From an uncultured Glaciecola sp. (lineage in GTDB: Bacteria > Pseudomonadota > Gammaproteobacteria > Enterobacterales > Alteromonadaceae), in NCBI GenBank assembly GCA_905479945.1, contig CAJQOP010000059.1, positions 62,001-126,000 on the forward strand: a stretch of 64,000 bases of DNA. Reading direction: 5' to 3'. Below, piece by piece: positions 1 through 64,000 of the stretch; the first letter of the stretch is position 1, and every line of letters starts with the position of its first letter. The position numbers and the translations under genes are program-made. A model generated the notes under the pieces. It had not been told where the DNA came from. It made no database searches and worked only from the letters and a program-made list of their open reading frames with translations.

Positions 1-260
1 ACTACGACGTCGATTTAACTATCGATGATTTGAATCGTTCAATGCTGCCATGGCTAAGCCGTGTTAAACGCTTAGTTTCAGAGTGCTTGGAAAAAAGCTC
101 AGAGCCACCGGAGTTATTGTTCATTACAGGTGGAATGAGTTTATCGCCAATTGTTAGGCAACAATTGCAAGAAGTCATGTTGCCCGACTTACCTGTTATT
201 GAGGGCGATGCATTTAATTCAGTGTGTGAAGGTTTAGCTATTCAAGCTGCCAAACTTTGA
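1..260 (+). CDS. Hsp70-like protein (YegD type), C-terminal fragment
   Basis: The reading frame is open from base 3, so the 5' part lies outside the window and only about 85 C-terminal residues are visible. They contain FITGGMSLSPIVRQ followed by a GDAF..SVCEGLA segment. These correspond to the last phosphate/adenosine-binding elements of the actin-like ATPase fold in short Hsp70 relatives such as YegD. The protein ends right after this element, as YegD-type chaperones do, with no substrate-binding domain. Family assignment is from motifs only. The gene converges on a minus-strand operon whose last gene is decayed. Confidence 0.72.
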   Translation, partial: YDVDLTIDDLNRSMLPWLSRVKRLVSECLEKSSEPPELLFITGGMSLSPIVRQQLQEVMLPDLPVIEGDAFNSVCEGLAIQAAKL

Positions 261-293
261 ATTAAGCCAGGCAACGAAGAATAAAATGCAGAG

Positions 294-416
294 CTAGGTT
301 ACTGCCGGCCAGCAAACCAAATAAACTAGAAATATTGACAATATGCCCGCTAGGGTTTTACCAATGCCTGAAGCGGCCCCGGTAACAACTGCAACAGTCT
401 CATTGTATTGCTTCAT
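294..416 (-). pseudogene. 5' stub of a short-chain dehydrogenase
   Basis: A 40-codon frame starts with an ATG whose last bases overlap the TGA of the upstream hydrolase gene (ATGA), which indicates former translational coupling. Residues 8-23 give the classical SDR nucleotide-binding motif VAVVTGAASGIGKTLA. After that the protein stops resembling an SDR and ends at a TAG, so about 220 residues are missing. The simplest reading is a deletion that joined the start of an SDR gene to sequence next to the Hsp70-like gene. It would have been the last gene of the alcohol dehydrogenase/hydrolase operon. Confidence 0.7.
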
Positions 417-1333
417 GCTCTCTCCCCTAAATTGGTATTTACATGGGCAACAATGTCGTCGACTATGTTGGGTATCAATTCAACTGGGAAATCATGCCCC
501 ATTCCTGAGTAAATTTTGAGTTTTGCATCGGGTATAGCTTCTGCTGTTGCTTTACCACCTGCAACGTTAACCAGTCCATCACGGTCACCGTGGATAACTA
601 AGCTTGGGATCGTCAATCTTGCTAGCGCATCCTGCCTACTTTCTGCCAGCATTATTGCTAGAAATTGACGCATTGTGCCTTTAGCTGTAATACCGCGCTG
701 CAACATACTGTCGACATATTCACTTAAATAAGTATCAGAAGATGGGTAGTCTGGGCTACCAATGACCTTCCATTTTTTTATGTGGTAATCCATCCGGCCC
801 TGGTAATCCGCTGAAGCTGGTTTTTGCATTAGCGTTTCGCGGATGTCTTTTTCAATCGACGGTAACTTTTTATATCCAGTTGTAGACATGATAGAGGTTA
901 ACGACCTCACTCTTTGCGGATGATGGATTGCCAGCAATTGCGCTATCATCCCCCCCATCGATGCGCCAACCACATGCACTTCGCTTAGTTCGAGGGCATC
1001 CAATAGAGAAACCACATCTTGCATCATATCTTCAAGCTGATAGGGAGGTTTTATTGAGCGCCCCATCTTTAATTTAAGCATTACCCAGGGCACACTTGGA
1101 ATTGGCAGATCGTCTAGTTGCTCAGAGCGCCCAACATCACGGTTATCTAATAGTAAAACCTGATAGCCGGATGCAACGAACTGCTGAATCATTGCGCTAG
1201 GCCATCCAGTTAAAGGGGTACTTAAACCGTGAATAAGCAGTAAAGTTGGGTGCAAAGGATTACCATGAAGTTGGTAGGCAATATCGACACCATTTACATT
1301 AATACTGTCATCCAGCTTAGTGCCGCTATTCAT
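413..1333 (-). CDS. alpha/beta-fold hydrolase
   Basis: A 306-residue alpha/beta hydrolase. The oxyanion region is IHGLS (about residue 34). The nucleophile elbow GASMGG places the serine at residue 125, the acid is in HGDRDG (Asp252) and the histidine is in GMGHD (His280). These give a full catalytic triad, so an esterase, lipase or C-C hydrolase activity is expected. The substrate is not deducible. No signal peptide is seen. Its ATG follows the stop of the upstream iron alcohol dehydrogenase with no gap (TAAATG), and its own stop overlaps the start of a decayed SDR, so it belongs to a catabolic-looking operon. Confidence 0.85.
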   Translation of the reverse strand: MNSGTKLDDSINVNGVDIAYQLHGNPLHPTLLLIHGLSTPLTGWPSAMIQQFVASGYQVLLLDNRDVGRSEQLDDLPIPSVPWVMLKLKMGRSIKPPYQLEDMMQDVVSLLDALELSEVHVVGASMGGMIAQLLAIHHPQRVRSLTSIMSTTGYKKLPSIEKDIRETLMQKPASADYQGRMDYHIKKWKVIGSPDYPSSDTYLSEYVDSMLQRGITAKGTMRQFLAIMLAESRQDALARLTIPSLVIHGDRDGLVNVAGGKATAEAIPDAKLKIYSGMGHDFPVELIPNIVDDIVAHVNTNLGERA

Positions 1334-2503
1334 TTAATCAATCCCTTCATGTGCTTGCCTATAGATTTGCTTTACGTCTTCTAAAGTCACTGGTTTTGGG
1401 TTATTTACCAGTAAACGTGTTTGTAACATAGCGTCTTTAGCTAGAGTATCAATGTCACTCTCTTGAATACCTAAAGCAGCTAATGTAACGGGCAGTTGCA
1501 ATTGCTTGATCAAACCCGCTATAAAATCAATCAGAGCCTGTGCAATCTGTACATTACTGCCATCAAGATTGATGGAATCACTAATACTCGGCGCAAGTTC
1601 AGCGTATAAATTCGCACTGTGACTTAAGTTGAAATTCATCACGTGAACAAGCACCAAGGCGTTACTCAATCCATGGGGGATATGAAAATGCCCTCCCAAT
1701 GGATAAGCCAAGGCATGTACAGCCGCGACAGGCGCGTTTGCAAATGCTTGACCCGCTAAACACGCACCTAGCAACATCGCTTGACGAGCTTCAACATTGC
1801 TTCCATAAAAGGTGGCTTCAACGATATTATTTGATAACAAAGTCAGCGCTTGTTTAGCCAATAAATCAGAGTATGGATTTTTCTTAATCGCACTGGTATA
1901 GGCTTCAATGGCATGTACCATCGCATCAATTCCTGTTGCTGCGGTCACATGGGAAGGCAATCCTAGGGTTAAACTGGCATCTAGCAATGCTATATCGGGT
2001 AAAAGTTCAGCCGAAACAACACCGGCTTTGGTTGTATCGCCAGTTGTTACAATAGCAATGGGCGTAACTTCTGAGCCGGTACCTGCCGTTGTGGGTATCA
2101 AAATAAGCGGTAAGCGTTTACCTGTAATCGCATCGACACCATAAATATCAGCTAGTTGCTCATCTGAATTAGCCAATAGTGCAACCAATTTTGCCGTGTC
2201 CAATGAACTACCACCACCAAAACCAATTACACCATCGACTTCATGTTCCTTTGCGTGAGCAACAGCAGAAAGCACAACATGTTCGGGCGGGTCAGCAACA
2301 ACTTGGTCGAAGCAGCAATACTCCTTACCTGCGGCTTTAAAAGCCGAATCTATTGACTGAATTAAACCTATATCAATAATGCCTTGATCAGTAACTACCA
2401 AGGGCTTGGAAATATCAAGCGTCGCACAAATTTCGGCAATTCGCTTAACAGCTCCTATTTCACTGATAATTGATTTAGTGGTTGAAAAAACAAATGGTTT
2501 CAT
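1334..2503 (-). CDS. iron-containing alcohol dehydrogenase (second paralogue)
   Basis: A 389-residue protein of the Fe-ADH (group III) family, which oxidises or reduces alcohols/aldehydes with NAD(P). The dinucleotide-binding motif GGGSSLDTAK is at residues 96-105 and the conserved PTTAGTGSEVTP at 138-149. Metal ligands fit Asp193 and His197 in GIDAMVHAIEAY, His263, and His277 in HIPHGLSNA. It is paralogous to the gene ending at 3701, which has the same order of motifs. It lies directly upstream of the hydrolase, with a small unexplained frame ending 6 bases before its ATG. The exact substrate is unknown. Confidence 0.88.
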   Translation of the reverse strand: MKPFVFSTTKSIISEIGAVKRIAEICATLDISKPLVVTDQGIIDIGLIQSIDSAFKAAGKEYCCFDQVVADPPEHVVLSAVAHAKEHEVDGVIGFGGGSSLDTAKLVALLANSDEQLADIYGVDAITGKRLPLILIPTTAGTGSEVTPIAIVTTGDTTKAGVVSAELLPDIALLDASLTLGLPSHVTAATGIDAMVHAIEAYTSAIKKNPYSDLLAKQALTLLSNNIVEATFYGSNVEARQAMLLGACLAGQAFANAPVAAVHALAYPLGGHFHIPHGLSNALVLVHVMNFNLSHSANLYAELAPSISDSINLDGSNVQIAQALIDFIAGLIKQLQLPVTLAALGIQESDIDTLAKDAMLQTRLLVNNPKPVTLEDVKQIYRQAHEGID

Positions 2504-2509
2504 GGCTAC

Positions 2510-2620
2510 CTACTTATACACAAATAATTTATCGTCTAAATTCACTTTAGGTAGTGTATCCTTTTCTGGCCAATAATCCTGAGTATGTTGCCAATCAGTT
2601 TTAATGCCCCGTTTAGGCAT
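2510..2620 (-). CDS. small ORF or gene remnant, 36 aa
   Basis: A 36-codon frame (MPKRGIKTDW... ending DDKLFVYK) stops with TAG only 6 bases before the ATG of the downstream alcohol dehydrogenase. That spacing is typical of coupled operon genes. The frame stays open for another 13 codons upstream of the ATG before a stop. There is no clear Shine-Dalgarno sequence, and the composition (W, D, Y, P rich) looks like the C-terminus of a soluble protein. I do not recognise it. It is either a real micro-protein or the tail of a gene whose 5' part was deleted. Confidence 0.35.
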   Translation of the reverse strand: MPKRGIKTDWQHTQDYWPEKDTLPKVNLDDKLFVYK

Positions 2621-2680
2621 TAAATGTAGGTAGCATATCAAATGCTCAGACACTTTTTCAATTTAGCATTGAGGAGTGGT

Positions 2681-2709
2681 TTAAGTGCTCTAAAATTAAG
2701 AGCACTTAA
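2681..2709 (-). terminator. 10-bp hairpin after the SDR gene
   Basis: TTAAGTGCTC and GAGCACTTAA form a perfect 10-bp stem with a 9-base loop, 6 bases downstream of the SDR stop codon. No T-run follows on the minus strand, so it is at best a weak terminator or a processing/stability hairpin between the two halves of the operon. Confidence 0.45.
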
Positions 2710-2715
2710 TTTCGA

Positions 2716-3636
2716 TTATGATTTAGCTAGATTAATTCCTAGAGACGCAGCAGCTTTAGCTACATATTTATTGGTTTGCATCCAACCAGCTACAAGTTCT
2801 TCTGACTTGCTTTGATCCTCAAGCGCATTCCAACTTGCTAACAAATTCTCAGGTGTTTGTTGCTCAGGAGGAAGATAAATTCCGTCGGTTTCCTTAATTA
2901 TAGCTCTAGCGTAACCACCTGCACCGCAGCCAAGAATTGACCTATTTGGCGCATTTTCAGCAACTAAGGCAAGTAGGCCAGTTGTTACAGATTCAACCGT
3001 CATTAGCTCCAATACGCGTTTATCTTCAATGATTTCTTCTGTCATTGCTGTGCGTGCTGTAGGAGATAAGCAATTAATTTTAATACTATTCTTTTGGCCT
3101 TCAATACATAAGGTATTCATAAAGCCCACTACTGCCATTTTTGCTGCACCGTAGTTTGCTTGTCCAAAATTACCATATAAACCAGAAGACGAAGTCGTCA
3201 TCACAATACGACCATAGTTTTGCTGCTTCATGATATCCCACACGGCTTTTGTGCAGTTAACTGAGCCCATGACATGAACATCAAGAACTATCTGAAAATC
3301 TTCAATAGACATATTACCAAAAGACTTGTCGCGTAAAATTCCGGCGTTGTTTACTAAAATATCCACTCGCGACCAAAGGCTCATTACCTCATCTACCATA
3401 GCTTGGACTTGCTGCATGTTCGCAACATTCGCGCCATTAGCGATAGCTTCACCGCCCGCTTCTTGAATTTCAGCGACTACGTCCAATGCGCCTTGCGACA
3501 AGCTGCCATCAGCGTTACCTAGATCATTAACCACTACTTTTGCCCCACGCGAAGCCAGTGCTAATGCGTGAGAACGGCCTAAGCCAGCGCCAGCACCTGT
3601 AACGATTGCTACTTGATTGTCGTATCTTATTGTCAT
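2716..3636 (-). CDS. SDR-family dehydrogenase, MFE-2 / (3R)-hydroxyacyl-CoA type
   Basis: A 306-residue short-chain dehydrogenase. TGAGAGLG at residues 13-20 binds NAD(P), NNAG (96-99) follows, and the catalytic set is a Ser near 149, Tyr162 and Lys166 (YGAAK). The KVVVNDLG segment after the Rossmann motif and the following loop resemble the dehydrogenase unit of peroxisomal multifunctional enzyme 2, which acts on 3-hydroxyacyl-CoA. I chose the ATG at 3636 because an AGAGAG Shine-Dalgarno precedes it and homology begins there. The frame itself extends upstream to 3741. Its neighbours are two iron alcohol dehydrogenases, suggesting oxidation of a side chain or fatty alcohol. Confidence 0.85.
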   Translation of the reverse strand: MTIRYDNQVAIVTGAGAGLGRSHALALASRGAKVVVNDLGNADGSLSQGALDVVAEIQEAGGEAIANGANVANMQQVQAMVDEVMSLWSRVDILVNNAGILRDKSFGNMSIEDFQIVLDVHVMGSVNCTKAVWDIMKQQNYGRIVMTTSSSGLYGNFGQANYGAAKMAVVGFMNTLCIEGQKNSIKINCLSPTARTAMTEEIIEDKRVLELMTVESVTTGLLALVAENAPNRSILGCGAGGYARAIIKETDGIYLPPEQQTPENLLASWNALEDQSKSEELVAGWMQTNKYVAKAAASLGINLAKS

Positions 3637-3660
3637 ATTTCTCTCTTTAATAATATTGCG

Positions 3661-3696
3661 CGAGCTAGTTATATAGCTTGAGCTAGTTATATCGCT
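3661..3696 (+). repeat. 18-bp tandem direct repeat
   Basis: Two near-identical 18-base units (cgagctagttatatagct and tgagctagttatatcgct) lie head to tail in the 64-base gap between the alcohol dehydrogenase and SDR genes, followed by a partial gatctagt variant. No function is evident. Confidence 0.6.
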
Positions 3697-3700
3697 TGAT

Positions 3701-4873
3701 CTAGTGGCTAGATCCATTCCATAATCCATGATAAATCGCAATCATCTCCTCAATGCTAGGAACAATCGGATTATTTCCCGGTGAACCCGACGCCAGTGCT
3801 TGTTCAGCCATGGTTTCACAAACATTAAAAAATGCGCTTCTGTCGATCCCAAAATCTTCTGGGCTAGGAACATTAAGGTCTTCATTAAGCTGCCGAAGCT
3901 CTTTAATGAGAAGTTTGCAGGCTTGCTCATCTGAATCACTTATTGTTGCAAGGCCCATAGTGCGTGCGCAAGTGGCATAACGTTCACTCGCTGATGCAAG
4001 CGAGAATGCAGTCACACTTGGCAACAACATCGCGTTCGATAAACCGTGAGGAACATGAAAAAAAGCACCTATTGGGCGACTCATGCCATGCACCAAAGCA
4101 ACCGAAGCATTAGAAAATGCCAAACCAGCCAAAGTTGCTCCTAGCATCATGGCTTCTCTGCAGCTTTCGTTTTTTCCGTTGGAATAAGCTTCGCGTAAGT
4201 TAGGCGCAAGTAATTTCATCGCAGCTAAAGCCTGACTGTCGCTATATAAATTGGCTTTTTTACTTACGTAAGCTTCTATTGCATGAGTTAAGGCATCAAT
4301 ACCGGTGTCCGCTGTGGTTCGAGGTGGCAAGCTTAAGGTTAATCGATAATCAATAAGCGCAGCTGCAGGCATAAAGCCCGGGCCTGCACACAGCATTTTT
4401 TCGTCGGTATCTTGGTCGGTAATTATCGTAAACTTAGTTACTTCTGACCCCGTTCCTGCCGTAGTGGGAATAGCAATAACCGGCAAGCCTGGCTGAGTTT
4501 GAATATGCGGGAACTTATAGTCACTCATTTCTCCACCCAGTGTTGCCATCACAGCGACGGCTTTTGCGCTATCTATAGGGCTGCCGCCACCTAGGGCAAT
4601 AATACAGTCGTAGTCTTTCTGTTTAACAACACTAACTGCCTCAATAATAGAAGCTACCGTTGGCTCAGGTACTGTATTATCAAATACATCTGGCAATTGC
4701 TTAGCATCTTTGAATTGTGCTAAAACAGTTTGAACATAGCCAAGATCAACCATAGTTTTGTCGGTCAAAATAATAGGACGACTGCAGCCTATACTAGTCA
4801 TTATTTCCATCACTTTTTTTGATGCATCAGCACCAATTTGAAGAATTCGTGGGAGTACAATTTGCGCCGACAT
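3701..4873 (-). CDS. iron-containing alcohol dehydrogenase (first paralogue)
   Basis: A 390-residue Fe-ADH family enzyme. It has GGGSPIDSAK for dinucleotide binding, PTTAGTGSEVT, and the metal-binding segments GIDALTHAIEAY and FHVPHGLSNA, with an additional LVHGMSRP. I chose the ATG at 4873 (MSAQIVLPR) because AAGG lies 6 bases upstream and the family N-terminus begins there. The frame could start as far as a TTG at 4951. It is the first gene of the minus-strand operon and is paralogous to the gene at 1334-2503. Two such enzymes in one operon suggest two alcohol/aldehyde steps or a duplication. Confidence 0.86.
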   Translation of the reverse strand: MSAQIVLPRILQIGADASKKVMEIMTSIGCSRPIILTDKTMVDLGYVQTVLAQFKDAKQLPDVFDNTVPEPTVASIIEAVSVVKQKDYDCIIALGGGSPIDSAKAVAVMATLGGEMSDYKFPHIQTQPGLPVIAIPTTAGTGSEVTKFTIITDQDTDEKMLCAGPGFMPAAALIDYRLTLSLPPRTTADTGIDALTHAIEAYVSKKANLYSDSQALAAMKLLAPNLREAYSNGKNESCREAMMLGATLAGLAFSNASVALVHGMSRPIGAFFHVPHGLSNAMLLPSVTAFSLASASERYATCARTMGLATISDSDEQACKLLIKELRQLNEDLNVPSPEDFGIDRSAFFNVCETMAEQALASGSPGNNPIVPSIEEMIAIYHGLWNGSSH

Positions 4874-5121
4874 AATAACCTTAGACATAATGACTTTATA
4901 TGAACTTGCTACGGAAGCCTTAATCATAGTGCGGTTCATAAAAGGGAACAATCAACTAGTCAATAAGGTACAGCTGGTAATGATACTAAGTTCAAACTAA
5001 CAAACATGCAACTGCGCTGCATGGAGCACAAAAGAGCTGTTTATTGAGAACTTACACCCTGCATTATTCCGCGCACGGTAATATTTTTTGAATTTTCTCG
5101 CTGGTTTGTGCCTATACTATA

Positions 5122-5152
5122 TTACTGAAGCACCTGCTATGTTACTGAAGCA
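5122..5152 (+). repeat. 11-bp direct repeat upstream of SYLF lipoprotein gene
   Basis: TTACTGAAGCA occurs at 5122-5132 and again at 5142-5152, 20 bases apart and about two helical turns, just 5' of the lipoprotein gene. It overlaps or follows a TATACT (-10 like) at 5113-5118. This is a possible regulator site, seen only as a repeat. Confidence 0.35.
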
Positions 5153-5176
5153 ACAATTGTCTATAAAGGAAGTGAA

Positions 5177-5740
5177 ATGTATCGTTTAAAATTACTAAGT
5201 GCCTTCGCCTGCATATTTTTACTGAGTGCCTGCGCATCTATAGGATCGGGAACAACTGCTGAGAAACGCACAACAATATTGGAAATGCAGCAAGAAACGC
5301 TTGAAAAGCTATACGTAAAAAAACCTGCTGCTAGGGCAGAATTAAAAGCGTCACCTGGTTACGCCGTATTCACAAACGCCAACATTAATTTGTTCCTAGT
5401 TTCTGCTGGAACTGGCTATGGTGTTGTAAATGACCAAATTCAAAATAAAAGAACTTATATGAATATGGCTGAAGGCGGAGTGGGAATTGGTATCGGCGCA
5501 AAAGATTATCGCATCGTTATGGTATTTCACAATAAAGAAGCCATGCGTAATTTCATAGAACAAGGCTGGACCTTCGGTGGTAATGCCGATGCCGCCGCAA
5601 AAGCAGGTGAAAAAGGAAAGTCGATTGAAGGCGAAGCCTATTATGGTGATGTAACGGTATATACCATGACTGAAAGCGGTTTGGCTCTGCAGGCTACGGT
5701 TAAAGGTACAAAGTTCTGGAAAGACGAAAAGCTTAACTAA
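5177..5740 (+). CDS. SYLF (Ysc84-like) domain lipoprotein
   Basis: A 187-residue lipoprotein. The N-terminal signal ends in the lipobox LSAC, so Cys19 would be lipidated. The remainder is a SYLF/Ysc84 domain: LKASPGYAVFTNANINLFL, then a Gly-rich GTGYGVV, EGGVGIGIGAKDYRIVMVF and a C-terminal VTVYTMTESGLALQATVKG segment. The family binds lipids in eukaryotes, while bacterial members are periplasmic lipoproteins of unknown role. An AAGGAAGTG sequence precedes the ATG. It is transcribed alone, away from the divergent alcohol dehydrogenase operon. Confidence 0.85.
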   Translation: MYRLKLLSAFACIFLLSACASIGSGTTAEKRTTILEMQQETLEKLYVKKPAARAELKASPGYAVFTNANINLFLVSAGTGYGVVNDQIQNKRTYMNMAEGGVGIGIGAKDYRIVMVFHNKEAMRNFIEQGWTFGGNADAAAKAGEKGKSIEGEAYYGDVTVYTMTESGLALQATVKGTKFWKDEKLN

Positions 5741-5898
5741 ATTAGCAATGACTTTAGTCGCTGTTATTTAATTTGTCTAAGCTTATTAGTCATATGAGAC
5801 TGAATATGACCTAAGTAAACATCCAAGCGCGATGCTTTACATGTTGATATATAGTGTTTATTCTGGTACATAATTGAACAAAAATTATACTGTGAATT

Positions 5899-8325
5899 AT
5901 GACCGAAAACACACTATCAGTTATTGATAGTTATTCTGACATTAAAATAGAGCCTTCTCTAAGAGAAGGCTTTATGTTGGATAATATTCTGGTTTTTCCA
6001 AACAAAGGAGTCATAGTTCGAGAACAAGAGCATCACCATGTCAGCCCAAAAGCCATGGAGGTGCTATTTATAATGAGTTGTAATTCTGGGCAAGTTATTA
6101 GTCGTCAAGCAATATCAGCTTACATCTGGGGAGAAAGCCGTACTTCTAGTTCCAACTTAGGTTCTTTAATAACAGAGCTTAGACGTTTACTCGACGATCA
6201 CACTCAATGTCCTACATTTATCCAAACTTTGCCTCGGAAAGGCTACCGATTTCTTGTCCCAGCGCTCCCCGTAAATGAAAATCTACTTTCAACTGATGCA
6301 CTGCGAAAATCTTTAGAATTGGATGCTACAAAGCAAAATAAAAAGTCATTCAGTTTATTTGGTGGACCAGTATATTGGCGCAACAGTCGATTGTTTAAGA
6401 TAGCAGGAACTTACGTTGTTATGTCTTGGGTGTTGATGCAAGTAGTTTCATTAGCGCTACCTGTAATAGATGCCGCGAAATGGTTTGATAAGGTTGCATT
6501 GATTACAGTTATTATTGGATTGCCATTAGTACTGGGCTATAACTGGTGGTCGGAATACAGGCTTCGTAGGTATTTTTTACGCAAAAATAAAGCCAGCACC
6601 CATGTTAAAGAAGTTTCAAACCATGCATATCGTGATTTGGTTTACATCTCAATTTTGTCAGTATGCAGTCTAGTTTTGAGTATCTTTTTAGGTAGTCAGA
6701 TCGTAGACGCGGCAAAGGTGCCCCCTATTGTCGCCCCGACTCCAATTATAAAAGCCGAATTTTTTGAAAACGCAGTTGCTGTCATGCCATTTACATATAC
6801 AGGAAATATATCCTCGGATATTACCGAAGGGGTATTTCAGTCTGAAGTATCAGCATTTTTATCCCGTTCAAGGCATATAAAAGTGGTTTCTGAGCGAGTA
6901 CTTTCGTCCTTACCCAAAAATACATCATTACAAACTATTCGCGATTGGACCGGTGCCAAATACATACTTGAAGGTGCAATCGATAAACAAGACGACGGTC
7001 TGCGCATTGTTATGACCTTAGTCGATAGCGAAAGTGGTTATAAAGTCTGGTCGAATAAAAACAACGCGCCGGCAGCCGACAAGCTAGATTTGCTTGGCAG
7101 CATTTCGCAGCAAGTCTATAACGCACTCACGTTCTTAATTCCAAATAATGAATCATCTGTAACACAGTTTAAACCAACGAATAATATTAACGCTTATGAT
7201 TATTACATTCGCGCCAAAACCCTTCTAAAAGATGCATACAATGAAGAGCAATTAAAACAAGTCGAAGATCTATTTATCAAGGCAATTACCACGGATAATC
7301 AATTCACATTGGCACAAGCTGGGCTCTGCCAAACGTATTTAGAGTATTATAGGTTAACAAAAGCCAGTCAGATATTTGAATTCGCTAAACAGAGTTGTAA
7401 ACAAAGTAATAACGAAAAAGGCAATGAAGCTGAATCAAACATTGCTTTAGGCTCTTTATACTCTATCTCTGGAGAATACTTGCTGGCTGAAGAATATTTT
7501 TTACAAGGCCTTCTTGTCCAGCCGAACAACGGCTTAGGATTAATAGGAATGGCTAAAACACTCGCCAAATTGAACAAGACAGATGAAGCCAAACAATTTT
7601 TTTTAAAAGCAATAAATGCTGAGCCTGGCTACTGGCGAGCCTACGAAGGTTACGGTAATTTTTTCTATGGTAGAGGGCAATATTTTGATGCAAGTATACA
7701 ATATTATAAGCAAAGCTTGTTGCAACCCAATAGCGAAGAAGCCTTTAATAGCTTAGGTGCTGCGTATTATATGGACTCTGAATTTGACAAAGCAACTGAC
7801 AGCTGGCGCAAGGCTTTAGATATTAACCCAAGTGCTAATGCTTACAGTAACTTGGGTACATCATTGTTTTACGCTCGACGATTTACGCAAGCAATAGATA
7901 TGTATAAACAGGCAGTTAATCTAAACCCGACAGATTTCATTGTTAAGGGTAATTTAGCAGATGCATTCAAATATGCGGGAAACTTGGAGATAACGGCGAG
8001 TCAATTTTATCAAGAAGCCATTTATGAAGCTCAAAAAAGTGAAAAAATAAACCCAAAAGATATAACCATTAAGGCAAGTATTGCAAGATACAGTTCAGAG
8101 CTTGGGTTTTGTCAGCAGGCTAAAAAAGAAGTAGATCTAATTGAGCAAACAGAAGTGAATGACCCTTATATATATTATGATTTCGCGTTGATTGAAAATA
8201 ATTGTGGATCTGCCAACAGGGTCATTATGTTTTTACAAAAAGCCCTATCGTTAGGTTATCCGTCAAAACTTCTACTTAATGACCACCAATTTAATAAATA
8301 TCGTAAACAAATATTGCAATTGTAG
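5899..8325 (+). CDS. membrane-bound winged-helix regulator with TolB-like and TPR domains
   Basis: An 808-residue, CadC/ToxR-like one-component regulator. Residues 28-118 are an OmpR-type winged helix (SPKAMEVLFIMSC...LRRLLDD...TLPRKGYRF). Three hydrophobic segments follow near 168-188, 199-216 and 247-269. An odd number would place the rest in the periplasm. Residues 290-390 resemble the FlgO/TolB-like N-terminal fold seen in such regulators (AVMPF.....ITEGV...L..S..IKVVS...), and 430-800 is a run of TPR units (for example GRGQYFDASIQYYKQSL). The periplasmic TPR region probably senses a protein or ligand and controls transcription from the membrane. The target is unknown. The start is the only good ATG. 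Confidence 0.82.
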   Translation: MTENTLSVIDSYSDIKIEPSLREGFMLDNILVFPNKGVIVREQEHHHVSPKAMEVLFIMSCNSGQVISRQAISAYIWGESRTSSSNLGSLITELRRLLDDHTQCPTFIQTLPRKGYRFLVPALPVNENLLSTDALRKSLELDATKQNKKSFSLFGGPVYWRNSRLFKIAGTYVVMSWVLMQVVSLALPVIDAAKWFDKVALITVIIGLPLVLGYNWWSEYRLRRYFLRKNKASTHVKEVSNHAYRDLVYISILSVCSLVLSIFLGSQIVDAAKVPPIVAPTPIIKAEFFENAVAVMPFTYTGNISSDITEGVFQSEVSAFLSRSRHIKVVSERVLSSLPKNTSLQTIRDWTGAKYILEGAIDKQDDGLRIVMTLVDSESGYKVWSNKNNAPAADKLDLLGSISQQVYNALTFLIPNNESSVTQFKPTNNINAYDYYIRAKTLLKDAYNEEQLKQVEDLFIKAITTDNQFTLAQAGLCQTYLEYYRLTKASQIFEFAKQSCKQSNNEKGNEAESNIALGSLYSISGEYLLAEEYFLQGLLVQPNNGLGLIGMAKTLAKLNKTDEAKQFFLKAINAEPGYWRAYEGYGNFFYGRGQYFDASIQYYKQSLLQPNSEEAFNSLGAAYYMDSEFDKATDSWRKALDINPSANAYSNLGTSLFYARRFTQAIDMYKQAVNLNPTDFIVKGNLADAFKYAGNLEITASQFYQEAIYEAQKSEKINPKDITIKASIARYSSELGFCQQAKKEVDLIEQTEVNDPYIYYDFALIENNCGSANRVIMFLQKALSLGYPSKLLLNDHQFNKYRKQILQL

Positions 8326-8441
8326 TAGACATTAGTATAAAAAAAGCACAAATTGGTAGAGGTCGAAATTTAGACAGCTCTAAAATTACATAATAATAAC
8401 AAAAGGCTATAATTACACTTTAATAAAACAAGGAAGCTTTT

Positions 8442-8900
8442 ATGACTCGCAAACGTCAAATCAAAATATTTACCTTCATTACTTTTATGCTTGCCAGTAT
8501 TTTTACTGTTGCGACAGTTAACGCAGCAGGAATAAAGAAAAACCACCAAGAACTCATGATAAAAGTGAATGCAAGAGGCTGTGTAGACTCAGTTGTACTA
8601 AAGTCTCAAGACGATAATTGTGCTGGTACTGAATTTGCTGATACTTGCGGTAGAAACGGCAAAGATTGTGTATGCATGCAACCTAAAAAGTTTGTGAGTT
8701 GGGTTATTGATGCCGAAACTCGTTTTGAACTTAGATTCAAGGGCGACATGCCTTTCAAATCAAACTGCAAAGTCAAATCAGGCAATAATAGAAAGATACA
8801 GTGCAAAATTGATGCACCTGACGGTGATTATGAGTATGACGTTATCGCGGAAAGCTGCCCTGAGGAAGTTTATGATCCGAGAATTGTGATCCGTCGCTGA
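8442..8900 (+). CDS. secreted Cys-rich protein of unknown function
   Basis: A 152-residue protein with a Sec-type signal peptide (basic start, hydrophobic core, cleavage probably after VNA near residue 28). The mature part has eight cysteines, including a CVC pair, consistent with four disulphides in the periplasm or outside the cell. It is rich in Lys and Asp. An AGGAAG sequence lies just before the ATG. I recognise no family. It lies 116 bases after the TPR regulator and on the same strand, so it could be that regulator's target or co-transcribed. Confidence 0.6.
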   Translation: MTRKRQIKIFTFITFMLASIFTVATVNAAGIKKNHQELMIKVNARGCVDSVVLKSQDDNCAGTEFADTCGRNGKDCVCMQPKKFVSWVIDAETRFELRFKGDMPFKSNCKVKSGNNRKIQCKIDAPDGDYEYDVIAESCPEEVYDPRIVIRR

Positions 8901-8905
8901 ACGCC

Positions 8906-8925
8906 TTGGGCTCAGTCAAGCCCAA
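8906..8925. terminator. hairpin between convergent genes, overlapping the porin stop
   Basis: TTGGGCT and AGCCCAA form a 7-bp perfect stem around a 6-base loop. It lies 6 bases after the secreted-protein stop and contains the last codons and stop of the convergent porin gene. There is no T-run on either side, so a bidirectional terminator is only plausible. Confidence 0.4.
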
Positions 8926-9973
8926 AGCTTAGGTTAAACTTAACGACTAGGCCAAGTGATATTACATTAGGATCATCACCTAGTGCAGGCACTACCTTGT
9001 CGCCATGGCCTTTGCCGTTGACACTAAAGTTAACACTCTGATCGTTATCAGTGCGAGCATAGGCAATATAGATAGTGATATTTTTATCAAGCAAATAATC
9101 ATATCCAATTGCAAATTGTTGCGCATCGGCATTCTCACTGTCACTGTTAGTAAATGCTATTTGTGACTTGAGTATACCTTTGTGACCAATTTTTACAGAA
9201 CCTCCTAAACTATAGCTGTCGCGCTCTACTCCAGCTATTCCCATAATATCGCTTTCATTTTGGAATCCGCCGCCAAACGTAAAGCGACCAAAGTCGTAGC
9301 CAAAAGTTAATGCTAGAGAAGTATGGTCATTCAGAAATGAATCGGATTGACCAATACGGGCATAAGCGAGTCCTAACATTAAGTCTGATGAGTTATAACT
9401 ACTTTTAATGATGGTCTTATCAGAATCAGCTTCACCCTCTTCTGGCGTATATGTAACTGCAATGTCGAAGTTATTATAATTTGGAGTCTGGTAGTAAATA
9501 ACATTATCTAAGCGGCCAGGAACGCCAGACGCTTCCCAAAAATTACCTAAATCACCTACTTGGTCAGCAAACAAATTATAGTCATTCGCCCATTGATCGA
9601 GTGCCGGCATATGACCAATAAGTATTTTACCAAAATTGCCTCGCAGGCCCACATAGCTCTCTCGCCCTTTAGTAAATATCTGCCCTGCTGAATCGGCACC
9701 ACCATTTCCATCGTTGAAGCCTTGTGCCGTCAAATCAACACCGGTTTCATATTGGAAAATGGCCTCCAAATTCTCGTTCAATGCATAACTACCGGATACA
9801 CCAAGTCGAGAAGAATTGCTCGTTACATAATTGCTTGTTAATTGCCCGTCATCAATCATGTCAGCTGATAGGTGACCCAGCCCATAAACTGAAAGTTCTG
9901 ATGCGTGCGCAATATGCACAGCTTGGCTTAAAAGAGTGCTTAGTATTAAGACACCAAATTGCGTTTTATTCAT
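8912..9973 (-). CDS. outer-membrane porin (gram-negative trimeric type)
   Basis: A 353-residue porin of the general OmpC/Neisseria-type (Porin_4) group. A signal peptide (ending HASELSVYG) is followed by YGLGHLSADM and SRLGVSGSYAL..NLEAIFQYE, then RESYVGLRGNFGKILIGHMP (typical L3/strand pattern) and alternating beta strands. I chose the ATG at 9973 because the signal peptide begins there and GGGA lies upstream. The frame itself reaches 10045. The final strand ends at Phe but three extra residues (GLD) follow, whereas porins normally end in an aromatic residue recognised by BamA. The substrate is unknown. Confidence 0.85.
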   Translation of the reverse strand: MNKTQFGVLILSTLLSQAVHIAHASELSVYGLGHLSADMIDDGQLTSNYVTSNSSRLGVSGSYALNENLEAIFQYETGVDLTAQGFNDGNGGADSAGQIFTKGRESYVGLRGNFGKILIGHMPALDQWANDYNLFADQVGDLGNFWEASGVPGRLDNVIYYQTPNYNNFDIAVTYTPEEGEADSDKTIIKSSYNSSDLMLGLAYARIGQSDSFLNDHTSLALTFGYDFGRFTFGGGFQNESDIMGIAGVERDSYSLGGSVKIGHKGILKSQIAFTNSDSENADAQQFAIGYDYLLDKNITIYIAYARTDNDQSVNFSVNGKGHGDKVVPALGDDPNVISLGLVVKFNLSFGLD

Positions 9974-10045
9974 CGATATAAATTCCCAAACGTTATTTGT
10001 AAAATCACTCAGCAGTCTAAAAGACGTTTTAATATTTCGACGCAT

Positions 10046-10436
10046 TAAACCTTAAATTTAGAATAAGGGCATACCCTAAGGTAGTCTTGCGTCAAGCATT
10101 TATGTTTCTTGAAAAATTCACCATTGAAGCCTCAATATGAGTTAAGTTTTAAAACCACTATTAAGACTTCAACCTTTTATCTAACGCTTGTATCGGCTGA
10201 AATTTGTAAACATGAACGAGTAGAAATACCTAATTGAACGTTGCGAAGTCATTTTTTGAATAGGAAAAGGTCAAAACTTGCTGGGTATGAAAGCATCTCT
10301 AACTAATCCTCTCAGTCTATTTGAGTTGCTAACTGTGCGAAGTCAGGCACCGAAAGCCTGCAGTTGGCACGAATGCCACTGGCAGAAATCATCCTATTGA
10401 TTTGCATTTGAAGCAGAAACTCAATTCCAAGACACG
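10046..10436. other. intergenic region with one imperfect hairpin
   Basis: No coding frame is convincing here. Between 10358 and 10385 a stem of about 11 bp with one bulge (CTGCAGTTGGCA against TGCCACTGGCAG) forms without a T-run. The porin promoter should lie near the left side, but I see no clear -35/-10 pair. Confidence 0.4.
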
Positions 10437-10516
10437 GCTGCACCTAATGGAGTGCAGCTGCATCTAATTGAGTGCAGCAGCGCCTAATGAAGTGCTGCTA
10501 TGGCTAATGAAATACA
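10437..10516. repeat. four 20-bp tandem repeats duplicating the 3' end of the MAPEG gene
   Basis: Four head-to-tail 20-base units start at 10437, 10457, 10477 and 10497. On the plus strand they share gctgca.ctaat.gagtgca. The rightmost unit contains the last codons and TAG stop of the minus-strand MAPEG gene, and each further unit carries the same CAT/AAT-TAG end. The gene's 3' terminus has therefore been copied several times downstream. Confidence 0.8.
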
Positions 10517-10935
10517 GCAATTGCCGCATGGATTGTCAAAGCAATGATGCACAGACTGGAGAGCATGAACAGAGAGAATCGAATCACAATCCGATTGAAG
10601 GTTACTTGAACCAAGCTATGCATGACTCGCAGAGCAACGTAAATCCAAGCTATTATTAGATTCAATCCATCTCCCATACCAAGCATGGCCAAAACCAAAC
10701 AAATTACATAAAAAAGTGTTGGTTCGGTGAGCAGATGATTGTAGTTTTGTGCTTTCCACTGGACTTTTGGAGGAAGTAACTCATCCAAGTCAGATCCCTT
10801 TCCACCAGTCATATTAGGAATATCGATCTTAGCTTTTTTCATCGCAGGAATGCGGGTGAAATACATCCACAGCCACACGATCATGGTCCACAATACTAGT
10901 GTGACGATGGGTTGAAAAATTGGACTATTTACCAT
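10504..10935 (-). CDS. MAPEG-family membrane protein
   Basis: A 143-residue integral membrane protein with about four hydrophobic segments. The central region WKAQNYNHLLTEPTLFYVI, then AWIYVALRVMHSLVQ, is the MAPEG signature (eicosanoid and glutathione metabolism membrane proteins). Bacterial MAPEG proteins are mostly uncharacterised, and some have glutathione transferase activity. AAGGA lies 9 bases before the ATG. It is on the same strand as the DapA-like gene upstream, separated by 144 bases without a clear terminator. Confidence 0.8.
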   Translation of the reverse strand: MVNSPIFQPIVTLVLWTMIVWLWMYFTRIPAMKKAKIDIPNMTGGKGSDLDELLPPKVQWKAQNYNHLLTEPTLFYVICLVLAMLGMGDGLNLIIAWIYVALRVMHSLVQVTFNRIVIRFSLFMLSSLCIIALTIHAAIAVFH

Positions 10936-11079
10936 TTTGAATTTCCTTAAATGTGGGCGAGATAAGCCCCAGCGACTTGGATCAGGTTTAGATACTGTGC
11001 AATTGTATCAGTGGGTCCCTCCAGAGCGCAACAGGGCGAACTTGGAGCCAGTGTTAAAATCCAAACACAACAGGCTTTA

Positions 11080-11973
11080 TCAGCTCAGTTCTAAGTCATT
11101 AATAAGTGCAATAAGCCTTTTTCTAGCAGTCCCATCTAACGTTCTAAGAGGCAAAGGCAAGCTAGGGGAATTTATGAGATCTTGAAGCTCAGCAGCAGTA
11201 GCTATTACTCGCAGACTTCCACCGTTTTGTTTGAATAAGTCCCATATTGGTCGTAAGCGTTCGGAAAGACGTGTGGACTCCTTAATATTACCAGAAAGTG
11301 CCGCTCTAACTATCTCTAAGGTTGTATGTGGGAACAATCCACCTATAACTGAATACCAAACTTCGCAACCGGCATTTAATCCTGTTGCACCAGATGCATC
11401 TCCACTTATTCCGATCGTTACATGTGGTGGGATCATCGCACGTAAACGTTTAACACGGGCCTTTGCTTCTTCCAGATCATCAGGGACGCCAGGAATTTTA
11501 ATGGAACGTACGTTTGGAAGTTGAGCGATACGACCATGAAGTTCGTCGCTGAATGCAAAGTGGGTAGTGCTAGGATTGTCATAAACACATAGGTCAATCG
11601 ATAGCTCACGTGTCACCGTTTGGTATAGGTTAAATACATCTGTATCGGATAATTTTTGATAAGACATTGGAGCTAATAACACGGCACTCACTCCAGCTTC
11701 TTGGGCGTCTTGTGCAAGAGACAAAACATCTCGAGTTCGCAAAGCACTGATGCCTGCAATAACAGGAACTTTTCCGGCATGCCTCACTGCCAACGCAGTG
11801 AGATGCATGCGCTCATCTAGAGTTAGATAGGCATAGTTGCCGGTAGAACCCAATACACCAATTGAGTCTACACCAGCTAAACAAACTCTATCGACTAGCT
11901 TGACGAAATCAGCTTCGTTTATGCTATTTTCATTCATGGGCGTTAACACAAATGCACTGAGGCCTGAAAACAC
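11080..11973 (-). CDS. DapA / N-acetylneuraminate lyase family protein
   Basis: A 297-residue class I aldolase-like protein of the dihydrodipicolinate synthase/NAL superfamily. GSTG (residues about 47-50) corresponds to the family GTTGE loop, VYDNPSTT carries the catalytic Tyr, and SIKIPG carries the Schiff-base Lys. The canonical E after GSTG is replaced by N-Y, so the substrate is probably not that of DapA itself. I chose a GTG start at 11973, since a strong AAAAGGAG lies 6 bases upstream and the TIM-barrel begins there. The longer frame to 12066 runs over the neighbouring gene. Confidence 0.83.
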   Translation of the reverse strand: MFSGLSAFVLTPMNENSINEADFVKLVDRVCLAGVDSIGVLGSTGNYAYLTLDERMHLTALAVRHAGKVPVIAGISALRTRDVLSLAQDAQEAGVSAVLLAPMSYQKLSDTDVFNLYQTVTRELSIDLCVYDNPSTTHFAFSDELHGRIAQLPNVRSIKIPGVPDDLEEAKARVKRLRAMIPPHVTIGISGDASGATGLNAGCEVWYSVIGGLFPHTTLEIVRAALSGNIKESTRLSERLRPIWDLFKQNGGSLRVIATAAELQDLINSPSLPLPLRTLDGTARKRLIALINDLELS

Positions 11974-12010
11974 TTGATTCTCCTTTTGTATTTGATATGT
12001 GACCACTAAT

Positions 12011-12451
12011 TCAAGTCTCCCGCCATAACTTCTTTGTGCCCAATAAATAGTACATACCATAGACACAGCAGATTACTGAGCTTACAACCCAAAACGTCAT
12101 TGAATTTTGATGCACTACGGGGTCTGAAGTAAGAAACGGTGCAAATAGCCCTACAACACCACGAACAAGATAAACAGCAGTAATTAGAACCAAACAAGTC
12201 TTCAATAATGGCAACTTAACAATAAGGCCTGCACCTGACCAAGCATAAAGTCCCCACACAGCGAGAATAGAAGAAATTGCTATAGTGACGATTGTGGGAT
12301 AAGGGTCACCGGCAGAAGAAAGTTGCGCCATTCTCTCGCCTGCGCCAAAAAACAAATACCAATCAGGACCGCCAAAGATACAAGCGATATGCAACAAGGA
12401 TGCAAAAAAGCTCAAGATGCCAGCAATTATAAGTTGATAATTCCTTTGCAT
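12011..12451 (-). CDS. small four-helix membrane protein, cassette gene
   Basis: A 146-residue protein with four hydrophobic segments and charged ends, and no recognised domain. An AGAGGA Shine-Dalgarno lies 7 bases before the ATG. The start is only 17 bases downstream of the attC-like site at 12468-12572, the usual position for an integron cassette gene. No attC-like site follows it; instead the DapA-family gene begins 37 bases after its stop. It may be the last cassette or a gene stranded at the edge of the array. Confidence 0.65.
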   Translation of the reverse strand: MQRNYQLIIAGILSFFASLLHIACIFGGPDWYLFFGAGERMAQLSSAGDPYPTIVTIAISSILAVWGLYAWSGAGLIVKLPLLKTCLVLITAVYLVRGVVGLFAPFLTSDPVVHQNSMTFWVVSSVICCVYGMYYLLGTKKLWRET

Positions 12452-12467
12452 TTAAAATCCTCTTGTC

Positions 12468-12572
12468 ACATAACACCCAATTAACGGGCCTAAGCAAGGC
12501 GCGATAATGCCGAAAGTATGCCGTGTTTGTGTCCCAGCGACCGAAGCGAGTGCGTTAAATTGATTGTTATGT
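12468..12572 (-). repeat. attC-like recombination site 1 (105 bp)
   Basis: In minus-strand sense the site begins ACATAAC (R'') and ends GTTATGT (R'), exact complements. The inner boxes TTTAACG and CGTTAA can also pair, leaving a long variable middle. R'' supplies the TAA stop of the cupin gene, and R' lies just before the next gene, exactly as in integron cassettes. The match is by eye to the RYYYAAC / GTTRRRY consensus. Confidence 0.72.
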
Positions 12573-13055
12573 CCCGGGTTCAAAGAAAGGTTTCCCATCA
12601 GCAAGGTCATAGATTTCGATCTTCTCGCCAAGCCTAAGCATTCTTTTCCCTAGTGTTGGGAAATCGGCAATTTCGTGTTCTTTATTCTCTCCACCCATCA
12701 TGTAAACCAATTCTGTCTGAAATGGATTAGTCATGTTATGTGGAACTGACGGAGTCGGAAATGCAACAAAATCTCCCGGTAAAAGCTCATATTCTTCACC
12801 ATCAATCTGAGCTAAACCTTTACCTGAAATTACGTAAACCCATTCCTCTTCCGTGTGGTGAAGATGATAAGCAAACGATTCTTTTCCTGGTTCAATACGA
12901 ACTAGACTAACGCCAGTGCGAACCAAGCCAGCGAGTCGGCTCATATGAGTTCCAACAAGCTCCGATTTGGGATTCCATGGATGAGAAAACACACTCTTAT
13001 TTTCGTCTATTTCTGATCTTCTAAGTATATGCGGATACATTTTATCTTTATCCAT
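12567..13055 (-). CDS. cupin-domain protein, cassette gene
   Basis: A 162-residue protein with a double-stranded beta-helix (cupin_2) core. The first metal-binding motif appears as HLHHTEEEWVYVISG and the second as LLPGDFVAFP..VPHNM, with the metal-ligand His and Glu present. Such proteins may bind small ligands, sugars or act as isomerases/oxygenases; the function is not deducible. The ATG at 13055 has AGGA 6 bases upstream. Its stop codon lies inside the attC-like box, and the gene is preceded at 13 bases by a small membrane-protein gene, so the two may share one cassette. Confidence 0.8.
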   Translation of the reverse strand: MDKDKMYPHILRRSEIDENKSVFSHPWNPKSELVGTHMSRLAGLVRTGVSLVRIEPGKESFAYHLHHTEEEWVYVISGKGLAQIDGEEYELLPGDFVAFPTPSVPHNMTNPFQTELVYMMGGENKEHEIADFPTLGKRMLRLGEKIEIYDLADGKPFFEPGT

Positions 13056-13067
13056 CACATTTCCTTT

Positions 13068-13418
13068 TTATGTTGCAGGTTGCTGGCTACCCTCGAGTAC
13101 GGGGCTATAAATACCCCAGATGGCAAACGGTATTAATAATAATGACAACACAATAAGCCAAGTTAGTACTTTCATTTCATTACTGCTTTTGCGTTTACTA
13201 ACTCTAAATAATATAAAGGCCGAAATTAATCCTAAAATCCCCCAATAGCGATAGGAACCAATTAATAAAGATGTTTGAATAGGCAGCTCCGATTCAAAAG
13301 AATCGAATACAATTTCAAACTGTTGGATTAATATAAAAGCACCATACGCAAACACACTAAAATAAAGCGTTGAAATTGTAGCTGCTATTATTTGAAAATT
13401 ACTCTTAACTTGAACCAT
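13068..13418 (-). CDS. small membrane protein, cassette gene
   Basis: A 116-residue protein with three hydrophobic segments (near residues 8-28, 50-70 and 83-103) and no recognised domain. The ATG at 13418 was chosen because AAAAGGAG lies 8 bases upstream. An upstream in-frame ATG has no spacing for a ribosome site. The gene is 12 bases before the cupin gene and probably co-transcribed with it. Confidence 0.6.
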   Translation of the reverse strand: MVQVKSNFQIIAATISTLYFSVFAYGAFILIQQFEIVFDSFESELPIQTSLLIGSYRYWGILGLISAFILFRVSKRKSSNEMKVLTWLIVLSLLLIPFAIWGIYSPVLEGSQQPAT

Positions 13419-13528
13419 GAACTGCATCTCCTTTTGCAACTGGAGTAATCAGAGGATACTCTTTCTGCACATATAGTGGGCTGATTGTAAATTCATCGTA
13501 GCCGGGAGCGAAACTGCATGCGATAGCC

Positions 13529-13876
13529 TTACAATTTAATCCAAATAATATTATAAACAGTGTAGAATTGTGCACAAGCCTCCTGAGTAACTAACTCATT
13601 TAAACTTATTTCAATCGACACTCCGGCAGCAGAAAACTCAAGCTCCAGTATCTCCATGTAATACTTCAGACTAAAAATTTCACCTGAGCCCAATGTCTGG
13701 TTTTCTTCGATTAGCTTAAACGAGTTCGCATGGACAAAAATCACGGTTAAGCTAGGTTTATTTACTGGATGATCTTGTGTTTTTCCTTGAGCTGAACGAG
13801 AAACAGAAAATTGCGTAATGCTTGCTGTCTGTACTGATTTGTTAAGTATGCTCGTCCAAAACCTTGATTTGCGCAA
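13529..13876 (-). CDS. doubtful ORF overlapping a lipoprotein gene end
   Basis: A 115-codon frame starting at a TTG and overlapping the 3' end of the lipoprotein gene by 35 bases. The translation (for example SLTVIFVHANSF and EILELEFSAAGV) is not low-complexity and has no strong competing frame, so it may be real. I see no ribosome site and no family. It could be a genuine cassette gene with an unusual start, or a decayed gene. Confidence 0.3.
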   Translation of the reverse strand: MRKSRFWTSILNKSVQTASITQFSVSRSAQGKTQDHPVNKPSLTVIFVHANSFKLIEENQTLGSGEIFSLKYYMEILELEFSAAGVSIEISLNELVTQEACAQFYTVYNIIWIKL

Positions 13877-14303
13877 TGTCCATTACCCTGATGTGTGTTT
13901 GGTAATAATATTTGCCAGATGGTTTACCTTGTAAACCAAAATTAATTCTAATCCTTTTTGCCTGTCCAAAAACTGAAACGGATTTGTTTATAAAATACTC
14001 TTGTGGTGTTGCTCCATATTTTTCCACAAACAAGGGAACTAGACTAGGATGTATAGCCACTGTGACTGAGCGTTGGTCACGGTAGTCGAATTCTGTATTG
14101 AGGTATACAAACGGCCCTTGCTTCCCAGCCGCTTTGATTTTTAATACGTACTCGCCTTCGACACCATCCGGCGCAGATCCTGCCGCGCTTTTGATTATTT
14201 CCATAGTGTTGGAATAAGATATCACTAATTCCTTACTGGGTGCAGGCTGAGTTGTGGTGCATCCAGCTAAAACAAGAACGAGACTTAATAAAACTATTTT
14301 CAT
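13842..14303 (-). CDS. lipoprotein of unknown function, cassette gene
   Basis: A 153-residue protein with a short signal peptide and lipobox LAGC (Cys15), followed by a Thr/Pro linker and a compact, beta-rich domain. No known family is recognised. AGGAAATAAAAA precedes the ATG, and the attC-like R' box ends 20 bases upstream. The gene is therefore positioned as the first gene of a cassette. The mature protein should sit in the outer or inner membrane facing the periplasm. Confidence 0.7.
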   Translation of the reverse strand: MKIVLLSLVLVLAGCTTTQPAPSKELVISYSNTMEIIKSAAGSAPDGVEGEYVLKIKAAGKQGPFVYLNTEFDYRDQRSVTVAIHPSLVPLFVEKYGATPQEYFINKSVSVFGQAKRIRINFGLQGKPSGKYYYQTHIRVMDIAQIKVLDEHT

Positions 14304-14322
14304 TTTTTATTTCCTAATGAAT

Positions 14323-14398
14323 ACATAACACCATTTTAAGCCGAGGGCGCGTGCTCTTCGCGAACATCTAATCCATCTTCAAAATTTTGATTATATGT
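14323..14398 (-). repeat. attC-like recombination site 2 (76 bp)
   Basis: In minus-strand sense R' is GTTATGT at the downstream end, and an imperfect R'' (ACATATAATC) is at the upstream end. The inner L boxes are ATTTTGAAG and CTTAAAAT, complementary except for one unpaired G, which is the extrahelical base typical of attC sites. It sits 10 bases after the stop of the upstream cassette gene. Confidence 0.65.
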
Positions 14399-14408
14399 AC
14401 ATTTACAA

Positions 14409-14819
14409 CTAGTCAAAATAAGACAAACCCTGAATCAATTGTTCAACGGGAATAACAGTACCCGTTTGGTCGTCTATTGTGATTCCATTGCACTTTGTAT
14501 TCAATAAAATAGCTGTAGAAAATGCTGAAACGGCTTCACTTTCTCTTGCGCCAAAACGGAATTGGTATACTAGCCCATTAGTCAATTGTTGAGGCACAAG
14601 GACTTGAAAGAAATCTGGTAATTCTTTTACTGGAAATGAGTAAGACTCGACACCCGCAGCCTTTCCACTAACGGTCGCAGGCAGAAATCCGCTGTGAGTT
14701 TTTAGCTCAATCTCTTTTTCATACTGTATTGAATACCCAAGTTCATCTGAATATTCATTTAACTTAGTAGTCGTAGTATCGCAATCAAGCGCTAGAATTA
14801 CGAACAAACTCATAGACAT
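14409..14819 (-). CDS. small hypothetical protein, cassette gene
   Basis: A 136-residue soluble protein starting MSMSLFVILALDCDTTTTKL. It has no signal peptide and no membrane segments. I recall similar short proteins beginning MSLFVLL.LDCDT from marine gammaproteobacterial cassettes, but give no function. AGGA lies 7 bases before the ATG, 43 bases downstream of attC-like site 3. The stop is followed by attC-like site 2, so this is a classic one-gene cassette. Confidence 0.65.
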   Translation of the reverse strand: MSMSLFVILALDCDTTTTKLNEYSDELGYSIQYEKEIELKTHSGFLPATVSGKAAGVESYSFPVKELPDFFQVLVPQQLTNGLVYQFRFGARESEAVSAFSTAILLNTKCNGITIDDQTGTVIPVEQLIQGLSYFD

Positions 14820-14861
14820 GGAGACATCCTTTCCTTTTCAGAGCTTAAATTTTCAAAGTAC

Positions 14862-14927
14862 ATATAACACCCGATTAAGCGGCGTTGGCCGCTCTTGCCA
14901 ATGTCCGTCTTCAAGTATTTGTTATTC
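14862..14927 (-). repeat. attC-like recombination site 3 (66 bp)
   Basis: In minus-strand sense it runs from GAATAAC (R'') to GTTATAT (R'). The inner L boxes are ACTTGAAG and GCTTAAT, and there is a central stem TTGGC/GCCAA. The TAA within R'' is the stop codon of the upstream gene, as in site 1. Orientation and spacing agree with the other two sites. Confidence 0.7.
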
Positions 14928-15287
14928 ACGTCTTGCCACAAGCTCTTTACATTCGGGACATTGCACATATTGGGTGTTACCCACTAAGCAATTATCTAAA
15001 GCTATTTGCAAACATTCGTTTGGAGCGAGATCAGTGCAACATGATGGACAAATCACACCGTTTTTACTATGCCACCTGCTCATAGTAATTATTATGTAAA
15101 GAGCTAGTAACACAAGTAGACTCAAACCTGCTAAAAACTCATTTTTACCAAGTAAAAAACCAAGAACTATACTTACGGTAAGTAAAATAACAAAAAACGC
15201 TAATATTATCCGGTCACGCTGAACTGTAGCTCGACTATATGTGGCTATAGCTATATTCAATTCATCAGCATTCATAATTCTACCCAT
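14922..15287 (-). CDS. membrane protein with C-terminal zinc ribbon, cassette gene
   Basis: A 121-residue protein. Two hydrophobic segments lie at about 27-45 and 50-69. They are followed by a cytoplasmic-type zinc ribbon formed by CPSC (about residues 80-83) and CPEC (about 110-113). Function unknown. The start could also be the ATG four codons in (MNADEL), and neither has a clear ribosome site. The stop codon is supplied by the attC-like R'' box. No attC-like or attI-like site is seen upstream, so this may be the first cassette of the cluster. Confidence 0.62.
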   Translation of the reverse strand: MGRIMNADELNIAIATYSRATVQRDRIILAFFVILLTVSIVLGFLLGKNEFLAGLSLLVLLALYIIITMSRWHSKNGVICPSCCTDLAPNECLQIALDNCLVGNTQYVQCPECKELVARRE

Positions 15288-15423
15288 AAAGTGAATAAAA
15301 TCTTATTATGAAGACTTCATGGTAACCCTCAGGTTGTTTCATCTAATAAGCTCCCCATTCCTTGATTGATATCAAAAGCTTACCCCTGATCAGGTAACAA
15401 TTTCCACTGCTTTTAATCGAGGA

Positions 15424-15441
15424 TACTATGAATTCATAGTA
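15424..15441. promoter_or_regulatory. 18-bp perfect palindrome
   Basis: TACTATGAATTCATAGTA is a perfect 18-base palindrome in the gap between the cassette cluster and the phosphatase-like lipoprotein gene. It is a candidate dimeric-repressor operator; no regulator is identified. Confidence 0.4.
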
Positions 15442-15479
15442 ACAACGGTATTTAAATTGTCATCAAACACAGGTGAAGT

Positions 15480-15566
15480 ATGAGCTACAGCCTGTTATTT
15501 GGCTTTGTAATATGTGTGTTACTGAGACTTTTAAGCAACACACATAGCAAAAACACCAAAAATTAA
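15480..15566 (+). CDS. possible 28-aa membrane micro-protein
   Basis: ATG at 15480 with AGGTG 4 bases upstream opens a 28-codon frame (MSYSLLFGFVICVLLRLL then a polar NTHSKNTKN tail), a single membrane segment with positively charged C-terminus. Nothing else confirms it. Confidence 0.25.
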   Translation: MSYSLLFGFVICVLLRLLSNTHSKNTKN

Positions 15567-15664
15567 ACAAAGGAGTAAAGGCTATAGCCTGCTGGTTGAA
15601 CGAAATTTGCTGCAACACTTTTTCTTCTTATATACGGTATGACTTAGCAAAGGTATAGTGGTAG

Positions 15665-15690
15665 CTTAATCCTTAATCCTTAATCCTTAA
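15665..15690 (+). repeat. 7-bp tandem repeat (CTTAATC x3 plus partial)
   Basis: Three exact CTTAATC copies plus CTTAA lie 19 bases before the next start codon. The array could vary in length by slippage and shift promoter or ribosome-site spacing. Confidence 0.7.
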
Positions 15691-15708
15691 ATAGCCTATG
15701 GGAACACT

Positions 15709-16902
15709 ATGTTAAAACCTCTACTAAGCATTTTTCTTTTAGCATTTGTTACTGGCTGCAATATAACGAAAACAATGACAGATAAAACGACACCAATTAA
15801 AATTGCCGCATTTAATGTGAGCATGGAAGCTACTAATTATGTGGGTCGTGATGTCGACTTGGCTAACGGCAACGTGCTCATGGAGCGCTTAAAAAAAGAT
15901 GAACAGCAAATAAAAAATATTGCTGAAATTATTCAGCGCACCCGCCCCGATATTATTTTACTGAACGAGTTTGATTATATAAAAGACCCTAGCCAAGGCG
16001 TTGAATTATTTGTTAAGAACTATTTGAATGTGGCGCAGCATGCCTCAGTTAATTCTATTGATTATCCTTATTATTACTATGCTCCAGTGAATACCGGTAA
16101 GCCAAGTCCTTTTGATTTAACGGGTGATGGCAAGAAGACCGGTACACAAGGAGATGCTTGGGGTTTTGGCTTTTTTGAAGGTCACTATGGAATGGTGCTA
16201 TTGTCGCGCTACCCCATTGACCGAGATAACGCGCGAACTTTCCAAAACTTTAAGTGGAAAGATATGCCCAATGCATTGCGCCCCGTTGTCCCGAGCAGCA
16301 TTGCGCATTTTTACAGCGATGAAGTATGGTCACAGTTTCCACTGTCGTCAAAATCTCACTGGGATATTCCAGTTAATGTAAATGGCACTACCGTGCATAT
16401 TTTGGCATCTCACCCAACTCCGCCTGTGTTTGATGGACCAGAGGATCGTAACGGCAAGAGGAATCATGATGAAGTGCGTTTTTGGTTAGATTATATTAAA
16501 CCAAATGCGGGTTCGTATATTTATGATGATAAAGGAGCCAGTGGTGGTCTTGCACCGCAATCTCGATTTGCGATTGTGGGGGATTTAAACGCCTCTAGCA
16601 CTGAGGGAAGTTCACTGAAACAAGCGATTTCCGGCTTGTTAAGTAGTTCTTTAGTCAACGACAATAGTATTCCGTTTAGTCTGGGTGGTGATTTGCATGA
16701 CCGCGACAACGTGTTGTCCCAATATCATACAGCATTTTGGGGAATGCGTGCCGATTACGCCGTGCCTTCAAGTTACGGCATGGATGTAATTGATAGCGGT
16801 ATTTTTTGGCCCACGAAAGACCAGGAAACTTATCGCTTAGTAAAAGACCGAGCAGCGTCATCTGACCACCGATTAGTATGGTCGACGGTCACCCTCAAAT
16901 AA
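15709..16902 (+). CDS. endonuclease/exonuclease/phosphatase-family lipoprotein
   Basis: A 397-residue secreted member of the EEP superfamily (Mg-dependent phosphodiesterases and phosphatases). The lipobox VTGC places a lipidated Cys at 17. The catalytic landmarks are present: IAAFNVS (Asn), LLNEFD (Glu, about 85), ASHPTPP (substrate-side His), GDLNA (Asp/Asn, near 290) and SSDHRLV at the end (Asp-His). Location and family suggest a surface or periplasmic phosphodiesterase that could release phosphate from organic esters. No neighbour supports a more exact substrate. The ATG follows GGGAACACT. Confidence 0.83.
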   Translation: MLKPLLSIFLLAFVTGCNITKTMTDKTTPIKIAAFNVSMEATNYVGRDVDLANGNVLMERLKKDEQQIKNIAEIIQRTRPDIILLNEFDYIKDPSQGVELFVKNYLNVAQHASVNSIDYPYYYYAPVNTGKPSPFDLTGDGKKTGTQGDAWGFGFFEGHYGMVLLSRYPIDRDNARTFQNFKWKDMPNALRPVVPSSIAHFYSDEVWSQFPLSSKSHWDIPVNVNGTTVHILASHPTPPVFDGPEDRNGKRNHDEVRFWLDYIKPNAGSYIYDDKGASGGLAPQSRFAIVGDLNASSTEGSSLKQAISGLLSSSLVNDNSIPFSLGGDLHDRDNVLSQYHTAFWGMRADYAVPSSYGMDVIDSGIFWPTKDQETYRLVKDRAASSDHRLVWSTVTLK

Positions 16903-17368
16903 TTCAATCGCACAGTTGAGCTAGACTAGTAGCTGCATGATTAGCTGAGGGTTTAATTTACCCTATTCGAGCTATGCAGTGCCGTCCGCATCTTATTCAC
17001 GAGTGTTTTCCCACATTAACATGGCAACACAACTTCAATTAGCAAAGCAGTGATTTATTGACTACTGTTTCTAAAAACAACATAAAAATAATAAATATGA
17101 TTAAATTAAATATAATTAGTATATTTATTGAGCTGTATGTTATGTTGAATGTGTACTCTAGATTTACAACGATAGAATTTATAAATATGCAATAACTAGC
17201 ATGATGAAAGAGAAACATCCTTGGGCAAAGTTTGTCAGCGTTAATAAACATTTCAATGTTCCTTTTTCAAACGTGAAAGCAGTCTAGCTAATAGAAATCA
17301 AGGGATGAATATCTCATTGAAGTATGGGAGGTTCATTTTAATAAGCTTAACAAAGGAATTGTCTGCCA
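16903..17368. other. AT-rich intergenic region before the oxidase operon
   Basis: About 465 bases, strongly AT-rich between 17075 and 17200. A minus-strand frame in the middle looks accidental. The oxidase promoter should be here, but I cannot single out a -35/-10 pair. A ribosome site AAAGGAA lies at 17350-17356, 12 bases before the coxB ATG. Confidence 0.4.
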
Positions 17369-18724
17369 ATGAAGATAGTCATCGTGTTGATCTTGCTGGT
17401 AATAGCTACCGTTGTATTTCATTTTGTAAGCCCCTGGTATTTCACTCCCATAGCCTCTAATTGGAGCAGTATTGATGATACGATCGATCTGACTTTTGTA
17501 ATTACTGGTGCTGTCTTCGTGCTTGTGAACTTATTTCTCGCCTACTGCATCTATCGTTATCGCCATAATATAAAAACCCGTGCTCACTACGAGCCTGAAA
17601 ATAAGAAGCTCGAAATTGGATTATCGGTTGTTACAACCATCGGCGTTGCAGCAATGCTTGCCCCTGGCCTTTTTATCTGGTCCGAATTTGTAAATGTCCC
17701 TAAAGAAGCACACTTTGTAGAAGCCGTTGGTCAACAGTGGCAATGGAGCTTTCGTGCACCCGGAAAAGATGAAGTTTTAGGTAAGGTCGACTCTCGTTTT
17801 ATTAATGAATCTAATCCTTTTGGTATAGATCCTAAGGACCAAGCTGGACAAGATGATGTCCTAGTATTTGGTAATGAATTGCATCTACCTTTGGATAAAC
17901 CAGTTAAGTTGTTATTGCGATCTAAAGATGTTTTGCATAATTTTGCAGTTCCGCAGTTCAGGGTGAAGATGGACCTTGTACCCGGAATGGTTACGCACCT
18001 CTGGTTGACCCCAACCCGAACCGGTAGTTTTGAAATTCTGTGTCAGGAGCTCTGTGGTATTGCGCATTTTGTCATGCGTGGTCGAGTAATTGTCGATTCA
18101 GAAGAAGACTATGAAACTTGGCTAACAACTCAACCCACGTATGCTGAAACGCAAAATAAAGTAGTTGGTGACCCTGCGCTCGGTCAAGCTTCCTATGCAG
18201 TATGTGCCGCTTGTCATGGTGCCCAGGGCGAAGGCAATATTGCATTAAATGCGCCTAATCTCAATGGCATGTCTGATTGGTATTTGGCACGGCAACTCGA
18301 CTATTACAAAAAAGGGGTAAGGGGCGCCCATAAAGATGATCCCTTAGGCCAACAGATGAAAGCGATGGCAGCAACTCTGGTAACTGATAAAGCAGTGAGT
18401 GATGTCGCCGCATACATCCAAACTCTGCCTGATATTGTTCCAAAAGCGACAATTGAAGGTGACGTCGAGCGGGGTCATTCATATTTTGTGACTTGTGGAA
18501 CTTGTCATGGGGCAAAAGGAGAAGGCAAATTTGGTGTGAATGCACCACGCCTTGCTGGTCAACACGATTGGTATTTAAAACAACAAATTATGAACTTCAA
18601 AAGCGGTGTTCGCGGTAATCATAAGGATGATTTATATGGTGTCCAAATGGTGCTTATGTCGAGAATATTGCCAAATGAGCAGGCTATAGATGATGTCCTT
18701 GCCTATATTAATACTTTCAATTAG
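17369..18724 (+). CDS. coxB: cytochrome c oxidase subunit II fused to two cytochrome c domains
   Basis: A 451-residue caa3-type subunit II. Hydrophobic segments lie near 1-20, 38-62 and 83-105. The periplasmic cupredoxin domain carries the CuA ligands His190, Cys225, Glu227, Cys229, His233 and Met236 (CQELCGIAHFVM). It is followed by two paralogous cytochrome c domains with heme sites CAACH (279-283) and CGTCH (376-380). Each is followed by a GVRG.HKDD segment, so the second arose by duplication. The protein accepts electrons and passes them to CoxA. It is the first gene of the operon. Confidence 0.93.
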   Translation: MKIVIVLILLVIATVVFHFVSPWYFTPIASNWSSIDDTIDLTFVITGAVFVLVNLFLAYCIYRYRHNIKTRAHYEPENKKLEIGLSVVTTIGVAAMLAPGLFIWSEFVNVPKEAHFVEAVGQQWQWSFRAPGKDEVLGKVDSRFINESNPFGIDPKDQAGQDDVLVFGNELHLPLDKPVKLLLRSKDVLHNFAVPQFRVKMDLVPGMVTHLWLTPTRTGSFEILCQELCGIAHFVMRGRVIVDSEEDYETWLTTQPTYAETQNKVVGDPALGQASYAVCAACHGAQGEGNIALNAPNLNGMSDWYLARQLDYYKKGVRGAHKDDPLGQQMKAMAATLVTDKAVSDVAAYIQTLPDIVPKATIEGDVERGHSYFVTCGTCHGAKGEGKFGVNAPRLAGQHDWYLKQQIMNFKSGVRGNHKDDLYGVQMVLMSRILPNEQAIDDVLAYINTFN

Positions 18725-18792
18725 TCCAAGCAGAATACAGGTAGTGAACAATAAATAACAAAACCAATAAGCAGTAATAAAGGGAGATATGA

Positions 18793-20616
18793 ATGTCATA
18801 TACAGCAATTGCCGATCAGCCCGAAGGCGAATCACATGATCCTGATACCTTTATAACAAAATACATCTACAGCCAGGACCACAAAGTTATTGCTATTCAA
18901 TATACGATAACTGCAATCGTCGTTGGGCTAGTGGCATTAGTGCTCTCTGGATTGATGAGGCTGCAGCTAGGTTTCCCTGATACTTTTTCCTTTATTGACC
19001 CTACAAACTATTACCAGTTTATTACCATGCATGGCATGATCATGGTGATTTATTTATTAACCGCTTTACTCCTTGGCGGCTTTGGTAACTACCTTATTCC
19101 CTTAATGGTAGGCGCTAGAGATATGGTATTTCCATTTTTGAATATGCTGAGTTTTTGGTTTTACTTTGTATCCGTTTTAGTGTTAATGGCGAGTTTCTTT
19201 GTCACCGGTGGGCCGACCGGGGCCGGCTGGACCCTCTATCCGCCGCAGGCTATTCTTGAGGGCACACCTGGCTCTGGCTGGGGCATCATATTGATGCTTA
19301 TATCTCTGACTATTTTTATTATTGCCTTTACCATGGGCGGACTCAATTACGTAACTACTGTCTTGCAAGCTAGAGCGCGGGGTATGTCATTGATGCGCAT
19401 GCCGCTTACTATTTGGGGGATATTTGTTGCAACCATTTTAGGCTTGTTAGCATTTCCGGCTCTTTTGGTTAGTGCCATAATGATGTTGCTGGATAAAATC
19501 GTTGGTACCAGCTTCTTTATGCCTGCTGTGGTTTCGATGGGTGAACAGCTGAACTATTCAGGTGGCAGCCCAATATTATTTCAGCATTTGTTTTGGTTTT
19601 TCGGTCACCCCGAAGTTTACATCGTTGCCCTACCCGCATTTGGTATGGTCTCCGACGTATTAGCTGTGCATGCGAGAAAAAATATATTTGGATATCGAAT
19701 GATGGTTTGGGCCATAGTTGCCATAGGTGGCCTCAGCTTTATTGTTTGGGCACATCATATGTATGTCAGCGGCATGAACCCCTACTTTGGATTTTTCTTT
19801 GCCACCACGACCTTGATCATTGCAGTACCCACAGCCCTCAAAGTTTACAATTGGGTACTAACGCTTTATCGAGGAAATATACACTTAAGGCCACCCATGC
19901 TATTTGCTATTGGCTTTATCTTCACGTTTACACACGGAGGCCTTACCGGCTTATTTCTGGGTAATGTGGTTGTGGATCTGCCGCTGTCCGACACTTATTT
20001 TGTGGTGGCACATTTCCATATGGTTATGGGTGTATCCCCTATTATGGTGCTCTTTGCTGCCATTTATCACTGGTTTCCTCTGGTCAGTGGTAAGCATCTC
20101 AATGATAAATTGAGTAGACTTCATTTCTGGATAACCTTTCTCGGTACTTATGCTATTTACCTGCCGATGCATTACCTCGGATTTTTAGGTGTGCCTCGTC
20201 GCTATTACGCCATGGGGGACACCGATTTCATACCGGCCTCTGCTCAAACGCTCAATGCGAACATTACTGTTGCAGCATTGATTGTTGGCTTAGCACAGCT
20301 AATTTTCATTTATAACGTCATCAGAAGTTTGTCAAAAGGAGAAAAATCAGAACCCAACCCTTGGCAAGCCACATCTTTGGAATGGCAGACGCCCGATTTT
20401 CCACCTAAACATGGTAACTGGGGCAAGACATTACCCGTGGTATATCGCTGGGCCTATGACTTCAGTGTGCCAGGAGCCAAGTACGACTTTATCCCACAAA
20501 ATGTAGCCCAAGAAGACGTTGAACCAGAAGACCTTGAACGAGAAGGCCTTGATCAAGACGGCGGTGATGGAGAAATCAGCAGCGAAGGTGTGGAGAGCAT
20601 GGGGGATAAAACATGA
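18793..20616 (+). CDS. ctaD: cytochrome c oxidase subunit I
   Basis: A 607-residue heme-copper oxidase catalytic subunit with about 12 membrane helices. Ligands visible are His80 (heme a), the His272-Tyr276 pair in GHPEVY, His321/His322 for CuB, and His407/His409 (heme a3 and heme a). The Glu in GHPEVY and the conserved PTALKVYNW segment mark a type A oxidase. The last 40 residues form a very acidic tail (EDVEPEDLEREGLD). GGGAGAT lies before the ATG. The 3' end overlaps the next start by 4 bases (ATGA). Confidence 0.95.
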   Translation: MSYTAIADQPEGESHDPDTFITKYIYSQDHKVIAIQYTITAIVVGLVALVLSGLMRLQLGFPDTFSFIDPTNYYQFITMHGMIMVIYLLTALLLGGFGNYLIPLMVGARDMVFPFLNMLSFWFYFVSVLVLMASFFVTGGPTGAGWTLYPPQAILEGTPGSGWGIILMLISLTIFIIAFTMGGLNYVTTVLQARARGMSLMRMPLTIWGIFVATILGLLAFPALLVSAIMMLLDKIVGTSFFMPAVVSMGEQLNYSGGSPILFQHLFWFFGHPEVYIVALPAFGMVSDVLAVHARKNIFGYRMMVWAIVAIGGLSFIVWAHHMYVSGMNPYFGFFFATTTLIIAVPTALKVYNWVLTLYRGNIHLRPPMLFAIGFIFTFTHGGLTGLFLGNVVVDLPLSDTYFVVAHFHMVMGVSPIMVLFAAIYHWFPLVSGKHLNDKLSRLHFWITFLGTYAIYLPMHYLGFLGVPRRYYAMGDTDFIPASAQTLNANITVAALIVGLAQLIFIYNVIRSLSKGEKSEPNPWQATSLEWQTPDFPPKHGNWGKTLPVVYRWAYDFSVPGAKYDFIPQNVAQEDVEPEDLEREGLDQDGGDGEISSEGVESMGDKT

Positions 20617-21290
20617 GTTTTTTCAAAACACTGGGTGAGAAACCTTGGCTCGCTCAAACGGGTGAAATTCCCCTCATTAATAATGCTGAACAGACTATAT
20701 TGAAAGGTAAGACTGCATTAAAATTCTTTTTAGCAGTTGTTGGCGTTATTTTTTTCTTATTCACTGTGACTTTTTTATCGCGTACCCAATTCCCCGATTT
20801 CATGGCACTTTCTGGTGAGCCTTGGCAACCCTTCACTAACCCTGTTCAGCTCTGGTATAACTCTGTTGCTCTATTAATAGGAGGTATTGCATTGCAATGG
20901 GCCAAAGTCAGTGCAAAAGAAAATCACCTTAATAGAGCGCTAGCTGGAATTATCGTAGGCATTTTCTTCAGTCTGTCGTTCTTAATCGGCCAGTTACTGG
21001 TTTGGAATCAATTATATGATTTAGGTTATGTACTCACTTCTAATCCAGCCAACAGCTACTTTTATCTTTTCACTGCTGTACATGGTTTGCATATTCTGGG
21101 CGGTTTAGTGGCCTTATCCAAAGTAACTTTCCAGTTCATTCGAAAAAATTCCCTTACTAAACTGAGTGCGGGCATTAGTCTTTGTGCAACATATTGGCAC
21201 TTTTTATTTGTTGTATGGCTGCTACTTTTTGCTTTATTGACTAGCTCACCAGAAACCTACAAAACTATTGCACAACTTTGTGGATTCTAA
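20613..21290 (+). CDS. cytochrome c oxidase subunit III, first copy
   Basis: A 225-residue member of the CoxC/CyoC family with five membrane helices. The C-terminal pair of helices carries the family hallmark FTAVHGLHILGG and YWHFLFVVWLLLF. The N-terminal extension of about 30 polar residues is unusual. It overlaps ctaD by 4 bases and is followed 10 bases later by a second subunit III gene. A split or duplicated subunit III is known in some marine proteobacterial oxidases. Confidence 0.88.
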   Translation: MSFFKTLGEKPWLAQTGEIPLINNAEQTILKGKTALKFFLAVVGVIFFLFTVTFLSRTQFPDFMALSGEPWQPFTNPVQLWYNSVALLIGGIALQWAKVSAKENHLNRALAGIIVGIFFSLSFLIGQLLVWNQLYDLGYVLTSNPANSYFYLFTAVHGLHILGGLVALSKVTFQFIRKNSLTKLSAGISLCATYWHFLFVVWLLLFALLTSSPETYKTIAQLCGF

Positions 21291-21300
21291 GGATGAAGAT

Positions 21301-21972
21301 ATGAATACTGATGCAGGAGCCCAAAGCACGGGCATTAAAAGCCTAGTAGAAGACTGGTCTGCAGACAAACAGACCTTTAATATATCGTGGGGCAAGCTCA
21401 TGATGTGGATATTTCTACTTAGCGATACCTTTATTTTTAGCATATTTTTATTAAGCTACATGTCAGCAAGGATGGCTGCCACAACCGTTTGGCCCCCAAC
21501 CAGTGAAGTTTTCGCCCTGACAATTTATGGTACTCATGTACCTTTGCTATTAATCGCTATTATGACTTTTATTCTGATCACCAGCAGCGGCACCATGGCA
21601 ATGGCCGTCAATTATGCTTATCGGGGCGATCGTAAAAAGACATTCATCTTGATGACCATAACCGCGTTGCTCGGGCTAAGTTTTGTGGGTATGCAGGCGT
21701 TTGAGTGGACCAAGCTAATCATGGAAGAAGGAGTAAGGCCTTGGGGTAATCCAATGGGTTCTGCTCAATTTGGCGCGACCTTTTTCATGATCACCGGCTT
21801 TCACGGTCTGCATGTAACAGGCGGTGTAATTTATTTGATGATTGTGGCCAATCGAGTCCGCTATGGATACTACGAGAAACGAGGCTATGACATTGTTGAG
21901 ATAGCGGGATTATATTGGCATTTTGTCGATTTGGTATGGGTCTTTATTTTTGCATTTTTCTATTTATGGTGA
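21301..21972 (+). CDS. cytochrome c oxidase subunit III, second copy
   Basis: A 223-residue CoxC-family protein. It has GKLMMWIFLLSDTFIFSIFLLSY, then EWTKLI, FMITGFHGLHVTGG and YWHFVDLVWVFIFAFFYL, the core signature of subunit III. AAGGATGAAGAT precedes the ATG at 21301, which I prefer to an upstream frame start inside the previous gene. Probably both copies assemble with subunits I and II, though which one forms the stable complex cannot be told. Confidence 0.88.
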   Translation: MNTDAGAQSTGIKSLVEDWSADKQTFNISWGKLMMWIFLLSDTFIFSIFLLSYMSARMAATTVWPPTSEVFALTIYGTHVPLLLIAIMTFILITSSGTMAMAVNYAYRGDRKKTFILMTITALLGLSFVGMQAFEWTKLIMEEGVRPWGNPMGSAQFGATFFMITGFHGLHVTGGVIYLMIVANRVRYGYYEKRGYDIVEIAGLYWHFVDLVWVFIFAFFYLW

Positions 21973-21981
21973 GGTAACACT

Positions 21982-22302
21982 ATGGCAGCTATAAGCGAAC
22001 AAAAACTTCATCCAATAAGTACCTATTTAAAAATATGGTCATTATTATTTATATTAAGCTCGTTCTCCTATTTAGTGGACTTTTATGAAGTTCAAAGCTA
22101 TCTAAGATGGACACTTATCTTATTCTTTATGTTTGCCAAAGCTGGCTTAATCGTGGCCTTTTTCATGCATTTGAAATGGGAACGACTAGCATTGATTTAC
22201 ACAGTATTGCTGCCCCCGATAGCCATTTTGGTGTTCATTGCCTTAATGTTCATAGAAGCTAATTATGTCTATCTCTCAAGGCTATTGTATTTTGTAAACT
22301 AA
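21982..22302 (+). CDS. cytochrome c oxidase subunit IV family protein
   Basis: A 106-residue protein with three membrane helices. The central FAKAGLIVAFFMHLKWER is the typical signature of the bacterial COX4/CyoD-like family. It stabilises the catalytic core. It starts 9 bases after the second subunit III gene, with GAGG in the intervening sequence. Confidence 0.85.
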   Translation: MAAISEQKLHPISTYLKIWSLLFILSSFSYLVDFYEVQSYLRWTLILFFMFAKAGLIVAFFMHLKWERLALIYTVLLPPIAILVFIALMFIEANYVYLSRLLYFVN

Positions 22303-22344
22303 ATAAATTGCACAAATTGATATAGTTGTCAGGGGGCGAAAAGC

Positions 22345-23040
22345 ATGTGGAATATAAAAAATAGAGCCTTGAGTGCTTTCCTTCTGATGGCATTATTAGT
22401 CATATCTATTGCTATTGCGATCATCAGCACCTTGCCAGCAAAGCCGCCGTTAATTAATGGAATTTTGATCCCCGAGGCAATTGTAATAGATGAATTTTCA
22501 ATCATTGATCATAACAATATTCCCTTTACCAATAGACAACTAGAAGGCAAATGGCATTTACTTAGCTATGGCTTCACTAATTGTCCCGATATATGCCCAA
22601 CCTTGTTATCCGTCTTATCTGCAGTCAGTGAAAATCTTAATCAACAGCCACAATATTCTGATTTAAGCATTCTGTTTTACAGCATTGATCATCGGCGTGA
22701 TACCGCGTCTCACTTGGCACAATATCTTGCTTACTTTAATAAGGATTTTATCGGCCTTACTTACATTGATGCGATGGTGGATAGTGCCCTACCCTTTGAA
22801 AAAAGTTTAGGAATGGTATCTATTTTAAAATCAGTTCAGGATGAAATAAGCAAAGATTCGGCTGAAAATAAGCAGCTTACATCTTACACTGTGAGCCACG
22901 GATTCATGCTTTATTTAATCAACCCTCAAGGTGATCTTCAGGCTGTATTTAGGCCCAAGCAAAGTGAGGACGGTACTTTTCATTTCACAGAACAGCAAAT
23001 TCTCGACGACTATCTGGCTATCAGAAATTACTTGGGCTAA
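22345..23040 (+). CDS. SCO1/SenC copper chaperone
   Basis: A 231-residue membrane-anchored thioredoxin-fold protein that delivers copper to the CuA site. A single N-terminal membrane segment (residues 9-29) is followed by the metal motif CPDIC (Cys80, Cys84) and the conserved SHGF (His185). It closes the oxidase operon. The gap to subunit IV is 42 bases and AGGGGG precedes the ATG. Confidence 0.9.
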   Translation: MWNIKNRALSAFLLMALLVISIAIAIISTLPAKPPLINGILIPEAIVIDEFSIIDHNNIPFTNRQLEGKWHLLSYGFTNCPDICPTLLSVLSAVSENLNQQPQYSDLSILFYSIDHRRDTASHLAQYLAYFNKDFIGLTYIDAMVDSALPFEKSLGMVSILKSVQDEISKDSAENKQLTSYTVSHGFMLYLINPQGDLQAVFRPKQSEDGTFHFTEQQILDDYLAIRNYLG

Positions 23041-23115
23041 ATTGAACTCACAAACCGTATAGCTAGCCGCCTATCAAGTTCAAATCACTTAAAAAAAACA
23101 TTTCTAGGTGCTTGC

Positions 23116-23295
23116 ATGATAACTTTTCGGTTTTTACCAACAATGTTCAAATCAGTTAATATCATGTGCTGTGTGGCTGCGCTGCTGATATTAATAAGTT
23201 GCAGAGCCTTTATACAAATAATTAATAAAAAGAAAATGGTCTTAACAAAAGCAGCAGAAGTAAGAATGACTAATGGATTAAAAAACTATATATAG
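23116..23295 (+). CDS. small putative lipoprotein, 59 aa
   Basis: A 59-codon frame with AGGTG 6 bases before its ATG. A hydrophobic stretch ends in LISC (Cys29), a possible lipobox, preceded by CC. The remainder is basic. It lies between SCO and heme A synthase genes, where accessory oxidase-assembly genes often sit. I do not recognise it. The rest of the 411-base gap contains no other convincing frame. Confidence 0.38.
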
Positions 23296-23451
23296 ACGCT
23301 AACGTTTGTGCAGTTTTACTTAGCCAATAAGACACTGAACTAATACATTTTATTGGTAAAAATCGACTATTAAGTTTTTACCGTTCAACTGTTATTTCTA
23401 CCCGAAGTGAATATTGCTATACTTCGCATTTTCAATACTGACTAGGCTACT

Positions 23452-24492
23452 ATGACCTATAAAAAAGACGACCAATTTAGTCACATAAAGCAACCGATAG
23501 CCATTTCTAACTGGCTCTATTTCGTTGCATCTCTTGTTTTCATAATGGTTGTTGTTGGCGGTATTACACGACTTACCGAATCAGGGCTTTCGATTACTGA
23601 ATGGAGGCTCATTACGGGCGCTTTGCTGCCCCTAAGTGAAGCCGCATGGCTATCAGAGTTCGAGAAATATAAACAGATCCCAGAATATATCCTTATAAAC
23701 GGGCCGGCCGGCATGACCCTGTCGGATTTCAAGTTCATCTATTTTTGGGAATGGGTTCACCGTCTTTGGGGACGACTGATTGGCCTTGCTTTTGCTTTGC
23801 CATTTGCTTGGTTTGCGTTCAAACGCGCTATACCTGAAGGCTATGGTTTGCGACTTACTGTACTGCTACTTTTAGGCGGCATGCAGGGCGTTATTGGTTG
23901 GTGGATGGTAACGTCTGGTTTAACCCAGCGCACGGATGTTAGCCATTTTCGCCTGGCGACACATTTGTTGACAGCACTTCTTATTCTGGGAGCACTTTTC
24001 TGGACAGCTTTAGATCTGCGTCAGCTTTCCAAAGGCCAAAATAGAAAATCAAAATTGACTGTTTTTGGTCTGCTCGTGTTTATAGTTTTGTTTGTGCAGC
24101 TGTTATTTGGAGCTTATACGGCAGGGTTAAATGCGGGCTATGTTTCCAATACTTGGCCCTTGATGTATGGTTCTTTTATACCGTCAGTAATAGATTGGAG
24201 CGGTAATCTGTGGACATATATCAATAATGATCCAATTGTCATCCACTTTATTCATCGCTCGTGGGCTTGGGTAACGGTTATTTTTCTGATTATTTTAGCG
24301 TGGCGTATACGCGGACAATCCAAATTAGCATCGACAGCAATCCACAGTGCATATATTGCTCAGATGTTACTCGGCATTGCCACGGTATTAACTGGAGTAA
24401 ACATATATTTTGCAGTTCTGCATCAGGCAGTTGGCGCACTGGTAGTAATATCAACTACATGGGGTGTGCATCTATTAGGGCGCTATAAGTAA
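23452..24492 (+). CDS. ctaA: heme A synthase (COX15/CtaA, type 2)
   Basis: A 346-residue membrane protein with eight helices that oxidises heme O to heme A. The four conserved His-bearing motifs are present: EWVHRLWGR, DVSHFRLATHL, HFIHRSWAWV and VLHQAVGA. The N-terminal GGITRLTESGLSITEW is typical of the alpha/gamma-proteobacterial and mitochondrial type. It supplies the cofactor for the oxidase encoded upstream. The heme O synthase partner gene is not in this window. Confidence 0.93.
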   Translation: MTYKKDDQFSHIKQPIAISNWLYFVASLVFIMVVVGGITRLTESGLSITEWRLITGALLPLSEAAWLSEFEKYKQIPEYILINGPAGMTLSDFKFIYFWEWVHRLWGRLIGLAFALPFAWFAFKRAIPEGYGLRLTVLLLLGGMQGVIGWWMVTSGLTQRTDVSHFRLATHLLTALLILGALFWTALDLRQLSKGQNRKSKLTVFGLLVFIVLFVQLLFGAYTAGLNAGYVSNTWPLMYGSFIPSVIDWSGNLWTYINNDPIVIHFIHRSWAWVTVIFLIILAWRIRGQSKLASTAIHSAYIAQMLLGIATVLTGVNIYFAVLHQAVGALVVISTTWGVHLLGRYK

Positions 24493-24563
24493 GATATCGG
24501 CGAAGCAGGCGACTAGTGTGTTGTCCGCGCATGCCGCCCCTTTTCATAGTAGATTTCTAATTA

Positions 24564-26288
24564 TCACGATGAGCAGCTATAGTGCGACAATCCACCCAGT
24601 GCAAAAAGCTCAAACGGTTTCAGCCGATAATATTTATCTTCTACACCTTTGGATTGCTCAGCGTATGGCTGCGTCATAACATCCTGTAGCTCTCGAACTA
24701 GAGAATAGTTGCCTGCGCTAGCTTGCTGATATGCAGGCACAACAAACCACTCTCTTAAAATGTATTTTGGATTAACAAGTTTCATTCTCTCAGAAAGCTC
24801 CTCACGAAAGTTAGGTGATACTGTATTAGCGCCGCCGATGAGAGACTTCCATTTTGTGAGCCAATTTGACCAGCGCTTATCCATCTCTTGGGAATTCTTG
24901 TAGAAGCTTTTTTTAAGTGGACCAATATCGTCAGGCAAAGCCGAAAGCTCTCGGAAGAAGATGGTGTAGTCGACTGGAGTTTGCGTCATCAGCGTTTCGA
25001 GCTCACTGAACAGCGCCGAGTCGAAAGTCTCAAGTCCAAGTTTGGCTGCCCACATCGTCTCCATTTGCGCTTGCATCACTATTGAAAAATCGTTTTGAAT
25101 ATCATCTAGCTCTTGCTGATATTCCTGATGCGAAGCTAGTAATGTCCGTAACGCAGAACAAAACATTTCGAAGTTACGTTGTGCTGCCACCGGCTGGTTC
25201 AAGAACGAAAAGTGCTGTCCGCCGCCTGTCCAAGACTGATAGTGCGGATTGAACACATCTAGGAAACCGAAGGGACCGTAATCAAGCGTGAAGCCGCCAG
25301 CCGCGCAGTTGTCACTGTTGAAGTTCCCTTGGCAGAAGCCAACGCGGATCCAGTTTGCAACAAGCAATGTAAGACGGCTGCGGAGTTCGCGCGCCAGCAA
25401 CACCACTTTTTCACCACGGCTCAGTTTGTTATCAATGACCTCACTATATTCACGATCAATCAAGTGCAGCACAATTTTCTCGAGTTCCTCCATCGCTTTT
25501 AGATGCTCATTCTTACGGGCACGGCGAGCGAATAGCTCCAACTGACCAACTCGAATGAACGACGGTGCAACACGCGTCGATATAGCGACGGGTTCCAATA
25601 TAAGCATGTCTGGGTCCATAGAGCGCGAGCCTTCGGAGTACCAAGGTCGCTTGACCTTCTCCGTTTTAGAAACATATAAACTCAGAGAACGTGACGTTGG
25701 CACGCCAAGAGAATGCATGTGCTCTTGTGCCAGGAACTCCCTGATACTAGATCGAAGCACGGCGCGACCATCTGCACCGCGGCAGTATGGCGTGCGGCCA
25801 GACCCTTTTAACTGCATTTCCCAGCGTTGACCTTTGATGACGGCCTCAAGTACGGAAACTGCGCGACCGTCTCCATAGCCGTTGCCAGTTTGGAACGGGC
25901 ATTGTTGGATGTATTCTGTACCAAAGATGGAAAGTGCATAGCCAGTCGCCCAGCCGACTTTGCTTAACGGCTCCGGAACGAGCGAAATATCGCCGGAGAA
26001 CATCCGAACGAAGTCTGCCGATTGGGCCATGCTGTCGGCGAAGCCAAGTTCGCGAAAAAAGTTTTTACTGTGAGCGACATACTCGGGTTCATTAATTGGC
26101 GTGGGTTTAACGGGAACATAATGGCCGGTGAATACTTGTCGCGGCTCGTGATCAGCGCCGTCTGCTTGAGCGTCAGGATCTCTATTGAGAGTATCCATAA
26201 GTGAATAGTTAGCCAATTTTGCGAGATCTTCTAGCGTCGCGACGGAGTCCACTGTGACTTGACCCCGAACTTGTTCATTTACCTTCAC
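24564..26288 (-). CDS. selO: SelO/YdiU protein adenylyltransferase (Cys form)
   Basis: A 574-residue pseudokinase-fold enzyme that transfers AMP from ATP to proteins in redox control. Characteristic motifs are [52 protein letters not shown] and DYGPFGFLD. The C-terminus ends Cys-Ser-Ser; in eukaryotic selenoprotein O this position is selenocysteine, so here it is a Cys homologue. I chose a GTG at 26288 with GGAG 9 bases upstream; the frame also opens to a GTG at 26348. It converges on the heme A synthase gene. Confidence 0.88.
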
Positions 26289-26388
26289 TTTTGAATTCTC
26301 CAAGTTTATTTGATCGCCTATTGCGCGCAGGCTTAGTGTGGGGCGCACAAACGGCTTAATGGCAGAAGCGACAATGCAAACCTAAACA

Positions 26389-27621
26389 CTATATTTCGTG
26401 ATTGATCCGGTGATTTAGCTCGTCGATTATTTGATTCGAAAGACTAATAAAGGCCACAAGACCGGCATCTGCTATTACCCTTTCATCAATAAGAAGCTGC
26501 AAGACCTCCTGTTGAACATCCACTGCCTGCACTCTGAATAGCTTTAGTTCAAGGTGGTCTGTTGCGGTTTTCGCTTCGCTACGAACGGCCAGTAGTTTGC
26601 TGTAAAACGTATCAACCCTATCCTTCTTTTCCTGCAGATGGCGGCGATATAAAGTAAACATTCCACTTCCGAACGCAACAATAAGTGTGAACACTAGTGC
26701 AATAATATCCACGTTTTTTTCAATAAAACTAGGTTTGTCTCGGTTGAGAAACTGTCTGCTGCCCTCGTGCAATGGAAGCATTAGGTCAACCGGATTGAAT
26801 CTAATATCTAGCTCACGCATAACCAATGGATAATCAAGCGAGTACTCCTGAGCATTATTAAAAAGGTTCGTAGCAATATCAAACGCGACGTCAGTTGGAA
26901 ATTCCTCATGCGCAATCATTACAGTGCGTATTGATAGGGTTGTGACCGCTTTGTCGCTGAGTGAGTAATATGTGCCCTTCGGTAACAGAAACCTTTTGAG
27001 ATGATGATGTTTAAGAACAATAGCATCCGCAACAGATCCGTCCGGCACATCATTTTCATCAGAAAAGCTAAACAAGCGGTATCCATCAAGTTGTTCGATG
27101 CTCTCATTCGTTAATAGTCCACCGAAAATAAAGTACACATCTGGATTGATGGTCCAAGGGTTGTCTAGTATTTCAAATTCATCCAAACCAATATTGAAGT
27201 CCGTCGCTAATTGAATTAATAGGCGATCTGCTGCGCCACCTATTGGGCCTGCGTAGATTTTTGAGCCACGAATTAGCTCAATGAAATCGCTAGGTTCATT
27301 CTTCAAGTTGTGCAAGACGTGCAGTACACTTGGGTATAATGGTGCGATAGTTACAACACCTGGTATAGGGTGGTCCGGTTCCTCTAACACCCCGAGGTCT
27401 ATCGATCTATTCTGAATGGATTTAAATATGTCAGATGGATTTGCCGCTTCAGCGAGTTCGATTATCAAGCCTTCTTCAGCCAATTGTTTTTTAACTGCCT
27501 CGGAAATAGATGGTGCTGGTAATTCAGTGGAAAAAGCTAGCGTTGTTTCGCGACTCTCATCACCGCACGATGCCAGCAAAATGAATAGCAAACACGTGCC
27601 AGCGAATCTAAAAGTGAGCAC
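26389..27621 (-). CDS. TAXI-type TRAP solute-binding lipoprotein with C-terminal membrane segment
   Basis: A 410-residue protein with lipobox LASC (Cys19). Residues 25-285 resemble the TAXI family of TRAP solute receptors (IQNRSIDLGVLEE, GSKIYAGPIGG, PLHEGSRQFLNRD). A membrane helix follows at about 302-322, then a coiled 90-residue cytoplasmic-side tail. TRAP permease genes are absent nearby. It follows a YHS-domain gene 2 bases downstream of that gene's stop, so the two are co-translated. The protein may be a sensor or an orphan receptor rather than part of a transporter. Confidence 0.72.
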   Translation of the reverse strand: MLTFRFAGTCLLFILLASCGDESRETTLAFSTELPAPSISEAVKKQLAEEGLIIELAEAANPSDIFKSIQNRSIDLGVLEEPDHPIPGVVTIAPLYPSVLHVLHNLKNEPSDFIELIRGSKIYAGPIGGAADRLLIQLATDFNIGLDEFEILDNPWTINPDVYFIFGGLLTNESIEQLDGYRLFSFSDENDVPDGSVADAIVLKHHHLKRFLLPKGTYYSLSDKAVTTLSIRTVMIAHEEFPTDVAFDIATNLFNNAQEYSLDYPLVMRELDIRFNPVDLMLPLHEGSRQFLNRDKPSFIEKNVDIIALVFTLIVAFGSGMFTLYRRHLQEKKDRVDTFYSKLLAVRSEAKTATDHLELKLFRVQAVDVQQEVLQLLIDERVIADAGLVAFISLSNQIIDELNHRINHEI

Positions 27622-27623
27622 AA

Positions 27624-28136
27624 TCAGTGATCTATCTGAAGGAAATTACTGTCTGCTTTGCTGCGAAAATCAGCAGGTTGGCTATTCCAAAGGGTGCGAC
27701 CATTGGTAAATCCGGTAACCTCGAATAGAAGGAGCTTATCGTCTTCAATCTTGAAGTTGTCGTACTGCGGACACGTTACTCTGCCAAGCGCTAATGTAAT
27801 TGCACAAAAGCCATTGTACTCGGGTAAATATCGCCCGGGCTCTTCAAGGAAGGACACGCGGTTATTGTCGTTGACAAACAAATACTTAAGTCCGTTGTAA
27901 GACGAAGCGAATTCTTTTGATCCAACTAGAGGGCCGCCATCTTGTCGATAGCTTACGAGATCGTAGCCGCCGTTCGCAACACCATCAGGTTCACACAAAT
28001 TATGAGGAATCGGTTCTGAAAAAGACTGTGCAGTATGACGCTTATCCATCATCGCGGGTTCGGTTTGACCAAGCGCTGAAGCTGACAGCGTAATTCCGAT
28101 CAATAACGAGAAAACTCTCGTGACATGGGCATTCAT
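27624..28136 (-). CDS. secreted YHS-domain protein
   Basis: A 170-residue protein with a signal peptide (cleavage near ASALG). The central part is a YHS domain: GGYDLVSYRQDGGPLVGS, then FASSYNGLKYLFVNDNNR and FLEEPGRYLPEYNGFCA. YHS domains are small, often metal-associated and sometimes fused to copper transporters. The exact role is unknown. It is the first gene of a two-gene operon with the TAXI-like protein, separated by 2 bases. Confidence 0.75.
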   Translation of the reverse strand: MNAHVTRVFSLLIGITLSASALGQTEPAMMDKRHTAQSFSEPIPHNLCEPDGVANGGYDLVSYRQDGGPLVGSKEFASSYNGLKYLFVNDNNRVSFLEEPGRYLPEYNGFCAITLALGRVTCPQYDNFKIEDDKLLLFEVTGFTNGRTLWNSQPADFRSKADSNFLQIDH

Positions 28137-28313
28137 TTTTACTTCCTTTTGAACCTAGGTTAGCAAGAATAAACCACATCCCTGATCTATTCAATATACT
28201 TTGATTTGGGGCCCTTTAGGCATAATCTGACCAGTATGGGCAATGTCATCAATGACTCCTTGGGCATATTTACACACCATGAATTCGTCAAAAAATATTT
28301 GCTTTAAGAGATT

Positions 28314-28348
28314 AAAAGGGCTGGCCCCACTTTAGAACCAACCCTTTT
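28314..28348 (-). terminator. terminator-like hairpin after TonB receptor
   Basis: AAAAGGG.TGG and CCA.CCCTTTT form a stem of about 10 bp with one mismatch and a 13-base loop. It lies 22 bases after the receptor's stop codon. Flanking A/T tracts make it usable in either orientation. Confidence 0.6.
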
Positions 28349-28370
28349 ATTTTCAGATATTATAAATCCA

Positions 28371-30980
28371 TTAGAACCTATAAGTTCCTTTCAGATACAT
28401 GAATCTGCCTTGCCCACTATGCACAGACTGCACATAACCGACAAATTCATGATGACTAAATGGCGGCTTTTCATTCAACAGATTAGTTGCACCAATAGTC
28501 AGTGTCGTGTTGTCTATGCCGCGATAATTGGCGACAAGGTCAACTGTAGTCATAGAATCAACGGTTTTATCTTCAAAGTTAGAATCAGCATCACCCTCAA
28601 ACTCACCAATGTAGTTAATTGCTAAGGTTGCGCCGAGGTCTTCCAAATTCCAATTTACCGAGGTGGTATGACGAACTTCTGGCTGCTCAAATTGACCTTC
28701 TTTTAAGTTTAAGCGTTTATTGCCATCAGCTCCCGGTCTGAACTCTTCATACTTCAACACATAGTTCATTACAAAGCCGAATTTGAATTCACCCACATCA
28801 CTCGTCAATTTATAACCCAAATCGAAATCAATCCCGGTGGTTTCTACATCTCCAATATTTTGGAATGAATCGAAAATACGCACCACTTCACCAGGATCAT
28901 TTGGATCTGCTGTTGGAATGCGCACCACAACCTCCTGATCATTACTGAAATTGTCGAACACAAATTGCGTATCTGAATCAATAATGTCCTCAATATCATA
29001 GCTATAATAATCAAGCGAGAAATCTAAGTCTTCACTGATTTCAAAAATCATACCTAGGTTAAAGCTTTTAGATTCTTCCGGCCCTAAATCAGGGTTACCT
29101 GCAAATATAGCGGTGTATTCTGCAGGTTGGCAGCCTATATTAACCGCATCACAGCGACCGTTATCCACTAAGTTTGGAGATTCATCCGTGCGACCCAATC
29201 CAAGTTGATGTAATGACGGTGCTCTGAACGCCGTACCATAAGAGCCTCGGAAGGAGAGATTATCCATGGCTTTATACAAGAAAGATATTTTAGGGTCAGT
29301 AGTCGTACCAAAATCACTATAATCTTCATAACGAACAGCAATTTGAACTTCTAAATTATCTAACAGTGGAATTGCAAATTCTGCGGCAATTGCGGTGCTA
29401 TCTCGCTGGCCATTAGCTTGAGTGGCCTCGGTACCAAAAACTTCACCCCGCAAGAACTGGTCATCTGGATTATCGCTGATGGCTTCTTCACGATATTCCG
29501 CTTTTAAAGCAAGCATGATCTCGTTCCCATCTATATCAGCAATTGGGCCAGATATCGTCGCGTCGAGCGTCTTATTCGTGGACTTACCAATACGCGTTGT
29601 TGTAGTTTCAATGAAATCTAAGGCTTCTTGGGTATTTGTAGAAGGTTCAAAGGGATTCCACAGTTCGCTATCAATCGCTTCTTGGACTCGGCGTGAATTC
29701 GGAAAACCGTCAACACCGCGTTCTACTGATTCACTTTTAATGTAGCTGTAAGCTGCTTCCCAGAACCAGTCACCAAATTCACCATTTAGCCCCATGATCA
29801 CTCGGTAATAGTCAGTATCGACGCGTTTTTCTCTATTGCCTATGTCAACCGTTCGGCGGCGCATGGTCAGGTCTTGGCCGAAGTATAGGCTCGTTGGATC
29901 GTCGGCAAATGGATGGTTTGCATTATCGCCGTCCATGAATAACTCGTTGAAACTAGGGCTACCAGCGCCGCGCACAATAGATTTGGAGTTTTGACCATTG
30001 AAGTCAACAAAGCCTTTTAGCTCATCAGTTATTTCATAGCGACCCAGGTAGTTGTAACTAAAACGTTCGGCGTCGGGGATCATTGTCATGACAGGAGCAT
30101 AGTCATATCGACAAAGGTTGTTTGCACGATCAATGTCTTGAGGTGCGCAGCGATCAACGCCGAACTCATCGATTATCCTAACAGTAGGATCCGAGCGCAG
30201 CGCTATGGTACCGGGAATGCCGGATGAACTTCTAAAATCTACCGCATCAGGATCGTTTGGTCGCAAGGATGCTTGGTTTGCTGATCTCGAATATGAACGG
30301 TCACCATACAGGACTTCTTCACGGTCAAAATAATCAAGGATAAAGGTGTGGCTAAATTTATCACCACTATTACCCATGAGCACACTGACGTTTTGCTCTT
30401 CACCGCCACCGTCGGCAGTGTCTCCATATTTAACCGATACTTCGGCGCCGTCAAAGTTATCCTTTAGCACTACGTTAATAACACCGGCTATGGCATCTGA
30501 ACCATAAGTTGCTGATGCGCCATCTTTAAGGATGTCTACACGAGCGATGGCCGACAGTGGGATATTATTGATATCCACAAATGCGGTGTCGATGCCTTTT
30601 GCGAAGGGTGATACTGACACTCTGCGACCATTGATTAAGATGAGCGTTGAATCTGCCCCTAATCCACGCAATGACACACTTGATCCACCGTTAGCAGTAT
30701 CGTCACTGCTATTGCCTTGGGTTGAGAATGTACCTTGCCCAGAAATTGGGAGTTTAGTGAAAAGACTTATTAGGTCGGTAACACCTGAGTTGGCGATGTC
30801 GTCTGCACCAATGGATGTTAATGGTGAAGGTCCTTCCATGTCGGTTCGTTTTATCAGTGAGCCGGTGACTGTAATGCGTTCTACATTTTTTTCATCTTGC
30901 GCTACGGCAATATTAGAGCCTAATGCTAGGCATACTGCGGAGGATATTGCTGCTAACTTCAATATTGAATTTTTCATCAT
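28371..30980 (-). CDS. TonB-dependent outer-membrane receptor
   Basis: An 869-residue protein with signal peptide (ending AVAQDE). The TonB box/plug region contains ITVTGSLIKRTD and VSLRGLGADSTLILINGRRV, with DILKDGASATYGSDAIAGVINVVLK. The C-terminal barrel ends MYLKGTYRF with the terminal aromatic expected for BAM recognition. This plug type (GSLIKR.D..GPSPLT) is common in receptors for carbohydrates and other nutrients in marine gammaproteobacteria, but the substrate cannot be deduced. It is transcribed alone. The real start could be the second Met. Confidence 0.9.
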   Translation of the reverse strand: MMKNSILKLAAISSAVCLALGSNIAVAQDEKNVERITVTGSLIKRTDMEGPSPLTSIGADDIANSGVTDLISLFTKLPISGQGTFSTQGNSSDDTANGGSSVSLRGLGADSTLILINGRRVSVSPFAKGIDTAFVDINNIPLSAIARVDILKDGASATYGSDAIAGVINVVLKDNFDGAEVSVKYGDTADGGGEEQNVSVLMGNSGDKFSHTFILDYFDREEVLYGDRSYSRSANQASLRPNDPDAVDFRSSSGIPGTIALRSDPTVRIIDEFGVDRCAPQDIDRANNLCRYDYAPVMTMIPDAERFSYNYLGRYEITDELKGFVDFNGQNSKSIVRGAGSPSFNELFMDGDNANHPFADDPTSLYFGQDLTMRRRTVDIGNREKRVDTDYYRVIMGLNGEFGDWFWEAAYSYIKSESVERGVDGFPNSRRVQEAIDSELWNPFEPSTNTQEALDFIETTTTRIGKSTNKTLDATISGPIADIDGNEIMLALKAEYREEAISDNPDDQFLRGEVFGTEATQANGQRDSTAIAAEFAIPLLDNLEVQIAVRYEDYSDFGTTTDPKISFLYKAMDNLSFRGSYGTAFRAPSLHQLGLGRTDESPNLVDNGRCDAVNIGCQPAEYTAIFAGNPDLGPEESKSFNLGMIFEISEDLDFSLDYYSYDIEDIIDSDTQFVFDNFSNDQEVVVRIPTADPNDPGEVVRIFDSFQNIGDVETTGIDFDLGYKLTSDVGEFKFGFVMNYVLKYEEFRPGADGNKRLNLKEGQFEQPEVRHTTSVNWNLEDLGATLAINYIGEFEGDADSNFEDKTVDSMTTVDLVANYRGIDNTTLTIGATNLLNEKPPFSHHEFVGYVQSVHSGQGRFMYLKGTYRF

Positions 30981-31358
30981 ATGTTCCCTATGTATTGATC
31001 TTAGTTCACATACTCCATACTGCGTGAACCTTTGTTATAGCAAGTAACTGCTTTTAAACAGCATAATTGTTATAACACATAGGGGTTGATTAATTTTTGT
31101 ACAATTGAGTTTTCCGTAGAAATAAATGTAAGTGGATGTTTTTTAGGCGAATTTAAAATGTTCAATTACGTCTATAATTACCATCATCTTATTGATAAGC
31201 GTGATATTTATTTTCCCAGCGCAATTTCGTCATAAACCTTAGTGTAAATAATGTCACCCACTTAAGAAAATGAACGGAAACATGAAGCACCTAAAATCAA
31301 TAGCACGCGCAGCTAGCATCGTCATGCTCTGCGCTTATAATTTCGACTACCACTGCTA
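30981..31358. other. intergenic region upstream of the TonB receptor
   Basis: A 378-base gap between the receptor and VOC genes, both on the minus strand. It is AT-rich, with a TAGGGAA ribosome site before the receptor start. A GC-poor stem CTCTGC/GCAGAG near 31329-31370 flanks the end of the VOC gene. Nothing else is convincing. Confidence 0.35.
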
Positions 31359-31787
31359 TTATGCAGAGTTACTAAGAACACTACTACTATTTCGCTCTGC
31401 AGGTATATCAGATGAGTATTCAACAAATTCCACTTCAAGCCCGTTCGGATCATAGAAGTACATGTTTTTCCTATATGGGTTTTGTGCGCCATAATTATGG
31501 CCTTTGAACCCCGCATTGGTGAGTCTTGTCACTAGCGCATCGAGCGCTGTCACAACATAGCCCATGTGGCCGAAACCAAGATGCACGTCTTTCTTGATAG
31601 TCACATCGGCATTAGCATTTTGGTTAAACGTGAGAAATTGCCAATCATCTCCAAAGTGTATCCATTTGCTGCTTTGATCTTCCTCCTCTCCACTATCACG
31701 TACTATCCAATGAGGGAAGGCTGCGCGATAAAACGTAAGGGTATTTTCGATGTTATTTACGTCTAAATTTAAATGTTCCAAATGCAT
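31359..31787 (-). CDS. VOC (glyoxalase/dioxygenase fold) protein
   Basis: A 142-residue single VOC module. MHLEHLNLDVNNIENTLTFYR at the start and MYFYDPNGLEVEFVEY at the end give the two beta-alpha-beta-beta-beta repeats. The metal ligands would be His5 and a Glu near the C-terminus (EVEFVE), with GFGHMGYVV in the middle. It could be a glyoxalase, dioxygenase or resistance protein. There is no context that selects one. Confidence 0.82.
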   Translation of the reverse strand: MHLEHLNLDVNNIENTLTFYRAAFPHWIVRDSGEEEDQSSKWIHFGDDWQFLTFNQNANADVTIKKDVHLGFGHMGYVVTALDALVTRLTNAGFKGHNYGAQNPYRKNMYFYDPNGLEVEFVEYSSDIPAERNSSSVLSNSA

Positions 31788-31865
31788 ATTGTTTTTCCTT
31801 TTAGGTTAATTCCAGGCTAGCTTAATACCTCAAGCTAACTTGAGGTCAAGCCTTTTTGCATTAGT

Positions 31866-32663
31866 CTAAAAAGCAGCAGGTAAATGAGGGTTGGCTAATT
31901 GAAACTTTTTACGTCCGCGCAGATCCAATCGATTAACTAGGTTTGGGTGATGCATTTCGAATAAGGATTGATGCTTACCATTGGCTATCGCGATTTTTAA
32001 GCCGCGCTCGATTGCACTTGCAAGGTTTTTCCTATCGGGATGAACATAGAAAACCAAAGGAAGGGGGTAGTAGATTAACGTCGTCGGTTCTATTAATAAT
32101 GGGCAGGACTGATCGCTAAGTTCTGGTTGGTGCTCTTGTAAAAACTCTTTAAAAACCGTTTCAACCTCATTGGCTCCCAAAGCAATATAGTCGAATTTTT
32201 TATCTAATAAGCGCCCGAAAAGTTCATCCAAACTGCCCTTTTCTGAGACCTTAAAACCATTGTGCCTAAACAAATCGGCATCTGCCCAAGTAGCAGGAAT
32301 ACCTACCGTCATTTGCTGCAATTGTTCAAGACTGTCCAGCTTAGCAAAATGCTCCTTGTGCTCCTTAGATATTATCAGTAAACGGTGGCCCAATAACCCG
32401 CAGCAAAGCGCTTGCTCAATTACAATAATTGGCTTACCTAAAAATTTTTGATTGCCCGCCACAGTCACAAGCACATCACACTCAGTCGAAAAAATATTGC
32501 CTTCATCAATAGCACTTGGGTAATCTTTTTGGTCAACTAAAATCTCAGCTTCGAGCATACCGGCTTGTTCCAAGCACAAGGACAGAAGTTGGATCTCATA
32601 TTCACGCCTAGTGGAAGATTTATTGCCATTCCAAAAATGTATTTTTTGCTGGCCATTTTTCAT
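31866..32663 (-). CDS. periplasmic-binding-protein-like protein without signal peptide
   Basis: A 265-residue protein with the fold outline of an extracellular solute-binding protein (SBP_bac_3-like): KDYPSAIDEGNIF, VGIPATWADADLFRHNGF, LDELFGRLLDKKFDYIALG and LPLVFYVHPD. No signal peptide is seen in any in-frame start. The ATG at 32663 is used because the longer start at 32720 has no ribosome site. It is followed by nothing that looks like a transporter, and it lies next to a diguanylate cyclase gene, so a sensory role is possible. Low certainty for function. Confidence 0.6.
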   Translation of the reverse strand: MKNGQQKIHFWNGNKSSTRREYEIQLLSLCLEQAGMLEAEILVDQKDYPSAIDEGNIFSTECDVLVTVAGNQKFLGKPIIVIEQALCCGLLGHRLLIISKEHKEHFAKLDSLEQLQQMTVGIPATWADADLFRHNGFKVSEKGSLDELFGRLLDKKFDYIALGANEVETVFKEFLQEHQPELSDQSCPLLIEPTTLIYYPLPLVFYVHPDRKNLASAIERGLKIAIANGKHQSLFEMHHPNLVNRLDLRGRKKFQLANPHLPAAF

Positions 32664-32809
32664 ATTTTTGTCTCTGAGTGAAATCGTAATGTGATGTATA
32701 GAACAAAGATATTCAAACAACGTGCTGCATTATTTGAGGCAGGTAACTTATTCCATGAGGCGGATAATTTGATACTGCGAGGCAACGACGATTAACTCGT
32801 TATTGTACA

Positions 32810-33826
32810 TTAACTAATGGGCATGACTCTGTTACGACCCAATGTTTTGGCTTTGTATAACATCTTGTCTGCTCTCTCTAGCAGATCACTTGGTTGCTCA
32901 TTTTTCGCCTTCTGTGCAACGCCTACAGATACTGTCACATCACTGAGAACTACGCCAGTGCGCCTGTCTTTTACCGATATTTTCTCGATGGATCGTCTTA
33001 GTACATCCGCAACATGTCGGGCTTTCTGCAAATCAGCTCCAGGCATCAATACCACAAACTCTTCGCCACCATAGCGAAATACTTGCGCGTTTTCGCGACA
33101 TCCAGACTGTAACTTCTTTGCCACGGCCTTTAACACAAGATCCCCCATCAAATGACCATGAGTGTCGTTAACGACTTTAAAGTGATCGATGTCGATTAGC
33201 ATCAAACACAGCTTGTCTATACCCATTTTACTTTCTAGCTCAGAATCGAAATAACGCCTGTTACATAAACCGGTGAGTGCATCGTACATTGCATCTTGCT
33301 GGCTTTCTTGCAGTTTGGCTTTAAGTGATTTAATTTCGTTTTCAGCTTTTGACAATGCGCTACTGAAGCTGCTAGTGCTTTGTCGTATAGCTTGCGATTC
33401 TTTTACCATATTTCGCACTAAGGCCATGACCTCTTTGACCGTTAAGCCTTCTTTTTCTACTTTGGCTAGGTTGTCTAGGCTGGCGTCCATGACAGTTTTG
33501 AATTGAGTTGTATCTGCCTGAGTGTCTTTCATCGATTGAGATACTTCTAACACCATAGCCTCCATGCTCTGTCGCAATTGCCAAGCATCGACTTCCTGTT
33601 TTTCTGATAAGTAGTTACGATATAGCTCCTTGGCTTTGACCGTGGAGAGCGGATGGCCTTTCTCCAAACTTTCATCAATATCTTGATTTAGCTGTGGGGA
33701 ATCATTAGAAACATATGTATACCAAAGGGCATAGTTAGTCGGGATTGCAGATATTTTATGCTTTAACAACAACGGCAATGTGCTTTTAAGTATTTTGAAT
33801 GATTTTTCGATTTCAGTATTAGACAT
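32810..33826 (-). CDS. diguanylate cyclase
   Basis: A 338-residue cytoplasmic protein. Residues about 1-175 are helical with coiled-coil character, and the GGDEF domain spans 180-335. The active-site motif is GGEEF (253-257), with the flanking DIDHFKVVNDTHGH typical of active cyclases, so it should make c-di-GMP from two GTP. The inhibitory I-site RxxD is not conserved (RENA at the expected place), so product inhibition through that site is unlikely. It is transcribed alone on the minus strand. Confidence 0.9.
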   Translation of the reverse strand: MSNTEIEKSFKILKSTLPLLLKHKISAIPTNYALWYTYVSNDSPQLNQDIDESLEKGHPLSTVKAKELYRNYLSEKQEVDAWQLRQSMEAMVLEVSQSMKDTQADTTQFKTVMDASLDNLAKVEKEGLTVKEVMALVRNMVKESQAIRQSTSSFSSALSKAENEIKSLKAKLQESQQDAMYDALTGLCNRRYFDSELESKMGIDKLCLMLIDIDHFKVVNDTHGHLMGDLVLKAVAKKLQSGCRENAQVFRYGGEEFVVLMPGADLQKARHVADVLRRSIEKISVKDRRTGVVLSDVTVSVGVAQKAKNEQPSDLLERADKMLYKAKTLGRNRVMPIS

Positions 33827-33994
33827 AGAATCGCGCCTTGTTAGTAATACAAATAAAGCTTTTGCTCAATATTTGACAGATTAACGATAAGTGGCCCATG
33901 TTACAAATTTAGCGACGCATTTTTTTAAAAGAATTTTACACGCAAATAAAGAACTAAGCTGAAACCTAGGATGCCTCTTTATTTTTCCCGTTAG

Positions 33995-34018
33995 TTAAGA
34001 AATTAAGAAGTTAAGTAG
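33995..34018 (+). repeat. 8-bp tandem repeat
   Basis: ttaagaaa, ttaagaag and ttaagtag lie head to tail in the 374-base gap between the divergent diguanylate cyclase and the unknown three-gene operon. The rest of that gap is AT-rich with no convincing gene. Confidence 0.5.
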
Positions 34019-34200
34019 CAATTTACTTCATATTTTGCTTTCGCGCTTTGCTCAACAATTTCAGAAGTAATTAAGAAGCACGCAAAATTCGTTTACTTTT
34101 TAAGCATATTATACTAGTTTAAACAACGCCCAATATCATCATGGGTTTTTAAACACATTCACTACATAGCAGTAATTGTAGCCTCATAAGCGTTTTAAGG

Positions 34201-34407
34201 ATGAACTTTATGAAAGAGCTTGAAATTGCATTAGCTATTGCACTTTTCATTGCACTACCTTTTCTTATATTTTCAACTTTCCCATATGTAGTTGTTGAAG
34301 TTTCATCGCGCCTTCACCATTCACGTTTCACTGACTTACAAACCATGCTTACCAAATTATTCACTGCTGAAGCCTTTGCATTAGGTAATTTTAGTCAAAC
34401 CAAATAA
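34201..34407 (+). CDS. small membrane protein, first gene of an unknown operon
   Basis: A 68-residue protein with one long hydrophobic segment (residues 8-34) and a polar tail. No family recognised. It begins after TTAAGGATGAAC-like spacing and ends 13 bases before the next gene, so the three genes 34201-37089 are probably one transcription unit. Starts at the ATG or four codons later. Confidence 0.55.
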   Translation: MNFMKELEIALAIALFIALPFLIFSTFPYVVVEVSSRLHHSRFTDLQTMLTKLFTAEAFALGNFSQTK

Positions 34408-34420
34408 TTAAGGACACCCT

Positions 34421-36223
34421 ATGGACATTTTACTTGTTAGCGCTGGCATAAAAGCCATGCTGCGTGCCGCACAAACAGGCATTGATTTAAGTGTAGAGCG
34501 TAAAATAGACAATGCGATATTTCTACCCACTATTCGTCTCCCACAAAGTACTCCCTTGCAACAAGTTAGCGACTTTCTAAATGAAGCCGAAAATATTCCT
34601 CTACGCTCGCAAGCACCATTTACAATGGGTTGGTATCAACCAAGTCTTTCATGGACTTACACTGATGCTGATAATTCGCAAGCATGTATTGCTAAGATGC
34701 TTGAATTGCAGAGCGCAGACTCACTGATTGATAGTCCAACAGAGCAAAAAAATATGCTTATTGGTGGACGTATGATCGAGCAGTGGCGCAATGATAATCA
34801 ACCACCCACTGCCTGGTCTCGCATGGCGCTTACCTTGGTCGATATTGGTGTTGAATTCATTGCTGCCTATCCTTCTGTGATGGGCGTTGATTCAAAAGGT
34901 GAAAAGCTTGTAGTTGCCTTTGCAGATGAACTAGGGAGCCTTATTCCCAATGACATAGAAGACATGGGTAAACGGCACGATTTTGAAAACAGAGTGCTGT
35001 CATTATTCGTGCGCTCTAGCTTATCGGTGCTGGCTGAAAATACCAAAGTAATCATTGATGATGAGCAGGTAGCGGCTATTGTAAGTGGCGTGATAAAACC
35101 CATTGTCGTACAAATGGAAAACTCAGACATAGGCGAAGTCATTCAATACCGAGAGTTGATCACTAGCTTAATTGGCCCATCTTCGGAAGCTATTATGCGC
35201 TTGGTCGCAAACAAAGCAGAAGATTATATAGGTGACAACTTTATAGACGATAAAGCACTAAGCGCAGTTACTAAGGCTTTTTTGAACGCAGCAACAGAAA
35301 CAGTCCAAAGCAAAAACATTGCGGCGGTTTTTTCGAAGCAAGGCTTGTCCGCTTTACTCGTTGCCGGCCTAGATGTTGCTATTAAACAGCCAGAGGTATT
35401 TTTTGACGAAAGTAATAATATTGACAACACAGCAGCAATGCAGGCATTACTGAGCAACGTTGCAAGTAGTTTGTCTGCCGGTGTAAACGATACGCTAGAT
35501 AAGAAACTGAGTACTGCTCTTGCTATTAACGTCATTAACGCCGTGGGCCAGAATGCTAGTATATTATTTAAATTAGATGCCAGTAAGCCTTGGGATAAAC
35601 TTGCGGCAGGCTTGATCCAGGACTTTAGTGCCGAATTGAGCACTAGTTTAGTTGACGGCAGCCGTATTGACTTGTTTAACAGCGAGCAAAAGCAGCGTTT
35701 AACAAACCTCATTCTTACCCAAATAAGTCAAAGTCCTAGTATGTTGAGCATACACGATCAAACCGCTTTAAAAGTGCTAAGAGGCACTATCGCGATTATT
35801 CAGCGAGATAATAACTTCATGTTATCCAATGAAGATTGGCTAGCGTTCACTGAGTTATTAAGTAACGCTGCGATAAACGACTTCGAGCGTTTGTTTAACA
35901 AAACCATGTCCCTGGCAGGCGAACAAGAGGCATTATTAACAGCCATGCTTGTTCCACTAGTGCAACGTATTGAGCAATTTAATAGTGATAGCGCAGCGCT
36001 TGCTTGGCAAGCCGATACAGTAATCCACCTGTTTACTAGCACGGTGGAAGGACTCAAAGGTAATATTTCAGGCTTATTGGATAAACCTAACATCATTAAT
36101 GAGCTACTTGACGATTTACTACTTAAAACGGCGAACGACCCTGATCAATGGGGCAGCGACGCTATTAAAGAATATTTAACCTTGTCAGTTAAAACAGCCA
36201 TCACGAAAGGAGTTATATCATGA
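34421..36223 (+). CDS. 600-residue helical protein of unknown function
   Basis: A large protein without signal peptide or clear membrane helices. After about 200 residues it is made of alternating amphipathic helices with recurring patterns such as VAAIVSGVIKPIVV, LSAVTKAFLNAAT and LQALLSNVASSLSAGV, suggesting a helical-repeat scaffold. I recognise no family. It overlaps the following lipoprotein gene by 4 bases (ATGA), so the two are translationally coupled and probably physically linked. AGGACACCCT precedes the start. Confidence 0.6.
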   Translation: MDILLVSAGIKAMLRAAQTGIDLSVERKIDNAIFLPTIRLPQSTPLQQVSDFLNEAENIPLRSQAPFTMGWYQPSLSWTYTDADNSQACIAKMLELQSADSLIDSPTEQKNMLIGGRMIEQWRNDNQPPTAWSRMALTLVDIGVEFIAAYPSVMGVDSKGEKLVVAFADELGSLIPNDIEDMGKRHDFENRVLSLFVRSSLSVLAENTKVIIDDEQVAAIVSGVIKPIVVQMENSDIGEVIQYRELITSLIGPSSEAIMRLVANKAEDYIGDNFIDDKALSAVTKAFLNAATETVQSKNIAAVFSKQGLSALLVAGLDVAIKQPEVFFDESNNIDNTAAMQALLSNVASSLSAGVNDTLDKKLSTALAINVINAVGQNASILFKLDASKPWDKLAAGLIQDFSAELSTSLVDGSRIDLFNSEQKQRLTNLILTQISQSPSMLSIHDQTALKVLRGTIAIIQRDNNFMLSNEDWLAFTELLSNAAINDFERLFNKTMSLAGEQEALLTAMLVPLVQRIEQFNSDSAALAWQADTVIHLFTSTVEGLKGNISGLLDKPNIINELLDDLLLKTANDPDQWGSDAIKEYLTLSVKTAITKGVIS

Positions 36224-37089
36224 AATGGACAACCAATAATTATCAGTTGAAACACTCCAATACAGCGCTTAAGACGATTGTAAGTTTGTTTGCCGTATTC
36301 ACATTAATGTCATGCGTAACTACGGAAGAGTTTACTGCTGCGAATGATGTAAATAGCATGGATAATAATTTAACTACCTTATTAATTGATGCGAGTGCAA
36401 AAAACGATACAGGAGAGAAAAAACAGATAGCTTTTCTGGCCGCACTAGCCCATGAATCAGGTGATGCTATGGCAAGTAGTGGCAGCAGCAAAGTGGCCTT
36501 AGCTTATTATCGCATTGCAGCAGTTGCTTACTGGCGGGATGACATCAGTTCAAACGACAACAAGCTTCTTGATGTAATAGATTCAACAAAAGTGTTGTGT
36601 GATGCATTGAAAGTGGAAGGTAAAGCGCCGGATCGAGACTGTTTTGTTGTTCAAATCACACTGCTATTAGAAGTGATTGAGGACAAATTTGGCGCAATCG
36701 CTAATATCGACCAAAGTGACTTTACCGATGGCAATATTGCTGATGTAAGAAACTTAATTGATGAGCTTGGCTATCAAGCAAATAGTAACAACGCTAAATC
36801 GCAGGGTTTCTTTGTCACCTTTGTTGAGACGATAAAAACTAATGCCGCGTTCTTAAAAAACCATCCTACTATGAAAACATATATTGTTGAAACCTTACTC
36901 AAGACCACCAAGCAGTATAAGCGAAGCATGAGTGAAATTGCTGCGTATTATCGCAAAACCAATAATGATGAAGAAATGACAAGCTTAAATGCGACCCATC
37001 CAATCTTTGTGCAATATGGAAACCGCCCTGAAGAAACCCAGGATAAACGAATAGAGAAGATGATAGAAGAATGGCTGACTGCTGAGTGA
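36220..37089 (+). CDS. lipoprotein-like protein coupled to the 600-aa protein
   Basis: A 289-residue protein with an N-terminal hydrophobic segment (residues 17-32) ending in LMSC, a possible lipobox (Cys31 or near). The mature part is helix-rich and includes AYYRIAAVAYWRDD, which resembles TPR-type helices but lacks a full repeat. No family recognised. Together with 34201 and 34421 it forms an operon that would combine an inner-membrane peptide, a large scaffold and a lipoprotein. Confidence 0.58.
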   Translation: MKWTTNNYQLKHSNTALKTIVSLFAVFTLMSCVTTEEFTAANDVNSMDNNLTTLLIDASAKNDTGEKKQIAFLAALAHESGDAMASSGSSKVALAYYRIAAVAYWRDDISSNDNKLLDVIDSTKVLCDALKVEGKAPDRDCFVVQITLLLEVIEDKFGAIANIDQSDFTDGNIADVRNLIDELGYQANSNNAKSQGFFVTFVETIKTNAAFLKNHPTMKTYIVETLLKTTKQYKRSMSEIAAYYRKTNNDEEMTSLNATHPIFVQYGNRPEETQDKRIEKMIEEWLTAE

Positions 37090-37090
37090 G

Positions 37091-37140
37091 CTATGCGAGC
37101 TGTTCTATGCGGGCTCGTCTATGCGGACTGACGGTCCGCA
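37091..37140 (+). repeat. 14-bp tandem repeats ending in a hairpin
   Basis: Three 14-base units beginning ctatgcg start at 37091, 37105 and 37119. The third contains the left arm of a 7-bp perfect stem TGCGGAC/GTCCGCA (37122-37140, loop of 5). It lies just after the lipoprotein stop. The hairpin has no T-run. Confidence 0.6.
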
Positions 37141-37218
37141 GTTAACTGTTCATTTGAATAGCTAACTTTATGCACAAAACCCTGCTAAAATACTGTTTTT
37201 TCATACAGCTAATCTATT

Positions 37219-39135
37219 ATGATTGTCTATCTCGCTGAAAAACCCAGTTTAGGTCGTGCAATAGCCACTGGTTTCGATGGCCGCCAACAAAAGCGCGACG
37301 GCTATATCGAGCTAGGCAATGGCGATTGCGTTACATGGTGTATAGGGCATCTATTAGAGCAAGCTGAGCCCGATAAGTATGATCCAGCCTTCGCCAAATG
37401 GTCACTGCAACACCTTCCTATTGTGCCTGACAAGTGGCAGCTCGTGCCTAAGAAGAACACTCAGAAACAGCTCAGTGTGGTTAAACGCTTACTTAAAAAA
37501 GCGACACATGTTGTGAACGCAGGCGATCCTGATCGCGAAGGGCAATTACTTGTGGATGAGGTAATTACCTATTGCGGAGTAAAAGCATCAATTATTGAAA
37601 GCGCCGGGCGTTTATTGATCAACGACTTAAACGCCAGCGCAGTGAGAAAAGCATTACAGAGCATGCGAGCTAATCGTGAGTTCTTGGGCTTGTCGATATC
37701 AGCCTTAGCCCGTTCTCGTGCCGATTGGTTGTATGGATTAAACTTGACCCGTGCTTATACCCTACTAGGACAGCGCGGCGGATACAGTGGTGTGCTTTCT
37801 GTAGGACGCGTGCAGACTCCCGTTTTAGGTTTAGTAGTCAGGCGCGATCAAGACATCGCTAATTTTACACTAAAACCCTTTTTTGAAGTTATTGCTGAAT
37901 TAGAAACAACAAAAAGCGTGACCTTCAGCGCTAAATGGCAGCCAAGCAAAGCGTGCGAGCCCTATCAAGACGAAGAGGGCCGTGTGCTCTCGCGCAAATT
38001 AGCACAAACGGTAGTCGACAAAACTCGTGGACAGAAGGCCTCTGTCACGGACTACAAAATACATAGTCGACAAAGCCCTCCCCCATTGCCGTATAGCTTA
38101 TCGGTATTGCAAATCGATGCGTCCAAACGTTTTAACTTATCGCCCAAGATGGTGCTGGATGTATGTCAGTCATTGTATGAAAAACATCAACTTATTACTT
38201 ATCCGCGATCAGACTCCCGCTATTTACCAAAGGACCAGTTTCCCCAAGCACCTAGAGTGTTAAGCGTCATCAAGTCGAATATGCCCAGCTTTGCAAATGC
38301 GGTAGACAATGCTAAGCCAACATTAAAATCTAAAGCTTGGAATGACAGTAAAGTCGATGCTCACCATGCCATTATTCCTACGGATCGCAAAAAAGCGATA
38401 GCGAGTTTAACGCAGAATGAAGCGAAAATTTATCAGCTCATTGCCACTCAGTATTTGATGCAATTTTATGGCCCGCATAAATATCAAGAACAAGTGGCTA
38501 AGATTGATATTGGCGGTGGCGAATTTATTGCAAAAGGTAAATCAAGCCAAGATTTAGGCTGGTTAGCACTGACTAGAAGCGCAAGCTCACAAACAGCAAA
38601 TAACAAGAACGAACCAGTATTACCCGACTTAAGCAAAGGCGAGCCTTTGCAATGCATCGACTCGACGGTCATGGAGAAACAAACATCGCCCCCTAAACAC
38701 TTTACTGAAGCTACCTTGCTTGCAGCCATGACCGGTATCGCTCGTTATGTGCAAGACAGCAAGATTAAGCTTATATTAAAAGAGACCGATGGACTTGGCA
38801 CCGAAGCCACACGTGCATCAATTATTGATTTATTATTCAAACGTCAGTTTATGCAAAAAATAGGTAAAGAAGTGCATGCTACCGAAACAGGTACAGCACT
38901 AATTAACGCCTTGCCGAATGAAGCTACTTATCCCGACATGACGGCTACTTGGGAAGCGAACTTGAATAAAATTGCTCAGCGGGAATTGCGTTATGATGGT
39001 TTTATGCTGCCTTTGACTCAATCTATTGCGCAATTGATTAGTGACAGTCAGCGGATTGATACCACTCAATTTGCTGGCTTGAAGAGCGCGAAGCCTCGAG
39101 GTAAGAAGCGTTTTTTTAAGAAGAAAGGAAGTTGA
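37219..39135 (+). CDS. topB: DNA topoisomerase III
   Basis: A 638-residue type IA topoisomerase. Glu7 in AEKPS, the TOPRIM acid triad Asp103-Asp105-Glu107 (GDPDREG), and the nucleophile Tyr328 in TYPRSDSRYLP are all present. The length is close to the Escherichia coli enzyme (653). It ends with a basic KPRGKKRFFKKKGS tail rather than zinc ribbons. It relaxes DNA and decatenates during replication. The start follows 20 bases of AT-rich sequence and has only a weak ribosome site. Confidence 0.95.
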   Translation: MIVYLAEKPSLGRAIATGFDGRQQKRDGYIELGNGDCVTWCIGHLLEQAEPDKYDPAFAKWSLQHLPIVPDKWQLVPKKNTQKQLSVVKRLLKKATHVVNAGDPDREGQLLVDEVITYCGVKASIIESAGRLLINDLNASAVRKALQSMRANREFLGLSISALARSRADWLYGLNLTRAYTLLGQRGGYSGVLSVGRVQTPVLGLVVRRDQDIANFTLKPFFEVIAELETTKSVTFSAKWQPSKACEPYQDEEGRVLSRKLAQTVVDKTRGQKASVTDYKIHSRQSPPPLPYSLSVLQIDASKRFNLSPKMVLDVCQSLYEKHQLITYPRSDSRYLPKDQFPQAPRVLSVIKSNMPSFANAVDNAKPTLKSKAWNDSKVDAHHAIIPTDRKKAIASLTQNEAKIYQLIATQYLMQFYGPHKYQEQVAKIDIGGGEFIAKGKSSQDLGWLALTRSASSQTANNKNEPVLPDLSKGEPLQCIDSTVMEKQTSPPKHFTEATLLAAMTGIARYVQDSKIKLILKETDGLGTEATRASIIDLLFKRQFMQKIGKEVHATETGTALINALPNEATYPDMTATWEANLNKIAQRELRYDGFMLPLTQSIAQLISDSQRIDTTQFAGLKSAKPRGKKRFFKKKGS

Positions 39136-39136
39136 A

Positions 39137-39304
39137 ATGATAATATTCATGATCGTCCTATGCATAACCTTTAGCTTGGGTTTTTTAGCACAATTTGCCG
39201 GCCTGAGCATGGTAAAAGGTGTCTATGAATGGAAAGTTGGAAACCCATCGTTTCTTCTTGCAATCATTTTTAGTGGTGTACTCGCTGAATTGGAAGAAGC
39301 CTAA
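39137..39304 (+). pseudogene. truncated YeeE/YedE-like membrane protein
   Basis: A 55-codon frame starts one base after the topB stop (TGAAATG), with AGGAAG upstream. Its translation FSLGFLAQFAGLSMVKGVYEW.VGNPSFLLAII resembles the first two helices of the YeeE/YedE (sulfur-transport-like) family, but it stops after a third of the normal length. It reads as the 5' part of a gene lost by deletion. A functional small membrane protein is the alternative. Confidence 0.5.
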
Positions 39305-39433
39305 ATATAGATGTTTAACGCACTGCAGCTAAAATTTATCCGCGAGTTTGGGTGACTATTGTAAGTATTTATTTTATAAACTAGAGTTAATTGAATAGAG
39401 TTATGGTTACATTAGCATTGCAAGGGAACTAAT

Positions 39434-40330
39434 ATGCCTAGAGAAAACGCACAACAACGTCGTCGCCGGACTTCAGCTTTATCAGGCGTAACTAATTTTA
39501 GAACTGACTTTAACTACATTTGCAAACGGCATCCAGACCGCATTGGCATTGTCGCAGAAGGTGACTCTTGGTTCGCGTATCCTAGAAAATGGGTGGCGCT
39601 AGGGCCCACTATCAATGTAGTGCAGCATATTACTAAACTTACATCTGGCACAGATACTACAAATTTATTGTGCATGGCGAGCAATGGTGACGAAGCGGTC
39701 AACATGATGTCAGGCAAACAAAAAGAAAATCTTGAAAACGTACTCAAGAAAAACGCAAAATATATCAAGCTGATTTTATTTTCTGGTGGTGGCAATGACA
39801 TTGTTGGAAAACGCGATATGTTGGCGCTATTGAATGAATATGAAGATGGCTTTACCGCCGAACAATGCATTAACCGCGTAGGTTTTGCAAAAAAATTAGA
39901 TGCTGTGATGCTAGCTTTTGATCAACTCGTCGACTTACGCGACAGATATACTCCCAATGCAACAATAATCACTCATTCATACGATATAGCTAAGCCGAGT
40001 AAAGATGGCGCTACTTTCTTTTGGGGCCTGATTAAAACGAAGCCTTGGATATACCCTTATTTAACCAAGCTAAAAATTCCTGTATCGCTGCATCAGGGTG
40101 TTGTTGAATTGCTTTTAGGGACATTTAAAGATCGCTTACATGCTTTTACGCAGTTGGATGAACATAAAGACAAAATTATAATGGTGGATACTCAAGGCAT
40201 TCTTGAGCCGGGTAACAAGAAAGATTGGCTTAATGAAATACACCCAACTGAGAGTGGATTTAAGCGCATAACACAGCCTATTTATGCCGCGATGGTGCGA
40301 TTAGAGCCTGAGTTGCCTGAGTGGATTTAA
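39434..40330 (+). CDS. SGNH/GDSL-like hydrolase
   Basis: A 298-residue soluble protein with SGNH landmarks: block I AEGDSW (Ser45), the Gly block around SNGDEAVN, block III SGGGND (Asn121) and the C-terminal WLNEIHPTESGF (His270). These fit a serine esterase or lipase fold. No signal peptide. An N-terminal arginine-rich stretch (QQRRRRT) is notable. No operon partners are clear. GGGAAC precedes the ATG. Confidence 0.75.
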   Translation: MPRENAQQRRRRTSALSGVTNFRTDFNYICKRHPDRIGIVAEGDSWFAYPRKWVALGPTINVVQHITKLTSGTDTTNLLCMASNGDEAVNMMSGKQKENLENVLKKNAKYIKLILFSGGGNDIVGKRDMLALLNEYEDGFTAEQCINRVGFAKKLDAVMLAFDQLVDLRDRYTPNATIITHSYDIAKPSKDGATFFWGLIKTKPWIYPYLTKLKIPVSLHQGVVELLLGTFKDRLHAFTQLDEHKDKIIMVDTQGILEPGNKKDWLNEIHPTESGFKRITQPIYAAMVRLEPELPEWI

Positions 40331-40377
40331 TTTTTGGTACATTCTATGTTCGTAATATAAATAGTCAGCTGGGCTTA

Positions 40378-41094
40378 TTAATTAGCTTTATATAAGTAGT
40401 CTGAAAAGCTATCCAAGGAGGTTTCGTTGATTTCGGTGAAGTAGGCAAATGTACCTTTCATCCTCATTTCATATTGCTTGGATAGTACTGCCTCATTAAT
40501 TTGTAAAAAAGTAAACGTTACCGCTAAGTCTGTAATCTTGGCAGTAAACATCGGGGAAAACTCTGCATTGTTCCAAATCGATATTTTTTCGATAAATTGT
40601 TTTTCTTTTTGATACCTTAATTTGCCCTGGAGTTTACCAATCGAATCTTTCCCCAGTTTTTTCCAATCAACATCAAATGCCATAACGATATGTTTGTCGT
40701 CAGTAGAGATTAAAGACAGACTTTGTTGATTAATTAGCTCACGCAGCGAGAGTTGTATATTATTTTCCTGCTTCGTTTTGTTGCTTTGTTTATTTTTCTT
40801 TTTAGCAAAAGCCTTAGTTTGCTTTTTTGTCGGTTGTTGGCCATTAATCTGTTTAAGGAACCATCCTTCGCTCGATTGCGGGGAATATTGCTCAATACTG
40901 CTTGTTATATCGCCTTCTTCGTCTTCATAGCGAGAAACTGTATAGGACCAGTGCTCTCTCTTAGTCTGTTCAAATTTTACAATAGCGTGATTAATCTTTT
41001 CCTTGAACGAGACTAGTTCCTCGGTAGTATTTTGTGTTGCAAGGGCATTAAAAACTGCCCCAAGGCAGATCACCAATAAGTAATATTTCTTCAT
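40378..41094 (-). CDS. secreted protein of unknown function, possible LolA-like fold
   Basis: A 238-residue protein with a signal peptide (cleavage near ALATQ). The mature part alternates beta strands with a Lys/Gln-rich low-complexity segment at about 90-112 (KKKNKQSNKTKQ). The pattern GWFLKQINGQQPT is reminiscent of LolA-like outer-membrane lipoprotein-sorting folds, but I give that as inference only. It is divergent from an ABC transporter of the Lol/FtsX class and has the same TTTCAC operator in its promoter. Confidence 0.55.
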   Translation of the reverse strand: MKKYYLLVICLGAVFNALATQNTTEELVSFKEKINHAIVKFEQTKREHWSYTVSRYEDEEGDITSSIEQYSPQSSEGWFLKQINGQQPTKKQTKAFAKKKNKQSNKTKQENNIQLSLRELINQQSLSLISTDDKHIVMAFDVDWKKLGKDSIGKLQGKLRYQKEKQFIEKISIWNNAEFSPMFTAKITDLAVTFTFLQINEAVLSKQYEMRMKGTFAYFTEINETSLDSFSDYLYKAN

Positions 41095-41140
41095 GTTTTT
41101 GTCTTTTGAGATATTAAAATTGAATTGTATTCCGCTTAGT

Positions 41141-41157
41141 GTGAAATAAAAGTGAAA
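41141..41157 (-). promoter_or_regulatory. TTTCAC-N5-TTTCAC operator (secreted protein promoter)
   Basis: On the minus strand TTTCAC occurs twice, starting 11 bases apart (plus-strand GTGAAA at 41141-41146 and 41152-41157), 47 bases before the start of the secreted-protein gene. Same motif and spacing as at 41310 and 44652. Confidence 0.6.
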
Positions 41158-41309
41158 CCTAATATTTCGCTTCTATCAAACGCAGAGCAGCAACAATCAC
41201 TGGGACACTGAAACAGACACAACCCTTTATTCATCTGAAATCCATTGTTCTGGTAAACAGCTATGCAGATTTTCAAAGGTATTTGTAGACTCTTTAATTT
41301 AGTTTTGAC

Positions 41310-41326
41310 TTTCACATTCGTTTCAC
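41310..41326 (+). promoter_or_regulatory. TTTCAC-N5-TTTCAC operator (ABC transporter promoter)
   Basis: TTTCAC at 41310-41315 and 41321-41326, 11 bases apart, 50 bases before the ABC ATPase start. The direct repeat on one face of the helix is the usual arrangement for OmpR/PhoB-class regulators. Confidence 0.6.
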
Positions 41327-41375
41327 AGCTAGTTAAATACCATGGCATCACGAAATATTACTGTGGTGCAAAATT

Positions 41376-42125
41376 ATGTCTTGTTCAATTGAATTAAAAA
41401 CCGTTTCGCAATTATTTGTAAACAATGCTTCTGAAAAAAACACTTCGACTATTACCTTATTTGAAAATCTTGATTTATCAGTAAGTCAGGGGCAATCCTA
41501 TGCCATAACAGGCCCTTCGGGTGCCGGTAAGTCGAGTTTACTTATGCTTCTTTCTGGATTAGAAAAACCAAGTTCAGGCCAAGGTAGTTTCATAAATGAT
41601 AATCACATCTCAAGTCTTGATAACTTGCGCTCAGAAATCGGTTTTATATTTCAACAGTTTCATTTACTGCCTGAGCTAAGCGCTTTGCACAATATTGCTT
41701 TACCTTTGAAATTACGTGGTGATAAGCAGGCAATTAAGAAAGCTGAGCACTGGTTAGAAAAGGTCGGTTTGTCGGACAGAGCTAAGCATAAACCATCACA
41801 ACTAAGTGGCGGAGAACAACAGCGGGTTGCCATCGCTCGCGCCTTAGTATTTTCACCTAAGTTTATTTTTGCCGATGAACCAACAGGCAATTTAGACCAA
41901 CACAACGCCAATGAAATTGCTGATATATTATTTGCCTGCTGCCAAGAGAATAACGCAGGTTTAATCATTGTTACGCACAACAGTATGCTTGCAAGTAAGG
42001 CACAGAACATTTATTCGCTTGCAAATGGAGAGCTAACGAAAACTAAGGTAAGTTTGATAAACCCCATCCTAGAACAAAATCCTGAAAAAGTGACGGTAAA
42101 AACAGCGCAGGTGACGTCATGTTAA
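41376..42125 (+). CDS. ABC transporter ATPase, LolD/YbbA type
   Basis: A 249-residue ATPase. Walker A is GPSGAGKS (46-53), the signature [15 protein letters not shown] is at about 147-161, and Walker [11 protein letters not shown] follows. The closest types are LolD, YbbA and MacB ATPases, which work with FtsX-like permeases in export or lipoprotein handling. Its 3' end overlaps the permease start by 7 bases. AT-rich leader with a weak ribosome site. Confidence 0.9.
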
Positions 42126-44602
42126 TGCACCATATGCAATTGGCCTGGCACTGCACTCAGCAAGAGTACCGCCAGCCCCATCAAAGGCTACTTCGCTGGG
42201 TTCAAGCGACGTTAATGGTTTTTATTGTCACGCTAACGTTATCAAGTAACACGATTCAAGATTACTTGCAGGGTAATTTGCAAAACTTGCTAGGTGCCGA
42301 TGCGGTAGTAACTCAAAAAGATAAATTAACCAGTAAGCAACTCAAGGCATTGGCTAGGTTTAGTGAGAATGTGGTCAATACATTACAAATTGACGCAACG
42401 TTAACGTTTAATGACGAATGGCAACGTTCAAAACTAAAAGCGGTAGGAAGTGATTACCCCTTACAAGGCCAGTTACTCACTGCAACGTCACCGGGAAGCC
42501 CCACAACAGCCACAAACGGTGGACCTACAGCCGGTAATATATGGTTAGACAGCCGACTAATTTCAAGCTTAACTCTCTCGATTGGTGATGTTATCAACAT
42601 AGGTGAGCAAGCGTTTATCGTATCAAGGCTGTTAGTTCACGAGCCTGATAGATTGATGGAAGGACATAATGTTTCTATGCGAGCGATGATCAATATAGAC
42701 GATATGGAAAGATTGGCTTTTCCTACAGATCTTATTCAACATCGTTATCTTGTTTCTGCTTCAAAATCACAAGTACAGCAAATTATTGAATGGCAACAAG
42801 AGCAGCTTCCAGCAGCGCAAATTCATCACAAACAAGGTGCTCATCCCTTAGCTTTATTCTGGCAACGCACTGAAAACTTTTTAGGCTTAGCCTCCATTAT
42901 TTTATTTTTTATGGCTGCTATCGCTATAGAACAAATAGCGCAAGTTCACTTAAAAAAAGAACAGTATTTCTCAGCTGTCTGCATGAGTCTAGGTGTTTCA
43001 AAAGCGACAGGCTTACAACTATCAGTTTTCAAATGGCTAATTAATATACTGATGCTAATACCTGTTGTCGCCATTTTATCTGGGATATTCCATTGGCTGG
43101 TTGTCGGTTGGTTATCTGAGACGTTTTCGGAAATTAGCTGGCAATTAGATATTGGGCTTATGGCCAAAACGATAGCTACCTGCGTATTACTCTTTGCTGT
43201 GTTTCATTCACCCGTTTGGTTAACGTTGTGCAAAACATCAGTTGCTAAGTTGTTTCATCAAAATCAAAAATCTATTTCACTAGGCTTACTTAAAATATGT
43301 GCCTTAGTTGTACTTGTGTTAGTTGCAGTGATGTACTCAGATAATGGCTTATTAACCTCGATGTTAGTCGGCAGTATTGCAATTACCATCATGTTAATGG
43401 TCGCAATTAGCTGGACAGTTTTAACTTTGGGTGAAAAAGCGACGCAGCAATTTTCAGGACTCATCCCCTTTACGCTTTTCATGATGAAACAGCGCCTATT
43501 AAGTAAAAGCACTCAAATCCTTGGAATTGGATTAAGCACATTTTTATTGTTGTTTACGCTGATGCTTTTAAAAGACTTAGGCGACACGATGGCTAAATAC
43601 CAAAGAACGCATGACGGTAATGTGATGATTTCACAAGCTAGTCAGTCACAAATGAAAGCAATAAATGAATGGTCTGCAGAACATGATATTAGCGTCCGTC
43701 AAACTAAACCTTACTTGTATGCCAAAGTAGTGAAAATTAATGACCAGACACTCAGTGAATTTACGAACAAACCCAGTGAAAGCTTAACGACGTTATCTAA
43801 ATCTATTCGACTTCATTGGAGTAAAGATATTCCAAATACTAATCGCCTAGTTCAAGGTGAATGGTGGCAAGAAAAGCCTAAAAATTGGCAACAAATATCG
43901 CTTGAAGAAGAAGTCATGACTGATTTAGGTTTGTCACTCACAGATAAGCTTACTTTTATTATTCATCAACAAAGCGTTACCTTCACTATTACGGCAAGTC
44001 ATGTTTATAAACCGGGTGCGGGTTCAATTACCTTCTGGGTGCAAATGCCCCAAGAAGCGATCCAACATATCAACGCACCTCAATACAATATGGCAAGTTT
44101 AGAACTTAAGGACGATCAATGGCCACTGCTCAGCCAATTGTGGAAAAATCATCCAACCATAAGAATGATATCCCTACAGGAATTAACAAAACAATTTGAT
44201 GATATCTTAGGAATGATCACTAAAGTCATTAGCGGTTTTGCCGTGATGATTGTTTTACTCGCCATTATTGTTATTTTGTCTGCAATCAATGCACTTGAAA
44301 GTAAAGAAAAGAAAAAGAACAGCGTCATTATGAGCTTTGGCTTTTTAAAGACAACCTGTTTACAGCTAAACATTATTGAGTGGCTAATCACGGCATTCAT
44401 AATTGCAACAGGAGCCATAGCAGGCACTTACATTACCGGCATGTTAATTTATCAATCGCAGTTTTCACTGCCTTATCAACCCAATTTATACATCTTGCTG
44501 ATTACATTAGCTATTATTTTGAGCACGGTGACGTTGTTGGGTGTATACGCTAGCCGACATAGTTTAAAGAGTTCGGTGAAGCAATTAATGGCCGAGATTT
44601 AA
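42119..44602 (+). CDS. FtsX-like ABC permease (YbbP type)
   Basis: An 827-residue permease with two FtsX domains. An N-terminal helix (about 30-47) is followed by a large periplasmic part, three helices near 260-340, further helices near 385-490, another periplasmic region and three C-terminal helices. This double arrangement is typical of YbbP. Together with the ATPase it should move a hydrophobic substrate or lipoprotein out of the inner membrane. The substrate is not known. Confidence 0.85.
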   Translation: MLMHHMQLAWHCTQQEYRQPHQRLLRWVQATLMVFIVTLTLSSNTIQDYLQGNLQNLLGADAVVTQKDKLTSKQLKALARFSENVVNTLQIDATLTFNDEWQRSKLKAVGSDYPLQGQLLTATSPGSPTTATNGGPTAGNIWLDSRLISSLTLSIGDVINIGEQAFIVSRLLVHEPDRLMEGHNVSMRAMINIDDMERLAFPTDLIQHRYLVSASKSQVQQIIEWQQEQLPAAQIHHKQGAHPLALFWQRTENFLGLASIILFFMAAIAIEQIAQVHLKKEQYFSAVCMSLGVSKATGLQLSVFKWLINILMLIPVVAILSGIFHWLVVGWLSETFSEISWQLDIGLMAKTIATCVLLFAVFHSPVWLTLCKTSVAKLFHQNQKSISLGLLKICALVVLVLVAVMYSDNGLLTSMLVGSIAITIMLMVAISWTVLTLGEKATQQFSGLIPFTLFMMKQRLLSKSTQILGIGLSTFLLLFTLMLLKDLGDTMAKYQRTHDGNVMISQASQSQMKAINEWSAEHDISVRQTKPYLYAKVVKINDQTLSEFTNKPSESLTTLSKSIRLHWSKDIPNTNRLVQGEWWQEKPKNWQQISLEEEVMTDLGLSLTDKLTFIIHQQSVTFTITASHVYKPGAGSITFWVQMPQEAIQHINAPQYNMASLELKDDQWPLLSQLWKNHPTIRMISLQELTKQFDDILGMITKVISGFAVMIVLLAIIVILSAINALESKEKKKNSVIMSFGFLKTTCLQLNIIEWLITAFIIATGAIAGTYITGMLIYQSQFSLPYQPNLYILLITLAIILSTVTLLGVYASRHSLKSSVKQLMAEI

Positions 44603-44648
44603 GTCTTATTTTAACCAGAAACTTTAAATTATTATTCTTAAACCCAAG

Positions 44649-44670
44649 CTGTTTCACATCTGTTTCACGT
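44649..44670 (+). promoter_or_regulatory. duplicated CTGTTTCAC operator (DJ-1 protein promoter)
   Basis: ctgtttcacat (44649-44659) and ctgtttcacgt (44660-44670) are 11-base direct repeats, followed at 44687 by a third partial gtttcat. It precedes the DJ-1-family gene by 45 bases. This is the best-conserved of the three TTTCAC sites in the block. Confidence 0.65.
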
Positions 44671-44714
44671 TGCTATTGTCATACTTGTTTCATACTTAAA
44701 GGAGAGAGAAAGAT

Positions 44715-45833
44715 ATGAATATTTTAAAGCAGACTTTATTACTTATGGTGACGGTATTGGCGACGGTATTAGCTACGGCATTACCAGTGCAGGCCGAAAC
44801 AACGGCCAAAAAAGTGTTAATGATCGTCAGTGGTAATGGCCAAGGTGAAGAACAGCCCGGTTATGAATTTGATGAGTTTTCAAAAGCCTATTCAGTTTTT
44901 AAAGATAATGGGATTGCCGTGGATATCGCCAGCCCCAAAGGCGGTCAAGTTGAAGCGGATAAATACGACCCAAGTAAAACCTATAATGCAAAAGTATTAG
45001 TTGATGAAGCGGTTATGGCAAAACTTAATAATACACTCGCAACCAACTCAATAGATGCAAAAGCTTATGATGCAGTGTTTGTTGTCGGTGGCAAAGGTGC
45101 GATGTTTGATTTACCCAACGACACGGCATTACAAAACATTATTGCCCAGATATATCAACAACAAGGCAGTATAGCTGCGGTTTGTCATGGCCCCGCCGCA
45201 TTAGTTAATGTAAAACTAAACGATGGCAGTTATTTGGTTGCCAACAAAGCGATAAACAGTTTTACCAACCAGGAAGAGAATTTGTTTGGTCAAAAGTGGA
45301 TCAACGATTTTGATTTTATGCTTGAAGACAAATTGATTGAACGTGGCGCTCACTTTCAAGCTAGCGAAATCATGTTAAGTCATGTTGCCATTGACGGGCG
45401 CTTAATCACCGGTCAAAACCCGACCTCAACAGTAGATGTCGCAACGGCTTTAGTTGAGAGTTTAGGATTAACACCTGTTACAGTTGAAGTAGAGTTAGAA
45501 GACAAAACCATGGCTGTAGTCGCTAAATTTATAGCAGGTGACCAATCAGCACTTGAAACACTTGCGAATAACCAAGAGCAATACCATATTTCTTTAGTCG
45601 GTATGTACGGTTTTTATTTCCTAAAAGTAGCAGATACAACACTCGAACAAGAGCAATCATTGGGCTTGATGATGGTGGCACAAAAAGCGATTAACAGCTC
45701 GACTCTCGATATGGAAATCGCAAAAACACAGTTAAAATTAGGGCAAGCGGCTAATGCAAAAGCCACACTGAATCAGTTGATTGCCGCAAAACCTGAGTTT
45801 AAACCCGCGCAAGCTTTGTTAAAAACCTTGTAA
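44715..45833 (+). CDS. periplasmic DJ-1/PfpI-family protein with C-terminal TPR-like region
   Basis: A 372-residue protein with a signal peptide (cleavage near VQAE). Residues 33-255 form a class I glutamine-amidotransferase-like DJ-1/PfpI domain with the nucleophile elbow AAVCHGPAAL (Cys157-His158) and GYEFDE near residue 50, similar to Hsp31-type chaperone/deglycase proteins. The last 100 residues look like TPR helices (KTQLKLGQAANAKATLNQLI). Most relatives are cytoplasmic, so the secreted form is unusual. It is followed by a two-component system. Confidence 0.8.
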   Translation: MNILKQTLLLMVTVLATVLATALPVQAETTAKKVLMIVSGNGQGEEQPGYEFDEFSKAYSVFKDNGIAVDIASPKGGQVEADKYDPSKTYNAKVLVDEAVMAKLNNTLATNSIDAKAYDAVFVVGGKGAMFDLPNDTALQNIIAQIYQQQGSIAAVCHGPAALVNVKLNDGSYLVANKAINSFTNQEENLFGQKWINDFDFMLEDKLIERGAHFQASEIMLSHVAIDGRLITGQNPTSTVDVATALVESLGLTPVTVEVELEDKTMAVVAKFIAGDQSALETLANNQEQYHISLVGMYGFYFLKVADTTLEQEQSLGLMMVAQKAINSSTLDMEIAKTQLKLGQAANAKATLNQLIAAKPEFKPAQALLKTL

Positions 45834-45843
45834 TATAGCCAAT

Positions 45844-45879
45844 CTTTAACGATAGCTTTACGCAACTCTATCGTTAAGG
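45844..45879 (+). promoter_or_regulatory. hairpin that can mask the response-regulator ribosome site
   Basis: ctttaacgatag (45844-45855) pairs with ctatcgttaagg (45868-45879), a 12-bp stem with one wobble and a 12-base loop. The right arm carries the AAGG of the likely Shine-Dalgarno sequence (AAGGA) for the TTG start at 45889. It may also act as an intercistronic hairpin; there is no T-run. Confidence 0.5.
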
Positions 45880-45888
45880 ACACTAAAA

Positions 45889-46611
45889 TTGAGAAATGGT
45901 TTGAACAATCAGTCTTTATATATTCTAGTCGTCGAAGATCAGCAAAGTATCGCGCAAAATATTGCTGACTATATGGAAGATAAAAGCCACGTGTTAGATT
46001 TTGCTACCCGAGGCGACCAAGGATTGAAGATGGCCCTAGCAAACCATTATGATTTAGTCATTCTCGACTTAAATTTACCGGCTATGGATGGGCTTGAGGT
46101 TTGCCGGCAATTGCGTGAACAAGCTAGCCATCACGTGCCGATTATCATGCTTACCGCAAGAGACAGCATCGACGATAAAGTTTCGGGTTTTACGATAGGT
46201 GCAGATGATTATTTAACCAAACCCTTTTCTTTAGAAGAGCTGGAAGTTCGATGTTTCGCTTTGTCACGCCGTCATTTATTACAAGCCGAACAAATCTTGA
46301 CGCTTGACCAATTAGTTATTGATAGAAAAAAACAGCAAGTCACTCGTGCTGGACAAAACCTAGAGTTGCATACTATGGGCTATCGCATTCTTTCCATTTT
46401 AGCTGAAGCATATCCCCAAGTGGTTAGCCGTTCAAAGTTATCCCAAAAATTATGGGGAGATGAGCCAACGGAATCAGATGCGCTTAGATCCCACATATAT
46501 CAGTTACGAAATATTTTAGATAAGCCGTTTGATTATCCGATGATAAAAACCATGCATGGTATTGGCTTCTTATTGAATGTAAAAAGCGATGTAAAAAAAC
46601 ATGAAAAATAA
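45889..46611 (+). CDS. OmpR/PhoB-family response regulator
   Basis: A 240-residue response regulator. The receiver has acidic residues near Glu16/Asp17, the phospho-acceptor Asp60 (VILDLNLP) and Lys111 (TKPF). The output is a winged helix (residues about 143-236, with DALRSHIYQLRNILD and GIGFLL). The only start that keeps the receiver intact is a TTG at 45889 with AAGGA 8-9 bases upstream. It overlaps the histidine kinase gene by 11 bases and is the natural candidate to bind the 11-bp-phased TTTCAC sites. Confidence 0.9.
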   Translation: MRNGLNNQSLYILVVEDQQSIAQNIADYMEDKSHVLDFATRGDQGLKMALANHYDLVILDLNLPAMDGLEVCRQLREQASHHVPIIMLTARDSIDDKVSGFTIGADDYLTKPFSLEELEVRCFALSRRHLLQAEQILTLDQLVIDRKKQQVTRAGQNLELHTMGYRILSILAEAYPQVVSRSKLSQKLWGDEPTESDALRSHIYQLRNILDKPFDYPMIKTMHGIGFLLNVKSDVKKHEK

Positions 46612-47914
46612 TAAGCGCAACAATAGCAATCAGCCACATATTGATAAACAAAAACATTCGGTGAAGTTTCACAGTTTAAGCAGGAAAATTGTCAGCCAAT
46701 TTTGTTTGTTTACTCTGCTAATATCTGCAGTTTGGGGCGCATTTTGCTTTATCTTACTGTACAACATTGAAGATGAATTTATTGAACGGGAAGTCAGACA
46801 AGAAGCACAATACTTACAACAAACTTATGATAAAAACAAGCAATGGCCGGCCCCTCGCGTCAGTTATATGCAGTTATATTTCTCAAAAAACACCTTACCC
46901 GTTGATATCAAGCAGCGATATATTGACGAGCCACAAAGAAAAGAATTTGCAGGCGAAAACGGTCGGCACTATCACCTATTCGCACTACCAAAATCAGAAA
47001 ACGTTTATCTTGTCGCAGAAGTCAGTGAAATGTTGTTAGTTCGGCCTTTTACTGCAGGTATATTAAAACTAATGCTGATTTCAGGCTCAATATTAGTGTT
47101 ACTCGCCTTTTTTATCGCCTGGCAGTTAGGCAGAAAAACCGCTATGCCATTGAAGCAACTCGCTGATCTAGTTAACGGTGTTGCCCCTGAAAATATACCC
47201 GACAAGTTTGCGGAGCAATTTCCAAATAATGAAATAGGAATTTTAGCGCATACCTTGGAAAGCGCCATGGCCAGAATTAACCAAAGCCTGCACAGAGAGA
47301 AATGTTTTACTCGTGACGTGAGCCATGAACTTAGAACACCGGTCGCCATTATTAAAAACGCAGTAGAGGTGTATCGCAATCAACACTCAGCGGATGAAAA
47401 TAGTCCAGTTATCGATCGTATATCCCAAGCAAGCACTCAAATGGAGCAAACTGTTACCACATTGCTTGCCCTTGCAAGAGAAGAGCATACAGAAGCACAT
47501 AAAAAACACATAAAAATACTGCCCTTGATTGAACAATCGATTATAGACCAGCATCACCTCATTAATAACAAACCGATAGAAGTAGAAGTGAATGATAATT
47601 GTAATGCTCAAGTGTATGCACAGTCAGGGATGCTAAAGGTATTGCTAGACAATTTAGTCGGCAATGCATTTCAATATACTCAAGAAGGAAAAGTGACCAT
47701 TGAGATGCGAAATAACGAACTGATTATTGCGGACACCGGCCCAGGAATTGATCCTAGTATTTCAGATAAAATAACAGAGCCCGCCGTAAAAGGAAGCCAA
47801 AGCACTGGGTATGGATTTGGCTTATCGATTGTAAAGCGTTTATGTGAACACCAAAATTGGACTTTAGTGCTTTCAAATGAAGGAGGAGCGAAAATTTCTA
47901 TCACTTTTGAATAA
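46601..47914 (+). CDS. sensor histidine kinase
   Basis: A 437-residue membrane histidine kinase. Membrane helices at about 32-54 and 152-172 enclose a periplasmic sensor of about 95 residues. HAMP-like segment follows, then HisKA with His242 in VSHELRTP. The ATPase domain has NLVGNAFQYT, ADTGPGID and GYGFGLSIVKRL. It phosphorylates the upstream regulator. The sensor domain has no known fold by eye. Confidence 0.9.
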   Translation: MKNNKRNNSNQPHIDKQKHSVKFHSLSRKIVSQFCLFTLLISAVWGAFCFILLYNIEDEFIEREVRQEAQYLQQTYDKNKQWPAPRVSYMQLYFSKNTLPVDIKQRYIDEPQRKEFAGENGRHYHLFALPKSENVYLVAEVSEMLLVRPFTAGILKLMLISGSILVLLAFFIAWQLGRKTAMPLKQLADLVNGVAPENIPDKFAEQFPNNEIGILAHTLESAMARINQSLHREKCFTRDVSHELRTPVAIIKNAVEVYRNQHSADENSPVIDRISQASTQMEQTVTTLLALAREEHTEAHKKHIKILPLIEQSIIDQHHLINNKPIEVEVNDNCNAQVYAQSGMLKVLLDNLVGNAFQYTQEGKVTIEMRNNELIIADTGPGIDPSISDKITEPAVKGSQSTGYGFGLSIVKRLCEHQNWTLVLSNEGGAKISITFE

Positions 47915-48078
47915 TCACTCTCGAATAATAAGTATCAGGACAACAGCAATTGCATTATTTCAGCTGTCCGCTGCTGTTGTGTTGGCGGTTTGGAGACATC
48001 TAATGTTAATGACATCTAGTTTTAAAAACCATTCAATAAAACTTTATTAAAAACAGTTCAAAATATAACAATTCAAGC

Positions 48079-48100
48079 TGTCACAAAAATGTCACAAAAA
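48079..48100 (+). promoter_or_regulatory. Pho-box-like 11-bp direct repeat
   Basis: TGTCACAAAAA occurs twice head to tail (48079-48089 and 48090-48100), and the first copy is preceded by C, giving CTGTCAC. This matches the form of a PhoB box (two 11-bp units starting CTGTCA). It is 67 bases upstream of an OprP-like porin. Confidence 0.6.
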
Positions 48101-48167
48101 TGTTAATGTAGGTAAATCCAATCAAATCGTAATCGACTACAACTCTTAAAATTGGAAAACTATTGTA

Positions 48168-49214
48168 ATGCGTAATTTTTTTATGCTTTTTGCACTCCTC
48201 TTTTTACCTCACTTTCTGCTCGCCGATGTTTTTACGACAAATGGAAATGATGTAGTCGTCAATATTAAAGAACGCATTGAAATTGAATCATCTGATGGTA
48301 ATTATTCAGCCAAACTAGGTGGGCGTATTCAATGGGATTACAATTACGCGGAGCTAAATGGTGTTGTTGATGAAGATGATGTAAGTACTCGTCGAGCGCG
48401 TTTTTATCTGTCTGGCAATGTGAATGATTGGTCCTACAAAGCGCAATTCAATTTAGGTAATGGCAATGGCGGAACTCATGAGGACTTGTATATAAGGTAC
48501 AAGGGCTGGGGTAAACAAGCTGTTGTCACTATTGGTAATCAAAATGAACCCTTCGGTTTGGAACAGTTGGAGTCATCAAAAGATATTAGCTACCTTGAAC
48601 GCTCTGCCGTTACTGAGGCTTATGCGCCCGGACGCCAAAAAGGCATAGTATTCAGTGGTCAGCGAGGTGATATGACCTATGCCCTTGGCGTATTTGAATA
48701 CGACGATGTAAACGATGGAACGGCTATGACTGGCCGAGTAACTTATGCCCCGATCAAGTCTGCTAATGAGGTTCTTCATTTTGGCGTGGCTCATAGTAAC
48801 CGTGATGAAGATCTCGATATCACTGGTCTAGAAGTGGCCTATGCGATTGGTCGTTATCATATTCAGTCTGAATTTATATCTTCTAAAGAAAATAATGCAA
48901 GTCGTGAAGGATTATATGTGCAAGCAGGTTGGATCATCACTGGTGAAAAAAGACCCTATAAAAACGGCATTTTCAAGCGAGTTAAACCGGGTAATTCATC
49001 CGGTGCTTGGGAATTGGTTGTTCGCTATGAAGATGGGGATGGTGCATATTCAGACGAGGAACTTGGTTCTACCGATGCAACTTCCTACGGTGTTGGAATC
49101 AATTATTATATAAATAATTTTATTCGCATCGGAGCAACTTTTACTGACGCAAAAGATAATATCAATAATGATAATGGCAGTGAATTTCGTATTCGTTTGC
49201 AAATCGCTATTTAA
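48168..49214 (+). CDS. OprP/OprO-like porin (phosphate-selective porin family)
   Basis: A 348-residue outer-membrane protein with a signal peptide (cleavage near LLADV). The N-terminal SAKLGGRIQWDYNYAE, followed by STRRARFYLSGNVNDWSYKAQFNLG and VTIGNQNEPFGLEQLESSKDISYLERS, is the strong signature of the OprP/OprO porin family, which takes up phosphate or polyphosphate. It ends in a hydrophobic strand (RIRLQIAI) without a final aromatic. The upstream Pho-box-like repeat agrees with phosphate control. Confidence 0.88.
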   Translation: MRNFFMLFALLFLPHFLLADVFTTNGNDVVVNIKERIEIESSDGNYSAKLGGRIQWDYNYAELNGVVDEDDVSTRRARFYLSGNVNDWSYKAQFNLGNGNGGTHEDLYIRYKGWGKQAVVTIGNQNEPFGLEQLESSKDISYLERSAVTEAYAPGRQKGIVFSGQRGDMTYALGVFEYDDVNDGTAMTGRVTYAPIKSANEVLHFGVAHSNRDEDLDITGLEVAYAIGRYHIQSEFISSKENNASREGLYVQAGWIITGEKRPYKNGIFKRVKPGNSSGAWELVVRYEDGDGAYSDEELGSTDATSYGVGINYYINNFIRIGATFTDAKDNINNDNGSEFRIRLQIAI

Positions 49215-49487
49215 ACTACCCTTCACTTGATCACTGAGAAAGGCTCATAAAATAAGCTACCGGTAGTGTTAGCAGAGAAGCGCCCTGCGCCAGATAAAGC
49301 CACTGACACTCACATCGCTATCAGCGCAAGACCAAATTCATAACCGCTGTTTGACGTAAACAATCCATTTCCAGCGTGTGCGGCGAAAATAGGGTAAATA
49401 AGCCACAACCCTGCTTTATACATAAGCTTGCATTTTTATTGGTTTCAGAACTTGCTAACTGACGTTCGGGCCAAGTTTATGTCGATT

Positions 49488-49523
49488 GTAAGCGTTTGTA
49501 AGGCTTTGTAAGGATTTCGTAAA
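49488..49523 (+). promoter_or_regulatory. four GTAAG/GTAAA direct repeats, 10-11 bp apart
   Basis: GTAAG begins at 49488, 49498 and 49508, and GTAAA at 49519, all in the same orientation. The spacing resembles the GTAAA-N5-GTAAA boxes of CpxR-class regulators. The gap 49215-49659 holds no gene that I can support. Confidence 0.45.
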
Positions 49524-49659
49524 GGCATGAACTATTTCACTTATCTTCTGACTTAGCCATGTACCTCTTGTGCAGCAAGCGTCACTGTTTTATCCGGAAA
49601 TACCTGCATCAGAGGCAAACTTTTTCTTCCTTACTATATGAATATCATGGAGATAATCA

Positions 49660-51180
49660 ATGAAAAGCTACGGCTTTAAATTAACTAACGTAAAAGTGTG
49701 CGGTGTTTGCTTATTACTTTCAATACTAAGCGCTTGTGGTTCAAGCAGCAGTGATGACGAGGATGAAAATGGTTTTATTAAACTCTACAACGCCTCACCT
49801 AATTCGCCCGATATATTTTTAACCTTAGATGAAGACTTGGATCAAGACCCAGATGATGAAATAGAACAAACGTATTCTGGTGTTGGCTATGGGGAAGCAA
49901 GTCGCGACGTTGAAGTCCCTACACAAAACTACTTTATTGAACTTGCATACCAAGATGAAGAGAGCACGCTGAGAAGCGATCTTGAAATTATATACGAAGG
50001 TTCCTTTTCGCTTCCCTCACAAACCATATTGATGCATGTGCTAACTGATAGCTTCCCTAATCCAACAATAACTGAATTTGCTATTCCTGTAATAGACGAC
50101 GATGACGATACTGACAATGATTTGTTCAATTTGCGTTTTTTAAATCTTCACCCAGATTATCAAAATATCGATGTTTATATGTCAAAGTCGGATGAAACCA
50201 TTAATGAAGCTATTTTAATGGGTACGCAAAGTTATTTAGGCCTATCAGACAACAACAAATTGGAAGAAGATCAATATATTTTTTATATCACCGAAGCCGG
50301 CAGCACGGAACTGCTATTTACCTCTGTTGAAGTATCGTATCCTTTTAGCAACCAAAATATTATTGCTATTAGACCCAACTTTGGTGCCGACACTACACCC
50401 TTTGTGATTGATAATATTACCAATACATCCAACGTTGAATATCAAGCTAGCAATGCACAATCTGAATTCAGATTGTACAATGGCATTCAGCTAAATGAAC
50501 TCATCCCAAGCTATACCGGTTTATTAGAGGTCTCATCTTCGATGCCACTATTTGTAGAAGAAAGCTTTCAAATATTGACCAATAGTCTGAGTGTAGGTGA
50601 ATTTACTGATTATTTTGTGGTTGAAAACGGAGACTATACCTTTGACATAAAGTCTGCTGGTACAGACAACTTTTTATTACAAAATCAGTTGATTAGCTTA
50701 TCTGCAAATGCTCAGCGAACACTTTTTTATCATATAAGTGAATTTCCCGTTGATGACGATGGTGATGGCAATATTGACGAAAACGGTGACGGTATAATTG
50801 ATGAAACAGAGGCCGTAATCCAGACTCTTGTGGTGGATAACAGCAATCGCATCCGAATCTATGAACACGAAATAGAAGTTATCAATCTGGTTGACGATGA
50901 TGATTTTACTAAGGTTTCTTTTTCTTTTGTGAAAAATGATGAAAATATTGAAACTGCAGAAAACAGCAGAGACGTTGGCTTTATTACGCCTCAAAGCTTT
51001 GTATTACGCAATAATACTTACGAGGTTTATGCCGTAGGTGAAATTGATGGCAGAGATATTATTTTAGGTAGTCAGATTTTAACGCTCACTGAGGAAAGCG
51101 GCGAGCAGTTTTTGATATTTGAAACAGATGTTAGCTCTGCAACTGGTTACAGCATGCGCTTTATTGATCAAATTCCCTAA
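49660..51180 (+). CDS. lipoprotein with DUF4397-like repeats
   Basis: A 506-residue lipoprotein with lipobox LSAC (Cys26), then a Ser/Asp-rich linker. Three or more segments such as IKLYNASPNSPDIFLTL, LRFLNLHPDYQNIDVYM and FRLYNGIQL resemble the DUF4397 repeat, a beta-sandwich found in secreted proteins. Residues about 365-382 contain a Ca-binding style DDDGDGNIDENGDG loop. It is probably an outer-membrane surface lipoprotein. Function unknown. Confidence 0.75.
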   Translation: MKSYGFKLTNVKVCGVCLLLSILSACGSSSSDDEDENGFIKLYNASPNSPDIFLTLDEDLDQDPDDEIEQTYSGVGYGEASRDVEVPTQNYFIELAYQDEESTLRSDLEIIYEGSFSLPSQTILMHVLTDSFPNPTITEFAIPVIDDDDDTDNDLFNLRFLNLHPDYQNIDVYMSKSDETINEAILMGTQSYLGLSDNNKLEEDQYIFYITEAGSTELLFTSVEVSYPFSNQNIIAIRPNFGADTTPFVIDNITNTSNVEYQASNAQSEFRLYNGIQLNELIPSYTGLLEVSSSMPLFVEESFQILTNSLSVGEFTDYFVVENGDYTFDIKSAGTDNFLLQNQLISLSANAQRTLFYHISEFPVDDDGDGNIDENGDGIIDETEAVIQTLVVDNSNRIRIYEHEIEVINLVDDDDFTKVSFSFVKNDENIETAENSRDVGFITPQSFVLRNNTYEVYAVGEIDGRDIILGSQILTLTEESGEQFLIFETDVSSATGYSMRFIDQIP

Positions 51181-51205
51181 GCAGAAATTAGCAGATTTGT
51201 TAACT

Positions 51206-51255
51206 AAAAAAGCGGCCATTGAAGTTGCCCCCAATAATTTGGACGCTTTTTTTTT
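51206..51255 (+). terminator. rho-independent terminator after the lipoprotein gene
   Basis: AAAAAAGCG.CCA pairs with TTGG.CGCTTTTTT (one mismatch) and ends in a run of nine T. It lies about 26 bases after the DUF4397-like lipoprotein stop. Confidence 0.75.
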
Positions 51256-51311
51256 CATACAACTCTGCCCTTGGGTTTGACAGAGTTTCACTTTTCGATA
51301 AATTCTAAAAC

Positions 51312-51338
51312 AAAAAAAGCCCCGAAATACTGGGGCTT
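51312..51338 (-). terminator. rho-independent terminator for tRNA-Ser
   Basis: In minus-strand sense AAGCCCC and GGGGCTT form a 7-bp stem with an 8-base loop, followed by seven T, 12 bases after the tRNA CCA end. Confidence 0.9.
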
Positions 51339-51349
51339 CTTTTATTGTT

Positions 51350-51439
51350 TGGCGGAGAGAGAGGGATTCGAACCCTCGTTAGGTTTAACCCTAAACACAC
51401 TTTCCAGGCGTGCGCCTTCAGCCACTCAGCCACCTCTCC
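51350..51439 (-). tRNA. tRNA-Ser (GGA)
   Basis: A 90-base class II tRNA. In minus-strand sense it starts GGAGAGGTGGC and ends GCCA with encoded CCA. The anticodon loop is CTGGAAA, giving anticodon GGA. The long variable arm expected for tRNA-Ser is present, and the T-arm has GGTTCGAATCC. The acceptor stem pairs with one G-T wobble. Confidence 0.95.
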
Positions 51440-51568
51440 AAATTGCGATTTATCATCTTGTTGTTCGTCAGTGTAGTTTGGCAAAAACTAGCAAGGCTGA
51501 CGCAAAACGCTAAATACTTAATGCGGCGCGTATATTAGGGAAAACCCCTTCAGCTTTCAAGTACTGAT

Positions 51569-52633
51569 TTACGCATTGCCCTTTAATTTCATGTTTAACT
51601 CGGCAGCAAAACCTAGCATTCGGTCTAGCGGCACTAATGCACGCTGACGTAGGGCCTCTTCAACGAATATCTCTTTGCCTTCATGAGCTAGTAACGCGTC
51701 TCGCATTGCTTCTAAACCATTCATTGCCATCCATGGGCAAAGCGCGCAGCTGCGGCACGTTGCGCCGCTGCCAGCGGTGGGTGCTTCAATGAATTCTTTA
51801 GTGGGTTCAAGTTGCTGCATTTTATAGAAAATGCCTTTGTCCGTTGCAACAATGAACTTGTCATTAGGAAGCTCTGTCGCCGCTTTTATCAGCTGCGACG
51901 TAGAACCAACAGCATCCGCCAACTCAACAACGCTAGCGGGTGATTCTGGATGCACAAGCACGGCTGCATCTGGGTGCAAGTGCTTGGCTGTGAGCAACGC
52001 TTTAGCTGAAAACTCATCATGCACAATACATTCGCCGTTCCACATGATCATGTCTGCGCCAGTTTCTTTTTGAATGTAGGCACCTAAGTGGCGATCTGGA
52101 CCCCAAATGATTTTTTTACCCTGGCTATCAAGGTGTTCCACTATTTCCAGGGCGATGCTAGAAGTCACTACCCAGTCTGCCCTCGCCTTTACTGCTGCCG
52201 AGGTATTTGCGTAAACTACAACTGTATGGTCTGGGTGCGCATCGCAGAATGCTGAAAACTCTTTTACTGGGCAGCCTAAGTCGAGCGAACAAGTCGCTTC
52301 TAAGGTGGGCATGATAACGGTTTTTTCTGGGCTGAGAATTTTTGCTGTTTCGCCCATAAACTTTACGCCAGCAACCAAGAGTGTTTGCTGCGGAGCATCA
52401 CGACCAAATCTTGCCATTTCTAGTGAATCTGAAACACAGCCGCCAGTTTCTTCAGCAAGTGCTTGAATAACGGGATCGGTATAATAATGAGCAACTAATA
52501 CGGCGTTTTTTTGCTTTAGTAGCGTTTTGATTTCTAGTTTGAGTCGATGTGCATACCCCGATGTGATCGGAATAGGCTTCGCTGGAAAAGGGTAAGAAAT
52601 ACGATCTGATTGTACTGCGCTGTTCATATGCAA
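51569..52633 (-). CDS. nadA: quinolinate synthase
   Basis: A 354-residue iron-sulfur enzyme that condenses iminoaspartate with dihydroxyacetone phosphate in NAD synthesis. Conserved elements include [22 protein letters not shown], and the cluster cysteines in [17 protein letters not shown] and [10 protein letters not shown]. Length is normal. It lies between tRNA-Ser and tRNA-Lys, downstream of the tol-pal cluster. Confidence 0.95.
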
Positions 52634-52825
52634 GGTGCGTAATTTGTTTTGGTCAGAGTAGTATAACCCAGTGCAATGAAAAGGTCACAACCAGACCGCA
52701 AATTATTAACTAATTTACGTAATCAATTCATCTTGGTGTGTTTTTCAGTGCAACTTGCGAGGTAAGTGTTGATAGATTGTGAAGCGAATACTGAGAAGCT
52801 CGCATAACAAGCATCAAGAAAGAAG

Positions 52826-52901
52826 TGGTGGGTCGTGCTGGATTCGAACCAGCGACCAATTGATTAAAAGTCAACTGCTCTACCAGCTGAGCTAACGACC
52901 C
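52826..52901 (-). tRNA. tRNA-Lys (UUU)
   Basis: A 76-base tRNA. In minus-strand sense it starts GGGTCGTTAGCTCAG and ends with encoded CCA. The anticodon loop CTTTTAA gives UUU. The D- and T-arms (GGTTCGAATCC) are canonical and the acceptor stem is fully paired. Confidence 0.96.
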
Positions 52902-53023
52902 AATTACTCTTATTCCGTTGCTTATCTACCTCAACGGCGGCATATAATATAGAAATAGAAACGCCGTGCAACCTTTAAATGCGTTTTATTTAATTTAATT
53001 TGAAATATGCATGCAAAGTGAAC

Positions 53024-53051
53024 AAAAAACTCGTAGTTTAAAAACTACAAG
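53024..53051 (-). terminator. rho-independent terminator of the tol-pal-cpoB operon
   Basis: In minus-strand sense CTTGTAGTTT and AAACTACGAG form a stem of about 9-10 bp (one mismatch) with a 2-base loop, followed by six T. The stem contains the cpoB stop codon. Confidence 0.8.
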
Positions 53052-53857
53052 CTCTTTAATTGTTCACTGGCTAAGCGACTTGGTGACGAATCAGGATATT
53101 CTGAAACCACCTGTTCAAATAAAAGTCTCGCTTTAGTGTTGTTATTCACTGATTTTTCAACCATTCCTAACTTCAAAATAGCATCTGCACGTTTTGGCGA
53201 ATCAGCAAATTTATTTACCACACTTTCAAACTGCTCTCTTGCGCCATCCCAGTCTTGCTTATTAAACAGCAACTGACCTAACCAGTAATGTGCATTGTCG
53301 GTATAACTTGAATTAGGAAAACCGGACAAAAAACGTTGAAAAGCGGGAATTGCTTCGTCGTAGTTGCGTTCTTTAAGTATCAGGTTAACTGCCGTCTGAT
53401 AAGCCTGCTCTTCCGATTGCCCTACTGGCGCCTCAGATTGAGTGCCTGAGGTTGTAACGCCCACTGCATTAGCAACGGAAGTAGTTTGTTGTGACAAACC
53501 AGCAAAACGATTCTCGAGTTCGAGGTACAGCTCTCGCTGACGCTCTAATATCTGTTCAAGCTGATGATTATGCAGTTCAATTGAACCTCTTAACACATCA
53601 ACTTCTGATTGTAATGTATCTAGCTGCTGCTGCACGCGTTGTTGTGCTTCAATGCGGCTTTTGTCCTTACGCTCTAATATTAATAAGCGTGTTTCGACAT
53701 CGGTCGGATTAGCAATAACCAGAGGCGCTGTGCTTTGCGTAGTTGTTCGTGCCTGATCAGTTTGTTGTGGGTCGTTTAAATCGACAACAGGCGCTTGAGC
53801 AAAAGCCCAAGCGCCTGTAAAACTAATGAGACCAACTGTAATAATTGGTTTAATCAT
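53045..53857 (-). CDS. cpoB: cell-division coordinator CpoB (YbgF)
   Basis: A 270-residue periplasmic protein with a signal peptide (cleavage near AFAQA). A coiled-coil segment (about 55-115) is followed by three TPR repeats near 150-265. It links Tol-Pal with peptidoglycan synthesis at the septum. It starts 6 bases after the pal stop and is the last gene of the cluster. A terminator overlaps its stop. Confidence 0.9.
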   Translation of the reverse strand: MIKPIITVGLISFTGAWAFAQAPVVDLNDPQQTDQARTTTQSTAPLVIANPTDVETRLLILERKDKSRIEAQQRVQQQLDTLQSEVDVLRGSIELHNHQLEQILERQRELYLELENRFAGLSQQTTSVANAVGVTTSGTQSEAPVGQSEEQAYQTAVNLILKERNYDEAIPAFQRFLSGFPNSSYTDNAHYWLGQLLFNKQDWDGAREQFESVVNKFADSPKRADAILKLGMVEKSVNNNTKARLLFEQVVSEYPDSSPSRLASEQLKSL

Positions 53858-53863
53858 AAGTGC

Positions 53864-54451
53864 TTACTGATAAACCAATACACCGCGACGGTTTTGAGCA
53901 AATGCATACTCAGACGCGCCTTGAACTTCTGGCTTCTCTTCACCGTAAGAAACTACCGTTACTTGTGACGAGCTAACGCCCGCATTCATTAGGTAAGTTT
54001 CAACAGATTTCGCACGGCGTTCGCCAAGTGCGATGTTATATTCTGGCGTACCGCGGCTATCACAGTGACCTTCGATAACAATTGACTGACCTGAGTTTTT
54101 AACTAGATATGCAGCGTGCATGTCTAAAACTGGTAAGAAGTCTGCTTTAACTGATGCGCTGTCAAAGTCAAAATAAACAACTTGCTGACTTTCAAGTTTG
54201 TCTTTTTCAGCTTGCATCATGTCTTTTGCTTTTTGCATCTCAGCAGCGGCTGCTGCTTCAACACGACTTGCTTCAGCTGCGGCTGCTGCTGCGGCTGCTG
54301 CGTCAGCATCTGCTGCTTGTTGCGCTGCAACTTCTGCTGCACGGTTTGCTTCTGCAGCAATCTCTTCATCAGTTGGTCCTGACTTACATGCTGATAAAGT
54401 TAATAATGGCACAACAACCATAAGTGCTTTAAGTGTGTTTTTGTTTAACAT
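53864..54451 (-). CDS. pal: peptidoglycan-associated lipoprotein Pal
   Basis: A 195-residue outer-membrane lipoprotein with lipobox LSAC (Cys22) and a C-terminal OmpA-like peptidoglycan-binding domain (VVYFDFDSASVK, EGHCDSRGTPEYNIALGERRA). The linker at about 30-85 is strongly alanine-rich and probably helical (a run AAAAAAAAEA), longer than in Escherichia coli Pal. Confidence 0.96.
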   Translation of the reverse strand: MLNKNTLKALMVVVPLLTLSACKSGPTDEEIAAEANRAAEVAAQQAADADAAAAAAAAAEASRVEAAAAAEMQKAKDMMQAEKDKLESQQVVYFDFDSASVKADFLPVLDMHAAYLVKNSGQSIVIEGHCDSRGTPEYNIALGERRAKSVETYLMNAGVSSSQVTVVSYGEEKPEVQGASEYAFAQNRRGVLVYQ

Positions 54452-54484
54452 ACTAGTTCCTTTTTATATTTTTAAAAATTCAAT

Positions 54485-55867
54485 TTACAGTAAAAACGGC
54501 GACCAACTAGGAGATTTGACTTCCCCATCTGCCACCGGTTCTTTAAACGAGAAGCGTCCATCAAGTGAAACCCAAGACAATGTAGGCAATCCATTCTCCA
54601 TCGCGCTGTATATTATCATACTTCCATTCGGGGAAATACTAGGCGACTCGTCCAGATAAGTATTTGTCAGCACTAGCATGTCACCGTTTGTTAGGTCTTG
54701 CTTAGCTATATGGTAATTGCCTCTAGTGCGATTTACGATAACTAATTGCGAATTGTCGGGTGTAACCGCCCCCCCTAAATTCATTCCACCTTCAAATGTT
54801 AATCTACTTTTTCGGTTAGTTGCTAAATTTACTCGATAAATCTGCGGTTTACCACCCCGCTCTGAAGTAAATATCAAGCTTTTTCCATCTGGCGTCCATG
54901 ACGGCTCAGTATCAATTGCTCTGTTTCGCGTAATTCGAGTGAGACCTTTAGTTTGTAAATTCATTACATATATTTCAGGGTTTCCGTCCTTAGACAGCAC
55001 CATTGCTAGCTTCTTGCCGTCCGGAGAAAAATTTGGCGCACTGTTAATACCTGGAAAATCGGTCAATCTTGTCCGACTTGTCGTATAAATATCCTGTAAA
55101 AAAATTTGTGAACGTTTATTTTCAAAACTCACATAAGCAATAGTGTTGCCATTTGGCGACCATGTTGGAGACATTAATGGCTCAGGTGAAGACAATAAAG
55201 TGGTTGGATTTTGATTGTCGTAGTCAGCAATAACTAATCTGAATGGTTTTGGGTTGGTTTCACGATCCAATACTTTGATATAAGCGATGCGCGTTAAGAA
55301 GGCGCCACGCTGACCCGTGAGTTTTTCGTAAACGATATCGCTGATAATATGTGCGTATTGTCTAAAGTCGTCGCCATCAATGGTTTTAGAGCGCTTTTCG
55401 ATAATGTGATCACGACTTAATACTAATTTACCATCTTGAAGATTTTTCGATTGGCCGCCGGTTGCTTGAGCGCGCAACACATCAACAAGCTCAAAGGTAA
55501 CTAAAAACTGATTTAAGCCAGTGGCTTGAACACTGCCTACTAGCACCATGTCGATGCCTTTGTCGGCCCAAGCTTTGTAATTAACTTCACTGTCGGTAGT
55601 TGGAAACTGTGGCATCGAAGACATTTTCATGGGGCTGAACTTGCCGCTTCGCTGCAGATCTGAAGCAACTATCTCGCTTAAATTCTCAGGTAGGTTTACA
55701 TTGCCTAAGTATTTAAACGGCACAATGCCAATTGGCCGCGCAGAATCAGTGCCACCAGTGATGATTATTTCAGTAGTGGCTGCATTGGCTTGAGCGCTAA
55801 TGAAAACTAAAACAACAGCAGCAATACTGAAGTGTTTCTTCGTAAATTTGAGTAGCCAGGTCGACAT
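54485..55867 (-). CDS. tolB: Tol-Pal system protein TolB
   Basis: A 460-residue periplasmic protein. Signal peptide, an N-terminal alpha/beta domain, then a six-bladed propeller made of TolB repeats such as [31 protein letters not shown] and [15 protein letters not shown]. It binds Pal and TolA. The gap to tolA is 152 bases, longer than others in the cluster. Confidence 0.95.
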
Positions 55868-56019
55868 AAATATAGATAGTCCCGTAGTCGTTATAATTGA
55901 TTTAAGTAACTAATATTTTTCTTACTAGTCGTTCGCACTTTTTCTTACTTGTAATGTTTGGCATTGCCTGTCAGCGCTTATTCTTGTTAAGTGATAACTA
56001 GTAGCACCAAGTATCTGCC

Positions 56020-56880
56020 TTATTCGTTTACCCATACTAAGGTCACGTCTCTTAGTTTTGCATTTACATCTTTATCCGCTGGCATTGGCAATGTTCCGGC
56101 TCGCAGCGCTGCTGAACGCAATGTTAAACAAAGTGAATCGTCACCTTTACCAACCGCATCCAAGACTAAACCGTTTGACGCTATACGCACCTGTAAGCGG
56201 CAAGATTTTCCAGCGACACTCCCCGTGGTAATTAAGTTTTGTTCAATACGTGCCTTAATTTTACCTGTTGCTATTTGCAACTCAGACAAAATCTGGCGCT
56301 GCCTGCGTTCATTCCTTTCGGCTTGTTCTCCTTGCAGTTGCTTTTGCATCGCGTTGTCTTGTTGAGCACGTTCTTTCGCCAATTTATCTTGTCGCTCTTT
56401 TTCTGCTTTATCCTGCTTATTCTTCTCAGCTGTTAGACGCGCTTTTTCTTTTAACGCATTTTCTTTGCGTACCTGTTCTTCTTTGCGTTTTTTGTCTTGA
56501 GCAACTTTTAATCGTTTGGCTTTGTCTCTTTCTGCTTGTTTTCGCTTTTCATTTTTACGCTTGTTCTCTGCTACTTGATTGCGCTTTCGTTTTGCCGCAG
56601 CTTCAGCCTGTTGCTTTTCGAGTTTATTCTGCTGCAACACATTGCTATCAATAAAGGTCGCCGCAATAATATTTGGCGCCTGCGTATCTTTATTTCCAGT
56701 CGCAAGATCGACTGGTTTGGATGAAAATTCAAAACTCAACAATAACGACAGCACTAATAATAAATGCGCACCACCTGACAGCAAAAAGGACTTATGTTTT
56801 GCGAAAAACGACATGCCATCGTCTTGCTCAGGACGGCCATCGGTTTTATTATCCGGTGCATTAGGCGTATCAGGTTTCAT
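56020..56880 (-). CDS. tolA: cell-envelope integrity protein TolA
   Basis: A 286-residue inner-membrane protein. A short cytoplasmic part, one helix (about 32-50), a long Lys/Gln/Glu-rich helical domain (about 85-190) and a C-terminal domain with GKSCRLQVRIASNGLVLD. The start overlaps the tolR stop by 11 bases. It transmits proton-motive force from TolQR to TolB-Pal. Confidence 0.92.
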   Translation of the reverse strand: MKPDTPNAPDNKTDGRPEQDDGMSFFAKHKSFLLSGGAHLLLVLSLLLSFEFSSKPVDLATGNKDTQAPNIIAATFIDSNVLQQNKLEKQQAEAAAKRKRNQVAENKRKNEKRKQAERDKAKRLKVAQDKKRKEEQVRKENALKEKARLTAEKNKQDKAEKERQDKLAKERAQQDNAMQKQLQGEQAERNERRQRQILSELQIATGKIKARIEQNLITTGSVAGKSCRLQVRIASNGLVLDAVGKGDDSLCLTLRSAALRAGTLPMPADKDVNAKLRDVTLVWVNE

Positions 56881-57292
56881 TAGGATCCGTCATCAATCCA
56901 ACCGAAGGGGCTCCTGCATTTTGCAATAGCACCATTAGCTCAACTACTTTTTCATAGTTAACTTTACCATCGCCATTTACCACAACAGGAATGTTCGGCG
57001 TTTGCGCTAGTTTTGCTTGCACAAGTGCAGCGACATCGACACCGGTTAGCACATCATCAGGGTTGTCCCCAATGTTAAGAAAGTACTGACCATTAGCATC
57101 AATCGACACAATCAACATGTCTTCTTCTTCAGTATCAATGGTTTTTGCATCGGCTTTTGGTAAGTCGACTTTCACACCTTGCGTGACAGCCGTTGCCGTT
57201 GCCATAAAAATAACCAACAGCACCAACATCACGTCGATGTATGGCACCACGTTTATTTCCGATACTGGCTTTCTGCGTTTTCTAACAAACAT
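56870..57292 (-). CDS. tolR: Tol-Pal system protein TolR
   Basis: A 140-residue ExbD/TolR protein with one N-terminal helix containing the essential Asp (INVVPYIDVMLVLLVIF). Periplasmic domain follows. It partners TolQ to energise TolA. Confidence 0.95.
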   Translation of the reverse strand: MFVRKRRKPVSEINVVPYIDVMLVLLVIFMATATAVTQGVKVDLPKADAKTIDTEEEDMLIVSIDANGQYFLNIGDNPDDVLTGVDVAALVQAKLAQTPNIPVVVNGDGKVNYEKVVELMVLLQNAGAPSVGLMTDPNET

Positions 57293-57330
57293 TTCATTCC
57301 TCTCTATTCAGCTAAATAATCAGGTACTGA

Positions 57331-58023
57331 CTACTGTGCCTGTTGACTAGAGGACGCCATATTCTGGCGGTTTAATATCGCTGAAAATTCTTCCATGAAG
57401 TTGCCGTAATTATTTTCAAGCTTTTCAACGCTATGACTGAACCGGTTATAAGCAACAACAGCTGGAATAGCGGCGAACAAACCAATGGCGGTGGCGATAA
57501 GTGCTTCTGCAATACCCGGAGCAACCATGGCTAAGGTCGCTTGTTTAACTTGACCAAGGGCAATGAATGAATTCATGATCCCCCAGACCGTGCCTAACAA
57601 ACCAACATAAGGAGAAATAGAACCTACCGTTGCCAAAAATGGCAGCCGTGCTTCTAGCTCATCAACTTCACGCGACATGGTAACGCGCATAGAACGGTAA
57701 GTACCATCCATAATAGCTTCGCCAACAGCACCTGAGGTTTTGCGCAGACGAACGTATTCTTTAAAGCCTGAACAAAATATAAGAGACAAACCGGTTAATT
57801 GAGCGCGCGCCGACAACTCTTGGTAGAGTTTGTTTAGATCGGCACCTGACCAAAACTTATCTTCGAAGGTTTTCACTTCTTTGGTCGCTGCTTTTAATAC
57901 GGAGTTACGTTGAAAAATGAATGCCCATGAAACTACCGAGGTGGTTAGTAACAACAGCATAATAAATTGCACAACAATACTTGCTTCTAAAAACAAGTGG
58001 AGGATAGACATTTCAGACGGCAC
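57331..58023 (-). CDS. tolQ: Tol-Pal system protein TolQ
   Basis: A 230-residue ExbB/TolQ proton-channel subunit with three membrane helices and the conserved [14 protein letters not shown] and [27 protein letters not shown] region. The GTG start at 58023 is supported by AGGGA 8 bases upstream and by N-terminal similarity to known TolQ proteins. It overlaps ybgC by 11 bases. Confidence 0.95.
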
Positions 58024-58522
58024 GTTTTATTTCCCTTAATATAAAGTCCGGAATAGCAATGGGTTTCATTCTTCCCAAATCAACACAGGCTACTCTTACT
58101 TCAGCGCTAACGAGTAGTTCTTTAGTTCTACTCTTAATATTTTTATTATTAGTATCATTTTTATTTGTATATAAATCGTTTTTTATATCTGCATTCGTGT
58201 CGACATTGATGTCATGATCGATCACGCGGTAAGCATGCTGTTGAAACAGGATACTAGCCCGCCTTAATTCTACTACTTGGCAGCTAATACTCAACATATC
58301 ATTGAACACAGCAGCCTTACTATTTTTCATAGTTAGGTCTTTGACGACAAAACCTACATTTTGTTCCAATAAACTTTGCTGTTCTATGCCTAAGTCTCTC
58401 AGCCATTCGGTTCGTGAGCGCTCCATGAACTTTAAATAATTAGTATGATAAACAATGCCACCCGCATCGGTGTCTTCGTAATATACACGTACAGGGATAG
58501 AAAAAGGCTCACTTTTGTGCAA
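58013..58522 (-). CDS. ybgC: acyl-CoA thioesterase YbgC with internal insertion
   Basis: A 169-residue hotdog-fold thioesterase. The catalytic segment [22 protein letters not shown] is intact in its key residues (Asp near 17, His26). Standard YbgC is about 135 residues. Here residues about 105-133 form an extra Asn/Asp/Lys/Thr-rich stretch (for example [10 protein letters not shown]) between two core strands, encoded by AT-rich DNA. It starts the tol-pal operon and overlaps tolQ. Confidence 0.9.
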
Positions 58523-58694
58523 AAAAACACTCCTTTTAGCTTAGATTTTGTATAGCAAAAAAAATAAAGATAATGAAAAAAAAGGGTCACATGTAAACAA
58601 ATATTAACACAAGCCTAGCATACTCGATAAACTAGAATTCTACTCGCAACTGATAGGATTAGAAAAACTAATCCAATCTAAAAGTTTTTCTCGT

Positions 58695-58722
58695 TTGATA
58701 TCTCATCCGATCTGTTTAAAAT
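58695..58722 (+). promoter_or_regulatory. candidate sigma-70 promoter for a plus-strand RNA
   Basis: TTGATA (58695-58700), 16-base spacer, TAAAAT (58717-58722). Plus strand, with no plus-strand gene downstream before a strong terminator at 58824. Confidence 0.45.
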
Positions 58723-58728
58723 ACGGGT

Positions 58729-58850
58729 CACTTAAAGAGCTCCTGCAACCATATTCTTAAATGTTGTTAGATTTCATTATGTTTCCTGATAACAGTTTTT
58801 CTTCCGATTTACTTGTTGTTTTTGCCCACGTATTGCGTGGGCTTTTTTTT
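58729..58850 (+). ncRNA. candidate small RNA between ybgC and ruvB
   Basis: Inferred transcript of about 120 bases from the promoter above to the terminator at 58824-58850. No matching protein is supported. It contains CTCCT near its 5' end, which could pair with ribosome sites, and U-rich single-stranded stretches before the terminator as in Hfq-dependent RNAs. Exact ends are estimates. Confidence 0.45.
58824..58850 (+). terminator. strong orphan rho-independent terminator
   Basis: GCCCACG and CGTGGGC form a perfect 7-bp stem with a 5-base loop (TATTG), then eight T. It is oriented for plus-strand transcription, but both flanking genes (ybgC, ruvB) are on the minus strand. Confidence 0.85.
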
Positions 58851-58867
58851 GTCTGATGCTTTTTATC

Positions 58868-59878
58868 CTAATCAATTATTGGACGCGTTAAGCCAAAATG
58901 CGAATAAGCATGCTGAGTCGCTATTCTTCCGCGTGGCGTGCGCTGCAAAAAGCCTTGCTGGATAAGGTATGGTTCAATAACATCTTCTATTGTTTCTTTT
59001 TCTTCACCAATGGCGGCGGCAATGTTATCAAGGCCAACAGGGCCTCCCATGAATTTCTCGATAATTGCTAGTAACAATTTACGATCCATAAAGTCGAAAC
59101 CTTGATCATCAACATCCAGCATATCTAGGGCTAAACCAGCAACTTTTTCGTTAATATTTCCATCGGCTTTTATTTCTGCATAATCACGCACTCTGCGTAA
59201 TAGTCTATTCGCAATTCTAGGCGTGCCGCGTGAGCGCTTGGCAACTTCAAATGCGCCCTCTTTTTCCATTTGCAGATTCAAATAAGACGCGCTGCGCTGA
59301 ATAATGTCAGTCAGATCAGTTACATTATAAAATTCTAATCGTTGCACAATACCGAATCTATCGCGAAGTGGAGAAGTTAAAGACCCCGCGCGCGTTGTCG
59401 CCCCAATTAAGGTGAAAGGAGGAAGATCAAGTTTAATGCTCCGTGCAGCCGGACCTTCACCAATCATAATATCAAGTTGATAGTCTTCCATTGCAGGGTA
59501 AAGAATCTCCTCTACCACGGGGCTCAATCGATGAATTTCATCAATGAACAAAACGTCGTTTTCTTCTAAATTAGTAAGTAGTGCAGCAAGATCACCGGCT
59601 TTTTCTAATACTGGGCCGGAGGTGGTTTTAATATTCACTCCCATTTCATTGGCAACGATATAAGCTAGGGTTGTTTTACCTAGTCCTGGAGGACCAAATA
59701 TTAAGAGATGATCGAGTGCATCACTTCTGTTGCGTGCTGCTTGGATGAAAATCTCCATTTGTTCGCAAACATGGTCTTGACCGGTATAGTCGCTGAGCAT
59801 TTTGGGACGTATTGCACGATCAATAATTTCGTCTTCTGGGTCTGCGCTTGCTTCTACGAGTCGATCAGCTTCAATCAT
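58868..59878 (-). CDS. ruvB: Holliday junction branch-migration ATPase RuvB
   Basis: A 336-residue AAA+ helicase. Walker [12 protein letters not shown], Walker B DEIHR, and the C-terminal winged helix with TPRGRIAT. With RuvA and RuvC it resolves Holliday junctions. Confidence 0.97.
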
Positions 59879-59948
59879 GCTTGTTGTTCCTTATTACCGC
59901 TGTATTGAGCATTAGGCATTCTTTTAAGACCGTTCACAAGAGCATTCA

Positions 59949-60578
59949 CTAGATCATTGCCTTGAGTGATTCTCTGATCACTTGCTCACTTGTCATGCCT
60001 TCAGTATAAATCTGTTTGATTACCTTTTCTGCCTGCATTGGCTTGTAGCCTAATGCCTGCAATGCGCTAAGTGCTTCATCTTTAGCATGCGCCGAACCGT
60101 GTAGTGTAGGTCTTTGGATAAGGTTGTTGGTGCCTGATGTTGCTGAGCTATCGAAATGCGCGTCGGAGCGTGAAAGCTTCTCTAGTTTGTCTTTTAGTTC
60201 AACAACTAAACGCTCTGCCGTCTTTTTACCAACGCCTGGTAATTTAACCAAATTAGTAATGTCTTCATGGATAATACATTGCACAAAGTCTTGTGCTGAC
60301 ATACCAGAAAGAATCGTACAAGCAAGTTTGGGCCCTACACCATTTGCTTTTATTAACTCGCGAAACAGCGCGCGCTCTGAGGTATCCGAAAACCCAAATA
60401 GCAACTGTGCATCTTCTCGCACAACAAAATGAGTGTATATGGTAGCCACTTCACCAATATTGGGAAGTTGATAAAAGCTGGTCATAGGCAATTGAATTTC
60501 ATAGCCAACACCGTTAACGTCAACCAGCACATCCGGCGGTGTTTTATCTATCAATGTACCTTTAATTCTGCCAATCAT
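59949..60578 (-). CDS. ruvA: Holliday junction DNA-binding protein RuvA
   Basis: A 209-residue protein: N-terminal OB fold ([12 protein letters not shown]...), two helix-hairpin-helix motifs ([21 protein letters not shown]) and a C-terminal RuvB-binding domain ([20 protein letters not shown]). 70 bases upstream of ruvB. Confidence 0.97.
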
Positions 60579-60694
60579 ACGTTTGCTATCCTGCCTTTAT
60601 TATTATTTTAGGTGCTAAACTTTTAAGTGCCATTCTTTTAATTGCTGATGCTTTAAATCTTTCTGGTGTTATGAATCCTAAACCTGTCGTGAGT

Positions 60695-61219
60695 TTATTT
60701 ACGCAATCGACCACGCACCGTTTTCGACGCTTTACCGGCCATCTTTATTAAGCTTTGATTTGTATGAATATGACATAAAGCTACGGCTAATGCATCAGCC
60801 GCATCGGCTTGAGGCGTGGCGTTAAGTCTTAATAAATTCTTCACCATATGTTGAACCTGCGCTTTGTCTGCAGCGCCCGTGCCTACAACTGACTGCTTAA
60901 TTTGTCTGGCTGAATATTCAGCTACGGGAAGATCAAAATTGGTTGCTGCAACAATTGCTGCTCCACGAGCTTGGCCTAGCTTTAATGCGGAGTCAGGGTT
61001 TTTTGCCATGAATACTTGCTCAATCGCAAATTCAGTCGGCGCGAACTGCGTGATAATTTCACTCACGCTGTCAAAAATACGCTTCAAACGAATAGATAAC
61101 TCATCATGGGTTAAACGAATACAGCCACTGCCTAAATAACTGGCTTTGCCGCCAGTCACTTTAATAACACCGTAACCTGTAATTCTTGAACCTGGGTCAA
61201 TGCCTAAAATAATTGCCAT
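60695..61219 (-). CDS. ruvC: crossover junction endonuclease RuvC
   Basis: A 174-residue RNase H-like nuclease. The first catalytic Asp is in GIDPGS, the Glu in [10 protein letters not shown], and the C-terminal [12 protein letters not shown] carries the last acids. It resolves Holliday junctions. It starts 3 bases after the nudB stop. Confidence 0.97.
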
Positions 61220-61222
61220 GAA

Positions 61223-61699
61223 TCAATCCGGTACAAATTGCGCAATAGCGTCACGGTTGGTCTTTGACCAAACTCGCTGCATTGCTTCTTGTTTACCTAA
61301 CCATTCATACGCAGTGTGCTCTGTCATTATAATCGGCGAACCGCTAGGCACTTTAACGCTGAACACATACTCGTTGTTGAATTCAGTACCCTCGGGGTAG
61401 CGACTAAGCCATACGGAGCGAATGCGATATTGATTAACCTGGCGACAGTCTACTATAGAATTCGAAGCCTTTGACATTGTAATGCCAGTTTCCTCTGCCA
61501 ATTCTCGAAATGCCGCATCTAAAGGTATTTCCCCAAGTTCAATAGTACCTGTAACAGATTGCCAAAAATCGGCATCATCATCACGCTGCATCACCAGAAC
61601 TTGATTGTGTTCATCTCTGATCACAACCAAGACTGATTCAGGGCGTTTAAGTTTAACTGTTACGCCGGCACTACTAGATATTTTTGGGGCAGTATTCAG
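61223..61699 (-). CDS. nudB: dihydroneopterin triphosphate diphosphatase NudB, probable CTG start
   Basis: A Nudix hydrolase of folate synthesis. The Nudix box is GTIELGEIPLDAAFRELAEETGI, preceded by FWQSVTG. Family similarity starts upstream of the first conventional codon (TTG at 61630), at KRPESVLVVI. Between the preceding in-frame stop and that point the only start-like codon apart from ATA is CTG at 61699, with AGGA 7 bases upstream. This gives 158 residues, near the family length. The start is inferred; the gene itself is secure. Confidence 0.88.
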   Translation of the reverse strand: MNTAPKISSSAGVTVKLKRPESVLVVIRDEHNQVLVMQRDDDADFWQSVTGTIELGEIPLDAAFRELAEETGITMSKASNSIVDCRQVNQYRIRSVWLSRYPEGTEFNNEYVFSVKVPSGSPIIMTEHTAYEWLGKQEAMQRVWSKTNRDAIAQFVPD

Positions 61700-61708
61700 T
61701 GTATTTTC

Positions 61709-63493
61709 CTATTTACTGACGTCTTTCGTGCTTTCGTCTTTTACGATAGCTGTGGCGATGGATAATTCAGCTAACTGCGCCGGATTCGCAAATCCAGGTG
61801 CATTGGTTAATGGGCAAGCTGCCGTAGTCGTTTTAGGAAACGCCATAACATCGCGAATAGATTCAGCCCCCGTCATCAACATTACCATCCTGTCGAGGCC
61901 AAATGCCAAGCCAGCGTGCGGTGGAGCGCCGTATCGTAGTGCTTCAAGTAAGAATCCAAACTTCTCGTTTGCTTCTTCATCAGTAATACCAAGGAGTTCA
62001 AATACAGTGGCCTGCATATCCATATTGTGTATACGAACCGAACCTCCACCTAGCTCAACGCCATTTAAAACCATGTCATAGGCATTTGATAAGGCGGCGC
62101 CAGGATCGGCTTTAAGCGTTTCGATACTGCTATCGCGTGGTGCGGTGAACGGATGATGTAGCGCATAAAACTGACCATCAACTTCTTCAAACATAGGGAA
62201 GTCGACAACCCATAATGGTTTCCACTCACCCTCCAATAATTCGAAGTCTTCACCGAGTTTAATGCGAAGTGCTCCCATCGCATCAGTCACAACGCTTTTG
62301 CTGTCAGCACCAAACAATAAGATGTCACCAGTTTGTGCTTTAGTTTTTTCAAGCAATGCCATAATGCTGGCTTCGTCAAAGAACTTTAAGATTGGCGACT
62401 GCAAGCCTTCAAGGCCTAGGCTTAAGTCGTTCACTTTTATCCATGCCAAGCCTTTAGCACCATAAATGCCAACAAATTTTCCATATTCGTCAATATTCTT
62501 GCGTGATAAGGAGTTTCCACCGGGCACTCTAATAGCAGCTACACGACCTTTCTCATCGTTTGCAGGGCCACTGAATACCTTGAAATCTATGCTCTTAACA
62601 ATGTCATCCACATCGACTAATTCGAGCGGGTTACGTAAATCAGGTTTATCACTACCGTAGCGCTGCATTGCATCTGCATAGCTCATCGTTGGGAAATCAC
62701 CCAGTTCGACATTCAATAACTTGGAAAATAATGAACGCATCATCTTTTCAGTAATAGCCATTACCTGCTCAGCATCTAAAAAGGTGGTTTCGATATCTAT
62801 TTGAGTAAATTCTGGTTGGCGATCAGCGCGTAAATCTTCATCACGGAAGCACTTTACGATTTGATAATATTTGTCCATGCCAGACATCATCAGCAATTGC
62901 TTAAACAATTGTGGCGACTGCGGCAATGCAAAAAACTGCCCTTTATGTGTGCGGCTTGGCACTAAATAATCACGCGCCCCCTCTGGTGTAGCTTTGGTCA
63001 GAATGGGTGTTTCAATATCCAAAAATTCTGCATCTTCAAGAAAACGTCTAACCGCAGCGGTTACTTTTGAACGGAAAACCAAACGTTGAGTCATCAAAGG
63101 ACGACGTAAATCTAAATAGCGATATTTTAAACGTTGCTCTTCAGAGTTATCTTGATTCGAATCTAATGGCAGAGCCGGCGCACTATTGAAAATAGAAAGT
63201 TCTTTACCTAATACTTCAATTTCGCCGGTTTTCATGTCTTTGTTCACTTGCGAATCAGGACGCATACGCACCAAACCAGTGATCGCGACACAAAACTCAG
63301 CTCGCAAAGTACCAGCAAGTTTGAAGGTGTCGGCTGTGTCCGGATCGATAACAACCTGCACCAGACCTTCGCGATCACGTAGGTCAATAAAAATTACGCC
63401 GCCTAAATCACGTCTTTTGTTTACCCAGCCATAAAGCGTAACTTCTTTATTTGCATAACTTGCATCGATATTTCCACAGTAATCTGTGCGCAT
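61709..63493 (-). CDS. aspS: aspartyl-tRNA synthetase
   Basis: A 594-residue class II synthetase. N-terminal OB anticodon domain ([22 protein letters not shown]), the catalytic core with [13 protein letters not shown] and [18 protein letters not shown], and the motif 3 [15 protein letters not shown]. Bacterial GAD insertion is present. It charges tRNA-Asp. Confidence 0.97.
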
Positions 63494-63700
63494 AAACTTT
63501 TTCCCAATAGTGCTAATTGTTTTGTGTATCTACTGATACTAATCTGAATTGACTCGGCCACTTAGTTGAAGCCAATGAAAGCGCGAAATTATAAACTAAA
63601 CAGGGAGGATTCTAAACGGCAGAATCAATATAATCGCGAAGTAATTGCTACAATTGAGTGCTAAGCACCAGAATAGCAAAAAGCGTGCTCATCAATTGAG

Positions 63701-64000
63701 CTACAGCGGGTAACAAATGACGTGCTCTACTTCGAGGTGAATGCCGAAGGACTCACCAAGATGATGATCATGGTGGCTAGGCGCTAAGCACAATAACGTT
63801 TGATTTTCGTTGTCCAATTTCAGTCGATATAAAATATGAGCCCCTCTGAAGGAACGCCCCACTACTTCGCCTTTTAAAACACTTTCATCTTGGTGCCTTA
63901 AATCATCTGGCCTAACTAACATTTTGGCTAAGCTTCCAATAGGTAAAGTTACATCAGCTGGCAATTTGAAATGCCCCAACTGAGTTTGCAGTTTTAATAG
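63701..64000 (-). CDS. ABC transporter ATPase, C-terminal TOBE region (partial)
   Basis: The frame is open to the window edge, so about 100 C-terminal residues are seen. MLVRPDDL, VVGRSFRGAHILYRLKL and LAPSHHDHHLGESFGI are typical of the TOBE domain of FbpC/PotA-type import ATPases (iron or molybdate/sulfate-like). Substrate not clear from this part. Confidence 0.78.
   Translation of the reverse strand, partial: LLKLQTQLGHFKLPADVTLPIGSLAKMLVRPDDLRHQDESVLKGEVVGRSFRGAHILYRLKLDNENQTLLCLAPSHHDHHLGESFGIHLEVEHVICYPL

Follow-up and report, generated by a model that had tools for sequence, protein, structure and literature searches.

We find that positions 12011-15287 of the window, that is, of the whole 64,000-nucleotide stretch of DNA analysed here, are almost certainly a CALIN, a cluster of attC sites lacking an integron integrase. 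The window comprises positions 62001-126000 of contig C59 of the host genome (G000), and the array lies about 55 kb from the nearer end of this 132.8-kb contig. The class assignment follows from the location of the array inside a contig of about 133 kb that is without an integrase match: a genome-wide profile search with TIGR02249 gave 25 matches at E≤10, all of them on contigs other than C59. A sequence-only reading of the window had described a CALIN-like array with no integrase, and its class is borne out over the whole contig. Given the same result, the array is not a complete integron, composed of integrase, attI and cassettes.

Small genes, about four to six in number, make up the array; they lie on the minus strand, and A, B and E each have an attC site after them. 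The three attC sites share one orientation, on the same strand as the genes, and fall within 2,460 bp. Along the minus strand, the order is A, attC 14927-14862, B, attC 14396-14323, C, open frames and D, E, attC 12572-12468, F. The features are given below; bit scores and E-values of attC sites are those of R2, a covariance model of the full site.

14922-15287, minus strand: cassette gene A, 121 aa, with a membrane segment and CxxC pairs (by reading)
14862-14927, minus strand: attC site 3, 66 bp, R'' GAATAAC, R' GTTATAT, extra G in L''; 25.2 bits, E 7e-4
14409-14819, minus strand: cassette gene B, 136 aa, with homologues beside attC in two replicons
14323-14396, minus strand: attC site 2, 74 bp, degenerate R'', intact R' GTTATGT, extra G in L''; 26.7 bits, E 3e-4
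13842-14303, minus strand: cassette gene C, 153 aa, lipoprotein-like by reading
13838-13847, minus strand: left half of an attC at the end of gene C, R'' ACTTAAC then AAA (by sequence)
13529-13876, minus strand: open frame overlapping the end of C, an ORF only, possibly the remains of a truncated gene
13068-13427, minus strand: gene D, a 119-aa membrane protein by reading, preceded by AAAAGGAG (sequence and translation)
12567-13058, minus strand: cassette gene E, cupin PF07883 (Pfam E 3e-17), with its TAA stop in the R'' box
12468-12572, minus strand: attC site 1, 105 bp, R'' ACATAAC, R' GTTATGT, extra T in L''; 40.7 bits, E 7e-8; the best preserved
12011-12451, minus strand: gene F, a 146-aa membrane protein by reading, with attC site 1 directly before it and none after

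An attC site is marked by complementary R'' and R' boxes, with TAAC and GTTA, and by paired L'' and L' boxes with an extra base in L''; these hallmarks are also seen in the arrays from which our model was trained. Candidate sites were collected by box pairing, giving a pool of 147 from 20 integrase-adjacent stretches in other genomes of the order and from the host's C95 locus (L009), the last of which contributed 2. For R2, 40 full-length sites from 15 of these 20 stretches served as the training set, which contained no site of the window or of the host; 6 of the 40 came from congeners (five from G012, one from G010). With filters switched off, the model was applied to both strands of the 64,000 bases; its E-values are rough, the calibration being short. 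It returned nine matches at E≤10, and the three attC-like sites of the sequence-only reading rank first to third among them, all on the minus strand, so that the covariance-model search which that reading had named as a check recovers all three. The fourth match reaches only 13.6 bits (E 0.62). It lies at 15437-15524 on the opposite strand, just upstream of gene A, is probably due to chance, and was not accepted as a further attC.

Applied to six loci that had no part in its training, R2 scored 42 matches at E≤1 with 18.9-71.3 bits, a range that takes in the window sites. As a control, 33.6 kb of the host genome outside the arrays (L106, L011, L010 and L012) yielded no match at E≤1. The score of site 3 is not fully independent, because this site is 82% identical to one 66-bp training site from a congener. 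We conclude that the three window sites are attC by sequence and, as far as the folds described below bear it out, by structure.

Judged by their boxes, site 1 has the attC pattern fully, site 3 has it with weaker boxes, and site 2 has it only in part. The complementary R boxes ascribed to all three sites hold for site 1, less strongly for site 3, and only in part for site 2, whose R'' reads ATATAAT instead of xxxTAAC. An extrahelical G had been ascribed to one site; in fact sites 2 and 3 both carry an extra G in L'' (TTGAAG opposite CTTAA), and the extra base of site 1 is a T. In the lowest-energy DNA folds, the R boxes are paired in site 1 and in part in site 3, and the fold of site 2 is not an attC hairpin. 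Two sites were correctly said to supply the stop codon of the upstream gene: the TAA of R'' ends genes E (at 12567) and A (at 14922). The stop of gene B lies 12 bases before site 2, and the TAA stop of gene C is inside the lone R'' box. The start codons reported 17-43 bases after each site are also present, with measured distances from R' to start of 16, 19 and 42 bases.

Simpler searches performed poorly on these sites. A strict RYYYAAC/GTTRRRY scan missed all three, because ACATAAC has an A at the third place of R''. Looser box scans recovered only site 1 of the three, and found 29 pairs in the window versus 11-26 in ten shuffled windows; a third box scan had site 1 among four pairs and missed the other two. 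An earlier covariance model, R1, built from the joined core halves only, found none of the three and was replaced by R2. R1 also missed the host's two C95 sites, yet it found three sites of 69-75 bases on contig C75. Its negative result was taken as a fault of its short allowed length, though the window sites of 66 and 74 bases were missed as well.

The sequence-only reading had named as a further check the search for an integrase elsewhere in the genome, and one is found: a single match in the genome exceeds the TIGR02249 integron-integrase cut-off, on contig C95, at 433.6 bits versus 265. This integrase neighbours what read as ATP synthase genes, and two attC matches come after it, close to the end of the contig. 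Contig C75 opens within an array of 15 attC matches at E≤0.1, all on the plus strand, and we infer that it continues C95. The two short window sites resemble short sites of C75, with best identities of 73% and, for site 3, 79%; site 1 shares 72-74% identity with sites in the array of a congener and in the integron of the host itself. The R2 search of the host genome scored 150 of 663 candidates, so that attC sites elsewhere in it may be undercounted. The attC types of the window array and of the chromosomal integron (C95, perhaps with C75) are related, and in both the genes are small and, by reading, mostly unrecognised, but the integron has an integrase and more sites and lies on a separate contig. 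As separate observations, the C75 array holds two nearly identical toxin-antitoxin-like gene pairs (L104 2865-3348 and 4946-5441, by reading), and contig C124 has a single attC match (L105 8946-9020, plus strand, 34.8 bits) about 2 kb from weak tyrosine-recombinase matches with E-values of 6e-5 and 0.03, under the integron cut-off.

The genes of the array had been described as small, on one strand and mostly unrecognised. This description stands: all are on the minus strand, and of the genes tested only E has a Pfam match over the cut-off, genes A and D having neither such a match nor a plasmid match. Nothing was found at E≤0.01 in PADLOC (7 proteins) or PHROGs (6 proteins), and the open frame 13529-13876 gave no family in PHROGs, PADLOC or NCBIfam and no plasmid match. 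Compared among species only, the cassette content is not fixed: of 95 other genomes of the order, at E≤1e-5, 12 have C, 27 have F and none has A or B; the cupin gene E is missing from all 12 congeners at E≤1e-10. Relatives of E occur in 4 of 59 genomes, at 28-29% identity. For A, D and E, no homologue linked to an attC came to light.

Genes B, C and F, on the other hand, occur elsewhere as cassettes or cassette-sized units. Homologues of B, 52% and 33% identical, are present in replicons of Pseudoalteromonas sp. Bsw20308 and Vibrio campbellii, and in both of the two plasmid-collection records found an attC follows the B homologue within 8 bases; a viral-contig search gave no relative of B. Over 485 bp, the unit of gene C (13838-14322) shares 85% identity with DNA of the congener G003; the match ends near the cassette edges, and the flanks are unmatched. 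This congener has no integrase match at E≤1e-60. At the end of the unit in the window, a matching L'/R' half for the half-site 13838-13847 was looked for and none was seen; at the corresponding place G003 has GCCTAAC...GTTAGCT, a weak model match of 14.8 bits (E 0.51).

The case of gene F is more equivocal. In a genome-collection scan, among the best 80 of 349 relatives, an attC at E≤0.1 lies within 100 bp of F in 11 loci, and 69 loci have no attC within that distance; all 42 attC matches at E≤1 in the F loci are on the strand of F. The box GTTATGT precedes F at near-window spacing in 3 of 9 loci whose edges were read (L109, L111 and L113). The plasmid collection held F in five records, of which two were examined: in a Shewanella xiamenensis plasmid the F homologue sits between two attC matches (one weak, E 0.08) with an integron integrase adjoining, and in a Pseudoalteromonas xiamenensis record (L101) the nearest attC match is 705 bases from F. 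Taken together, B or F homologues adjoin attC in Shewanella, Pseudoalteromonas, Vibrio and Alteromonas. F may nevertheless be an ordinary chromosomal gene adjoining the array rather than its last cassette, because the F of Alteromonas oceanisediminis, 81% identical and with a similar 3' end, has no attC that we could find, and because a relative, G049 (L195 1011-1911), has an F homologue followed on the same strand by a MAPEG-like gene. The latter is 30% identical to the MAPEG gene at 10504-10935 of the window, which stands two genes after F with a dihydrodipicolinate-synthase-like gene between them.

The array is partly decayed. The R'' box of site 2 is degenerate, half an attC remains at 13838-13847, and R2 finds in the window no attC after gene F, the last gene of the array; the open frames without known relatives at 13.4-13.9 kb are a further sign. 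No full attC lies between 12572 and 14323, and hence genes C to E have no full attC between them. Most likely the cluster comes from the same cassette pool as the host chromosomal integron and is now eroding. There is about an even chance that it is a displaced or separate integron remnant, whose integrase was lost or cut off by rearrangement and which has lost attC sites since. The signs of decay just listed argue for such an origin, as does the likeness of the two short sites to those of C75; against it, C59 has no integrase match, and no relative with the ancestral arrangement was seen. Tentatively, the host integrase may instead have placed the cassettes at a chromosomal target of the attG type, distinct from both attC and attI. 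The host does bear a full-length integrase, and the window site types resemble those of the host arrays. An off-target insertion should, however, leave a terminal attC with its R' abutting host DNA, and here F is followed by none. Insertion of the attG type is in print, as cited in the available part of PMC12444791.

A misjoining of main-array cassettes into contig C59 during assembly is very improbable: the genome is a draft of 132 contigs, 90.5% complete, and similar attC sites complicate assembly (available part of PMC9024848), but the array's distance from the contig end and the mutual differences among its three sites speak against it. It is scarcely credible that attC is mimicked here by chance or by other hairpins, such as terminators or interspersed palindromes. 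The scores of sites 2 and 3 are modest, both sites escaped the box scans and R1, and box pairs are frequent by chance; yet the R2 ranking, the shared orientation and the occurrence of neighbour-gene homologues beside attC in other genera all count against mimicry, and no Rfam match reaches the gathering score except two tRNAs.

The C95 integrase might work in trans on the better-preserved sites 1 and 3, whose bottom strands would be its folded substrates, and the cassettes between these sites might be excised or shuffled by it. Site 2 would probably be weak for recombination and, with no attI nearby, new cassettes would enter only at an attC. It is unlikely that the cluster is still a living satellite of the host integron, its cassettes moved by the distant integrase; were it so, the genome would keep two exchanging cassette stores.

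Orphan cassette clusters are common and already described, and the window array is a well-supported ordinary example, which changes nothing in what is known about integrons. The available part of the IntegronFinder 2.0 paper (PMC9024848) counts 2961 CALIN and 2760 complete integrons, with a default CALIN of two or more attC sites and an average of almost 6. The window agrees with this class in having three same-orientation sites in 2.5 kb, small genes and a contig without an integrase match, and it differs in having three sites rather than almost 6 and in its visible partial decay. In Xanthomonas, according to the available part of PMC12444791, CALINs lie away from the main (ilvD) integron in about half of the genomes. 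The arrangement there is the same, with an integron at one place and attC clusters at others, but those places recur among species, whereas the window array is known from one strain. What the array offers is a checkable orphan cassette cluster in a genome that also bears a full-length integron integrase. B and F, families without a name in the libraries searched, are now tied to attC in several genera, cassette unit C is tied to two congeners with differing surroundings, and attC decay is visible at different stages within one short array.

The genes that flank the array are patchy in the genus. Of 29 other genomes, 7 have the endonuclease-like flank gene and 6 the dihydrodipicolinate-synthase-like gene (E≤1e-20). 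We found no empty site: none of 189 compared loci held genes of both flanks, the loci reaching, as a rule, 1.5-2 kb beyond the match, so that an empty site farther away would be missed. Two of the 189 loci held more than one window protein, namely L126 (C and F) and L195 (F and MAPEG). Next to the array, at 17369-20616 on the plus strand, are cytochrome oxidase genes (by reading, subunit II with extra cytochrome c domains, and subunit I); at E≤1e-60 the subunit II gene is missing from all 12 congeners, and 1 of 29 other genomes has it. On the other side, near the end of the MAPEG-family gene, positions 10435-10500 hold a short imperfect tandem repeat of about 21 bases (CTAATGGAGTGCAGCTGC-like).
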